Source of the DNA: Lunularia cruciata
Lineage: Eukaryota; Streptophyta; Marchantiopsida; Lunulariales; Lunulariaceae
Length of the DNA stretch: 64,000 bases
Reading direction: 5' to 3'
Assembly (NCBI GenBank): GCA_948567375.1
Contig: OX419762.1
Coordinates: forward strand, 56,128,841-56,192,840
The notes beneath the pieces were generated by a model that saw only the letters and a list, made by a program, of their open reading frames with translations, was not told where the DNA came from and did no database searches. The position numbers were made by a program, and so were the translations under genes. Below are positions 1-64,000 of this stretch, one piece after another (positions within the stretch are counted from its first letter, which is position 1; each line of letters begins with the position of its first letter).

Positions 1-2139
1 CTCTCATCATTAATCATCATCAATTGAAGTCGTTGATGGAGTCCGACAAGCTTTTAGTGAGGCTTGCATAATGGGTCTTATTTTACAAGTATGATTTCAT
101 GATTATTCATAGACTTAGAGTGGTGAATCGTGATGCAGATGGATTGAGTAAAAACCCATGTCCCAGCTAGCAAGATCAGACTAGAGCACATTGGCATGGT
201 GAGACAAATGAGAAGATGGTGCCAGGTTGGCATATATCTGCCTTTCTTTGTATAGTTTTTGAAGCTTTTGTGGTATCTCTCTTAGTTCATACAAGAGGAG
301 TTATTGAGGTCACAAATCCAAAGAGTGGAGATAGTGGTACAATTCAGCGAGACATTCATGGTGATGTCTTAGTGATGGACTATCTTTGCACTAGTGTTGT
401 GGGTGGCACAATTAGGGCCAAGGAGAGAGACCGTGTTCTTCAGCAAGCTAGATGATTCAGATTGGAGGTCAGACACCTTCTTCATGTATGAGAGGATAGT
501 AGAGTGCATGTAGTACCACTTCCATCTCAGAGACCATAGTTGGTCTATCATGCTCATGAAGAGCTAGGACATTTTGTTATAAAGTGTACATATAGTTTAC
601 TCTAGAGTCATTATTGGTGGCAAGGTATGTAGACCAATATACCATAGTTTGTTGTAAGATGTGTGGTTTTTGATTGAGTTAGAACATCATTTAATGCTCC
701 TACACCACAGTTACACCCATTACCTATAATGGGATTGGGTTACCGTTGGAGTTTAGACTTCATTAGACCTTTATTGTTGACAATGAGACATCATTGATAC
801 ATTTTAGTGAAGGTGGAGCACTTCTCCAAGTGGATTGAGTTGGTGGCACTTCCTGACAAGGCTAGTGAAGGGACAGCTTACTTGTTCTTGGATCGGGTTC
901 TTAGTCATTTTGGTGCATTAGTTGAGGTTTTAATTGATCATGGTATAGAGTTCTTGGGAGAGTTTTAGGTCTTGTGTGACAAGGCTTTGATTGATCATCA
1001 TACTACCTCTCAAGATCACCTTGAGGTAGATGGCTTAGAAGAGGGAGTGGTTTAGATAATGAAGAGAGGATTGCAAAAGTATGGTTTGCAAAGAGGCCAC
1101 TTGGGAGATTGGGATCTCTAGTTACCTTGGTTGGCCATGGGCTATCAATTCAGCTAGCAAGTCTCCTTAGCATCCTTCTTTCTTATTTTCTACTCTATGG
1201 ATGAGATCCAATTTTACCTATAACCATTCATCAAGATGCTACTATAGTTTTGGACTTGGATGATCTAGATGTATGGATAAGCACATGTTCTCAATAGGCA
1301 AAGACTTTTTGGAGAGTGATACATATGGCCTTTGAGAACTTGGAAATTGCTCATCATAGGGACACCTTATGTTATGCCACCAATCAAGGAGGAGGCTATA
1401 GACCCTTGATATGTTGATTTCATCCAAGTGACTATGTATATCTACAGCAGACAACACCGATGACACTTGATGTTTCTATTGGCCACACTATCTTGAGAGT
1501 TTACGTGAGTTTTTGTCATCAAGAATCTTTATGTTGGAAGGAAAAGATGGTGTTGTTTGGAAGGATCATGTGTGCAATTGTGTGCCATGCCACCTCCCAA
1601 ATATCAATAGTACTATGGACCCAAGCTTGGCACTTGTATGAGCAAGCTTGATATGTATATTATGCGGTTCTTCTAGTGGAGCTGCTACTATGTTAGTGTG
1701 TGATAGTTGTTTGAGAGGATGGCATATGGCATGTATGACTCCTCTCCTCATGGTGGTTCCTTAGGGATAATGTTTATGTCCTAAATGTACCATCAACAAG
1801 ACCGTTAAGGTTAGAGACTAGGGGGTATACTTTTGAAGTGCAGCTCCAAAGAGCTCACTTCTTTGATGTTGAGCCTTTGAGTTCCTGGCTATGGTAGACA
1901 AAAGCTGGTGAGTGTCACTTGGATTTCTTAGCTAGAGTGGATATGGCTTGACTATAATCAGTGCTCAATTATGGCAGATTATTGAGTGATAGATCAACTG
2001 CTAATCTAATTGAGTGTGATTTGAGTTGGGTGAACAAATTGATTATTGTGACACTTTAGAGTCCATGTATGACTTATGTGTGAGTTTTGTTTCTATAGTG
2101 TGTGATGTTGATAGTGATGTATGTTAAATAGTAATGTAT
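1..2139 (+). mobile_element. Decayed Ty3/gypsy element (RNase H, integrase, PHD finger)
   Basis: This is the 3' part of a Ty3/gypsy retrotransposon read on the + strand. It opens inside RNase H: near 105-165 a frame reads VVNRDADGLS, the usual end of that domain. Integrase follows, with an HEELGHF zinc-binding segment near 550-590, the core start WSLDFIRPLL near 748, then KVEHFSKWIEL, and DHGIEFLGEF near 935-970. The integrase tail reads MLEGKDGVVWKDHVCNC at 1531-1581 and runs into a PHD finger. Frameshifts and many TAG/TAA/TGA codons, mostly explained by C-to-T change, mean it is dead. No LTR was found. The left end is cut by the window and the right end gives way to another gypsy element near 2140. 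The family call is firm; the exact boundaries are not. Confidence 0.75.
1654..1788 (+). pseudogene. PHD finger encoded downstream of gypsy integrase
   Basis: One frame reads CILC, eleven residues, then CDSCLRGWHMAC, then CPKC. That gives all eight zinc ligands of a C4HC3 PHD finger with normal spacing. It also keeps the MLVCDSC and GWHMAC signatures typical of histone-reading PHD fingers. Two in-frame stops fall in the usual P-x-G-x-W stretch before CPKC, where the expected Trp codon reads TGT. The domain lies about 70 nt after the integrase tail, in the same direction. In chromoviruses a chromodomain sits in this position and helps target insertion, so a similar chromatin-reading role is plausible but inferred. 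PHD domains are common in host genes, but the position and shared decay argue that this one belongs to the element. Confidence 0.75.
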
Positions 2140-4341
2140 ATACGCCCAACATTTTCCTAGATGAAATCATTGTTTACAATAGGACAATGATGGAACACAA
2201 GCAACATCTACAAGAAGTCCTCCATGTTCTATGATAGAATCAATTGTATACTAAAATCTCAAAGTGTAAGTTTGGCAAGTCTGGAATAGACTACTTGGGG
2301 CACAGAGTAAGTGCAAAAGGTGTCCAAGTGTTAATAACTAAAATAGAGCTCATTAAAAAATGGAGTGCTTTAGAAGATCAAACTCAACTCAAGGGTTTCT
2401 TGGGATTGATGGAGTTCTATGGTAAATTTGTCAAGGACTTCTCTAAGGTTTCATAGCCTCTAATGACACTACTTTGCAAGGAGAAGTGGATGTTTAGCTT
2501 AAAATGGTATGATCCAAACTTCCAATCAAGATGGTTATAGATGCATCAAGCATAGCAATAAGAGCAGTCCTACAACAAGAATGGCATGACGGATGGCACC
2601 CAATTGCATATTTCTCTCGAAATTTGTTACCAATATAATGCAACTATCACACCACCAAACAAGAAGAGTTGAAATTGTCCTTGCAACCAAGCATTAGAAG
2701 CAATATCTTGGCAAGAAGGCATTTGTAGTGGAGATAGACCACAAACCTCTAGTCTACCTTGAGACATAGAAAGATCTATCTTGTCAATAGATTTGGTGGG
2801 CAGAGTGGAAAAAAAGGTTCAATATGACAATCACATATGCAAGAAGTAACTTGCATATGCATTTACCCAAATACCTATCATAACCAATTTGGTGGTAGAG
2901 GTCAAGATGAATTTTAGCCAAGGATTCTTATTGCTACAAACATTGACCCATAGATTGTAAGAGCTCAATCATCTAAAGGCATCACCAATACCCAAGGACT
3001 TGCTTTTCATGATAGTAGGTTATGGATCCCAAATCACATGGACATAAGAACCACCATCCTAGTGGAATATCATGATTCCACCATTGTAGGTCACGTTGGA
3101 GTGGACAAGACCTTGGATGCAACCAAAAACCATTATTATTGGCCCAAGATGAGCAACAATATGATGGAGTATATTTGTAGTTGCCTACTGTGCCAAAAAA
3201 ATAAAGCTTCTAATCAAGTTCTCACACGACTCCTTCAACCCCTTCCTACTCCAACACAACATTGAGAATATGTAAGCATGGATCTGGTTTGCAAATTGCC
3301 CAAGACCACCTCAAGGTTTGACTACATCATATTTTGTGTTGACCAACTCAGAAAAATGCTTCATGTGCATCCTACCACCAAGGATATAATTGCTCTACAA
3401 TTAGCTCATTGTACAAAGATGTAGTCTTTTCTCACCATGTCTTGTCTCAACTACTCATGACTAATGGAGACACTCAATTCACCAAATTTTTTTGGAGAAC
3501 AATCTTTGGTTTCTTTAAAACCAAATTGGCCATGTCCATTGCTTTCTATCCACAAACTGATGGACAAACAAAGTAGCTAATTTCACTATTGAAGACATGT
3601 TTCAGAGCCTCACTCTAGAAGAGCAAGAAAGGTGAGACACCTTACTCCCATTGGTGGAATTTGAATATAAGAATTCAATGAATGCATCTACATAGGCCAC
3701 ACCATTCTTTCTCATGTATGAAGAGCATCCTTCCACACCTTTGAGTTTGATGAAGATCCACCTAGTGGATACCAAGGTGGATGTCGTCAACACTTTTGTT
3801 CCAAAATCCAACAAGGAGTAGAGAACGCCAAACACAAGTTGCAAATTGCCTAAAATCAATAAAGACAATATTCAAATGCACATTATTGGCACAAGGAGTT
3901 CAGTATTGGGGATCAAGTTTGGTTGTCAACAACCAACCTCATGTAGTTGGCCCTTGCAAGCTCAGACATCTTTTTATTGGGGCTTTTCCCATCCTTCATC
4001 AAATCAGTGTAGTGGCCTATCACCTCGAGCTACCACCATACATGAAGACCCATCCAATATTCCATATTTCCTTACTATGCAGATATGCATCCCAATTGCC
4101 CCAATTTTCTTCTATATTTGACCTTGTTCCAACACTCATTGATGACACAAAGGAATATGAAGTAGAACGTATCCTCCAAAAACCCATATGTGGTACTCAC
4201 CATCTATGTGTGGAATATCTTGTACATTGGAATATCCCACTATATAAGGCAACATGGGAACCAACAACCAAGTTGACCAATGCACCGGTGTTAGTGAAAT
4301 CTTTTGAGCAACAGCTTTGCAACAAAGATATTACGTCTTGA
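2140..4341 (+). pseudogene. Decayed Ty3/gypsy chromovirus pol (RT end to chromodomain)
   Basis: The segment starts in reverse transcriptase after the catalytic region (a frame near 2148-2180 reads FLDEIIVYN). It continues through the RT thumb at 2244-2456 (LGHRVSAKGVQV, LKGFLGLMEFYGKFVKDFS) and decayed RNase H. The integrase zinc finger lies at 3038-3265 (YHDSTIVGHVG, then CSCLLCQ), followed by the integrase core. An open frame at 3781-4341 carries the integrase C-terminal fold (HLELPPYMKTHPIFHISLL) and a chromodomain (CVEYLVHWNIPLYKATWEP). Domain order is that of plant chromoviruses. Several frameshifts and stops inactivate it. The chromodomain ends at a stop followed by a purine-rich tract and an LTR, so this is the 3' half of a + strand copy of the same family as the - strand elements at 22,635 and 32,528. 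Confidence 0.85.
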
Positions 4342-4360
4342 AAGGGAGGAGGCAGACCTC
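4342..4360 (+). other. Polypurine tract of chromovirus family A
   Basis: A purine-rich run (GAAAGGGAGGAGGCAGACC, overlapping the stop codon) lies between the chromodomain and the LTR. This is where the plus-strand primer of a Ty3/gypsy element is expected. The reverse-oriented element at 32,528 keeps a similar run next to its left LTR. Confidence 0.55.
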
Positions 4361-4370
4361 CTCCCTCAAA

Positions 4371-4987
4371 TAATACCAATATTAGACATTATTTAGAGGT
4401 GAATATTGGCTTGGTGACATCTGGAAGGATGTTGTATGATGGGCTAGGTAGATCAGAGAGAGGTGTCACTAAAATAGGACTTCCACTAATGGAGTAGGAG
4501 CCAAAAATAGCCTAAAAACTTTAGAGCCAATTTGGATGCCTAAATGAATGAATTTAGGCCTCAAAAATATGCAAATTCCACCCTCCCAAGGGCAAAAATT
4601 TTGGCCTTTCCTCCCTCCCCTCCCCCCTCCCCACTCCTTTCCCTTTTTGTCTCATTGAGAGCTTTCCAATGGCACCTCACCTATGCAATTCTAGGATTCT
4701 TATAGGAAGATTCCTTAAAGATTCCCTTTGGTCAAAGATTGTTTGACAAACCAGATAGAATCCAAACCAACATGTCACCCATACATGTAACTAATATAAG
4801 GGTAGAGCTTGTTGACATGTCACCTATCCATATATTTGATTCAAGGGTAGAGTTTCCTTTGAGGGAATCCTCTTTGCTATATAATAAAGTCAAGGTGCTC
4901 CTTTGGGGCATAGATGTATTGAGTGTGAAGCTTAGTGTCTCTTCTCTTTTGTTTCTCTCAAGGTCCTCTATCCTCTGAAGATTATAG
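4371..4987 (+). repeat. 3' LTR of chromovirus family A
   Basis: The sequence matches, in the opposite orientation, the LTRs at 22,635, 28,396, 32,528 and 35,181. Shared landmarks are an opening related to TAATAC, the block GATGGGCTAGGTAGATC, and a TATA-like CTATATAATAAAG near 4877-4890. Ends were set by comparison with those copies, which run TGTAATA to TATTACA, and are accurate to about 10 bases. The termini have lost the TG and CA dinucleotides. Confidence 0.7.
4877..4890 (+). promoter_or_regulatory. LTR TATA box, family A
   Basis: CTATATAATAAAG is kept in the family A LTR copies near their 3' portion. It is the likely core promoter element for the retrotransposon transcript. Confidence 0.5.
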
Positions 4988-5193
4988 GTAATGAAGGTTT
5001 GCTCCTATAGAGTGTAGGGTTTGCTTTGGTATTGTTTTTAGGGAAAGGGCTTCCTAGGTTGCAAGAAGAATTCTGATTCTGGTCACATTTTAGAAGTTGT
5101 GATATAATTGGTGAGGTGGTTGTTTATAAAGGATCCCCTTTGAATTTACATATATTATTTTGGAGTTTTAAGTGTATTTCAATAAGTGTATAT

Positions 5194-5239
5194 ATTTTAA
5201 CCAATGTACCTTGTGGAAGAAAGGTACATTGGTTAAAAT
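5194..5239. repeat. Perfect 19-bp inverted repeat with 8-base loop
   Basis: TTTTAACCAATGTACCTT at 5195-5212 is exactly reversed and complemented at 5221-5238, and one further A-T pair extends the stem at each end. The loop is GTGGAAGA. The surrounding DNA has no recognisable gene. It could be the core of a small inverted-repeat transposon or a hairpin transcript. Confidence 0.8.
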
Positions 5240-7174
5240 TTTATATCTAAGATGAGTTTAAAGGAGTATTCAAAGCTTGATGCATTTAGAAAGAGTAGAG
5301 CAACAAGCAAAATTTGCAATGAAGCCAATTTGAAAGAAGCAAAGCATTCGAACCAATAGTGCTAATTTGGAAAATAAAAAAGAGTGAGAAGCAAATTGGG
5401 AGTGCATTAGAACTTGATGCTTCCATTCAAAAGCCAAAAGAGCCAATTCAAAAAGAGGGTCAATTGAAAATTTGGTTGAGTGATTGGGCAATTTATTAAT
5501 TTTGAGAGGGAGTGCATTTCTGAATTCACCAAAAGGCGTGTGTAGATTTTTGGCAGTTTCACAAAAGGGAGGATGGAGAGGGGTCCAAAAGGTGTTTGTA
5601 GATTTTTGGTGATTTCAAAAAAGGGAGATTGGAGAGGGTTTCCAAGACTTTCCAAATTTTCACAAGTGAGTAGTGAAGGAGGTAAAGAATGCCATTCAAG
5701 ACTTTTTGAATGGTTCAAATTAAAAAAAAGTGCAAGTTCATTAATCAATGAGTAATTAATTAACACAAGCAAGCCCCATCTTGAGCTTCAAAGAGGAGAG
5801 AGAATTAAATGCCACAAGTGAGCCCCATCCCAAAAGAGCAACGAGTAGCGGGGAGAGAACACAAAGGAGAGAGAAGTTTTGGGAGATTCTAGTTTATGAG
5901 AAGACTTATGGAAGCAAAAGAGAGTAAAGGAAGAGAAAGGAAGAAAAAAGGAGACAAGAAAAGGATAGAGAAATTTGGGAAAGGAAGAGGGGGTGAGAAC
6001 TGAGTTGCATCTATTGTGAGAAAGAAGACCATTGGTTGCAAAGCTGATTGAGCACACTGCCACAAATTTCCCATTTCCATAAATTTCAAGATGAATATTC
6101 CTAAACACTAGAAGCTATAAGACTTGCCAAACATGGAAGGTATAATCAAAGGCTTGTGGGTAACTAAGTTTCATCAAAGGAAAGATAATATGACCTATAT
6201 CACATGGACATGGTTGGACAAAACTCAGATCAAGGTATATTTGGAAGCCATTTGGGAGGCCAATCTTGACTCCCTTGGCCTTAAAGTAGCAATTGGCCTT
6301 GAATACCCCTATCTCTAGGTAGGTACATCTCCAATTTACCAATTAACCAACTCCATGTCAATTGTTGAATTGTCATCTCAATTGTGTCAAATTTTGCATA
6401 TTATGATTTCCCCATTCACAAGCAAGCCTAAAACCCAAACCTTTGTGCAAGGAAACCTCCACCTTTATGCAAGCAAAGTTCACCCTAATGCAAACGGAAC
6501 CACATCTTTCCAAGTGAGGCATAATATCATGTGAGCAAAGCTCCATTCCACACAAGTAAAGCCTTTGTACCACAAGCAAGACAGGCCTTTGGCAAGTAAA
6601 TCCCCATACCATATGAGGAAAGCCACCCTTAGAAAAAAACACCTTTTTTGCCACAAGCAAGACCCATGGAGCATGAACAAAGTTGCACCGCATGCAAGCA
6701 AATTTGCCATGGAAGTGACCAAGTCCTAACCTCACAATTGAACCCTAACCAATGTACAAGCAAAGCACTTTGACCTTGGGTGGCCTTAGAGATGCATTTA
6801 TGTTTGGGGAGTGGAATTACACAAAAGAGGATACATGTTCCTTATGGATTGGTGCAGGATTGGTTTATGATATGTGACTTCACATCCAAGAGATATGTGG
6901 CCAAATAGTGTGTACCCTACATGGAGACCACTTTCATGTGTTATGTTCACTTCTCATCCCCACCAAGAGGCCAAAGGTGGTACATGGGCATCTCATACTC
7001 CAAATGAAGACCAAGGTTTTGGGGGTCTATTAATGATTATGATTGGGCTCAGTTGATGCTCCCTTTCATTGATTGTGGTTCCTACAAAAGCAACTTAGAT
7101 TGCCAAATAGTGGATGGTTCAATTTGACCTTTGTAGGATAGTTCCTCACTCACCTATTCTTTGAGAGTGGATTC
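5240..7174. other. Unassigned repetitive-looking DNA
   Basis: No gene was recognised. Purine-rich stretches (5520-6000) and a loosely periodic series of CAAGCAAG/GCAAGCAAA motifs (about 6410-6720) fill it. The open frames on the - strand at 5788-6108 and 6373-6735 are low-complexity or follow the periodic motif, and match no family I know. Confidence 0.4.
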
Positions 7175-7270
7175 ATGGGTGAGGAGGAGGCTGCATATGA
7201 AAGCACTTGGGTGGAAGACATCTTCAAGGATGTGGAGGAAGACCATGAAGAGATGGAGGAAGATGAGTGA
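7175..7270 (+). CDS. Short acidic reading frame, doubtful
   Basis: This is a 31-codon frame starting MGEEEAAYES and ending EEMEEDE, rich in Glu and Asp. It may be the acidic C-terminal end of a decayed transposon or host protein, since the region upstream in the same frame is broken. No family was recognised, and it may not be a gene. Confidence 0.15.
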   Translation: MGEEEAAYESTWVEDIFKDVEEDHEEMEEDE

Positions 7271-9716
7271 GAGGAGAGTTGTGATTTTATGAAAACTTCA
7301 TGTTTTCATTTGTCTTACCTTTACTCTTGTTAATAGAAGATATTGGTTGTGAGGTGGAGATTTGAGAGTGATTCTCTCCAAATGTCCTTATTCAAATAAC
7401 AGTTTTGCAGTATTTGTATCTATAAAGCGCACAGGAAGCCTGACTCTAACTAGTGAACTCTAACTATGTAGTCGCCAACTGTTACCCAATGGAAGCCTCT
7501 ACTTGGAGGTTAGTGCAAATGAAGGCTATGTAAAATCTAGAGGCTCTTGGTGGTAAAATATAAAAATTCAAATAATTTTAAGTCTAGACAATCTCAATGC
7601 AAGTGAGCTAATGGAATACAATGATCCATGGTGAATAAAATGGAGAGCTCTTTCCTGCTCCTTCAAAGTGAGTGGAATAAACCAAGTGACTTACTGAAGA
7701 AGTTCCGAGCGAGGTTATTTTGAAGCTAGGACCTAAGTACTTAAGCAAGCACCAGTCGCTTGGAGCATTCATTGCATTAAAGTGAAGCAGTCTTGAGCCT
7801 TAGAAACACACATCGATGTGAGGAATTACAAACAACTGCACAAAAGTGGTGAAAATATATCTATGCACTCCCTTGGTAACTAGGTTTAACCAAATCTGGA
7901 TATTGGACAGTATAGCCTTCGCGAGGTCTCTCTGCACAGGATAAATGACCACCAAGAAATCATCAGCCATTTGCAAATTGTATAATGGAACTCGACATTC
8001 AAACTAAGCATTCAATTACTTTATCGATTTTATATCTGACAACCCTGTTCGGGTAAAATAATCATGTGTTACTCTCCAAACCCGGATATTAGTTGTCTTC
8101 TCAAATTGCCGACAGGACAATTTGAAAATTTGAAAATTTGAAAATTGCTTGGTGCATTCATAGTCTTCCGGGAAAATTCTCCCGTCCGGTCTAGATTCAA
8201 CTCATACAAGCTGCTTGTTTAGCTGCAGTATGCATGACTCGTGACCATAAAACTTATGCAGGTTGCAGGTTCAAAGTCCAAGTCAATGACGATACTTGTA
8301 TTGTGTCACATGAGTTTCGACTCATGCGATATCTTTAATGCGCTAACATGACTATTGAAGGTCACAATAGCGCATTCAAGACTATGATTGTGCCTGTTCA
8401 AGGTCACCGCGACTCATTACAATAGTGTAGAGTGTGTGGAATTAATAAAACATCTTTTCAGTAATTTGACACACTCTACTCTATTGGAACTTACATGAGA
8501 CGGAATCCGTTCAAGGATAAAAAAATAAAACTTGCGAAAGGTTTGACCGCAATAGGTTTGGAATCAGAAATATATACTATTCCACCTATAATAAACATGA
8601 ACATCTATATCTGTAAATATGGTACACTCACCAGCATCTTCCGAACTAAACAAGTGTACTCTCATAGCGGGTGTAGAACTATCCACCCGCCCATACCTCC
8701 TCCGAACGGAATTTCTAGCTCCTTGTATAGTTTTTGATTCGAATAACTGCAATCATAAAGCCTAATTTGTGATCTGTAAAATCAACTCTTTCCTGTCCAA
8801 ACCACATCTCATTTTCAGGATTGCACTATGCTACCAGCTTATCAAGGGTATTGTGTAGACACAGAAATTCAAGACAGAGTCGGGTCAGATCAAATTCTGC
8901 AACAATGATTACGCTATGCTATCCGCAAAGTATTACTTTTTGGAGAAACCAATGGGCAGCAATGTCAAGATCGAGAAATGTTCATATACTAAGCCTACTT
9001 CAATACGGTAGGACTTCAGTGCTTACATTAGTGTTGCAACAGAAGTTGACAATGAAAGAATCAGTTTTAGCAGCAGGGGAAGTGCCCATGAACTAGCCCT
9101 CCGACCGTCAAGATGTTCTGTTCCCCTTTCTCTGTATGTTTGTCATGATAATGTCTGTCTAGAGGCTTTGGGTTCCTAGACCGAAATATACTGCAATCAA
9201 GTATGCAACTATTATTAAGGAGGAGATTTCGTCCAAAAATCATCCAAAAAATTACGAACTACTGTAGTAGTGGAAAAACCCCAGCGGGGTGCTCGAATCG
9301 GGTGTACTCTAGATGGTACAGCTAGCTGCTAGCGTATGATGATCTATCAGGACCTATATATGTACGGTACACATTTTCAGTTCTGTAAACATTCTTTAGG
9401 GGTATGGCCCTTATGGGGCTTTTGCCCGCTCTCAAACTTTAACCCTAGGGGATGCTACGACGCACTTTCTTCACCTTGTAACATGATGTCCAAGTTGAGG
9501 GACGTCCGCCAGTCTCTGTCGTTTGCAAGTCTACGGGAGCCCACGCAGCAGAGCGCGGATAAACTTCTGTGTATCTACCAGATGATTGGTCGCTGATGAC
9601 ATAAAAATCGCTGGTCTGGAACGGTCTTCGGTGACGCTTTTGGTCTGTGAGATACCATTGCCAAGAGAAGGGTTCCGTACTTGCGGGACAACAGTCATGC
9701 GTGGAGACGAGGAGTC
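7271..9716. other. Intergenic island downstream of gene 1
   Basis: No transposon signature and no convincing gene was seen. CpG dinucleotides are commoner than in the flanking retroelements. A short tandem repeat of TTTGAAAA lies at 8123-8148. The - strand open frame at 8564-8752 is intact but unlike any family I know. The last few hundred bases should contain the 3' untranslated region of the - strand gene that stops at 9717. No AATAAA was found there on the - strand. Confidence 0.4.
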
Positions 9717-12191
9717 TCAGATGTCAGCTTGTGTGTTGGATTTAGATTGGACTGAGAGCGCTCTTCTGCGAGGTACTTGGAACTCGAAGTCACTGTCATC
9801 ATCTGTAGAGGGCCACATCCCTGGAGGAGAGATGTCCCGAAGGAGAGATCTCCCATGACGCTGACCATGCCTTGATTCCTGTGCTGCAGATGAGTGCTTA
9901 TTGTCTGCTAGAAGCGCTCTCCTACGAGTTACTTCAAACTCATCATCATCCGAGGTGGGCCACATTCCTGGCGGAGAAATATCACGTAGGAGAGCTCTAC
10001 CATGTCTCTGCCAATCCCCATCAATTCCTGGCTGCGCTGGAGATGAGTTTCGGACATCAGTTGAAAATTCCTTTCTACGAGTTGATACAAAATCTTCACC
10101 GTCAGATGTGAGTGGCCACATTCCTGCAGGTGAGATGTCGCTCAGAAGAGATCTGCGATGCCTGTGACGTTCATTCTGCAATTCCAATTGCGCTGGAGAT
10201 GGCACTTTGTCTACTGCTAGCAGAGCCCTTCTACGAGTAATCTCAAACTCATCATCGTCAGCTGTAATTGGCCACATTCCTGGAGGTGAGATGTCTCTCA
10301 AAAGAGATCTGCTATGCCTGCGACGTTGATTCTGCGATTCCGGCTGTGCTGAAAGTGGAGCTTCAGCTGCTGCTAGAACCGCCCTTCTGCGGGTAACCTC
10401 AAACTCGTCGTCGTAAGACGTAATGGGCCACATTCCAGGCGGGGAAATATCGCGCAAGAGATGCCTGTGATGGTCCGCCTCCGTTCGTAGCTGCGCTAGA
10501 GACGACATTCCTCCGTATGAAAGAAGTGCTCGTTTACGAGTTACTTCAAACTCGTCATCATCAGATGTAATTGGCCACATGCCTGGAGGGGAGATATCGC
10601 GCAATAGAGCTCTGCCATGTTTGCGGGGTTGGTACTGGGAAGTCGGCTGAACTGGTGATGGAGCTTCCATCGCTGCTAGAAGTGCCCTTCTGCGTGTTAC
10701 CTCAAACTCGTCATCGTCAGATCCTACTGGCCACATTCCCGGGGGTGATACATCGCGCAAAAGAGATCTGCTATGCTTCCGACGTTGCCTATGCAGTTCA
10801 GACTGGCCTGGAGATGGAGCCTCGTGCACTGCTAGAAGTGCTCTTCTGCGAGTAAGCTCAAATTCATCATCGTCAGATGTAATTGGCCACATTCCTGGAG
10901 GTGAGATATCGCGCAGTAGAGACCTGCTATGCCTGCGCTGTGCGCTTAGCCACTCCGGCTGCGCTGGATGCGGAACTCTATCTGCTGCAAGCAGCGCTCT
11001 TCTACGCTTAAGTTCAAACTTTTCGTCATCGGATATGCTTGGCCACATTCCTGGAGGAGAAATGTCACGCAGAAGGGCCCTTCCGTGCTTGCGACCTCTG
11101 TTATCGGATGCTGGTTGCGATGAAGATGGAGTTTGATGGGCTGCTAGCAGCGCCAGTCTGCGAGTAACTTCAAACTCTTCATCATCAGATGTACTAGGCC
11201 ACATTCCTGGCGGTGAGATATCGCGAAGCAGAGCTCGAGACCGCCGGGGTATACTACTTGGAAGACCTTGAGATACGAATTTTGAAGGATGAAGTTCAAG
11301 ATCGTCAACCATGCGTGGTCGGAATCCCGAGGGAGTAGGCGTTGTTATCCTATAGATACTCTGGTCATGTGATCCGCTAAAGCGGCTTTCTTTTGCACGA
11401 GCTTTTGTCGTGGTGGGCCTCCCTTGATGAGATGTGAGGACCGGTTTCTCCACACGTGTGTGCTGCCCCTTCATGCCCAGAGAATGAGAGAACATATTTG
11501 AATTCCCATGGCCGGTGGATTTGTGTCGCCTCGAGGATATAGGTCCCACAGCTGGCTGCGCAATACTAGGAGCACTTCCCTGATTTGGTCGCGGCGACCG
11601 ACTATCAGAATCTGCAGAGGATTGCATTTTGTTCGAGTCAGGATTTCAGGTACGCGTTGTGTTGAGAACATATGTTACACTTCACAGTCGAAGCATCAGA
11701 GAGTGTAGTACGACAGCGGTTGCATTCATCAGAGCTATCAAGACTGGAATCTGCAAATGGAACAACAGACTTTGAAGATCACCTGTGTCTTTAGAGACGA
11801 GTCGAATCGATGGTACTGAATTGAGTAGTATAATCGGAAAATTGCTCGCATCGGTATGATCAACTGAATGCATTCACATGACAAACACCGATTGGTTATC
11901 ACAAAGACACAGATTTAATCTTGTGATTCATATCTGAGGGAGAAGGAAGTCGCTAGGCAATTACATTGAAAGTTTAAAAGCTGCAACAACTTGTCCGTCC
12001 AATCTGATAGATAAATACAGAAAATCTACGTTATGCAGCAACGTTGAAGAAGGAAAACTTTTCACACTAATACGGGATTCCTAACCTGATTTGAAATCAG
12101 ACGTTCCTTGAGTATTGCTACATATGCACAAAATGCAGAAGCAAATCAGAAGCCAGATGGCCATTGTTGTAATCGGGCGCTCGAACTCCAT
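9717..12191 (-). CDS. Secreted multi-repeat protein, candidate peptide precursor (gene 1)
   Basis: Modelled on the - strand as exon 1 (12191-12086) and exon 2 (11611-9717), giving 666 residues. Exon 1 encodes a strong signal peptide: MEFERPITT, the hydrophobic run MAIWLLICFCILCIC, then SNTQG. It ends at a good donor, TCAG|GTTAGG. Exon 2 starts after GCAG in the matching phase, so the joined codon is GAT. The first ATG downstream of a TATA-like box is at 12191; an internal ATG at 12164 would drop nine residues. Residues about 36-160 are a Ser/Pro/Arg-rich leader. Residues about 161-666 are ten tandem units, each with LLRDISPPGMWP, an acidic patch such as SDDDEFEVT, and a basic site such as RRRALL. 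There are no membrane segments after the signal peptide and almost no Cys after cleavage. I know no family like it. Release of repeated peptides by proteases is inferred from signal peptide plus regular basic sites. The long exon is well supported; exon 1 and the splice sites need transcript proof. Confidence 0.8.
9720..11237 (-). repeat. Ten tandem 52-codon units in gene 1
   Basis: The conserved MWP codons recur at 11204, 11048, 10892, 10736, 10580, 10433, 10277, 10121, 9965 and 9818. The spacing is 156 bp except for two steps of 147 bp. Within the core, DNA differences between units fall mainly at third codon positions of the - strand frame: GAT/GAC for Asp, ATT/ATC for Ile, TCA/TCT for Ser, CCG/CCT for Pro. 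The protein core DISPPGMWP is unchanged in eight units. Unit 4 has Val for Ile; unit 8 has SPAGMWP and SLLSD. The linkers are variable and rich in Pro, Gln, Ser and His. This pattern indicates selection on the peptide core rather than simple recent DNA amplification. Confidence 0.9.
11638..11750 (-). other. Possible alternative Cys-motif exon inside gene 1 intron
   Basis: Inside the 474-bp intron on the - strand, a pyrimidine-rich acceptor (TCTGTTGTTCCATTTGCAG, exon from 11750) is in phase with exon 1. It opens a 36-residue frame ending at the TGA at 11640-11638. The frame contains CNRCRTTL, then STVKCNIC, giving C-x2-C-R-x2-L and V-x-C-x2-C spacing like an LSD1-type zinc ribbon. Joined to exon 1 it would give a secreted protein of about 72 residues instead of the repeat protein. 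It could instead be chance, or an internal exon spliced on by a weak donor. The exon 2 acceptor shares the same GCAGATTC context. Confidence 0.35.
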
Positions 12192-12275
12192 GACTTCCTG
12201 GTATCCAAACAGTTGAAGCTTCGCACAAATACAGGACACTGGAGAATCCTTACGCAATCTCTGAGGACATGCCCC

Positions 12276-12287
12276 AAAATATAGACT
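12276..12287 (-). promoter_or_regulatory. TATA-like box of gene 1
   Basis: On the - strand the sequence reads AGTCTATATTTT, about 85-95 bases upstream of the ATG at 12191. A start site about 30 bases downstream would make that ATG the first in the transcript. A second TATA-like site lies near 12,303. The sequence alone does not show which is used. Confidence 0.4.
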
Positions 12288-12299
12288 GAAAGCACGTTC

Positions 12300-15200
12300 A
12301 ATATAGAGCAGACCCTGTTCGATTCAACCAAAGCGTGGGTAGCAACTGAGCTGATTCCAGTTGTATCGACTCACTATAGTGTCGGACTTGCTGCGAAAAT
12401 AGACTGGACAGAAACTGCGCTGCACGCAATGAATTTAAGAAAAGTGAATGCGGGTCACCGCAAAAATGATCAATTCGCTGATAGCATGTTACTATCTAAA
12501 GAGAACGCTAGAATATAGACCAGAGTAGACAGTTCCCTGTTCGAAACAGAAATCTGACAAGATAGATTGAAGTCTGAAGTTGAGCTGAACTTGAATCTGG
12601 AGAACACCTTCTCTTGTCTTGGTAAGCAACAGGCGATATACAGTGGATTTTTATCAAAGGGAATTTGCGTATTTGACATTCTCAAGCTATCTGATCACAT
12701 ATATAGAGATTGCCGATGATGATTCTAACTCTTCTACATAGACACATGTGACACCAAGCTCGTCTGGTGTGGCAAGGGAGACGTAGTCACCGGCCACTGG
12801 TAAAGAATTCCTGAAATTTTCCTTGTTATCAAAAGGGATTACCACCGACCAGGCTCAGATTACAATAATAAGCTTGTTTTGTGCGTAACAGGCACTGAAC
12901 AGGCCATTTAAGAGAAAAATGAAATTTAGACAAGGATGAAACTGCGGAGGTGGCCAGATGTGACCAAGTATACACTTTTTGATTGCCAGATTCGGATAAT
13001 TGAGAACAGTATATCACGTGCATGAGTTGTCATGGACGGGTTGCATGTCCCGTGGAAGGTAGAACCACAGCATGCGCACGTCCATGAAGCTGGAATCACT
13101 CATCCTGTATTTCGGCGTTGCAAAGTGAAGATTGTTACAATGCGACGAGTTCGTTTGTCGTTCAAATTTGGCTTCTATATTGCAGCACTGAATCTTTGAG
13201 AGGTTAACTTCTCCGATTTGACTTATTAATCTCATAGCTGTAATAAGTGGTCAGAAGTAGATGGGGCCTACATGTTGCTTTTATGAAATTGCTTCATACC
13301 TTTTCCAGGTTTGCAATATTGATCCTCAGATTTATCCTTCCTAGGTTAGTGAATGAGACCTCATCATGGGATTATAGCTACTGCAATCTAGGTATTGAAC
13401 GTCGGGCCTTGAGTGCTTAACTCACTGGTGAATCGTTTCCAACGAACACATACTGCAGTACTATGACAAATGCTCGGAATCTAATGATTTATTTTATGTT
13501 TCTTCCATAATTATTCCAAATCTTTTCATAAACAAGTCTCATAGTAAATTGTCTCTCTTATACTCCGATACTTGTTCACGTACGAGTTATCTTTCCAACA
13601 ATTAGCGACTGCAAATACCACTCACTGTTATAAACTTTAGGAGGATAATCTTCACCTTCAACTCTCAACACATACAAGAGACACGATTGAAAGGAAAGGC
13701 TCGAGAGACTTACCTCATGTTAGTACGCAGTTGTATACTTTTACTTAATAAGTAGGTTATAAAAGTCTTGTCGGCCCTTAGACATTTAGAAATTTTGGTT
13801 CTCTGCGTGATGTCTATTACTATGGGGAAGATCATGTGTACTGAAACGGAAGCCAAGGTAGAATGGACAACAGGTAAACATCTACGAAACCATCCAATCC
13901 AATAAATTGCAGATTAATACAACAACAAAAAATTATTTCGTTGAAGAGTAGATTTTAAATATTCAATTTTGAAATAATCTCATGCTCTACATGGTATGCC
14001 TCCATACCTCGTAACAAAAGCAACTTGCATTCATATTTAGTTCCATGATAATGTTGTGATATTCGAAATCGATTCATTTGAACTGCAGAGTGATTTAGAT
14101 TTATGCGTTGAGACATCCAAAAGCTACCAGAGTGGATCCAAATCCTTTAATTTATTGACTAAAATGGAATTCCGAAAAAGTCTTTCTCATAAAACTTATC
14201 ATTCCACGAAATTTAAATCTAAACTATATTCATATTTCTCTCTACCTTTTTCCTTCCTTATTTATTCTTGCTATTCCAAGTTATTAATTTCACCAATATT
14301 TTAATAAAATAAAATACTTATTATTTTAGAACATTATGTGAACAAATTCTTAAGATTCATAAAACACGCGAGCCCTTGCACTACAGGGGCTCCGCCGAGC
14401 TTCGGATGGATATAGAAGGAAAGTGGCACACCCTCGTGCCACCATAAGCTATGGGTATGAAGTATACTACATTTCAAATTGATTGAGTAACAGATTTGGA
14501 TTTCTTGGGAAGATATACCTTCGATATAATGGGGGGTCTTAGATTTAGCTTTCATGGATTCAGACAAAAGAGTACAGACTGTCTATATATATTTTATGGG
14601 TCGCGAGTTGGAAGTACATGGGGCTTCCCCGTATTAAATTCAGAAACCATAGAAAATTGTATGGATAATCTAAAACGTAACTCGTGAACGTTTACAGATA
14701 ACGGGATTACCCATAAAACCTTTATTGAAAATTTAATTTCACTTGAATTTTGTAAGATCTAAAGTTTTTTAAAAGACAATTCCAGTTTTTATCAGTTTTT
14801 CTCTGTGGGCACCAATTCCATTTTTTTATGTCACTAAATGCCCAGTAAGTATCCGCCGACTTTAAATCTGAAACCCCTAGTGTCACTGAAGAGTATATCA
14901 ATTTCATGACGACCAACGTGATGATCCTTCTGCTGGATTGCCTTCCTATCGGAATAGGATGTTCTAATTCGGTCCAACTCGAACCTTCATTCCCACCCGC
15001 CGGGTACATTCCAGGGGTCGGCAAAACCCGTGCAGGCTGTTAACCTCCGTCAATATAAGACAGCAAACGGGAATGACAGCTTTCGGCTGACCCAAGCCGT
15101 TGCGACCAACGCCCCATGCATGTGTGTTATGATATATTTTCATTTGACATCCTATGGAGTTACTGGAGACGGAACCTTACACTTATGAAATCCGACCAGG

Positions 15201-18200
15201 AGTCCCGAGATATGCGATGATTTGAGTCATGAGTCAGGTTTAATGGCCAACCGGGATTGATCGGGACGCCATGTTCGGGTGGGCACGTGAATTTAGTAAA
15301 GCAACGAATATTCTTGCGCGGAGTGGCAGAGAATGAAAAGTTCGACAAATTGCTAGTGTTAACGCACAAACTCCTATATAGAAAATCCAAGGTTGACCGC
15401 AAAGTATCAAGGGATCCAGGACCGAAGAAAGGGACGCAAAGGTAATCCCCACAAACCAACGCGAAAAGTTGTGAATTAAAGACTGATGCCGTAAGCATAG
15501 AGTGCCAATTTAATTAAAAAAAGGAGAAAGAGCCATGTGGTGGTGCGTGCCAGATTCTATTTGCGCTTGGTTTACACAATTTACCAGTTCAAGGACAAAG
15601 TCGGCTCTATTCAGATACTGACAAAATGATTGGATATTTAATCATCATGAATCGCGCGCCGAGTACTAGCTTGTAACTGGAGTCAAGCCAATATGATGAC
15701 TAAAGAAGCCAGTCACTATGACAAATCTTTTGATGGCAAATGTTTCAAAGCAGAAAATTGAACCTATGCTGTTCCATTCTTCGCAGTCAAAGTTGCTGAA
15801 AAGCTGGTCTTGGGTTTGAATCAAGATCAGCTTCTGAAGTGTTCTGTCTAGTGTACCTAGCAAGAGACAAAAAGGAGAGCAGAGAACGCGTCTACCGATT
15901 TCGTATCCTATAGGTTGTGGCTCTGTCAGTTAATATTCTCTGCTCGAGATGCCATAAGCTTTTAAACCCAATCATAGTGCAGTCATAGCACGTAGCACAG
16001 GGATATAAAGACATCGTACAAAGTCAACTCGGATGGGTTAGACTGCCCACCGAAACCTTCCATATGAAATTTGGAGTATAGTGAAGATATTAATGTTGGC
16101 ACACCGAACGCCGGTGAATTACCAAGATTTTAGGTACATATACCATTGAAGGCAGGATCCCAGGCTCAGTTAACTGGATGATTGAATTAGACTTCAGACT
16201 AAGGTAACTGTATCCACGCAGCAGTGTACGAATGGTTAGTACATTTGGCTTGTACAAACTCCTGTACAAACTCACCTACACTTGTTAATGATATCACCTT
16301 AGGGAACCTCAACATTTTTACGTTCTACTTATGGATTAACGAAGAACTGTTACACCAGTGTAGCAAGGAGTAGTTGCCGGATCACACTGAGGCCAAGATT
16401 AAGTGAATCTATTGCGAGATTTAACTCTTCTTAATCAGATACACAAGCTTCAAGGTAATTATTTATGATTGGATCTACATGCGATCATCGTCGACGTTGA
16501 AGATGCACAAGTAATAGTTGTCCTTGTTCTTTCTTCATCGTGTATTTATTTATGTATTTATATATCCAAGTGATGGGCTCAAGTCATGGTCAAACAACTC
16601 AATCATATGATGTTATTTACTGATACTGTTCCGACTACTTCGTAAATTATCATTCAAGCATATTTGAGACATGAATAACTCTGAAAGTGGATATAGTTGA
16701 CATTCGAGGGTTTGACTTGCATACAATAGTTTGAAGCTGCTGGATCATTCAGCATCAGTGCCGCTTCCCTTTTTCTGGGGCATCTATGTGATTGCGGTTT
16801 GACTTCCGCTTGCAAGACTTATATACTTAGCTAGGTTAAGCTAGGTTACTTAGTTAGGTTAAGAGGAGGAGATAGTAAAAAGTTTATAGAGTTCTTTGTT
16901 TCTGTAAACTTTTACGATCTCTCGCTGCATGCACATGCAGAGACCTGTTCAGGTATTATTTGTTGATCTCTGGATGATTTTGCTCTCTGCCCTTTATTTC
17001 GAAATGTATCGATGCCTTTATGGTGTGGTTTCTATTATATAATATAACGCGATACACATAGGATTACAAGAAGGATGGGAAGGCCCCATCAAGACCGAAC
17101 AAGGATAACAACTCAGAGGTTAAAAAACGGGTGGATGTGGATTAAACTCAACGCCTGCCCGTGTGCTTTGCGGTACATAGGAACCTGGAGAGTATGGGCT
17201 AAATTCTCCGATGTCATAGTAGCATTTAAGTCAACGCACTATCTGTGTTTCTATCAGCAATCAGGTGCAAGACTGCTGATTAGATCCGCAACTAAAAGAT
17301 TAAATAGATGTAACGTTGACCTACGGTTGATCCACGCTTCACACAACGGAGAAAAGAGGATGTGTGTAATCAGCACCCTAGGTGTGGCATTTCTTAGGTA
17401 TTGAGTTTGGACATAAACCAAAAGTTTTGCGAGTTTCATCGAGACAGTTGAAATGGAAAAATATGGACAAAGCAGTGGGTAACCGTCAGTCGAAATCTTG
17501 GATCTCGTATGTTTTATTCCCACGTGAGTATTTATGAATGCCGTATAAGTTGCCTTCTTCACTCTCTCACGATACTGGCTCCTTCTCTCTCTCCTTCCTT
17601 CTTCAATCCGAGGGCGACACACGTTAGGCAAGATCACACGCACTAAACGCATGCGTCAACTGAAAAGCTTGGACAAGTACGCCTGGGAGAAGATAGACCT
17701 TCACGCCTGACCTTCTTGGAGTATGTCCTTTCGTATCTACAGGAGTACTACAGTCGGACCTCTTTCTTCGAAATATCGGGGCACAAGAGACGTCGCTCTG
17801 CCCGGGATTGTGTCCATGCAAACATCAAGATATTGATAAATTAAGGGAAATGTGACATAAATATATAAATTTCTTAAAAGTATACAAGACTTTTTCTCCA
17901 CTTTCAAAGTTTAGCAATTTATCAATTCTTAGACTACAAACGAAGACTCTCAGAACTCTTTCTATCCACATGCGTATTTCCACGTCCCATGATAAATTCA
18001 TATATTAAGTCTGTTCCACTACGACTCTATATCTCTTATTTCATAAAAGAGGCTTTTTTAATGCAAATTTGTTTGGAGTAGAAAGCTAACCGAGATTAAC
18101 CTTAACACCCTTTAAATTTGACACGTGATCCCATTAAGTTAAGTTCCTGGACTTTACGGATCCAGTTTTCGAGACGAGTGGGCGACAGATAACGAGTTAA

Positions 18201-19369
18201 TCATCAGTAAATATCCTGTTATTACACTCATCAAAGATGATCCACATTATTATCGGCAGGCGGTTGACATCCACAGAAAACTCGGTTTGATTATGCCAAT
18301 TCACTCTACTTTGTAAACGAAAACCACAACAAATTCTAGAATAGTCCGAGCTTGATAATAAAGTACTCTCTCCGTACGGTACAGAGCAGTCATTGAGCAT
18401 ATCCAAATGTTAGATTTTAATTTGCTGCATAGTTAGCAACTGATCTATTGGCAAAGGACATAAGCTATCTTTAAATGAACGACGCTTTTGGTTTGAATGT
18501 GAGAACGTGAGTTTCCAGTTTTTTGAAATAAATGCGAACCTGAATTTTGTTAATGAATTTTAACCAAAATAATTTAATATTTTATTTATATCTATATGAA
18601 ATGAAAGATCTGCTTTTCTATTGGGATTCAACACCTATTCTCAAGGTGTAATATTCATTGAAACCTAATCTTCAACCATAATATAAATCTACGTGAAGCT
18701 GATTTACAACTCAGACAGATGTATTCATTGCATCTAAACTGTTTCGTAATAATTATTCCTCGAGGAAAAAAATTCATAAGCACCCCGCTAGATTTGATTG
18801 ATTTTCCTTACGATTATAAACAGCCTAGAGTGCCCTGCATATGCAAAGGTTTCACAATAACTATTAAATTCTACTCATTACTTGAATCAAAAAACAAAAT
18901 AAGTGAACCTATACTGATATTTTAGGACTAATCCTGAGGGTTGTCCATATCTACAATTCCAAACACTTTCTTGTATACTGTAAAACGATGCCACTTTCTC
19001 CATCGTATATGATGAGCTCCTCGGATTTTGGATAAGACAAAATTATATGCTAGACTGGACTGCGGCGGTGAATACACAAATGGTTAAGTAGCCAAATGAT
19101 AAACAAAACAGAGATTCAAATTCCTTTACTTAACGATTGTAGTACGTTGGACACCGACGGCACTCCATCGCTATAGACAATGATTTAGATGTTGAGGAGG
19201 CGTTACTGTAGCTTCAAGTTGTTCAAGTAGTGCACGACATGTACTGAAAGTCAGAACCTCAGAATTCCAAGCTACCGTTCTCAATATTAAGATAAGGTTG
19301 TGAGGCTCATCAAGCTCAGCTTCTAATATACAAAAATGCACCTCGAAGGGACACAAAATGGAGTACAGA
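12300..19369. other. Long intergenic island, no gene recognised
   Basis: About 7 kb without recognisable transposon proteins. Base composition is mixed and CpG is retained. Several short open frames exist (for example 17,075-17,404 on +) but none resembles a known family or has supporting signals I could see. A segment near 17,070-17,109 resembles 62,783-62,822 in the other island. Upstream regulatory DNA of gene 1 should lie in the first part. Confidence 0.4.
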
Positions 19370-22300
19370 GCCTATGGAGTGCAAGTTTGGTGCACTTGTA
19401 TATAAAATGGTACCTTGGAACATAGGGGAAAAGAGTACAAGGCACAAACAAGTGCAAAAAGAAAGAGAGACGCGCAAGGCCCAATAGTCCCACACTACTA
19501 AATATAGAGACAAATACCAGTAGGCTGAAAGGAACCATGGATAAAAAGTGCCCCAAGAACTAGCAGCAATGAAACCCAAGAGTGGGAGATCTACTCATGA
19601 ACCGGATGGTAGAGGTCCTCCAATGGTGTGTCCGATAAGTGGTGAGGGAGTACCCTAGCCACACTCAATGTCCCTACTATACCCCATGGTGATGAACACC
19701 CAACACCAATGCATGCTGCAAAGTGATTGATATGCATTGTTGGTAATAAGATGTGATCATTGTGTGAGATACAGCCAGTGCCCGTCTCCTCTGCAAATAA
19801 CCTTGTGCTGCATCCCTGAGGAGACCATCAAATGGTGATTTAGGTGCCCCAAAAACTCAATTGCTAGAGGGACAAAGGTATCCAATGAGAAGCTGTGATG
19901 TGTAGTGGTCCTCCTTGCCCCTAGAGGCAATGGTTGCTGTTGCTCCCGCCTGTACACCTGCTCTACAAATAACCTTGTGTTGCATCCCTGAGGAGACCAT
20001 CAAAATGGTGATGTAGGCGCCCAAAAATCTCAATCGCTAGAGGGACAAAGGTATTCAATGAGAAGCCATGATGTGTAGTGGTACTCCTTGCCCCTAGAGG
20101 CAATGGTTTCTGCTGCTCCCGCCTGTACACCGGCTTGTGTCAAACTCCACCCATAGAGGGTTCACCACTACCACATCTTATAAGGTACGGCGACCATCCA
20201 TAAAAATAACTATATCCGTTTGCACTCAATGGATAGGTGGTCCTGGTAGATCCAATCATTGCTCAATCTGAACTTGGCCAGGAGTAGCACATAAGATCTG
20301 AGTGACCGTATCTCAAAGTGCATCATGTACTCTATCGTTGTTGCTACCTATTGCACATCGTAGAAAGTGTATCCCTTGCATATCATAAGGGGAACCACAA
20401 GCATATTGGTCCGCCAACCTTATAAGAGCTAGATGGGAGACCCAACCTTAGTCCAAGTGTTGTTGAAAACTCCTCAGAAGTGCAATAGAAGTTGTCAATC
20501 AAGGGTGAAGCTTGAGCCAAGATCCAAAGCCTTTCTCCCACAAGAGAGGATCCTAGCTCTATTAGGTGAAGAAGTATTAGTGAGGATGCTAGTAAGTGTG
20601 CATATGCTTGCTAAGATCCGTATGGAGCTTCCTAGAGTCTAGGGAGACAAAGTCAATAAACTTGGGGATGAAGTGCATGCAAGGCCTAGCAATAAGTGAC
20701 AAGCCAATCAAAGATATATCTAGAAGGCATAAGTAATTGAATCCAACATTGTGATAAGTCCCAACAAAAAAGGATGTTTCATGTAAGAACTGGTATCCTA
20801 ATCGAGGAACCACTAGAGCCCATGCTCCAATATATGTTGTTGGTGTAGTGGCCTCTTGCCCTATGAGACCACATCCATCCATGACTATGAGGAAAGCCAT
20901 ATGTCGCACTCATCTAATAGATATGGGAGTGTGCATGATCCTAACAAAGTGGAGAACGGATGGCGGATAGTACTATCAAAAATCCACAAATTGGCAAGAG
21001 TACTTTTGTATGCAAGAAAGTCCATGTTAGATATGAGGCCTAGGAAATAACTGAGAATGGAATAGGCCACTTGGGTATTCCCCAACCGGGGAGGAGGTGA
21101 GCATGGGATGTGGCCTATACTAACATGTCTGATATGAACAAAAGTACAAAAATCATCTTGTTCCAATAGAGATCCCAAAACTCTCAAACCCCTGATAGGA
21201 ATCTAGAATCCTCATGAAAGTCAATAAGAGTGAGACCATGTGCGGGCTCTAGACCTTGCATTTATGATTCTGGACTTGTAAACCCAAGACCTCTAAGTTG
21301 AGTGTGAAAGTAGCACCAATCTAACTACATCCTTTAATGGATCCAAAATGTGAATGTCATCCAAGATAGATGGGAAAAGGCAAGATGGGAAAGTTATTGC
21401 AAATTTCATAAAGCCGAGTAATGTGCTATGGTAAATAGAGGCCCTCCAATGGATCCCCTTGTCATGTGCACTCAATTGATGTTAACTATGAGAACTCTCT
21501 TGTAGTGATATGGTGGCTATACAATAGACATGTCTCAATACCATAGAATATATGAACAAATGGGATCAAGGAAGAGATTTAATGTGTAGTTGAGCAAAGA
21601 AAGCCGAATAATACTAAACAAGAGATTGTATTGAAGGCATTGGAGACACCAACTTGGACCACCACTCAATCTGGATATATGTTCAAGGATGCCTGAACAC
21701 ACACAATAACCATCTTGTATCCCCTTGGAGTAGCCACAACAAACTTATGGTGAGACAAGAAGGAAGAAAAAAATTGTCACATCTGTAAGTAGATAGCAAG
21801 AGAGACGAAATGCAAAAAAAACATCCCCGATGGCTATGAGGTGCACACCTAAGGTCTCCTTTGCTAGAGCAAGGAGACGAGATGCACCAAGCAGATGAGC
21901 TACCCCAAGAGGCACATGAGAGGAGGCAATGCATTGGTAGAATGCAAAGAGAAGAGGAAAACCTGAATCTAGAGCATTCGGGGAGAGGCAATCCCCTAGG
22001 TGCTCAAAAAATAGCCCAGCTAGACCACCCATTGAGAAACATAGAGAGTGAAATAGGGCATGGGAAAAACAATACTCTATCATTTGTAACTCCTCATTTG
22101 GCTGATAATCATGAAGGAATTAAGGAAGGTCTTCAAAGGAGGGTAGATGGAGGGTCTAGAGGTCTAATAAAGCCTCAGAGGAGAAGAGCATTGGTCAGGA
22201 GTGTGAGAACACTTGGGCTATCTGCCCATGCTTCCCTACTTGACCTAACATCAAGGATGAATAGAGGCTATGGTGCTCTAGAGGTAAGATGTGGGGTTGT

Positions 22301-22634
22301 GGAGACTCTGCAATCTGCTTGTTATTGCACAAGCCCTAAAGGTGTATCTTGTTGAAAGGCTGCCCACTCTCCTCTCAAGAACTTGTGAATCCTAATAATA
22401 TTCAAGAAGAGATGTCTCTCCCTTGGTTATCAACTAAAATAGCAATTTTTAAGGTGCAGAGTGTGGAGCTCATGAGAGGATGGAAAGGCATAGGAATCCT
22501 AGTATACATCCATGGGCACTACAAACTTGGATAGTGTCCAAAGAGTATAGCCATGTGTATGAGTTGGGAGAGCCTATAGAGATACTACCAAAGTATGGAG
22601 GAGGTTTGAGGGAGTGGGAATAGAGGTGGCCACT
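19370..22634 (-). mobile_element. LINE-like non-LTR retrotransposon, decayed (copy 1)
   Basis: Read on the - strand, the reverse transcriptase starts near 22,050 with LLGASRLLALAKE and HLIAIGDVF. An RT segment near 21,440 matches RQGDPxGGPLFxxAH loosely (TRGSIGGPLF). The catalytic box appears as SILDDIHI at about 21,350-21,370. Downstream come a conserved segment (IGAWALVVPRLGYQFLHET, 20,800-20,860), the region DVVVVNPLWVEF near 20,160, and a C-terminal FVPLAIEFLGHLNHH block near 19,840. These segments also occur in the + strand copies at 37,100 and 51,800. Many stops and frameshifts show it is inactive. The 3' untranslated part (about 19,370-19,560) resembles 52,850-52,990. The right end is cut by the LTR at 22,635. 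I assign it to the LINE class from the RT motifs; the subclass is open. Confidence 0.7.
19789..20132 (-). repeat. 172-bp tandem duplication inside LINE copy 1
   Basis: Positions 19789-19960 and 19961-20132 are nearly identical, both starting CTCTRCAAATAACC and both ending CCCGCCTGTACACC. The unit encodes the C-terminal PLAIE block. The 172-bp length is not a multiple of three, so the duplication breaks the frame. Confidence 0.85.
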
Positions 22635-23210
22635 TGTAGTGTTCTAAGGACAAGAGCAATCCCAAGAGAAACACAAGGTTTCATTCCTCAATACTCCAAT
22701 GGAGCACCTTGTCTTTATTATATAGTAAAGATGATCCACTCAAAGGGAGCTACACCCTTGGATCAAATACATGCATTCATGATATGATAGCAAGCTCCAC
22801 CTTAGGTTAACTGCATGTATTGTTGATACATTGATCCTTGTCCTATTTGGTTGGTCAAACAAGTTTCACCAAAGGGAATCTTTGGGGAATCTTCCCATAG
22901 GAAGCTCAAAACAACATGGATGAGGTACCATTAGAAAGCTCTCAATGAGATAATAAAGAGGGAGAGAAGGATACACCTCTTATCCTAAAAAGGAGGAATA
23001 TTTTATTTTCCAAGGCCTAATTCATTTGTTTAGATCTCCAAAATTGACTATGAAGTTTTCAAGGTGTTTTCGTCCTTTACTCTATTAGTGGATGTACTCA
23101 TTTGATGACACCTCTATTTGATCTACTTAGACCATCATATATAACATCCTTAAAGATATTACCAAGCCAATTTCCATCTCTAGATAATATGTCTAGCTAA
23201 TGTTATTACA
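22635..23210 (-). repeat. 3' LTR of family A element 1
   Basis: Starts TGTAGTGTTC and ends TGTTATTACA on the + strand, so on the element strand it runs TGTAATAACA to its 3' end. It carries the shared block GATCTACTTAGACCATC and the TATA-like segment near 22,712. Its partner is 28,396-28,970. Confidence 0.75.
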
Positions 23211-23632
23211 AACTTCCCCTTTTAATATGCAACGTCCTTATTACAAAGTTGTTACTCAAAAGATTACACTAACATTTGTGCACTGGTCAAGTTAGCTACA
23301 TGCCTCCATATTGACTCATAAAATGGGTACCCTTTCCAATGTACAAGATATTCCTCATAAGGATGGCAGGTACCACAGATGCATTTTTGGAGAATGTGTT
23401 TAACTTTGCATTCCTTTGTGCCATCATTGAGTGTTGGACAAGGTTAAGCTTCTTGTATGGAAGAAAAGTGGGGTGGTTGGGTGTATATTTTCATGCAAGG
23501 AAACATGAAACATTGGATAGATCTTCATATATGGTGATTGCTTAAGGTGATAGGTCATTGTGCCAATTTGATAGATGATGGGAAAAGGGTCAATAAAATG
23601 AGGTTTGAGCTTATAAGGGAAACCCTTATATG

Positions 23633-23658
23633 TTTAGGGTTTAGGGTTTAGGGTTTAG
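23633..23658 (+). repeat. Interstitial plant telomere-type repeat
   Basis: Three full TTTAGGG units plus TTTAG lie inside the integrase region of the chromovirus at 22,635. They are followed directly by an inverted repeat. The array is too short for a chromosome end, and it may mark a repaired break or an inserted fragment. Confidence 0.9.
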
Positions 23659-23694
23659 TTTGGTGATAACCACATGAGGGTGGTTATCATCAAA
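23659..23694. repeat. 15-bp inverted repeat next to telomere units
   Basis: TTTGGTGATAACCAC at 23659-23673 pairs with GTGGTTATCATCAAA at 23680-23694 with one mismatch and a 6-base loop. It directly abuts the TTTAGGG units. Confidence 0.8.
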
Positions 23695-26230
23695 CTTGAT
23701 CCTTGATGTTAAACTCCATTATGCTTATGATGTGCATATGCATATTGTTTTTGTTAATTTTGGGCTATCTATAGCCTATGCTTGGCATTCTCCACACCTT
23801 GTTGAATTCTATAAATAAAATTGTTAGTAATATCAACTTTTGTAGCCACTACATAGATATTTCCCAAGCTCAAAGTTGTGAAAGTGTGTTATCTATACAT
23901 GAGGGAAAATGGTGAGATATGTGTAGATGCATTCATTAAATTTTTGTAGGCCAATTCCACCAATGGAAATAAGGTGTCCCACCTTTCTTGCTCCTCTAAG
24001 GTGAAGCCCTAGAGCATGTCCTTGCTAATGAAATTGGTCCACTTTGTTTGTCCATTGATTTGTAAAATGGTCTGCCATGGACATGGCAAGTTTGGTTTTG
24101 AAGATGCCAAAGAGTGTTCTCCAAAACAAACTAGTGAATTGTGTGCCCCTATTGGTGATGATAACTCAAGACAAGCCATGGTAAGAAAAGATCATTGCTA
24201 AGTACATTTAAGCTAATTGTGGAGTAGTCGCGTCCTTGGTTGTAGAACGCACCTGAATCATTTTGTTGAGTTGGTCTACAAAGACTACAATGGAATCAAA
24301 ACTTGAGGTGGTCTTATGCAATTCACAAACCAAATCTAAGTTGACCTACTCCCAACATTGTGTAAGAGTAGGGATGGGTTGATGGAGTCTTGTGGGAACC
24401 TAATTAGAGGCTTTATTTGTTGATATAGTAAGCAGCTTTGAACATACTCTATCATATCATTGTTCATCTTGGGCCAATAATAGAAATGTTTGACTACATC
24501 TAAGGTCTTCTCCACTCCAACATGACCTACAATAGCAAAATCATGACATTCTACTAGGATGGTGGTTCTTAGGTCTGTAGCGTCTAAGATCCATCACTGG
24601 CCATCATGAAAGATGAGTCATTAGGTATTGGTTATAGCTTTGGATGCTTGAGCTCCTACAATCTATGGGTCAGTCTTCATAGCAATAAGAATCTTTGGCC
24701 AAAAATTCGGGTTCATCTTGACCTTGATAACCAAATTTTTCACCATAGGCATTTAGCTGAATACATCTACAAGTTGCTTTATGCCTTCCACATATGTGAT
24801 CATCACGTTGGATCATTGTCTCCACTTTGCCCAACAAATCTATCAATTATACAAATCTTTCTATATCTCAAAGAAGACAAATAGTTTGTAATCTATCTCC
24901 ACTACAAATGCCTTCTTGCTAAGATAGTGCTTCCAATGCATGGTTGCAAGAAAAAAAGCTAGCTCTTCTCATCTAGTGGTGTGATAGTTACACTTTGCTA
25001 GTAACAACTTTGCTAGTAACTTTCAAGAGAAATATGCACCTAGGTGCCATCAACCACTCCATTCTTGTTGTAGGCCTACTCTTATTGCAACACTTGATGC
25101 ATCTATAGCCAGCTTGATTGAATTTAATGGGTCATACCATTTCAAGATTGGTGCATGTAATAATATATCTTTTGATTCCTCAAAGGCCAATTCATATGCA
25201 GTTCTCCACATCCATTTCTTTCCCCTACAAATAATTACCATGAGGGATTATAGGTTGTGCAACCTTGGAGAACTCCTTGAAAAATTGAAAATAAAATCCA
25301 ATCAATCCCAGAAACTCTTGAGTTGAGTTTGATCTTCTAAGACACCCTAATTTTGAATCACATCTATTTTATCAATTAAAACTTGGATACCTTCTACACT
25401 TACTCTATGCCCCAAGTAATCTACTTCAGACTTGCCAAACTTGCACTTTGAGACCTTGGCTAACAATTGGTTTTATAGTAGAATCTAGAGGACTTATTTT
25501 AGATGTTGTTTGTGCTCCTTCATTGTCCTATTGTAGACTAAGATATCATCAAGGAAAATGACAACAGACTTATCCAAGTATGGAAAAAATGTGTCATTTA
25601 TCAAACTCATGAAAGTGATTGGTGCATTGGTAAGACAAAATAACAACACTAGGTACTCAAAGTGACCATACCTTGTTCAAAAAGTTATTTTGTATACATC
25701 TTCTTACTCAATGTTAAGTTGGTTATAACCACTTTGTAGATCAAGTTTGGTGAAATGTTTTGCCCCATTGAGTTGATCAAACAATTCATCCATGTGAGGT
25801 AATAAGTATTTTTTCTTCACCTTTTATTGATTTAGGCCTTGGAAGTCTATGCAAATCTGCATTATACCGTCCTTTTTCTTCATAAATAAGACAAAAGCCC
25901 TATATTTTGATATGCTAGGTTGAATAAGCTTTTTACAACATATCCTTGATTTGAGCCTTGCACTCCTCCAACTCATGATGTGATAGTTGATATGTGGCCA
26001 AGGAGGTATTCTCCTAAGAGGTATCTTAATTTTATGATCTTCTTTCCTTTTTGGTGGTAATCTTGAGGTTAAATCATCAAGAAAGTCATCTTGAAATTCA
26101 TTGACCACATCTTTCAAATTCTTGAGAATTTTTCCATCAAGTTGAGCACTCTGGACTTCTCTTACTAGACCCATGGCACATCTATCTATCTTACCAATAG
26201 ATATAGTCCATGTGACACATAGAAGCAATT

Positions 26231-28379
26231 CTTATCTTTGGGATCTTTCCCTATCTCCAATTATCTTCCATTGGCTAGTTCTCACTATTTTCCTTCTCCA
26301 ATCTATTGTGTGGCTGTAGTGATCCATCCATGACATACCTAAGATCACCTTGTAATTGGCTAAGTGTATCACTTGCAACTTAATTTCTTGTTGATACTCT
26401 CCTGAAGAGATGTTACATTTCTAGGTAATGATTCAATCTTCTTCTATAGAACCATTAGGTAACTCTATTTCTTCCTTCTCATCCTTCTCTAATTCCATCT
26501 CAAACCTTATTGAAACAAAGCAAGACAAAAAATTCTTTATTGTTTTAGTGTTTTATCAATGCTCTCACTTGATTGCCTTCTAGGATTCAATTTACTAGAA
26601 TCAATTGTGCATTTGTCTTCCTAAATTTTTTCACACTCATTCTCTTCCACCCTTGCTTTAACTCCTCTCTATTGAGCCAATAAGGCTGCAATATACATTT
26701 ACTAGCAATCTTCATATTCCAATGTGATTTCAACATCCTCCTCTTTGATATCTCTCTAAGTTGTTCAAATGTCACTTTTATGGAGGCCAAGGGCTCCTAT
26801 GAAGTTGAGCATGACAATTGGTGGCTATATGCCCAACTCAGCTATGATTGAAGTAGCATTTTTGTTCTACTTGAGCTCTTACTCCTTACGGGGCTCCATT
26901 TCTTCTTTCTTTGACCCAGCCCCTTTCTCCTTAAAGCAATTGTACTCCTTAGTCTCAAAAATGAATATTACACAATTCCATAGGCATTGGTCTACCAAAG
27001 TATGGTGTTTTAGTTTGATAGTGTTGTGTCATGACTTCATCTCCTCCAAGCACTCTACTATGCTTTGAGCACACGCCATGGCTTCAAAAACAATACAAGG
27101 ATTTTATTTAATTACCTCTTTGTGAATTCACTCTTTCAACTCCTATTTGAAATTGTCAAGAGCTTCTATTGGACTCATATTGGTTATCATGACCTATAGA
27201 TCAAGAATTTCTTCCATGTATTCTTGTATGTTGTTCTTCTAATTCAACTCTCATAGTTAGGTTTGATCCATTCGCACAAAATCTAGGCATTAGAAATTGT
27301 TCAATAGCTTGTCTTGCATCACAATCCAAGTGATCTCTCTTCCTTCCACCAAAAATGATCATTTCTAACCATCATAACATGTGAGGGCTTTATCTATCAA
27401 GTATCTGGATGCAAACATGCTTGCAAAATGATTGGTGATGTGTGTTGTGAATAATCAAAAATATTAATTTACTCATGAGATCCAATTTTTCACTCTCTCA
27501 TGGAACATTGTTCCTTGTAAGACTTGGTATTGCATGTCTTCTTCATCCAAAGTAACAATATGGTTTCATATTTTATCAACGTTGATATCATTGGCATGAG
27601 TGACTTTCCACGTGCTTTGGCTGTTGTTATTGGGTTTTGGAATAATTCACTTTTTTGCTTTATATGGTTATTCTTGACTTTTTCATGACTTTTGTACTTG
27701 ACTTTGTAATATTTTTATTTTCATCTTGATCTTCCAAACCTCATTTAACATCCCTTTCATTCCTTGCATTAGACCTTATAACTATGGCTCCATGATTTGT
27801 ACACATAGTAGATGTTCAATCAATTCTTCATACTTCAATAGAGGGTTAATAGATCCCTCATAGGAGAGAGAGCATAGACAATTGGAACCTCAAAGGCTAT
27901 CACTTGTTGATAATATTCTTCACCAAAATTTTAGACTGCAAAATCTATAAATATCACTTTTGGTATAACTATATAACAGATTTCTATTTGAGTGTTGAAA
28001 GGGAGAGGATTTGGTATACTCAGATTCATTGCATCAAAACAAAGTGTTAATTGTCAAATACCACTCTCTATCATATATCACTACAAGTATGATCATAGGG
28101 TTTGGCAAATTCATTACTACATCCATAAACTCTACTCCAAAATGGTAAATGAGATATACTCTCACTTCCTCATGGTGAATGTACATAATCTTGATATGAA
28201 ACAGATTCAAAAAAAGAGAATTGAAGTATAGAAAATTGCACTCTAGGAGTATCCATCCCATCTTCTCTCGTAAACACCCCAATCTATGGATTGCACTTCT
28301 TTTACTCCCCACAAGATTACTCAATCTCATTAGCCTTTGTTCCTCCAAGAAGGGGAATCCACTCACTTGGATTAAAACA
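26231..28379 (-). pseudogene. gag and protease region of family A element 1
   Basis: This is the region between reverse transcriptase and the primer site of a - strand chromovirus. A zinc-knuckle remnant reads CYFNHS, a stop, VGHIATNC near 26,810-26,860; the second Cys is lost. The rest is heavily broken and was assigned by position and by similarity to the gag part of the element at 33,183-35,164. Confidence 0.6.
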
Positions 28380-28394
28380 CCTACTCTAATACCA
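28380..28394 (-). other. Primer-binding site of family A element 1
   Basis: On the - strand it reads TGGTATTAGAGTAGG, next to the 5' LTR. It matches the initiator tRNA-Met site TGGTATCAGAGCAGG except for two C-to-T changes. Confidence 0.7.
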
Positions 28395-28395
28395 T

Positions 28396-28970
28396 TCTAA
28401 TGTTCCAAGGACAAGAGAAATCCCAAGAGAAACACAAGGTTTCATTCCTCAATATTCCAATGCCCCAAAGGAGCACCTTGCCTTTATTATATAATAAATA
28501 GGATCCACTCAAAGGAAACTACACCCTTCAATCAAATACATAGATTGGTTACATGTCAGTAAGTTCCACCCTTAGATAAGTTGTATACATTGACTACATG
28601 TTAATCATTGTCTTATTTGGTTGGTCAAACAAGTTTGACCAAAGGGAATCTTTGAGGAATCTTCATGTAGGAAGCTCAAAATAGCATGGGTGAAGTACTA
28701 TTAGAAAATTCTTGATGAGACAAACTAGAGAGATAAGGAAAAATCTTTTTCAAGGGGGAATTTTTCTATTTTTGAGGCCTAATTCATTCATTGGCCTCAA
28801 AAATTAGCTTTGATATTTTCAAGGTGTTTTCATCCTTGGCCCTATCAATAGAAGTAATCTTTTGGTGATATCTTTATTTAATCTTCTTATACTATTATTT
28901 ATAACATCCCTAAAGATAAAACCAAGTCAATTTCCACCTCTAGATAATTTGTCTAGCTAATGGTATTACA
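28396..28970 (-). repeat. 5' LTR of family A element 1
   Basis: Partner of 22,635-23,210 with the same landmarks. The + strand end reads TGGTATTACA. The inner end next to the primer site has lost its terminal G (TCTAATGTTCC instead of TGTAATATTCC). Confidence 0.7.
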
Positions 28971-29001
28971 TCTCCATTCTCATATGCAAACGATGAGATC
29001 T

Positions 29002-29463
29002 TGTAAAAAACCAAGACCAAGGAGAGAAATAAGAGAATGGAAAATCACATTGAGACATTTGAATATGGGAAACTCTAAATGAATAGCATGAGCTTTGGCT
29101 TTGGTATTTATAGGGAGCATACAAGGCACTTGAGAAGCTTCCTTGAGTCTCTTTCTTGGAGTGCAAGCCAAGTTAACCAAGAAGTTTCTCAATAAGTTTT
29201 CTTCTAGAAACTGCTTATTTGGTGTACAAGCTAAGCTAGTTGGAGGCTTCTAGAAGCTACCTATTTGGGATGCAAGCTAACATAACCGGGAAGCTTCCCC
29301 AGAAGCCTCCTCCTAGAAGTTGCCACTTGGTATGCACATTACTCAATATTTGGGAGGGTACCAAGTAGCTTCCTAGATACTTCTAAAATATTTTAGGCTA
29401 ATTTGGCCCATTTCTACCTTGTTAAACTTGACTAAATTCATTACTAAACTCCATATTGTTACA
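29002..29463 (-). repeat. Solo LTR of gypsy family C
   Basis: Runs TGTAAAAAACC to TTGTTACA and matches the LTRs at 42,123 and 47,335, including the shared start ACCAAGACCAAGGAGAG. No internal gypsy sequence adjoins it, so the element was probably reduced to one LTR by recombination. The heat-shock-like motifs of the other copies are degraded here. No flanking duplication was visible (GATCT and ATCCC). Confidence 0.7.
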
Positions 29464-30639
29464 ATCCCTTTATGTTGGGCAAGACCGATCCTTACCCATA
29501 TACAATCTAGACAAGGCTATGTGGTATACTCATGTGGTGGGATATAAGGATGTGCTAAGGGCCCAGGTGAAGGAGACTGAACTTGTGAAGGTGGCGGAGA
29601 GTAGGAGGAAGAGGAAAAGGAAGAGGAAGAGGAAGCTCCAAATTGTCCTATAGAGGTGGAAGGGCAATAAGAGTGGGATGAGAGTTCAAGGTGGAAGGAT
29701 GGTATGGAGCATCTATGTCCTATGGAGGAGCGTAGGAGGACAAAGGGTGGAGTATCATCTATAGGGGAGTCCACATCTATAGGATGCTCTACTATTGTAA
29801 GAGAAGCATGTGTCATGGGGACTGAGGGGGAAGAAATCTAGATAAAACTCAACAATTGTGGATGTATGATGAAAAGGATTATGTAAAGTTCAGCCTCTTA
29901 GTCACACATACGGGATGTGGGGTGTCAAATGAGGAGTGATGCATGAGATAGACCATCTATGGCCCCATGCCAATGAACAAATAGAGGCATTTAGAAAGAA
30001 TCTATAGAAGATGTACACCTCCTAAAGAGTACCCAAGAAAGGCCATCCCCCAAAAACAAGATAGAAGAGAGATGCAACATACTTCTAACACAAAAGAGAA
30101 AACAAGAAAGGAAAAAAAAGAAAAAAAAAAGAAACCTATAATAGAGGTGAGGAGAGCCTATCTACAACTACTAGAGATCTCCTTCCGCCTCCAATGTCTC
30201 GTCCATCAGCAAGTGCAACTGCATGTTCTTGATAGTGGTCCTTGGCACCAAACCTCAAGCATGTATTGATGAAGTCAATAATGGTGGAAGAAGCTTATAA
30301 TCATTGAAGAATCATTGGTATACAGGCTCCACCACATGTGGTACACAAGTCCATTTGTACAAAAACCTAACAAACAACAAACCTGACTATACAAACATCC
30401 CTTGGTACGAGAACCACTTGATATAGGAAATTTAGTTACAAGAAAAATTTAGTAGAAGAACACACCAATACCAAGACTATCTCCCATACAAGAACCTATC
30501 AGCATGCCAAATCCCTAATCATGATAGTGTACCACATCCCTAATCCCCCAACACCTCTTCACATTCAGGTACAATTCTCCATGTTTTCTCAATAGCCAAA
30601 CAAAAGTACCTACCAGCAATCACCTTCATGCAATCTTGC
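29464..30639. other. Unassigned, low-complexity patches
   Basis: No gene was recognised. A purine-rich GGAAGAGG run (29,605-29,640) produces a serine-rich frame on the - strand and an Arg/Lys-rich frame on the + strand. A poly-A/G tract lies at 30,090-30,135. It is probably old repeat sequence. Confidence 0.35.
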
Positions 30640-31330
30640 TGCTTCTCAGATTTTCAGTCCTTGCACAAGGTAACATGCCTAGAATAATAGTACAAATTTG
30701 AAGGTAGGCCCAGACTTTATCTCCATAGGATAGTACTCCCAAGTCTGGTCCGGATCCCCTCATAACCATATCCCCAAGGTTGTTCAGCATTGAGGATAAA
30801 CTTGTTCATTTGACTTCATATCCAATGCCTTGATCCAATGATCATCTCCTTGCTTCCTCAAATTTTATATTGTAAACTAAGTTCAGGTAACCATATTCAA
30901 AAATTGATAATTGTATTCATTGCAAACCCTAAGGGATCAATAACCTTCCTCAAATTTACTTTAGCAATTATTCTACCCCAACAATGAAAATAATTATGCA
31001 CTTGTGTCATGGTAAAAGCTACTAAATCCTCCTTGGAATCACCCAACATTTTGGTGACATAAGCTTTATTCAATTCTTGAAGCTTACTTCTAGAGCAATA
31101 GAAAATTCAACATATCCTATCCAACACCACCATAAAAAATTCAAATAGCTGGACTGCATATGCACGTCAGTAGGACATATGATGATCCACCACATAACAA
31201 ACAATGATCAAGAACTTCTCCTCAAATTAATATTATGAGATCTATATAAAGATCTAGATATTGCAAGAAGGGAACAATGATTACAAAATGATGAAGTGCA
31301 TGATTGCGATCTTGCTTTGTTGCAAGCATT
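30640..31330 (-). pseudogene. Decayed protein-coding segment of unknown family
   Basis: One - strand frame stays open for long stretches. From about 31,080 down to 30,780 it reads ELNKAYVTKMLGDSKEDLV, FTMTQVHNYFHCWGRIIAK, VNLRKVIDPLGFAMNTIIN and then IWLPELSLQYKI. Only a few TGA codons interrupt it, and they fit C-to-T loss of CGA codons. The composition is protein-like and not repetitive, so this was once a gene or transposon protein. I do not recognise the family. Confidence 0.5.
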
Positions 31331-31779
31331 CTCCTAAAATGCAAAGTATAATCAAGGCAATCTTAATTCCTATTCTTGGAACTTCTTGCAATTTGCATGT
31401 AGGCATGTCTCCATGCCTTCACATATGAATTTGACTACACTTGGCCAATTTCTATTTTTCACTACAAGGCTGAAAGAACAGAAGAACAGTGGGAGAGGAG
31501 TGTTTTGGGTGCCTTGTGAGATGGGATGAATGTTGAGATGAGGTTTATTCATGCAAAACAAACAAAATAATGGAGGTTGGAAAATATGGAAGGTGGATCT
31601 AACCTTTGAAGAGGACAGCGTGGAGATTGAAGGTGAGAGGGATGGATAGTACAAGACCCAAAGAAACAAGGGGCCAAAATCCATGGTCTCCAAGGTCTCT
31701 TGATTCACCCAATATTAGACTAGCTTGTGTTTCAAACTTGCAGATTTTATGTTTCACAACTTTACTCATATGTTGACCA

Positions 31780-32527
31780 ACTTAAAATTGTTGCATACAA
31801 GAGATGGTGTATCCTATGGGCATGGAAGGATCTTCCATCCTTTTCTTCACTAAAATCAGATTGGACCAAAGGTTTGTAGTCTTTCTTGACAAAGCAATAA
31901 TTTCAACATATGCTACATTCTCTCTTAGTTGACTCGTCCATTCCTCAAGCCACTAGAGCACATCTTTGCTCTTTCTCCATCAAGGATGCAGGCTCTTGGA
32001 TCTTAGATCAACCACACATTAGGGAATTTTGACTTGCACTAGCCACCTTCTCTATAGTGATGAGATTTTGCTTAGGTTTGGTCTACCGTCTGCATCTTTG
32101 TTACTCGCTTGTGAGAGTGGTTCTACACTAGATGCAGCAATGGTACATATAATAGTGTCCTTTGGGAGGACAAAGGATGATGACATCAAGGATATAGTGT
32201 TTTCTTTGGTACAAGAGAGTGGATACCTTGCTGGGAGGAAGTGTTTGTATTCTTTGCAAACAACACATGTCAGAGCAAACTTATTCTTGGTCCAAGATGA
32301 TCAAGTGATAGTGGTGGATGTTGTGGTTATAGACCTACGGATGATGCAATTTGGAGGGAGCAATTACTCACTTTCTTGGATGGGTGGCAAGTGGAGTAGC
32401 ATGCATGCAAGGTCTCCAACTGTAGGGGTATCTAGTGAGGTCAACTCTTTGTTCCTCTAGCCTTGGAGTTATATGGAGTCATGGAAATAGTGTTTGAAAC
32501 ATTTGTCAGAGAGTGCATGAGAGCTTA
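31780..32527 (+). mobile_element. LINE-like element, 3' part (copy 2, left piece)
   Basis: Parallel to 38,815-39,525 over its whole length (for example CTACATTCTCTCTTAGT and GACTCGTCCATTCC). An open frame at 32,029-32,460 contains LLYSDEILLRFGLPSASLLL and VQDDQVIVVDVVVIDL. That is the C-terminal region of the LINE family, where a D-V-V-V block is conserved. It is interrupted at 32,528 by a family A gypsy element and resumes at 35,786. Confidence 0.65.
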
Positions 32528-33119
32528 TGTAATTCTTCAAGGACAAGAGAGCTCTCCAAGAGAGATACAAGAGACAAAATATAGATTTCATACTCAATCT
32601 TCCAATGCCCCAAAGGAGCACCTTCTCTTTATTATATAGCACAGAGGATCCCCTCAAAGTAAGCTCTATCCTTGGATCAGATACATGGCTTGGTGACTTG
32701 TCAATGAGCTTCATCCTTGGATTAGTTGTTTGGATGGATGACATGTCAGTCCCTCTCCTATCTAGTTGGTCAAAAGGGTTTGACCAAAATGAATATTTAG
32801 GGAATCTTCCTATATGGAGCTCAGAATTGCATAGATGAGGTACCATTGGAAGCTCTCAATGAGACAAATCATAGGGGGGAGAAAGCAAGCCTTTTTACTT
32901 GAGGAGATATTCTCTTTAGTTTCAAGGCCTAATTTGTCTGTTTAGGCCTCCAAAATTAGCTCTAAAGTTTAGCTATTTTTTACTTCCGCCCCATTAGTAG
33001 AAGTCCCCTTTTGGTGACACCTCTATTTGATCTACCTAGCCCATTTTACACAACATCCTTCTAGATGTTACCACACCAATCTCCACCTCTAAATAATATA
33101 TCTAGCTGCTTGTATTATA
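32528..33119 (-). repeat. 3' LTR of family A element 2
   Basis: Starts TGTAATTCTTCAAGG on the + strand and ends TGTATTATA. It aligns with 35,181-35,780. Confidence 0.75.
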
Positions 33120-33182
33120 GACCTCCCTCCTTTTAAGATGCAATGTCCTTGTTGTGAAATTGTTGCTCCATTGCATACCTCA

Positions 33183-35164
33183 GATTGCATCATAACAAGC
33201 TAGATGTATCACTTGCCACTTGATTGTTTCTTGACACCCTCCTATAGAGAGTATTACCTTTCTTGGTAATGACTCAATCCTCTCTTTTGGACCATTAGGT
33301 CTACTTGTCCTTCTCATCCTTCTCTAGTTCCATCCCTAACCTTGTTGCGACAAAGCAAGACAAGAAATTCTTTGTTGCTCCAGGATCTATCAACACTCTC
33401 ATCGGATTGCCTTCTAGCACTCTAATTACAACAATTAATTATGCATTTATCTTCCTCCCTTGCTTTTACTCTTCTTCACCAAGCCAATATGGCTTTGAGG
33501 TACATTTATTGGCAATCTTTGTTTTCCAATACGGTTTCCATATCTTCCTCTTCAATTTGCCTCTCGATGTGGTTGATAGGTTGCTTGTATGGATGCCGAG
33601 GATCCCTAAGATGGTAAGCACAAAAATTGATAGCTATGTGCACAATTCAACCACAATTGTAACATTGTTGTTGTTCTGCTTGAGCTCCTTCTCCCCATGG
33701 GACTCCTTCTCTCCTTTCTTCAACCCATCCTTTTTCACCTTAGAGAGGTCTTGCTCCTCTATCTCAAAACCATATGTTGCCTAATTCCATAGGAATTGGT
33801 CCACCAAAATAGTGTGTATTGGCCCGATAGTTTTGCTTCAGTGTTATCACTTCACCTCCTCCAAGCACTCTTGCTATTCTTTGGCTGCACACAATGAGTT
33901 CAAAAATAATAAAAGGATTTTTCACCATAACGTCTTGGCAAATCTGCTTTGGCTGGACTCACATTGGTTATCACAACATGTAGATCCAAAAATGTCTCCA
34001 CATACTATTGCATGCTATTCTTTTGTTTCAATTCCCAAAGTCTAGTTTGGGTTATTTGCACAAAATCCACAGATTGGAAATTCTTGAGCAGCCCTTCTTG
34101 CATGGCTGTCCAAGTACCCTCTCTTCCTTCTACTAGCAATGATCAATCCCAAGCTTCATGCCATGTGACGGCTTTATCAATCAAGTACCCACACGCAAAC
34201 ACACCTACAAAATGATTAGTGATCTTTGTCATGAACAATCAAAGGTATCAATTCATTCTTGAAATCCAATTTTCCACTACTCCCATGGAATGTTGTCCCG
34301 TGTAAGGCTTGATATTGCATGTCTTTTTTATTTGTAGTAACAATGTGGCTTTGTTGTTGATTGGAATTGGTGTCATCGGCATGCATAACTCTCCAAGTAC
34401 TTTGATTGCTGGTGCTGGTTGTTGAGACGGCTCCCCTTCTTGCATTACTTAATCATTCTTGACAATATGTAATTGATTTTGCAATTCCTCCATGGTCATC
34501 TTGATTTCTCAAAACTCATTCAATATCCCTTGCATTCCTTGCATCAACTCCTACAACTATGAATCCATGATTCCTACACACAACCAATGTTCAATTGCTA
34601 CTCCCTACTTCAATAAAGGGTAAGAATGATCACTTGGGAGGGTGTACAAACTATGGGGACTACCATTGGGACCTTAGAGGCTATCGCTTGTTGATAATAT
34701 ATCTCACCAAAATTGTAGACTACAAAATCCCTAAACATCACTTTTGGTCTAACTATATTATGGATTTCTACTTGCGTGTTGAAAGGGGTAGGATTTGATA
34801 CATTCAGATCCATAACATTATAATAGAATGTAGATTTTTAAATCCTACTCTCTATCATATATCACCACAGGTAGAATCACCGAGTTTGGTGAATTCATCA
34901 CTCTATCCATGAATTTTGCTCCAAGGTGATAAACTAAAGATACTCTCATTTGCTCACTTTGGATGTACATAATCTTGATATGGAATGGATTCAAGAATAG
35001 GAAGCAAGGTGCAAGAAATCATCTTCCTGGTGCATCCATCCCATCTGCTCTCTAAAACACTTCCCAAGTCTAGCAATTGCATTATGTTCTCCACCTCAAA
35101 TTACTCAATTTCCGTAGCTCGTCCTCTTCCAAGAAGGGTGATCCACTCTCTTGGTTTAAAAACA
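33183..35164 (-). pseudogene. gag region of family A element 2
   Basis: Similar to the gag part of the element at 22,635. A zinc-knuckle remnant on the - strand near 33,625-33,670 reads CYNCG, a stop, IVHIAINFC, which is close to C-x2-C-x4-H-x4-C with one extra residue. The open + strand frame at 33,305-33,784 is antisense to it. Stops break the gag frame. Confidence 0.6.
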
Positions 35165-35179
35165 CCTGCTATGATACCA
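35165..35179 (-). other. Primer-binding site of family A element 2
   Basis: On the - strand TGGTATCATAGCAGG follows the 5' LTR by one base. It differs from the initiator tRNA-Met match at one position. Confidence 0.8.
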
Positions 35180-35180
35180 T

Positions 35181-35780
35181 TGTAATATTCCAAGGAGAAT
35201 AGAACTCTCCAAGAGAGACACAAGAGAGAAAATACAAGTTTCACACTCAATCCTTTGATGTCCCAAAGGAGCACCTACTCTTTATTATATAACAAAGATG
35301 ATCTCTTCAAAGGAAGCTCCACCCTTGGATTAGATACATGGATTGGTGACCTGTCAACAAGCTCCATCCTTGGATTATTTTTTTGGATGGGTGATATGTC
35401 AGTCCTTGTCCTATCTAGTTAGTCAAACAAGTTTGACCAAATGGAATCTTTAGGGAATCTTCTTGTTAAGAGCTCAGAATTGCATGGGTAAGGTATTGTT
35501 GGAAAGCTCATGATGAGATGAATCATGGGGGCAGAAGGAAAGCCTCCTTCTGTAGGAAAGGGAAGAGTAGACACATTTGCAAAGCCTAATTTATCCGTTT
35601 AGGCCTCCAAAATTGGCTCTAAAGTTTTCAGGCTATTTTTGGCTTCTACCCTATTAGTAAAAGTATTCTTTTGGTGACACCTCTGTCTGATCTACCTAGC
35701 CCATTGTACAAAACATCCTTCTAGATTTTACCAAGCCAATTTTTTCACCTCTAGATAATATGTCTATTGCTTGTATTATA
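35181..35780 (-). repeat. 5' LTR of family A element 2
   Basis: Starts TGTAATATTCCAAGG on the + strand and ends TGTATTATA. Partner of 32,528-33,119. Confidence 0.75.
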
Positions 35781-35785
35781 GATTA

Positions 35786-36140
35786 TCATATTAGATGTCA
35801 AGGGTGCCACTCTCACTCTCATACTTTGTAGCATACCTTAGAGAACATGTGTTCATTTCTCTATAAAGAGCATTGGTTGGTGTAATCTATAGGAGAGAAA
35901 TCACTTTAGGTGATGCTTCTTTCAATGCTCTAAGAACTTGTAGACCTTACGACTTGCAAAGGTCCAACATCTTAGGTGCAGCCGGGTAGATTTCTCATAT
36001 TGATACTATTAGTGCCTAGCCTTATTTTATTTCTTTTGTCTCTCCCTTGTATGGCTTGATGGACCTTCCAATCCTTCATGTGTTCTATGTGGTCACCATT
36101 TTCCCACTTAAAGACCTCTTAAACACCACATCAAAATGTA
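35786..36140 (+). mobile_element. LINE-like element, 3' part (copy 2, right piece)
   Basis: Continues the interrupted copy. It aligns with about 39,526-39,850, sharing CACTCTCACTCTCATAC, CTATAGGAGAGAAATCAC and a CTTGTATGGCTTGAT/CTTGTACAACTTGAA block. It contains no open frame and is the 3' untranslated part. Confidence 0.6.
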
Positions 36141-37099
36141 CTCCTAATGTTGATGTTTCTTGTCATACATAATATGCAAAGTATAATGCCTCAAAACTAA
36201 AGACACTTACTCTTTGTAGCACAAGATGTGATATTTTCACTACTCTAGTACAAACTCACATCCATGTGGAATAAGAGGACCTGAGTGTATGCTTGTGAAA
36301 TATATTTATGGAAGAGATTAGGAAACCAAAAGTGTATGGTATGAGGAAATCTTCTCTAAGTTAATTTTTTGCTGATTGTATAACAGCTGTCAATTTTGAG
36401 TTTAGATGTTTTTTGTTAACTTGGACTATGTGATATATAGGTGTATGAACATTTCAGCCTGTTGGTTATAACTTGAGTATGAACATTGCAGCTTGTTGAT
36501 TATAACTTGTTCTTGACAAGAGAAAGAACAAATCTTTACATGAAGTTTGGTAGAAAGATAGAACCAAATACTATACTTTATGGAAAAATAAAAGGAAACC
36601 CAACCATTAAAAGCTATAATAAGAAAGCCCAAAGTTCAAAGAAAGAAATGAAATACATATGCCAAAAGATGGCTTAAAATTAACCAATGACAAAGAAGCA
36701 AAATAATTTATTGTTTCATGAAAACTTATAACATGATAATAAGCTCTTCAAATATATCCATTAGAAGTTCTGCTTCCTTGAATGCATGATATATAATTGG
36801 TAGGAAAAATATATATGAATAATGTAAAAAATGAATTTCAGTTTTGAAACGTTGTCCATCTTCATCTCTATCCAACATAAGTTAGGTGGCACGCAAACTA
36901 CATCCAGCCCATTACAAACAATGATCCATATACATGAGGAAGAAAGAACTGGACTGTAAAAAGACAAAGACATCATCAATAGCAGCTCATCAAAACATGC
37001 ACATGTCAACACAAATAGAAACAAATAAGAAAATTGGGGCTTAAAATAGATCCCTTATAATGCATACTCTCTCACCAACATTAAATGCTCATATAACCT
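36141..37099. other. AT-rich DNA, nothing recognised
   Basis: No transposon protein and no convincing gene. A short direct repeat, TGAACATT(T/G)CAGC, occurs at 36,446 and 36,479. Confidence 0.35.
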
Positions 37100-39850
37100 G
37101 GCCAACCAACCACCCATCCTTTCTAGTGGGAGATTGGGTGGCCTTATAGGAGGAGTCTATTAGGGCTGTACATTTTAGGAGACAGATTTTGCCACAAGAT
37201 ACCACAGAGTCTACTTGATTATGATGGTGTAGAACATTAGGTCGGGCGGGAGAGTTTAGTAGAGCAGCACAAGTGCTACACCTTTTGTCTATGGCTAGTC
37301 CTACTAAGGTGACTATCTTTTCCCTACACTCACTACATCCTTTGGCAAGAGAGGGATTACCACTAGAGGTCTTAGATTATCAGCCTGAGCAACCTTTATG
37401 TCTTGATAGGTCATTTTTTGCACAAGCATTGTGCACTACCCCTTGCCTTTTGTGAATAGGCTTGTTAGGGATGATATATGAGAATCTTAGAGATTGCTTT
37501 CAAACAAATGATCCTTCTAGTGATTTTACCAAGCTGTTTCCAATGGGTTTAGCAATAGGAAGAGTAGACATTCCCATGTCTATTAGTCGGATGTTAGGTG
37601 CTAGTCAACTTCATGCAACGGAGAAGGACACAAGGGGCATTAGACCTATTGCTATTGGAAAGATCTTTTTGCATTTGGTCAGTCATACCATTGTCCTTTA
37701 GCATTGTTCTCACTTTTGACAGCACCTCAGTCCACATCAGTTTGGAGTAGCTACACCTAGATGATGTGAGTCTATATCTCTAGGCATTAGAGCACTTCTA
37801 GATATCCATCTAGAGTGTGTCATCCTAGAAGTGGATGTTGAGAACACTCTTAATAGAATCTCACAAGCATCCATCTTTAAATGGCTTAGAGAGGCTGGTG
37901 AATCCTTGGGCAAATCTTGTTCCTTTTATGCGGTCTTTTTATCGCTCTCTTACTTCCCTTTACTACCAACACGGTTGTTCAAAAGAGAGACTCATCATCT
38001 TGGAGTTAGTTGTTAGTACACGTCTGAGAGATCCTTAAGGGGACCTTTATTTGCCATGGCTCACTTGAAAGCTCTCTTATTTTCTACTTTGGCCATGCCA
38101 TGTTATGCATTTCCCTCCTTGGTAGCGGATACACACATTGTGGGTCCTATAGATCAGATTAGGCAGCCCTTTGACCACTTGACTACCAAACTACATCTAA
38201 TATGCTTGAGCGCTAAGGTATCAAAGTGTAGGGCATGGTCTTCTTTAGATATCCCTCCCTACCTTGAGCTTCCAAAGGAGTGTATCATATCTATAGTTGG
38301 ATTATGTATTCTTGGAGTGCTAGTAGGATCCAAGGATTTTGTCACACACTTCTTAGACATTGCTCTTGTAGAGGATGTTCTCCATGTGAATGACCTTTTG
38401 TTACTAGGAGATTTGCAAGTGGCATTTGGTATACTCTCCTCTATTATTGCTCATTGACCAACTTACCTCTTCTACATAGTTTGTCCTTCCTTGCCCTTCA
38501 TATCATGTCAAAGAGGCTTTGATAGGAGGATTATGGGAGTGTTTGGTGATATTATTGGATAGGGACATTTGAGTGTGGACAAGGGATTTAGCGCATAGAT
38601 TTTTACCAATTTTTTGTGGATAGGTTGGCTTGCTATCTATGGAGGAGACTGCACCTATAGCATTTTTTGATAGTTGGGCTCTCTCAGCACTTCTACTTTC
38701 CTCTCATTTTGTGGTTGTTGAAGGCCGGTTTTGGAGACTTATGTGACAAAAGTAGAGGGAGGATCATTTTCTCTCCAAATGTTATTGGAATAGACAAGAG
38801 ATAGTTTATCCCCATGGGCATGCAAGGAACTTCCATCTTTTGTGTCACTATCATCACATTGGACTAGAGGCTTACAATCTTCCTTGATAGAGCAACTATG
38901 TCAGCATGCACTACATTCTCTCTTAGTGGACTCGTCCATTCCAAGCTATTAGAGCATGTCTTTGCTCTTGCTTGGGCAAGGATATAGGCTTGTGGATCCT
39001 AGTTCAACCATGTATTAGGGCATTCTGACCTGCACTAGATACTTTCTCTACAGCAATGAGGTTTTGCCTAGGTTTGGTCCACCTTTCTACATCTTCATTT
39101 AATCGCTTGTAAGTGTGGTTCTACACTAAATGCAGCAATGGTCCATATGACACTATGTCCTTTGAAGAACAAAAATAGCTACACACAATGCTATTAGAGA
39201 CATAGTGTTTTCTATGGCATGAGAGAGTGGATACTTGGCTTGGAGGAAGTGATTGTATATTTTGTAGACAACATGTGTCAAGGCAACTCATACTTAGTCC
39301 AAGATGATCAAGTGACAATAGCAAATGTTGTGGTTATGGACCCTATACGTGATACAATTTCATAAGGAGTGATTACCCATCCCCATGGATGGGCAGCAAG
39401 TGCAGCAGAAGCTTGCAAGGTCTCCAAGTATAGGGGTATGCAGCAAGGTCACCTTGTTGTTCCTTTAGCCTTGGAGCTATGAACACATCATTTGACACAT
39501 TTGTAAGGGAGTGTGTGAGAGCTTATCATGTTAGGTGCTAGGGAGTACCACTCTCACTCTCATACTTTGTAACATATTTTTGATCACATTTGTCCATTGC
39601 TCTATAGAGGGCAGTGGCGGGTGCAATCTATAGGAGAGAAATCACACTAGGATTCTTCTTTGGATGCTCTAGTTGTTTGTAGATCTTATGACTTGCATAG
39701 CACATATATCTTAGGTGTTGTAGTCAAATTTCTCCTATATACTCTATTGGGGTTTAGCCCCATTTTACCTAGTTTTTCCCACCCTTGTACAACTTGAATA
39801 GGGTTTTCCCATCCTTTTGTTTTCCATGTGGCTGCCTTTTCCCATCATTT
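37100..39850 (+). mobile_element. LINE-like non-LTR retrotransposon, decayed (copy 3)
   Basis: The longest LINE copy in the window. Frames at 37,462-37,701 read MLGASQLHATEKDTRG and IRPIAIGKIFLHLVSHTIV, the start of the RT fingers. The frame at 37,831-38,016 begins MDVENTLNRISQASIFKWLR, matching the AFN-type motif. The frame at 38,056-38,457 has the catalytic region as SLVADTHIVGP, where the usual ADDTHI has lost one Asp, then VSKCRAWSS and LPKECIISIVGL. The C-terminal part (38,815-39,525) parallels 31,780-32,527. It is enzymatically dead. Position 39,526 is the empty counterpart of the insertion at 32,528. Confidence 0.7.
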
Positions 39851-42122
39851 CATAAACTTCATTCTTGTTTTTCCCCTCTCTCATCCATAAGCTCTCCTCC
39901 CTCTTCTCATTTACATTTTAATTAAATGCTTTCCTTCTCTTCCCCACCTCCCTCATCATCCTTGCTTATGCCAATCACAAATCTAGACTCACTCAACCTA
40001 TCTTTCTTCTCTTCCATTCCTCAATCAAATCTTTGTCCATGGTGCCCATTCTGCCCACAAACTCATGGACCTCCATTTCCACCCATCATGTGCTCCTCCT
40101 CCACTCACCCATAGGCTTTGAAACCCACATCACATCTATCTATATCATTCCCAAATATCAAATGCATGCCTCCTAGAAAATTCTCCAAAACATAATCTTC
40201 ATAGCCATGCCTAGTGCTCTACTATTGAGTAGTTTGCAAATCAAACCAGGCTTTAGAGTTCATTTTTACCTCCAAATTATCTTGGCAATGCAAAAAAGAA
40301 TAAGCCACATAAGAAAGATGGTTACATTTTCATGGCCTTTTCTTCAATATGCACACACAAGGTATTTGGCTGAACTTATGGATAATGGGAAATCATTCTG
40401 GATGGTGCTTGTGAAGTTTCTTGTGCACGGGTTAGCAAGAAGGCTATTATGTTACATAAATCACAATGATAGGGTAGTGTGAAATCCCTAAGGTAGAATG
40501 CATCAAATGTAACATGCAGCAAAGGTATAATTGAAATGAATTGAGAATAACAGATGGTCAACGGACTAGTAAAGAATGTGAAATAGAGTGCATCTATGCA
40601 AAAAATAGCAAGGAATAGGAAATGTGATGTAAGAGCCCACCAATAAGTAGTGTGTGAATGAAGATTAAGAACATGGGGGTTGGAGTCTGTTGGGACAATT
40701 GTAGACATGAGAGGTCAAAGCAGGAAGCAGTCAAAGACTAAAGGGAAAATACGGGGGAGTGAATTAGTTGGGGAATGGAGGAGTAGAACCAAACAAGAGT
40801 TCTTGGATGATATGGCTGCAGAAATGGGTCAAAGTGTAACAAGATAACGAGAGTGAAGCACAAGAGGACAGGATATAAGGTATATCACAACCAATGCTAT
40901 GACTGCAAAAATGGGTCAAAGTCTAATAGGGTGATGAGAGCAAAGTGTAAGAGGACATGATATAAGCTATATCACAACCAGCACTATGGATGCTAGAGTC
41001 CTAAGATGCAGTGTAGCTAAAGGAAGCAAGAGGCGGCCATAGTAAACCTCCACAAAAACACCTACAACTTCATCAATGCCTCATGTAGTGCCAAAATAGT
41101 TGAGCAATTGTCAATACCTCTTGTACCAATTTTTTGCTCAAAAACTCATGAGTGCTAAGGCAAACTTGGTTGCTTCCAATAGTGCCACTCAGGGTAAGAG
41201 AAAGCTATAACGCATGAAGCATAAAATCCAAACAATGGGCATCAACAATAATAAGTAGAATGACTATGTGGTGCAAATAAATCAGCATCCAAATGAAGAA
41301 AATGAAAATGTGAGCATAAATAAGTAAGGGAATAAAGACATGCCTAGTTAAAGCCTAAAAGGAAACAAATATTAGTATTGAAAATAGATAAAAACTAGTA
41401 GAAGTACTTGATGCTACAACAAGTGAAGAAGGTAGTGAATTAACTAAGTGAAATCAACAAAGAAACAGCAAGGATGTAAGTCAGAAGGTGGAGGTAAGTC
41501 AGAAGGCACGAGAAGGAGCAAGTAGTTTGACACCAAACAAAGACAATAGGGAGCAAATCCAACAACACAAGGAAAGAGAAAATCATTTGCCATAGAAACA
41601 AGGGTTGAAAGTGCACAAAGAAAAGTAGAATGAACAGCAACCAAAAGTGAAATGAAAACAATGATCCAAAGCAGAGAAAGAGGAACAAGAAATGCAAGAA
41701 GGGGCAAAAGGCGGGGATTTTCAAGAGGAATGCCTTGGGTGATTTAAGTGGCCTTGAGTACTATGATGAAGAAAGGCAATGGGAAGTGTGGGACCACGTG
41801 TCAGTAAATAAACCAACAAGTACTAGTACTTGTTAGACTCATTACTAGTTATATATAAGTGCAAGAGTCAAGTAGGACTCCTAGATAACCGGATGGTATA
41901 CAAACTTATGGAAAAAGACCTATTGGTAGGCTCAAACATGAACAGTATGGGATTCAATCTGATGGGAACACCAATAGACAAAATATATATCAAATAAGAA
42001 GTCAAGTAGAACTCCTGATCAACAGTATGATAAACAAGCCTATAGTAAAAACTACTTGTGGGCTTGAACTTGAGCTCTCTGCTTGGAAAATAGAACAGAT
42101 GTTCTTAAATCTTTATAGATAC
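39851..42122. other. Unassigned DNA between LINE and gypsy element
   Basis: Pyrimidine-rich at first (39,880-40,130), then purine-rich. No protein family was recognised; the - strand Phe/Leu-rich frames at 41,440-41,724 look like low complexity. It contains an 87-bp tandem duplication. Its right end, GATAC, is one copy of the target site of the next element. Confidence 0.35.
40811..40984. repeat. Two tandem 87-bp units
   Basis: Units at 40811-40897 and 40898-40984 share TATGRCTGCARAAATGGGTC, AGAGGACA and ATATCACAACCA. They differ at roughly one position in eight, so the duplication is old. Confidence 0.8.
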
Positions 42123-42224
42123 TGTAAAAGACCAAGACCAAGGAGAGAAATAGGAGAATGGAAACTCACATTGGGCCACTTGAATGAAGAAAAACTCAGA
42201 ATGCCTAGCATGAGCTTTGGCTTT

Positions 42225-42236
42225 GGTATTTATAGG
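42225..42236 (-). promoter_or_regulatory. LTR TATA box, family C
   Basis: On the element strand it reads CCTATAAATACC, about 130-140 bases downstream of the four-unit heat-shock element. The same site is intact in the solo LTR near 29,103. It is altered to CCTTTAAATACC in the 5' LTR near 47,437. Confidence 0.65.
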
Positions 42237-42362
42237 TAGCATACAAAGCCCTTGAGAAGCTTCTCAAGAAGCTTCTCTGAGTTGCTTTCTTAGAGTGCAA
42301 GCCAAGTTAACTAGGAAGCTTCTCAAGAAGCCACCTACTTGGCGTGCAAGCTAAGCTAGTTA

Positions 42363-42380
42363 GAAGCTTCTAGAAGCTTC
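42363..42380. promoter_or_regulatory. Four-unit heat-shock element in 3' LTR
   Basis: GAAGCTTCTAGAAGCTTC contains GAA, TTC, GAA, TTC at exact 5-base steps, the canonical binding site of heat-shock factors. Another TTCTAGAA follows at 42,382-42,389. Transcriptional use is inferred. Confidence 0.65.
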
Positions 42381-42450
42381 CTTCTAGAAGCTACCTGCTC
42401 AGAGCACAAGTTAACTAGTTGGAAAGCTTCCTAAGAAGCTTCCTAGATGC

Positions 42451-42463
42451 TTCTAGAATATTC
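42451..42463. promoter_or_regulatory. Three-unit heat-shock element in 3' LTR
   Basis: TTCTAGAATATTC fits TTCnnGAAnnTTC exactly. The identical sequence is kept in the other LTR at 47,663-47,675. Confidence 0.65.
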
Positions 42464-42782
42464 AAGGCTAATTTGGTTTATTCTCTATTTTGTTAGCCTT
42501 ACTAACTATGTCGCTAAACTCCATATTGTTACATATTCCCACACCGCTAGTTGGTGACGTCCTCATCGCCATTGAAGCTTCAAACTCCTAGATGGCCATG
42601 TGTGCATTTTGGAGGTGAAAAAGAGGTTCCCATGTGGTATCATGAAGGGGATACCCTTTCTAAAGGACCTTGTACTCCATATGTTGTCAACATTCTCATT
42701 GGATGTGGCAACGCGCAAGGATACAATCAACTTTGTACTCCTCATGATCATCGATAGGATTAGGAGGAGGAGGAGGTTGGAC

Positions 42783-43112
42783 TCAAGAGGAAAAAGAAGA
42801 GGGGTTAGGAACAAAGGGTTTCAACTTGGAAACATGAAAGATACGATGGATGTGCATATGACAAGGCAAGGCAAGTTGATAAGCAACCGGAAAGACAATT
42901 TGGGTGACATCAAAAGGTCCTATCCAATTAGGGGTAAGTTTATGAACTTGGGTATCAAGTGGGAGAGGTATATTACTAGAGGATAGCATAAATTTATCAC
43001 CAACTTCAAAGGTGAGATCATGATGATGGTGGTCCACATATTGTTTTTGACAATTTTGAGCAACAAGGAGGTGAGATTTGGCTTGTTGGAGAGTTTTGGA
43101 TATGGTGGTCAA
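42783..43112 (-). pseudogene. Integrase C-terminal part, family C
   Basis: A 109-codon open frame carrying AKSHLLVAQNCQKQYVD, VGDKFMLSSSNI, LTPNWIGPFDV and HRIFHVSKLKPF. These are the typical steps of a gypsy integrase C-terminal domain (GPY/F-like). No chromodomain could be read after it, so it was either lost or never present. It directly follows the integrase core frame. Confidence 0.75.
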
Positions 43113-43133
43113 GAAGGTTGAAGTATGAGGGAC

Positions 43134-43757
43134 CTAAGACGCGGGAGGATCAAGAAGAGAATCTGGGACAAGCGGATCTTGGCCAAAATTGAGAAAGAAA
43201 GGAGAGAATCTGATGCTTACCTCTTTAGAATTGTTGTATGCAAACTCCGCAGCTGCAAGACATTCATCCCAATTGGTATGGTGAATGTTGACAAAGGCAA
43301 GAAGCATATCTTCCAAGGTGCAATTTGCACGTTTAGTTTTTCCATCAGTTTGAGGATGATAGGCTGTGGAAAAAGCAAGCTTGGTGCCAAGTATCTCGAA
43401 GAGAGCTTGCCAAAACTTTTTGGTTAAGAGAGGATCACCTTCGGAGATGAGTATATGTGGCATCCCATGATGTTTGAATACATTATCAAAGTAGAGTAGT
43501 GCCAAGGTTGGAGTATCCACAATATCGACCATTGGTGTGAAATGGATTTGCTTACTAAGCTTGTCTACAACCACCACAATTGTTGTGTGACCTTGTTGTG
43601 TCTTGGGCAAGGAGGTGATGAGATCTAAGCTCACATATTCCCAACGAGTAGTTGGAATGGGAAGTGGCTGAAGGAGTCCACTCAGCTTCTGGTTATTAGC
43701 CTTGTTCCATTGATAACTCCCACACGATTGGACAAACTCCCAAACATCTTGGGTCAT
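43134..43757 (-). pseudogene. Integrase core, family C
   Basis: A 207-codon open frame begins after the zinc finger (SCGSYQWNKANNQ, where the second Cys of the usual CxxC is altered). The first catalytic Asp is present in VSLDLITSLP. The second catalytic region reads ISEGDPLLTKKFW, where family members usually have SDRDPRF. The third reads YHPQTDGKTKRAN, with Lys in place of the catalytic Glu of the usual TERxN. Length and spacing are otherwise normal. The loss of the Glu means this integrase would be inactive even if made. Confidence 0.85.
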
Positions 43758-44000
43758 GTTAGGCCACCACCATTAGAGTTGGAGGGTACCCAAGGTCTTG
43801 TCCACCTCCATGTGACTAGCTATTGGTAGATCATGGGCTTCTTGAAGGCGTGCAAGTCGGAGATCACCTTTGGCTAGAACATAGATCCAATCCGCATGGA
43901 ATAGAAGGCCTTCCTTGAAGGAGAAGGTTGTTGTACTCCTTGTCACCTACTATCAGATGACCATGTACTATTTGGAAGAAGGATCTTGTTGTAGAGCTGA

Positions 44001-44579
44001 CTAAAACTTGTTATGGACCTTGGGGTTAATTGACACCATTGTAATTGCCGCCGTGATGAGAGGAAGAGATTTCAAATCAAGTCGTTGTGATAGAGCATCA
44101 AGGATGACATGCAACCAACCTGGTTTGTACTCAAGTTTGATGTCAAACAATTGGAGTTGCTCTTCCCATCGATGATGTTGACTCTTCATGTGTTCCAAGT
44201 GTAAGATCTACAACAATGGCTTGTGATCAGTTTGCATGATCACTTGTTTCCACAAGTGATAATGCCTCCATACCTTGGTGGCATATACCATTGCAAGTTG
44301 TTCCTTATCTCAAGCAAAGTAATATCTTTCAATTGTATTTAGTTGGCAAGACCCAAAGGCAATGGGATGTAGTCCATCTGGGAATTCTTGTTGCAACACA
44401 ACTCCAATTGCAAAGTTAGAAGCATCAAAATCAACCACACAAGGTAATTGAGGATCATATGGTTGAAGAATGGGTCTTGAAGACACCATATGCTTTAGCT
44501 TTTGGAATGCTTCTTCATGCTTGGTGGTCCACAGAAAGCTCAAGCTCTTTCCCAAGAAGTCAGTCAATGGTGCAGCCAC
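44001..44579 (-). pseudogene. RNase H region, family C
   Basis: Two open frames cover this domain. The one at 44,310-44,579 has the RT connection and RNase H start (HEEAFQKLKHMVSSRPILQ, then VVDFDASNFAIGVVLQQE) with the first catalytic Asp. The one at 44,001-44,198 has the end of the domain (LQLFDIKLEYKPGWLHVILD, then ALSQR). A frameshift or stop lies between them. Confidence 0.8.
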
Positions 44580-44856
44580 ATGAAGATTTTATAGTGGATG
44601 AACCGTCGGTAAAAACTGGCCAATCTACTGAACACCCGTACTTTTGTAGCATCCTTTGGGGTAGGCCAATCAATAATGGCCTTGATTTTCTCTTCTTCCA
44701 TCTTCATCCCCTCTAATGAGATCTTATGACCCAAGAAGGTAACCTCCTTTAGCCAAAAGGCACACTTTGACTTCTTGCAATAAAATTTTCATTATTGTAG
44801 TCGTCTCAGGACTTCTCATACATGATTCACGTGTTTTGCCTATGTCTTATTATAAA

Positions 44857-45417
44857 TTAAGATATCATCCAGGAACACCACCATGGACCAATCCAATAGT
44901 CCATCCAACACCCGATGCATCTGATCCATGAAGACCATTGGAGCATTAGTGAGTTTGAAAGGTAGAACTCTCCACTCAAAATCCCCATACCTTGTGCAAA
45001 AGGTGGTCTTTTGCACATCTCTCCATCAATAGGAATTTTCCAGTAGCCATTGCAAAGATCCAACTTGGAAAAGTAGCATGTTCCACTTAGTTGATCAAGC
45101 AAGCCATCGATCCGAGGCAAGAGATTTGCATTCTTTATGGTTTGCTTATTGAGCCCAATGTAATCAATACAAAAACAAAGTACTCCATCCTTCTTTGGAA
45201 CAAATAGTACCAGTGCTTCCCAAGGAGAGGTATTATGTTGTATAAAGTCCTTCTCCAATAGCTTTGTAAGTGTTGTTTGTAACTCCTCCAACTCCTTTGG
45301 TGAGAGCCAATAGATTGGTCTACTCACTAGAGTACTCCTTGGCAATAACTCGATCTTGAAGGGCATACCTTGATCGGAAGGTAATCCCTTTGGTAGATCA
45401 TCCAAAAATACATCCAC
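44857..45417 (-). pseudogene. Reverse transcriptase, family C
   Basis: A 186-codon frame begins FLDDLPKGLPSDQG and contains the fingers motif LVLFVPKKDGVLCFCIDY and the palm motif YFSKLDLCNGYWKIPI with its catalytic Asp. After about residue 135 the frame no longer follows the family, showing a frameshift. The catalytic DD box is read in another frame near 44,860-44,885, where the - strand reads VVFLDDILI. Confidence 0.8.
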
Positions 45418-45779
45418 AAACTCCTAAACTATCCAATCAACCATTGCTTGATGAGGCCCTTGGCCCTCCTTAGATTGTTCTTGTGCAATCAGCTTGATCC
45501 ACACCGTGAATATAGATTTATCTTCCTCCAAAGCTTGCTCTATGGCTGCTTCACTATGCAACTTCCCTTCTAGGGACTCATCTCTCTTCCAAGCTTGCTC
45601 CATTGTTGCCTTCTTGGCAAACTTCCCATCTTGGGACTCATCTCCCTTCAAGGTTTGCTCTATGGCTACCTTCTCGACAAACGTCCCATCTTGGGACCGA
45701 CTATTCTTAGGTGTCTTACTCAGAGGTGCCAAACAACCTAATCGGAATTCCTACCTTGGTGTTGTACTTGAATTTTTTG

Positions 45780-46133
45780 TCAGGTCCAATCAAATTGAAC
45801 CTTATGACGTTCAAGCCAAGGTAGACTCAGAATGATATCATAGTGTAGAGGTGCCACTACAAACCTCAAACACTCTAAATACTCCATCCCAATCTTGAAG
45901 GTAAGAGGATGTGAGATGCGGAATGCAGAACCTTTTCTACCATCTGCCATCATCAAACTACTTCCAATCACTGGCTTGATAGGAATACCCAATTCCTTTG
46001 CTACTTGCATAAACATGCAATTCTCTGAATTTCCATAATCAACCAAAATCCTATAAACCCGATTAGATATTGTACCTTGCAAGTGAAGCAAACTTGCATA
46101 GGTCAAGCCTTCAACCCCATTGGAACTAATCAA
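45780..46133 (-). pseudogene. Retroviral-type aspartic protease, family C
   Basis: A 117-codon frame has ILVDYGNSENCMFMQVAKEL where the active site LVDSGxSxNF is expected, and DIILSLPWLERHKVQFDW at the end, matching the conserved ILGxPWL segment. The active-site D is present but the following Ser/Thr is Tyr. It lies between gag and reverse transcriptase as expected. Confidence 0.75.
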
Positions 46134-46139
46134 GCTCCT

Positions 46140-47150
46140 AGTAAGCGGCTCAAAATCTCCTATTGGGATTCCATGTTTCCCTAATCATTCTATTCCATAA
46201 ACTCCATTCGGGCAACTTGTCAAGGTCGCCCATTCCTAAGTGTGCATTCAACAATGCAATGTCCAACTTGGTGACAATAAAAACAACCTCCATTTTTTTG
46301 TAATCTTTCTCTATTCACTATACCAAGTGGTCTCCGTTAAATAGCATCAATGTCAGTTGGTGCAGGTTCTTCCACCCGTGCATAGTGTACTAGTAGGCCT
46401 TGTGTAGGTTGAGGTCAAGACCAAGTTGTTACCACCAAGGAATCAAAGCACTCAGCAAATTGCATGGCTTCTTCTACATTTTGTGGTTCTTACATGGTCG
46501 CCTCTAATTTGGTTCCTGCCTTCAATCCCCATACAAATTGATCTAGAACTTCACCTTCTTTTATATCTAGAATCTGCATGATGATGTTCTGAAATTGTGT
46601 GATGTAGCTCCATACTAAGCCAACTTGCTTCAACTCTGCCAATTCATCTTGTGCGGCTTGGGTGGCATTTATAGTTTAAAACCAATCCAATATTATGTCC
46701 TTGAATTTTTCCCATGTTAAAATTGGTGCAACAATCTGTCATTTTGCTTGCTCCACTCAAAATTGCCACCAAAGTTTTGCCACACCATTTAATTAGCTAG
46801 AGGCCAAGAGAATATGTTTCCATTCATCTTGAAGATTGGTGGCTTCAAAGTAACATTTGCAATCAAACATAAAATTCTCCATTGTGCCCAAAAGATTCTT
46901 GCCTTCAAACACCTTGGCTTTTAGAAATTGAATGTGATCTTCTCCATCTTGAATTGGCACTCTCTCTCTATATGTTCTCGTCGTTGCTGATCTCTTTCAT
47001 CCAACAATCAAGCAAGGTGCTTGATTTGTTGTTGCATTGCAACAAGAATGTCTGATATTGCTGCCATAACTACTACTCTATCCCACTACCCCCAATTTAT
47101 CTAATTGATTAGCACATAGATGTAGCACGTCCACCATTCTCCATAAGTTA
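46140..47150 (-). pseudogene. gag, family C
   Basis: Broken gag frame. The zinc knuckle at 46,244-46,285 is intact: CFYCHQVGHCIVEC, exact C-x2-C-x4-H-x4-C. The rest has several stops and frame changes and was assigned by position. Confidence 0.7.
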
Positions 47151-47321
47151 TAACCGAAAGTATCAAGGGTTCCTCAGACATGGTGATCATATGTAGAAAA
47201 CCCTACCCAAAGCATGAGATGAATTATGTGAAACGATGATTGGTAATATTTGGACATGAAAATCCCAATGGTTTAGCAAAAGTGGATTTGGTGGTCCATA
47301 AATTCCATCCATCCCATTCCT

Positions 47322-47333
47322 GCTCTGATACCA
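47322..47333 (-). other. Primer-binding site of family C element
   Basis: On the - strand TGGTATCAGAGC follows the 5' LTR by one base. It is a perfect match to the 3' end of initiator tRNA-Met. Confidence 0.9.
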
Positions 47334-47334
47334 A

Positions 47335-47746
47335 TGCAAAAGACCAAGACCAAGGAGAGAAATAGGAGAATGGAAACTCACATTGGGACACTTGAATGAG
47401 GGAAAACTCCAAATGCCTAGCATGAGCTTTGGCCTTGGTATTTAAAGGTAGCATACAAAGCCCTTGAGAAGCTTCTCAAGAAGCTTCCCCAAGCCGCTTT
47501 CTTAGAGTGCAAGCCAAGTTAAATAGGAAGTTTCTCAAGAAGCCACCTACTTGGCATGCAAGCTAAGCTAGTTAGAAGTTTCTAGAAGTTTCCTTCTAGA
47601 AGCTACCTGCTTGGAGCGCAAGTTAACTAGTTGGAGAGCTTCCTAAGAAGCTTCCTAGATGCTTCTAGAATATTCTAGGCTAATTTGGTTTATTCTCTAC
47701 TTTTGTTAGTCTTACTAACTACGTCGCTAAACTCCATATTGTTACA
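47335..47746 (-). repeat. 5' LTR of family C element
   Basis: Runs TGCAAAAGACC to CATATTGTTACA on the + strand. Partner of 42,123-42,533. Confidence 0.9.
47575..47592. promoter_or_regulatory. Four-unit heat-shock element in 5' LTR
   Basis: GAAGTTTCTAGAAGTTTC keeps all four GAA/TTC units at 5-base steps. It differs from the 3' LTR copy only in the two-base spacers (GT for GC). A second three-unit element, TTCTAGAATATTC, lies at 47,663-47,675. Confidence 0.65.
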
Positions 47747-47949
47747 AATACTAAGCTCATGATAACCATGGATATCTTTATCCATTTGTAAGAAAAAGTG
47801 AAATTTTTTCTAGATCATGTGAAGAGGGTAATTTTTGGAGATAAAGCTATTTATAAGTTTCCTATAGGCTCAAAGGTATGACTTTTTGGAACTACATATC
47901 TATCTATATCTAACACACTCCAATTTTATAATCCTTAATTTACATTTAG

Positions 47950-50600
47950 AGAAAATGTCTAAAAGTACATGAAGGAGCAAGATTGTCTTGCTGTGAGCAA
48001 AGTGAGGCAGCTCTTTCTTATCCTAGATAGAGATAGAGATATTGAAGTCATCCTGGGTAATGAGGCAGTCAAGATAATCAAAGTGAGTGCCAAAATGAGT
48101 TCAAACTAGCTCACAAGAAAGTCTGGGATAGATCCATCCTTCCTCTAGCAGCATCATCCATACACATGAAATCTGTAAAATGATCATGTCCTGAGCCAAG
48201 ATCATCAACATATCTTCAAACTTAGGACAGGTTGTGCAACAATGCAACATCATTGGCATCCAATAATCTGCACATGAAATCAAGTTCATAGGTGAAGAGG
48301 TATAGGTTAGCCATGAAAACAGCAAAAGGTGTCCCCATAGGAATCCCAAACTCCTGATGGAAGAGCTGATTCCATGAAAATGATGTAGAGTTTATCAAAA
48401 AGGAATACCGTCCAGCATATGAGAAATTCCTCATCAAAAGCCATGAATTTTAGGTGTTTTTCCAATGGAGAGATATTGTTTCTTTTTTAAAGCCATCTAT
48501 ATTTGAAGTCACGTGTAGATGTCTCTACCATTAACAAAGTTTCCCTATTCATAGTGAACCTATAATGGAAAATAGATTTGATGAGAGTAAACAACCTTGT
48601 CTTGAGGTCATGGAGGTGGATCTTTGTATAAAAGGTGGTGAAATCAAAATTTTGAAAAGAACTTTTTCTAGGGTGGCAAGAGTCTATTGTGAACCTAAGT
48701 CTGGGAGAGAAGAGGATCTTCTCTTGTGCAATCTTTGCACCTACTCAAGTAAAACAGGAAGTCTAAAAGAGTCGTCCAAGATCTAGCTAGAGTAGACCAT
48801 TAGCCCCACTCTTAAGAATTCCTTCCTCTAGAGATTGTTTGCAAAAGGTAGTAGTGCTTTGAAGAATGAGCTTAGCCAGTGAGAAATTTCAGATAAAGAA
48901 GTAGAGTAGCATGTGGCAATGACCTAAGAACAACAAGAGACTTATGGAACTTCCAAGCAAAGCACAAGTAAGGGAGATCTCAAAATCCTTGGAAGTACAA
49001 AATCCCTGAGAGGTAGTGAAACTGTGGTGAGAAAGTAAGAGCTGGTTTTGAGGAATCAATGAGAGTTTATAGGTTGGTGAAGGAGAATGAATCTTGTTGA
49101 GTAAATTTTGAATGTCAAATTATCTACAAATGAATACAAAATTGTTAGGACGACACTTTGGTGTCCAATATGGCTTTATAATTAAAAAATAGAGTTGCAA
49201 ATACAAGATTGAATTGCAATTAAAGAAGAGAGGTGAGAGGTGGGTAAAATACAAAACTTGGTTCCTTTGGAGAAGAGGAGTGATAGTTTGGAGGAAGGTA
49301 AAATCTGAAGCAAAGCTATAATGACATGCCTGTGTGAAGGGTTAATGAAACATGGATGTTGAAGACCATTGCAAGGAGAAGGAGGAGAAGAAAAGTTTGA
49401 TAAATTTTGTGATAGTGAGGCAAAGTTAAAGTGTAAATAGCCTAGGGTTTTCCCATACTTAAAAGCAACAATGGGGATTGTAAATGGAGTACCTGGAGGT
49501 AAAGTCTATAAAACTTTTGGGCCCCTCAACAAAGATTGTAAGCAAAAAATTTCTATCTCATTATATCTCATAGGTAAAGGGAAAATGATGAAGGTGAGAT
49601 GAATGTCTAGAGTTGATCTGCAATGTGAGAGGTATGGAGACAAGAAGAGCAAAAGTTGATTGAGAAGTGTGGTGATATCAGACTTAGTCCTGAGTAAAAC
49701 CACAGAAGGAGTAGTTTTAAGGATCTGAATGATCCTCAATAAGTTACAAACTCTTAAATGTGCAAGAAAGGAATCATAGAGGGTATCAAAGTCAAAAAGT
49801 AAAAAGAGTTGAGAAATTTCATCAGAGGTAATCTCTATAGGCATATCTTCTAGAAATTGGTGAAAATTGGTGATAAGAGATGTAGAAAGGGGAGAAGATC
49901 CTCAATAGAAGAAACATAAGGGGGTAGAAGAGAGGAAAGGGGTGTCTTCTCTCAGATGATGCCTAAGGTCAATGTGAGATGCACAAACATTGTACCCATG
50001 AGGAGCCCAACAGTTGCGGAGATGGATCCAAAAGAGCAACTCTTTGTTTGAAAAATCTCTTAAACAAGTACCTGGAGGTATGTGGACCATAGGGAACAGT
50101 CGGAAGTCATGAAACCCAAATTTGGCAATTGCTGCCATCAAGGGAGTAAAGTCAAAGGTAGAAGAACAAAGAACAGAGAGAGACTTTCCCAAGCGGCAGC
50201 ATTGTTGGAATCTTCAAAAAGTAGAACTGGTTTTTTGGCCCACATAGCATTGTCCATTATGCAAGGAATAAATGACATATAGAACTCCAAAGCCATTGAA
50301 GTGGTGAAGAAACAAAACTTGCCCTATAAGGCAAAACCTCATAACCCTTAATTGGTGCAAAATGGGATCAAGGTCTGTAGAAAAATGATTGGCAAGTAAA
50401 TGTGTCCTAATCATGAGCCAATCAATTCTACCTAGAGGGAAAGGGAAAGTCTGAGTAAGGTTCAATGTAGAGATGGATCTGAAAGAGATATTTCCATGCA
50501 AAGCGATGCCCATTTGTGAAGTAAAGAAGAGGTGAGGTGCATGCGGAAGAGTGACAGGTAAATTTATAAATAAATGCCAAACATCAAACATGGGCGGAAA
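47950..50600 (-). mobile_element. Penelope-like element with N-terminal GIY-YIG nuclease, decayed
   Basis: On the - strand a GIY-YIG endonuclease comes first. The frame at 50,214-50,591 contains GVLYVIYSLHNGQCYVGQ (50,235-50,288), holding the two Tyr/Gly blocks. The frame at 49,902-50,192 continues with HIPPGTCLRDF, NKELLFWIHLRN and APHGYN, the Glu-containing later part of that fold. Reverse transcriptase follows: NQLFHQEFGIPMGTPFAVFM and ANLYLFTYELDF at 48,276-48,347, then the catalytic RYVDDLGSGHDHF at about 48,170-48,215 in another frame. EN before RT is the permuted order described for the Chlamys and Naiad clades; classical Penelope elements have EN last. It is broken by frameshifts. The left end adjoins the gypsy LTR at 47,746 and the right end was not located. 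Confidence 0.75.
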
Positions 50601-51799
50601 GGTGAGTCAGCAAGGAGCAGGAAGGTTGACATGGACCAGAACGTAAAGCTGATGTGCACCAGAACATAAAGCTGAGATGGACTCAATATGAAAATGCTGC
50701 ACAAAAGCCAAGACCCATATGAGGTTCAAGGAGGATAAAAACAAAGATAAGGCTAATGTGGAGGTTATGGAGGTCAATAAATGTAGAATTAATGTGAGGA
50801 TCAAATCTAGAGGGCAGACATGGTTTGAGGAGGATTTAACTTTGGAGCATGAATAATAAGGGGCAGAGGTGGCCATAACAGTGGAGCAGGGCTCAAGGGC
50901 CTTGAAATACTAAAATTGGAATCATCCTAACTATACACAATGAAATCAAAACTTGGAAGGAAAGAGCTGAAGACAAATGCCATTGTGATAACTACATTCA
51001 TTCTTGAGTACTTTTATATATATATATATACTCAGGCACAAACATAGTTATGTACATGACCAAGACCCAGATTCAAGACAAACCAATGGAAACAAAAAAA
51101 TAATGTTAATTTAATGTTACTTTAGTTATATTTACAGTTACAAATTGAGTAAACATACATGCTAGCAGCGCTCAATATTGTTGAGGTAGTATTTCCTTAC
51201 TAGTTGAGAAAAAAGAAATACCTAGGGATGGCGTTGAAGAGTGTTGAGGGCTAGTTGCTCTCTTTGATTGTGGACTCTTTGTACTATGTTTGTGAGGTTT
51301 TTTATTTTTCTTTGTACAGGGATAACATTACCTTTACAATATTTAAAACAGAACTACAATCTCAGCATGGAATATATAAGTTGCATCCGCATGCACCTTG
51401 ATTTGTTACATGAAATGGTTTAACAGGTCATTATATACTGCCTCCGTGACTGTCACTATAGATTTCGTCCGTTAAAAACAGTTCACTGTAGTGAGCAAAC
51501 AAGTATGTGAGGTTGTAAGGTCCCCAATGTTCAAGAACATTTGGGGCTCGGAAGGAAACGAACTTAAGTGAGTTTCATGTGAGCAGTTATCAATTGCTAC
51601 TCATGGAGACTTCTATCACTTGTATTTGTGCCTCGGAGTCTTCTCTCCAGGTTCCTGGCCCGATATAGTAGAGCAGCATACGGACAGTCAAAGCATATGT
51701 CTCCTTGTAACAAGTACGTTAAGCAGAAGAAAATGTCCCGCGTATGACACTAGTCATAGAAGAAACTTGTCCTTAGATCTTGATGTATTATATATTTTG
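50601..51799. other. Unassigned, with (TA)8 microsatellite
   Basis: No gene was recognised. It may include the 5' part of the Penelope-like element. A (TA)8 run lies at 51,015-51,030, flanked by TGAGTA and TACTCA in inverted orientation. Confidence 0.35.
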
Positions 51800-52990
51800 G
51801 ATCCTCACTAAAATTTATTAAGATTCCATTTAAAGTGAATTCATGCATTTATGTTTTTAGGCCATATCTTTGTTGGGCACGTGACTTATTGCCATGCCTT
51901 GCATGCACACACTCCTTTGAGTTGATTGACTTTGTATCCCTATATTATATGAAGATTCAAGGGGATCTCAATGAGCATATGCACACTCATACATTTATCA
52001 ACATTCTCCTTGATGTGACTCTATCCGACAAGGATCATCTCTTACAGAAGTAAAGAGACTTTGGAACTCCATGCTTCATTGTTGATTGATGACTTCCACT
52101 TTACTTATGTGGAGTTAACCATGACATTATGATTGAGGTTGAGTCTCCCACATCCAGTTCTCATAGAGTTTCTGAACCAATGCATATATAATTCCACATA
52201 TGATATGCAAAGGATACACTATTTATGATGGGGCACACTAGAGTCTATGATGCAATTCATCATATAGTTGCTTAGATCTTACAAGCTAAGTTTGATCATG
52301 TTCAAGTTGAGCAATGGTTGTATCTACTAGGATCACTTATCCATCTTGCAAGAGGATATTTAATTTTTCACATATGGCTGTTGTAACTTGCATGATATGG
52401 TGGTGGTGAACCCTCTACAAGTAGAGTTATTGGAAAGTGTAAGCTTACAAGTGGGAGCAATAGTGACCATTGCCTCTAAGGGCGAGGAGGACCACTATGC
52501 ACGACTATCCTTGGATATTCTTGTCCCATTAGCGATTGAGATTTTTGGGCATGTACATCACTATTTTTATACTGTCCTCATGGATGTGCCACAAGATTCT
52601 TTGCAGAGGAGAGAGGCACTAGTTGTATGTCCACCCAAGCTCATATCCTATTATCAATAATGCATATCTATTGGTTTGCAACACGCTCAAGCTTTGGATC
52701 TTCATCAAAAAGAAATTGCAATATGCACATCCAATACCAATAGGTCCTCTTGCCAACTTACGATACAATTGGAAGACTTCAACCAAACAGTTCATGAGTA
52801 GATTATAATCTCCTTAGTTTCTTATGTGCTTGTTGTTAGTGTGTTTTTTCTACTATGATACCTTTGGACGTCATTTCTAGATGTCTTTCTTGGCACTTGG
52901 GACTTTTGGACCTTACCCTCATTTTTCCTTTTGCACTTGTGTGTACCTTGTACTCCTTTCCTTTGAGATATTTTATTTATATATATAAGT
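51800..52990 (+). mobile_element. LINE-like element, 3' part (copy 4)
   Basis: Frames at 51,835-52,053 (SFELIDFVSLYYMKIQGDLNE, then HMHTHTF) and 52,388-52,660 (MHDMVVVNPLQVELLESV, ASKGEEDHYARLSLDILVPL, AIEIFGHVHHYF) match, in the same order, the - strand copy at 19,370-22,634. The tail at 52,850-52,990 resembles 19,370-19,560, including TTTTGCACTTGT and TACCTTGTACTC, so both copies share a 3' end. The 5' part with the RT core is absent, as is common for LINE insertions. Confidence 0.65.
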
Positions 52991-54540
52991 AAGTTAAAGA
53001 CTTAACTTAATCTTGAGGTTAGCATTTTGACTTAACAACACCCCCATATGGCAAAAAAATTTAATCTAGTACTCAAACAAGGTTGATTTGGCTCATGACT
53101 CATTGCTAATATTAGTCTCTCAAAAAAATAAACATGGGGTTCTAGATTTTGACTTGATGGATATTTTTTGGGAAATGGAGTTTTACTGGAAAATTCCATA
53201 AAATATTTCAAGGGTGATGATAGCTTCAAGAGCATTCAATTCTTAAAATTGCCAGCTTACAGTACAGCTTGGATTATAGGAAATATTAATGAACCATTTG
53301 ACAATTTGATATAAGGTTTATGTCTATCAAAGGAAAAAAAATTCACGGATACAAATGGACAAGAAAAAACTTTCATTAATGCCTTAATAAAAGCTCATAA
53401 AAGTTTTTGAAATGTCTATAACTAGTAAAATTTTATGGTCATGATTTTAGATACCCATACAATAGGGGGTTTCAAAATTAGTTTTACAAAGCTTTGTATA
53501 TTTTCACATAGATTATTACAAAGCATTCACTAAACTGGGACAAGGTGTGGACCAGAGAAAGAAAGAGTCCCACTATGGAATTCTGGCCAAGTTCCTTATT
53601 ATTAGCAAACTCCATAAGAGGTGATTCATAGAAAATAAGGGACATGGAGTTTTCATTTATCACACCATACACATTAATTATGGATTAGGGATAATAAATT
53701 TCCTGGTTTAGTGTGAATCTGGTCTGCACCAATTGCCGCCCTGTGTAATGTGTTAATTTAGAATTAAATGGAATTTTGCCCATTGATGCTTGTAGCTGCT
53801 CATAGTCGCTCATTGGCAACCAAAGCCACTCATTGCCGCTGGTAGTCACTTGATGTTGCCTAATGGTTTTGTGTCCAAATAAGAGCTTGCATGGCAATAA
53901 GGTGCTTCATCTCCCATTGCTAAAATTTTTTATGCACTTTTGGAGTAAAATTCCTCAACCTTCAATTAATATCTTGGTTTCCGCAAGGTGATGCAAAGAA
54001 TGTTCCATAACTTGCGCTATCTCCCTTGCCGAACTAATCTATGACAATGAACCACCACACCAATGCAAAACTACAAAACCCACATGAGCATTCACACATA
54101 GGAGCATTTGTGCATTTACTAATAGGAGCATTTGCAATTGCAGATAGTGAATTTGAATTCAATAGTTGAGAGTCGCATTTTGGATCTACCAATAAGTTTC
54201 ATAAATCACATTCTAAGAATTGCATACCATATGTAGAGGTGGTGAAATATGAAAGGAAAATATGCTTAGAGGCTATTTTCTAAAACTTTGACAAGTTTGA
54301 CTACGGGGCCTGATATATTTTCTATCTTAAACGTGTATTCTTCTTTTTAGTTTAAGATGACAAGCATGTGCCAAAGTTTGGATTTTCGGTCCAGAAGGTG
54401 GATATACAAGCAAACCAAAGAGTTGTAGAAAAAAGAAATAAAGAAATAAAAGTACTCAAGAAAAAAAAAAGTACGTGCCAGACCAGTAACACCCTAAGGT
54501 GCACATTAGCTTTTAGTAATATTTAGGTGATATTGAATTA
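52991..54540. other. Unassigned AT-rich DNA
   Basis: No transposon protein or gene was recognised. Short open frames on the - strand (53,032-53,897) match nothing I know. An A-rich tract lies at 54,430-54,472. Confidence 0.35.
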
Positions 54541-55059
54541 TCTGTATAATCTAATATCTCAGTATTAGAAACTGAATGGGACCTTTAATAAATGTTAAAT
54601 TATATTATATTAAATTATGACCTCTTAATGTAAGATCTTTGAGCCACTCGACGAAGAAAGAGGTTTTCCCTTTCCTCGTCTCCCTCCGGGGTGATGTTAC
54701 TTCGTGGGGGACTTAATCTGTTCATAGGCTGCAATCAAGAAGTTCGGGTTAGAAGATTGTATGCTAGATAATATTGGAGAGGTATTTCCATCTTAGACTT
54801 TACAAGGTACAATTGACTTTATCTATAGGAGATGTTAAAATCCTATTAAAATCCTGTTAAATCTGTATAATCTAATATCTGAGTTTTAGAAACTGGATGG
54901 GACCTCTAATAAATGTTAAATTATGTTATATTAAATTATGACCTCTTAATGTAAGATCTTGTAAATGATTTTATGTTAGATAATATCGGAGAGGTATCTC
55001 CGTCTTAGACTTTACATAGCACAACTGACTTTATGTAAGAGAGCTTAAAATCCTATTAA
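54541..55059. repeat. Direct duplication, one copy split by a 115-bp insert
   Basis: Copy 1 is 54,541-54,639 plus 54,755-54,850; copy 2 is 54,862-55,059. Both halves match copy 2 in order (TCTGTATAATCTAATATCT start, TTAAAATCCTATTAA end). Copy 1 holds an extra segment at 54,640-54,754 that is more GC-rich and contains CpG, unlike its surroundings. Copy 2 has only about six bases there. Confidence 0.75.
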
Positions 55060-58000
55060 TTTGACCATGTAAGGTGACCTTTGGATGGAGATCAAGTTAG
55101 GTGGATTTTAATATTTGAAACATTATAAATGCACATATAGTAATACATGGAATCCAAATTAGATTCCACAAGAAAGCACAAACAAGAATTCAAATTCATT
55201 AAAAAAAAACTCATATGCTATACATTGCAATACTATACAAACCAGGATGGTATCATCAACAAACTCCTGCTTAGAGGAAGGCTAAATAATAGTAGCCCTC
55301 TGCCTCCCTTGGAACCCCATGGGGCTATAAGAGACAAGACATAATAGAAGACATATTTCAACATTGTTTGTATATATAGTAATTTTTCAAAGGAAGTCCT
55401 AAGCTCTTTCTAGCTAACATGTTTGGAAGCTTCAATAGGGAAGTATGTGAGGCAAAAATCCATATGAAGACCCATTGATCCAAGATAAACTACCTATAAT
55501 AAATTAGGTAAAATAGGTATAAAATAATTTGTGGAGGTTAAAATTTATTTTAGGATAAAAAAATTTACAAAGTTACCAAGGCACTTCCTAGGGTAAATTC
55601 AAGAGATGCTTAGGTGGAGAGGTATCCATTTCTTTGTGAACTTGAAGAATAGAGTGAGAGAAATGAGACTTTGGGATTATTGCCTATGTTTCATAAGTAG
55701 TAAAGAAGGAAGAATCTCTTATTGTAGAGTACCTCTATGTGAGTGTTAATGAATGACCTCTTACATTTATATAGGTGAATTATTTTCTTGCCATTAAGAG
55801 CCATTTTGGAGGAGCTTTGGCATAAAAGAGAATTTGAACATTTGGTGAGAAAAAGAGTTGAATTTTTGAGTTGTTATCTCTAATAGTGCTTAACATAAAT
55901 TTTCCTTTCCTTTTAACATACGGTACACACAACATTTAAAATATATTTTTGGTAAGGGATATACCTGACACAAATTTTGCTTTATTTTTTGGCTCTATTG
56001 CTAATCCATCAAGAAGGAGAGTGGACATGTATAAAGAGCAATTCTACATTCAGTGCATATATGCTGAAACAAAGAAAACCAAATTCATTTTATAGCCTAT
56101 GGTCTACCATGATATGTTCAAGGTGATTATGTACATCCTACACACTTGAGAGAAAGTGGTTATTCTCAAGTTGAATTTCAAATTGACAATGTATTTCAAT
56201 TTTTTGCTCATGGTAATAGATATAGAGATACATTATCTATAGGAAATTTAATCATAGAAAGATCACATTTACATTATATAGTTTGGAACTTTACTATCCA
56301 AAAAGTCCAAAGTTGAGGAAATTATCATTGGAAAACATGATGCTATATTTTCTTAACAAAAACTATCAATTTTTGTGTATTTTGAGATTTTATTTTGAAA
56401 ACTATGAGGTATAATTTAACAAGAAAATTTGGTGTTACAACAATCAGAAAGAGACCAATTTTGAATGATTGAAACTATATTTTTAAAGTCAATGGGTTAT
56501 TTTGCCAAAGTACAATTTGGATCAAGTGATGATTTTGGTGATTTCTCCATATTAATTTGACTAAATATGCTAAAATATTGTAAGTATATAATTCAGAACA
56601 CCAAAAGAATCTATGAAAATATTGATAGTCCAAATTTGAAAGAAAAGAGTTTTGTAAGTTGCATGGATTATAAATTGAAGTATTTAAGAATTTGTGTAGC
56701 TTTCAAAACGTTCATGACTTCAAAAAAAAAATAGTCAGTGGAGTGTGTCATTGTGGAGAGTCCTTCCAATACATGAGGTCATCATTTCAATCAATACTTA
56801 GAAATGGAAGCATCAACATGTAATTTGAAGAGAGTCCAAGTAAAGAACAAAGTACAAAGGTATGTTAGTACTCATGGTTATAATTGTGAAGAGAGGGGAA
56901 ACAAACCTCAAGAGGTAAGAAGAACATCAAACATCAAAGGGTAAGAAGAATCAAGAAAAGAAGGATATATCTGACCTTGGGTTCCATTTTTATCTTATCT
57001 GCAAGTAGAGGACATAATTTTATTGTGTCCAGCTTGTGGAGTGGATGTAGTTCAAAGGGGATATGAAGCAATGGAGTAGTAGCCATTCTTCAATCTTTGG
57101 TGGAGAATCTTTACAGGAAGACTGAGTCCCGATATGAAGAAGGTGAAAACATATAATGGAAACTCTCTTAATCAGCCATGGAGACTAACTTTAGAATAAT
57201 TGAGAAGAAGACCATGAGGATTAGATTGATACTTACCTTAAAACAAGCATCATTGCTAGACATTTTATTGAAAGGATTGTCTCTTAATCAGTAAAAATTT
57301 GAAAGAATTTATTTACTATCTTTCAATGAGAAAATTTTGGATTGTAGTAGAAGGATATCTTGATACCATACTTTTGCATCAATAAAAGTAGTAGCTTGAA
57401 AGAAAGAAAATGCTTTCTCGTCAATTTCAGAGCTTAAAAGAAGAAAGATCCTGAAAAATAAACATAAAAATAAATGAACCTTGAAAGAAGACAAATAGAA
57501 TCAATCCAATGTGAAGTTTTCCTATTGAGTTGAAACAAAATTTTATAAGTGAGCTTGAGTTTAGATATGCACTTTTGCTTTCACTTCTCTCTTTGATACC
57601 ATGCTCTATTTCCACATGAGTCCCACCACACAATACACTAGGAGGGAATCATGTTGTTATGGTAAGCTTGCAAGAAAGCACTAACCACTTCATCAAAGAC
57701 TAACCTTCCAAGATCATGCCTAAAAACAAAATAGTAGTTATACCACCAATGCCTCTCTAAGAATAGTAACCTTGATTGACCTACGAGATTTGCCTCACTT
57801 GAACTTGCACATAAGGCGGTATCAATATACAAGAACAAGAGATAAATTAGTCTTAGAAAGAGTTCCTTGCAATATACAAGAAATGAAACATTTTAGAATG
57901 TTGAGCATGATGATATTTTCTGAATAGCATCTCATTTATTTTTTCCAAACTATTATGGCATTAGTCCCTCTAATTGATAGCAATACAGAGTTATTCTTCT

Positions 58001-59246
58001 TGCTAGACTAAAGACATGATGCGCTTGGAATAGCACCTTAATATTTGAGAAAAAAGAGCTAGGCACATGTGCACCTTGCTTTTTATTATTCGCCACTCCC
58101 TTCAGATGGCCATGCCTTTGGGTTCAACTAGCTATAACAACCAGACACACAAGATTTATAGTATCAATATGGTCTTTGGAATAAACTGTACTCTCATCCA
58201 ATAATCTGACTTTACTATTGAATTGAATGATGAAAAAGCTATTTATGACCAAAAATTATACGAATTTAACCATATATAAAAATATATGGTTAAATATATA
58301 AAGAAAAAGTAAACTTTATATATATGGACAAAATCCAACAAAGGTGCTCTATTCTTAAAAGTCATGACCTTCATTCCTCTTAATAGCATTAATGAAATTT
58401 TCTCAGATATCTACTAACATTCACCACTTGCTTGCTTATTCTTGCTTTGGCCCCACAAGATATTCTTATCAGTTGAGAATTTGATATCTCAACTCATGCA
58501 AAGAATCATCCAAGTAAGTAATAGCATTGATGATAATATTGACTACTTCTCTTTTTATTTTTCCATGGTCAACTTCCGAATTGTGAACATGCTTCTGCAA
58601 ACCCAATTTCCACCATCTCTCCATTTGATTGTTCTTTGGAAATAAAGGTTTGGAAATTTTGATTGTTCTTTGGAAATAAAATTGACATGGGTTCTATTGG
58701 ATCCAAAAAGGCAACTGATCCTTGTGACAAGTTGGTCTTGAATAACTACTTATCATGTATCCTTGAAATCTATCTCAATCAAAGCTTTTTAATGAAAACC
58801 TAGTGTGAAAGGAATTTCTCAGGACTTATTCCACAAATTGATTCCCCTTGCTTAAACACAAAGCATACGGGCAAGTCCCCATTAGCTACCTTGAACTTCA
58901 AAAGATGTCATGCCTAAGAAAAACCCCAGCATCTGCATATATGATTCATGGTTGTCTAAAAACGGAGCATAACCCAAATTATATGTTTTTTCAATATGCA
59001 CTACCGGTGGACAAATGTCAAAAACACAACCGATTTAGATAGTCTATTTAGATAGATAGCCAGAGCCTATTTAGTGAGCCGTCTCCTCGGGGAATGAAAT
59101 CATTGTAGAACAGGGAATGGACTAACTTGAACTAGTACAGGCTCGAAACAGACTAATTGGCTGGGGGCCACTGGAGATTGAAGGATAGCATGGAGGAAGG
59201 AGCCTTCTGCTGTGTTGACCCAAACGTGAAGTACCCGCTACGCTTA
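55060..59246. other. AT-rich intergenic DNA
   Basis: About 4 kb with no recognised gene or transposon protein. TTTGATTGTTCTTTGGAAAT occurs at 58,624 and 58,658 as a direct repeat. The 3' untranslated region of gene 2 (- strand, stop at 59,247) should lie at the right end. A sequence near 57,595-57,610, TTTGATACCATGC, is a weak - strand primer-site match, without enough LTR signal to call an element. Confidence 0.35.
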
Positions 59247-60330
59247 TCAGAAGTAATCATTATGATCGCCTTGCAAATGAGTTTCTGCGGGTATCTCTAA
59301 AGCCAGATCCTCTCCCGGACAGGCGCATTCAGCTGAACGTGCACCAAGCTCGAGAAGTCTTCTACGGTCAAATTCAGAAGGCGGGGCATCAGTGCTTGGC
59401 CACATTCCAGGAGGGGAAATATCGCGGAGTAGAGTTCTTCCTAAGCATGGTGGCATGATAGCTTCTTCAAACTTAGATTGAATCCAGAAGTCGTACGTGG
59501 CTGCAGACTCGAGGGCCCTTCTGCCCGAGAACTCAGGTGGTGCATCAGTCACCGGCCACATTTCTGGAGGGGAGATATCTTGAAGGAGAAAACGTCTTGG
59601 AACAAGAAGAGTAGGTCCGCCATGCTTGCTAACCGATTCAAATTTTATGTCTTCGGCGTTATTATCAGCAGAAGGTTTAGACGTTCTTTCACGACGTTTA
59701 GCATGGGGTTTTCCTTCCAACCAACTTTCGCTCGGAGACCCTATTGGATTTTTTCCATGCATCCCAGTTTCTTTGGTCAGAAATCTTCCAACTTCTGCTC
59801 CAATCGAATCGTCTGCGTCAACAAAGGCATATCACTTTTTGAGAATGTATACCAAATTACTAAACAAAGGTAGAACTCAGGCGACAGGAATGGACGTGCT
59901 ACGTGTTGGCGAGTGCTCCTGCTTCATGAGCTTACGCACAGCCCACATGCTTATGACATAACATGGAGCATCTGCAGATTCACTTTCCTTTGATATGGTA
60001 GAACTAAAAGCTTACATATCCAATTTAAATTCATCTTCTCAACCTCCCAACAGAATATAAATGATGATACAACAGTACATACTAAACATGTGCAGTCTCA
60101 TCTACGAATCTGAAATGGGTTCCGTGACTATGTACCAAACTACGTTTTCACAGGTTCACAAAGAAAGGTAAAACTTGGGATATGTGGTATTGGAATTGCG
60201 AACCGGTTAGCCGCCTCGTGTTGGTGCGTCGCGCAGGTGCTGCTCCGTTGGATAGCAGAAGATTACCACATGCAACAAGTAAGAAGGTACTTGCACCCAG
60301 TGTGATTCTGAGCTGCACATGAGTCGTCAT
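59247..60330 (-). CDS. Secreted two-repeat protein, paralogue of gene 1 (gene 2)
   Basis: Modelled on the - strand as exon 1 (60330-60204) and exon 2 (59812-59247), 230 residues. The ATG at 60330 is the first ATG downstream of a clear TATA box. Exon 1 encodes a signal peptide: MTTHVQLR, the hydrophobic run ITLGASTFLLVACGNLLL, then SNGAAPA and an Arg-rich start RRTNTRR. The proposed donor ACCG|GTTCGC is weak; the acceptor GACGCAG gives the same phase and the same joined Asp codon as in gene 1. Unit A (from residue 116) has FLLQDISPPEMWPVT; unit B (from residue 168) has TLLRDISPPGMWPST. Both are followed by a DAPP stretch and by GRRAL or RRRLL. The C-terminal tail from about residue 195 differs from gene 1. 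Core and basic sites are conserved while the acidic linker has diverged, which points to the core as the functional part. Function is unknown; a peptide-precursor role is inferred. Confidence 0.7.
59398..59594 (-). repeat. Two 52-codon units in gene 2
   Basis: The MWP codons lie at 59,561 and 59,405, exactly 156 bp apart. This is the same period as in gene 1, although the linker sequences share little similarity. Confidence 0.85.
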
Positions 60331-60571
60331 CGTGCGAACTGGAAATTTGTGGTTAAGCAGTAAGCTATGTCTACGCAGTGACAGTTGCAACGGAGTGTAG
60401 CCGCGAAAGGTTGCTGTAGTGGCTCTGGGCAGGTATGAAAATTACGGAAGGACTTTAAGGCTGCAGTTATGAAACCTCCTTGCCGTAAGGTTATGATGAA
60501 CACGCTGGGAATGGACAAATTCTCGTCGTTGCTAAGTGTTGCCCAGCTGTGGACTGAGTAGAGAGCACAGC

Positions 60572-60581
60572 TATATATATA
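60572..60581 (-). promoter_or_regulatory. TATA box of gene 2
   Basis: On the - strand the sequence reads CTTTTATATATATAG. With a start about 30 bases downstream, the 5' untranslated region would be about 215 bases. No ATG occurs in it before the signal-peptide ATG at 60,330. Confidence 0.65.
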
Positions 60582-60599
60582 AAAGTTCAAGAGACATGG

Positions 60600-61200
60600 T
60601 GCCTCGCTAATCATCAACTTTTATACTTTCGAGCGGACAAATATGACGCGAAAATTCTGCCACCGACCAATTGCCTCGGAATCACCTGTTCTAAGAACGT
60701 GGGTCAAAACGCTCATTCTGGCATCTGTTGAACGGTTTTAAACTCGTATGTCGATTATCAACTAACTTAGTTTGGAGATTCAAACAATATGTGGGCAGTG
60801 GCTAAATGATTCTGTTGGTTGTCATCTCTTTGAAGAACAGCATTGCGTTGCACGTCATACATTATCTCAAGGCGAACTCTATCCAGCACTCTGCAGTCTG
60901 CACCTATGAAATTTGAAGTGCCAGGCACGTGTTTAACCGAATCTGCAATCTTGTCGTTCTTGAGTGGCGAATCCTACAAAACAGATTCGAATTTGTAACT
61001 ACTCATGCAGACACAACTTACACGACTTTTAGTGTTGTCGCTTCCTCTTTGCAAATGGAAGATGCCTGGATGCTATATCCGAAGTTAAGGCTCTACGCCC
61101 ACAAAGGTTGCGGCCAACCTATTAGTTTGAAGAGGAGCTCTTCAGTATTCTTAACAAAAGCTTCGAAGTACTTATTCGTATGACAAATTACTACACCAAA
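60600..61200. other. Upstream region of gene 2
   Basis: Mixed-composition DNA with CpG and no transposon signature. The + strand frame at 60,929-61,183 is intact but unlike any family I know. Regulatory sequence for gene 2 probably lies here. Confidence 0.35.
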
Positions 61201-61790
61201 TTTGGTATAAAGATTTGTAAGAATCTTTATAATCTATTTATTTGTATAGTTAACTATATAATTTTTTATAAAATAATTTTTGACCTTTTTTTTCTTATTC
61301 GGCCTGGACCGATTGCTCAGTAAATGCATACGCCTCTAGAATAGTCTCGTGGCTTTGGCTTTCTGAAAATTTATCATAATATTTATAAATTTACAATTTA
61401 TTTTTATAATTTACAAGTTATATAGATTAACTGAAATATTTTTTATTTTGAATAATGAAATTATAAATATCTATTTTGAAAAGAAGAAAAAATTTGATTT
61501 TATTTGATTCTCTTATTTAATAATTAATATAAATAAAAATTTCTTACATCATAGAGTATAATTATTTTAAAATAAATATTCACATATTTAATTTTTAATA
61601 AAATTTATTAAAATTCACATTTTAAAATAAATTTTGTAAAACAAAAAGTTAAGAGCATGCTTTTATCATTACTATATCTAAAAGAAGTTATAAAGTATCA
61701 CATGTAATCCTTCAATAACATGTTATATCAATTTATAGTTCGTATAAATATAATTCCTCACTTGTCATTTTACACATATCCTTTCGTTTC
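61201..61790. other. Very AT-rich tract
   Basis: About 590 bases dominated by A and T with ATTTATAAAT-type words and no open frame of note. It could be a matrix-attachment type region or simple intergenic sequence. Confidence 0.4.
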
Positions 61791-61834
61791 TTCTACGCGG
61801 TCGCCTCTCCCATTTGCTGGAGCTCGGCTCAATC

Positions 61835-61892
61835 CCTCGCTCCACATCCATGGTCAACTTGATCCTCGCTCCACATCCATGGTCAACTTGAT
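61835..61892. repeat. Perfect 29-bp tandem duplication
   Basis: The unit starting CCTCGCTCCACATCCATGG occurs at 61,835-61,863 and again at 61,864-61,892 with no difference, so it is recent. Confidence 0.95.
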
Positions 61893-62108
61893 GTAAAACA
61901 AAAATTTCCCTTAGAACCTTTATTTTTATATAAAAATATATTTTTTACCAGTGCCATGCTCTTTATTGACGGCAACATCAATGGAAGTCAACGTAGAACG
62001 CCTAAATGAGGCAAAGTCCCTGTAACATACCCTTCGCCTGAGAGTGTATTGCCTTCGTAGTCTACTTCGCGATATAATAACCATTAGAGCTCCTTAGGGT
62101 TTGGCACC

Positions 62109-62137
62109 CCCTCGTCGAATCTACTATTCGACGAGGG
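62109..62137. repeat. Perfect 12-bp inverted repeat with 5-base loop
   Basis: CCCTCGTCGAAT at 62,109-62,120 pairs with ATTCGACGAGGG at 62,126-62,137 around the loop CTACT. The GC-rich stem would be a stable hairpin. No run of T and no gene end was seen beside it. Confidence 0.9.
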
Positions 62138-63080
62138 TTGCAGGTTCAGAGTTCGGTAGAGACGCATGGAACTCGGTGCAGACCCATGGGAAACCATCAT
62201 CTACCCGTCAAAGAGGCTTCTGAAATGATTGAGTGATTACTACGGCTCAAAAGTTCATGAGACAAAACACCTTATTCTCACAATCACATGGGTACCTGGC
62301 TGATCTGAAACTGAAGAATATGAATTGAATTTTACTTATTTTCTGCAGTTTATTTCAACAAAGGAGAGATCCGGAACTTCATCTTATGCACAGTTCATTG
62401 AGTAGAATGTATAATAATACCGAAGGTCTGTCCTATGGCCCTTGCAAGTATAGGATTGATATCATACTCCCATGATCTTATTTGAAGAGAGCTTAATATA
62501 CAAAATAAATATCTAGGGGGTGCGTAAATCACACTGCATGCATGTCTTTTGTTGTTCTCGTGTTTCACAAGAAGGAATGGCCAAGTAGTACCCCGAAGAA
62601 AAGGAAATTGGAAAAGGATTACAAAATGCAAAGAAATGCAAAAGGGATAACGAGCATCAGGCCAAAAGAAGACGAGATCTCGGGCTTGAAGTGTGACTTA
62701 GGAAATAAGTCAACAACTAGATGGACGAGGCATCTTTGAAAAGCCTACATTAATTGGGAAAAGGCGAACACGTAGAACACATGAAGGACAGGAAGACCCC
62801 ATCAAACCGTACAAGGGAAAGATAAAAAAGGTAAAATGGGGCTACCCGAATAGTATCGATAGTCCTATATTAAATGGTTTTTGTTTTAAGTGCAGCGTTT
62901 TCTCCTAGCGCAGGGTATGTCTCTTTACTTTCTGATGCCCTGATTAAAAAGTCGACCACCTAGAACACACGAAGGATGGGAAGATAGTTAATCATCACAA
63001 ACTGTAATGATGGCCCTCGTAGTCAATCATGACAAACTGCAAACTGTAATGATTGGAAGTCAAAGGTAGAATTGCAGGCG
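62138..63080. other. Intergenic island with short dispersed repeats
   Basis: Segments at 62,764-62,797 and 62,952-62,986 are similar to each other (GTAGAACACATGAAGGACAG and CTAGAACACACGAAGGATGG). The first also resembles 17,070-17,109. No gene was recognised. Confidence 0.4.
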
Positions 63081-63284
63081 ATGTCTTCAACAATTCCAAA
63101 ATCTAGTCAAAAGAGTCCTTTACTGTGGCTTGTTAAATCGCGAGAAGAATTGTACCTAGAAAAGTATTTACTTTCAGAAGGTTACAAGAAGGCCATCGAG
63201 AACGTGCGATACTATTCAGTTGGAAATAAACCTGTACTCGGAAGAACTTTAACTGCTTCCCATGTTCTCAAATTTCATGTATGA
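63081..63284 (+). CDS. Small hypothetical protein or exon
   Basis: A 67-residue frame starts MSSTIPKSSQKSPLLWLV and contains REELYLEKYLLSEGYKKAIE and a tail ASHVLKFHV. Composition is protein-like, with varied residues and no repeats, and the DNA shows none of the decay of the transposons. No family was recognised. It has no signal peptide or membrane segment. It could be one exon of a larger gene or a chance frame. Confidence 0.3.
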   Translation: MSSTIPKSSQKSPLLWLVKSREELYLEKYLLSEGYKKAIENVRYYSVGNKPVLGRTLTASHVLKFHV

Positions 63285-64000
63285 TCGGCCTGTTTACATG
63301 AATAGTTGTGGGATTAACCATAGCTGTACATTTATATATATTATATAAGTAAATAAGTAAAAATTATGAAATTTCAAAGCTATAAACTATAGTAGTCACT
63401 CTCAAACCAATTTTGACAAAATATTTTGATGTTGCACTACAACAAGTGTTACTGTTTTCTCGTCCTTAATAAATTACTTTTGAACAGTTTGATTAAAGTA
63501 CCTTAATCCTATGATGTGTGTGAAACTGAGTGTACTTTACCGTCAGCAAGTTGTTCCAAAATGGTGCATCTGTGTCTATCTCCCCAACTGAGCCAAATGT
63601 TGTTATAAATATAAATGTGTACTTTGGCTTTTTTCCATTAATCTTATCAATAAGGATTTCCTCTCGAACCACTTCATAATCTCCTTGGATAGTGTGAGAA
63701 TTCTATACACCTATCGTCCAATGTATATATGTTCTTCCAAATACTAGACCTTTAACCAACCTATTCAAATGCATATATTCTTATCTATCATAATATTTTC
63801 TATCTCCTTCAGCCAGCTTTACAATCTACAGAGCACACTGTTCAACATATGTAACTCATATTCGTCAATTGTTACTCTACAATGCTCATACTATCTAGCT
63901 GAGTCTCATATATCTCACGAGTGTTAAGGCTGGGGATTGAAGTACTTGATAAATTATTTATATTCAAATTAGGCAAAAATATATGTAATCCCACAGATTT
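63285..64000. other. AT-rich end of window
   Basis: No gene, transposon protein or notable repeat was seen. Confidence 0.4.

Follow-up and report, generated by a model that had tools for sequence, protein, structure and literature searches.

A ten-copy repeat gene of Lunularia cruciata and its relatives as probable precursor genes for a liverwort family of secreted peptides

Several described systems of short peptides cut from longer precursors offer a comparison for the gene reported here. A CEP precursor is secreted and contains a short peptide several times over, the precursors of RGF/GLV/CLEL and RALF peptides carry a signal peptide, and the mature SCOOP peptide contains SxS, the other parts of its mature motif differing from the core of the family analysed below. 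The mature unit of tyrosine-sulfated peptides contains DY or EY, and in GLWamide neuropeptides a signal for amidation and basic cleavage comes after GLW. As to processing, passages of PMC13082318 describe cleavage of GLV1 at ERRRA/L/GG and of RALF23 at NRRIL/A by SBT6.1, and of PROSCOOP20 at TLLR/DLK by SBT3.8 (slashes mark the cuts). Hydrozoan GLWamide preprohormones are multi-copy and include the peptide SPPGLWamide, according to part of PMC8638164, while CEP genes are reported missing from Physcomitrella and Selaginella in a section of PMC4197245.

Here, we analysed a stretch of 64,000 nucleotides of the Lunularia cruciata genome (the window), in which a long repeat ORF lies at 9717-11645 on the minus strand. 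The features of this main gene and of a second family gene (paralogue 2, spanning 59247-60330) are collected in Table 1. Pieces of broken retroelements are present elsewhere in the window, and no RNA family was found in it at gathering score.

Table 1. Coordinates of the main gene and paralogue 2 within the window
Feature	Position	Strand	Details
Main gene, exon 1	12086..12191	-	ATG at 12191; MEFERPITTMAIWLLICFCILCICSNTQG...; donor CAG/GTTAGG after 12086, phase 1
Main gene, signal-peptide-like segment MEFERPITTMAIWLLICFCILCICSNTQGTSDFKS	in exon 1, 12086..12191	-	hydropathy scan
Main gene, inferred intron	11612..12085	-	GT...AG, phase 1
Main gene, long exon	9717..11611	-	126 residues ahead of the first core, ten units, stop codon
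Main gene, array of ten units	9747..11252	-	R-x-L-L-(R) DISPPGMWP-acidic tail-(RRRALL in most) + variable spacer
Paralogue 2, exon 1 (MTTHVQLRITLGASTFLLVACGNLLLSNGAAPARRTNTRRLT)	60204..60330	-	donor CCG/GTTCGC, phase 1, weak
Paralogue 2, exon 2, two units	59247..59812	-	
Paralogue 2, unit LLQDISPPEMWP	59490-59609	-	
Paralogue 2, unit LLRDISPPGMWP	59334-59453	-	

The core of the repeated unit is under purifying selection. The initial annotation had described ten tandem 52-residue units; the number stands, and the spacing between cores is 52 residues in seven of the nine intervals and 49 in the other two. The 12-residue cores start, on the minus strand, at 11231, 11075, 10919, 10763, 10607, 10460, 10304, 10148, 9992 and 9845. 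Exact LLRDISPPGMWP is found in eight of them, the variants being unit 4 (I to V) and unit 8 (R to S and P to A), and nine of the 12 positions are invariant. When the 36-base cores are compared in all 45 pairs, the DNA differences at codon positions 1, 2 and 3 number 58, 0 and 257, and mean dN is 0.039 with a mean dS of 1.25 in the 29 pairs kept, the other 16 having yielded either no estimate or no positive dS. These values bear out the earlier claim of a near-invariant core that varies in its third codon positions and is under selection. Amino acid identity between units falls from 95% in the core to 49% in the following 19 residues and 30% in the next 9, and the corresponding nucleotide identities are 81%, 57% and 49%; thus, protein identity exceeds DNA identity in the core, whereas outside it the relation is reversed. 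The array was also detected independently by TRF (period 156, 10088-11225). We discarded a transposon or simple-repeat origin, the degenerate core pattern being confined to five genes genome-wide.

That pattern, applied to the DNA of the 566-Mb genome, gave 13 exact matches, all within these five genes, and its reversed control gave none; the count reaches only as far as the queries, and more diverged copies may be missed. Four of the genes lie within about 137 kb and the fifth on another chromosome, with 1 to 10 copies of the unit per gene across the family. The core D-I-S-P-P-G-(M/L/V/I)-W, by which we recognise members, is present ten times in the main gene and twice in paralogue 2, where one of the two cores has E in place of G.

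A search of proteins as well as the genome had been proposed for the core, and together they returned the four Lunularia paralogues and homologues in three named liverworts, namely Marchantia polymorpha, M. paleacea and Riccia fluitans. The M. polymorpha protein MPTK1_8g11620 matches with 51% identity across 63% of the query (E 1.1e-117), and the same search found Mapa_016361 of M. paleacea. Further homologues are MPTK1_8g11600, R1flu_026622, R1flu_026619, a record on an unnamed contig and MPTK2_1g09210 (M. polymorpha), and R1flu_026592 of R. fluitans is a weak match (E 5.8). These share the core, the R-x-L-L-type flank and the acidic tail with the main gene, and we counted them as family members. 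Mapa_016361 and MPTK2_1g09210 differ in having ADISPPG-(L/M/V/I)-W with no P after W, and their units, 25-26 residues long, run head to tail. In the C1 gene and its two Marchantia relatives, a single KRxLL-type motif separates the head-to-tail units. The records hold 1 to 10 copies and are all unnamed hypothetical proteins. No family member from beyond the liverworts appeared among the 7996 and 7993 top word-sharing candidates scored, although members may exist elsewhere.

The gene had been called undescribed, which holds for the main text of open-licence PMC papers, where searches by the core, by the gene identifiers and for Marchantia and liverwort peptides turned up no account of this peptide; the unnamed hypothetical-protein records, however, already existed. 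Term searches of the accessible text of PMC9901580 (on Marchantia peptide genes common to Arabidopsis), PMC8792609 (the Marchantia cell-wall proteome) and the review PMC11756074 returned nothing on it. Part of PMC11020214 lists Mp1g09210, which shares its gene number with MPTK2_1g09210, with unknown function and as raised in the thermospermine synthase mutant Mpacl5; from this rise, a member of the ADISPPGxW type may be linked to stress.

The cores are flanked by recurring motifs. Over 46 cores from 13 proteins, R occupies -5 in 41 and L occupies -3 and -2 in 42 each, all three positions having been left free by the core search expression. RxLL occurs 16 times in the main protein, against a mean of 0.485 and a maximum of 4 in 2000 shuffled versions. 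Downstream, a dibasic motif followed by two mostly hydrophobic residues is found in 33 of the 46 units, and where units adjoin it doubles as the upstream motif of the next one; six of the 13 units devoid of it are the last in their record. The 15-residue stretch from the core D is free of K and R in 45 of 46 cases vs 694 of 3708 windows overall, a count favoured by the core expression, which mostly bars these residues. Most cores have R-x-L-L just before them and begin some 20 residues poor in K and R. The residue after the core W is P in 32 of the 46 units and otherwise mostly Q, T or S. The initial annotation had proposed a multi-copy peptide precursor cut at basic sites; the design is supported, but the R-x-L-L sites fit better than basic ones. 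TRRRALLA and SLLR-DIS in the family units resemble the SBT6.1 and SBT3.8 sites, and by this analogy the R-x-L-L flanks are predicted to be subtilase-type sites, open to S1P/SBT6.1 cleavage.

None of the peptide families compared matches the core. As had been stated for most of these families from the sequence, it lies outside them: expressions for the signature motifs of CLE, CEP, RGF/GLV, IDA, PSK, PSY, PIP and RALF match none of the 13 proteins. CEP precursors are alike in their multi-copy layout, but the CEP expression is unmatched in these proteins; RGF/GLV/CLEL and RALF precursors likewise have an R-R-x-L type site. PROSCOOP precursors have similar RxLx/RxxL sites, and TLLR/DLK, as given for PROSCOOP20 in the passages cited above, is close to SLLR-DIS, but SxS occurs in just five of 46 family units. 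DY or EY is present in four units (three in R1flu_026622, one in Mapa_016361) and in none of those in the window. SPPGLW in Mapa_016361 resembles the hydrozoan SPPGLWamide in the part of the source cited above. However, GLWamide is an animal neuropeptide in which W is the amidated end, whereas the family chain continues past W, mostly with P. We take the likeness as convergence. Pfam gave nothing above cut-off for the main ORF (only PF23588, E 0.0041, 17.5 bits vs 27), and for the 11 members of set A2, which includes the main gene as a 95-residue piece, one weak match in one member (Lipid_DES, E 0.06).

It seems probable, on the whole, that the main gene and its relatives encode precursors from which RxLL-directed subtilases release the peptides of a secreted liverwort family. 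The signal peptide of the short first exon would target the long unfolded product to the secretory pathway, where subtilases of the S1P/SBT6.1 and SBT3 kinds would cut the R-x-L-L sites ahead of each core and the RRRALL (KRRLL, RRSLL) sites behind most acidic tails. Such cleavage would yield a peptide of about 20 residues in as many as ten copies, with the sequence (R)DISPPGMWPITSDDDEFEVT or one near it. This peptide would act extracellularly and most likely serve as a signal for a membrane receptor kinase. The main gene would be one member of a liverwort family whose precursors hold one to ten copies.

A secreted protein with no hormone role was also considered, in which the repeat protein, whole or in fragments, would be a component of the cell wall or surface or a directly antimicrobial defence peptide. 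The main protein is indeed long and repetitive, its units are rich in proline and acidic residues, and copies vary from 1 to 10. The long-exon protein is also predicted to be disordered: AlphaFold2 (8-row alignment) gave a mean pLDDT of 46.5 and a pTM of 0.22, with 33 of 642 residues at pLDDT 70-90, in short helices, and on this we rejected a folded repeat domain. The nearest solved structures, two U2AF chains (E 1.1 and 1.2), were put down to chance. However, the core and the R-x-(L/I)-L flank, which a structural repeat could do without, are retained in L009, L010 and R1flu_026592, each with a single copy, and the family unit is acidic, as most antimicrobial peptides are not. We consider a non-hormone role unlikely.

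Secretion is predicted from the first exon. The initial annotation had placed upstream, on the same strand, a signal-peptide exon whose donor phase fits the acceptor; this was confirmed insofar as exon 1 reaches a hydropathy of 3.52 with a donor score of 7/9, and joining 12086 to 11611 at the acceptor CCTCTGCAG/A (11612/11611) gives a single open frame of 666 residues. Candidate signal exons with a phase-1 donor lie upstream of all five genes (main, paralogue 2, L009, L010 and L024). Main, L009 and L010 pass hydropathy of at least 2.7 with a donor score of at least 7, thresholds set after the candidates had been seen, at which 90 kb of background holds no phase-1 candidate and one over all three phases; with hydropathy of at least 2.3 and the same donor score it also holds none in phase 1. 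The paralogue 2 donor is weak (5/9), and the background has eight phase-1 candidates at a donor score of at least 5. L009 has no candidate within 2.5 kb, the one taken being among several over 11.9 kb; the L024 exon (hydropathy 2.58) was picked by eye; and the last exon of L010, also judged by eye, is not in phase 1 at the nearest acceptor, so a middle exon is required. The L024 exon is similar to Mapa_016361 (z 14.2) and MPTK2_1g09210 (z 11.8), and paralogue 2 exon 1 to MPTK1_8g11600 from its internal Met53 (z 4.0, a score reached by one of 300 shuffles). The main exon has no clear homology to other signal exons of the family (best z 2.8, to Mapa_016361), and its support is thus position, phase and hydropathy. 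A crude hydropathy scan of eight homologue records found a signal-like segment in MPTK1_8g11600, R1flu_026622, Mapa_016361 and MPTK2_1g09210 (the last scoring only 1.69), the stretch starting at an internal methionine in Mapa_016361 and in the compared MPTK1_8g11600 segment, and no signal-like start in the unnamed P0002, R1flu_026619, R1flu_026592 and MPTK1_8g11620. The last record starts within a core, and the other three may be without a first exon. Together, these comparisons support a recurring signal exon, and its phase, as a candidate feature of the family.

The four records without a signal-like start would also suit a cytosolic or nuclear disordered protein, translated from the in-frame ATG at 11627, with the core serving as a docking motif whose repetition would raise avidity. 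The long ORF does contain an ATG (MQSSADSDSR) ahead of the repeats, basic runs are numerous in the main protein, and docking-motif proteins likewise have invariant short cores. The signal-like segments in the other four records and the candidate phase-1 signal exons of the Lunularia genes argue against such a protein, which we regard as improbable.

The boundaries of the 5' exons of the main gene are provisional because another acceptor-like site, at 11751/11750, shares the phase of 11612/11611; its pyrimidine tract is the stronger (0.60 vs 0.45), and reading from it gives DSSLDSSDECNRCRTTLSDASTVKCNICSQHNAYLKS followed by a stop, which only splicing at a weak donor would avoid. That this acceptor is the one mostly used in the main gene, giving a 72-residue secreted CxxC-CxxC protein and leaving the repeats as a decaying or alternative product, is very improbable, for despite the better tract and the CxxC...CxxC with a zf-LSD1 score below cut-off (E=0.0024, 18.2 bits, cut-off 20.2), the repeat ORF is intact, strongly constrained and conserved in Marchantia.

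Returning to the secreted precursors, a fuller proposal, which we hold to be evenly balanced, is that they form a liverwort-specific family of peptide hormones or phytocytokines with its own receptor, cut at RxLL into up to ten units and divided into RDISPPGMWP and ADISPPGxW subfamilies on different chromosomes. If so, liverworts would have a multi-copy precursor whose core differs from those of the named plant families compared here, and the family may be an uncharacterised one of plant signalling peptides. Its short, well-bounded, conserved units would suit direct synthesis and testing, and the family could provide the ligand for an orphan liverwort receptor kinase.

The minus-strand frame at 9717-11645 of the window is open over 642 codons and encodes ten cores, LLRDISPPGMWP or close to it. 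The initial annotation had described ten tandem 52-residue units; ten are present, but the cores lie 52 residues apart in seven of the nine intervals and 49 apart in two. The near-invariant core with third-position variation was found as proposed, with 8/10 cores exact and DNA differences of 58/0/257 at codon positions 1/2/3 over the 45 core pairs. Between units, amino-acid identity was 95% for the core, 49% for the tail and 30% for the spacer; the corresponding DNA values were 81%, 57% and 49%. As the protein is more alike than the DNA in the core only, the reverse holding for tail and spacer, this is a sign of selection on the peptide, in agreement with the earlier claim. The precursor is predicted to be mostly unfolded (mean pLDDT 46.5), which is what a propeptide would lead one to expect. 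The best reading, which we consider fairly probable, is that the main gene is a real, conserved, multi-copy secreted-peptide precursor; the precursor family is new, while the gene is of a kind already known.

Features of the window and related loci of the same genome
Feature	Location	Strand	Remarks
Main gene, exon 1	12086-12191	-	begins MEFERPITTMAIWLLICFCILCICSNTQG; donor CAG|GTTAGG after one codon base
Main gene, long exon	9717-11611	-	8 of 13 pattern matches
CxxC...CxxC reading	about 11640-11750	-	CNRCRTTLSDASTVKCNIC; in phase, inside main intron, after good acceptor
Paralogue 2	59247-60330 (exon 1 60204-60330, exon 2 59247-59812)	-	1 pattern match
L009	C12 about 56.118 Mb		1 pattern match
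L010	C12 about 56.255 Mb		1 pattern match
L024 (C1 gene)	2498-4030; C1 about 76.258-76.260 Mb, matches at about 76.259 Mb		2 pattern matches, LLADISPPGMW type; candidate signal exon 2498-2615 (by eye)
L043	about 1500-1625; C8 about 24.3797 Mb		degenerate stretch RRELFADISPPGLSSADDDD
Broken retroelement piece	2954-3262	+	
Broken retroelement piece	42789-43772	-	
Broken retroelement piece	45783-46184	-	
Direct tandem duplication	19789-20135		173 bases, 91% matches
GTTTAGG run	23632-23658		short, 3.9 copies

The exon 1 donor is in the phase required, as had been stated: the acceptor 11612/11611 restores the frame, and joining 12086 to 11611 gives 666 residues with one stop. A second acceptor-like site, 11751/11750, has the same phase and a pyrimidine tract of 0.60 versus 0.45 at 11612/11611; entry there runs into a stop after 37 residues. 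This stretch shows a faint LSD1 zinc finger likeness (E 0.0024, 18.2 bits, under the cut-off), and its phase-1 donors are weak (best 5/9); use of one would make a middle exon from 11751/11750 that still reads into the repeats. Read by eye, the C1 gene apparently has a comparable 1-1 middle exon.

Searched with a degenerate DNA pattern encoding D-I-S-P-P-G-(NTN)-W, the 566-Mb assembly (74 contigs) gave 13 exact matches, versus 0 for the reversed control, and all 13 matches lie inside five genes. The pattern is strict and thus shows just 8/10 main-gene units and one of the two units of paralogue 2. This second gene lies 48 kb away from the main one and has a signal-peptide-like exon too. The four C12 genes spread over about 137 kb. 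The C1 gene, with at least three exons by eye, represents a subfamily: it carries head-to-tail units of 25-26 residues and matches Mapa_016361 and MPTK2_1g09210; more degenerate units, ADISDLGMWQ and LADIFSLLNVWQ, lie upstream. The sixth stretch, on C8 (E 0.209), is without the W, has a stop within the matched range and is possibly a decayed or divergent member.

The window's retroelement pieces include integrase zinc-binding domains (67.7 bits; another 23.7 bits, under the cut-off), a Tf2-1-like SH3 (61.8 bits) and a gag aspartyl protease under the cut-off. The GTTTAGG unit is the plant telomere repeat, TTTAGGG, in permuted form.

Signal exons were sought by a crude scan that combined hydropathy, the -3/-1 rule and a donor score out of 9. 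Phase-1 candidates precede the acceptor by 580 bases in the main gene, 519 in paralogue 2 and 1135 in L010. L009 has none within 2.5 kb upstream; up to 11.9 kb there are several, of which the nearest (3118 bases) is the best, with hydropathy 2.73 and donor 8. The background set was 13001-58000 on both strands (90 kb); there, hydropathy >=2.3 with donor >=7 gave 3/0/1 candidates in phases 0/1/2, and >=2.7 with >=7 gave 1/0/0; the stricter pair is reached in phase 1 by the main gene, L009 and L010, the thresholds having been chosen after the candidates were seen. With a donor score of 5, paralogue 2 is not exceptional: the background holds 8 phase-1 candidates at donor >=5. Against shuffled sequences, the L024 exon (hydropathy 2.58) resembles Mapa_016361 and MPTK2_1g09210 (z 14.2 and 11.8), that of paralogue 2 resembles MPTK1_8g11600 (z 4.0), and MPTK1_8g11600 and R1flu_026622 are likewise similar to one another (z 7.5). 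This similarity supports the candidate signal exons of L024 and paralogue 2. The clean signal peptide claimed for the main gene is a candidate by hydropathy, donor and phase; the similarity of its exon to the others is z 2.8 at most.

Separate searches covering 5.8 billion predicted proteins returned 5, at least 2 and at least 3 (two of these three being query rows), overall at least eight distinct homologous proteins: MPTK1_8g11600, MPTK1_8g11620 and MPTK2_1g09210 of Marchantia polymorpha, Mapa_016361 of M. paleacea, R1flu_026622, R1flu_026619 and R1flu_026592 of Riccia fluitans (the last weak by itself, E 5.8), and one from a further contig. Among the matches listed, every named one comes from a liverwort, which suggests a complex thalloid liverwort as the source of the window. 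MPTK1_8g11620 (E 1.1e-117, 51% identity across 63% of the query) lacks its 5' end, since the annotated start is a methionine within a core. The crude scan found a signal-like segment in MPTK1_8g11600, R1flu_026622, Mapa_016361 (from internal Met91) and MPTK2_1g09210 (weak, 1.69), and no notable one in the other four, whose first exons could have been missed in annotation. All three R1flu_026622 units contain DDDY, a possible tyrosine-sulfation site; the window units are without it.

With one fixed expression, 46 cores were located in 13 proteins; the expression partly sets core-internal positions, which are not evidence, while preceding positions are free. These show R at -5 in 41/46, L at -3 and at -2 in 42/46 each, and R (29/46) or A (13/46) at -1. 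R-x-L-L occurs 16 times in the main protein; 2000 shuffled versions averaged 0.485 and reached 4 at most. Within 27 residues downstream, 33/46 units have a dibasic motif followed by two mostly hydrophobic residues; 6 of the 13 without it are the last unit of their record. Where units adjoin, the downstream motif doubles as the upstream motif of the following unit, which makes the upstream and downstream counts overlap. Such an arrangement is seen in the C1 gene and in its two relatives from Marchantia, where every KRxLL-type motif closes one unit and opens another. The 15 residues from the core D are K/R-free in 45/46 units versus 694/3708 windows overall, which the expression itself favours. 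On the simplest reading of these sequences, the released peptide would start at (R/A)DISPPG, stop immediately short of the basic run and have a length of about 20 residues.

According to PMC13082318, SBT6.1 and SBT3.5 cleave at RxxL/RxLx, as in ERRRA|L|GGVETG (GLV1), NRRIL|A (RALF23) and RRLM|G (PROSCOOP12), and SBT3.8 cleaves PROSCOOP20 at TLLR|DLK. The TRRRALLA and SLLR-DIS carried by the units are like these SBT6.1/SBT3.5 and SBT3.8 sites, and by this resemblance subtilase sites are predicted in the units. The core had been called unlike known plant peptides, and indeed none of eight family motifs (CLE, CEP, RGF/GLV, IDA, PSK, PSY, PIP, RALF) matches; no Pfam family scored above its cut-off for the family proteins, and searches of open-licence PMC papers found the peptide nowhere described. 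Its likeness to hydrozoan SPPGLWamide (PMC8638164) is taken as convergence.

PMC11020214 reports, with RT-qPCR, that Mp1g09210, a gene of unknown function, is raised in Mpacl5. From the common number it is likely MPTK2_1g09210; if so, expression in thalli and a response to thermospermine synthase loss would hold for one member of the family. The family is open to direct tests in Marchantia.
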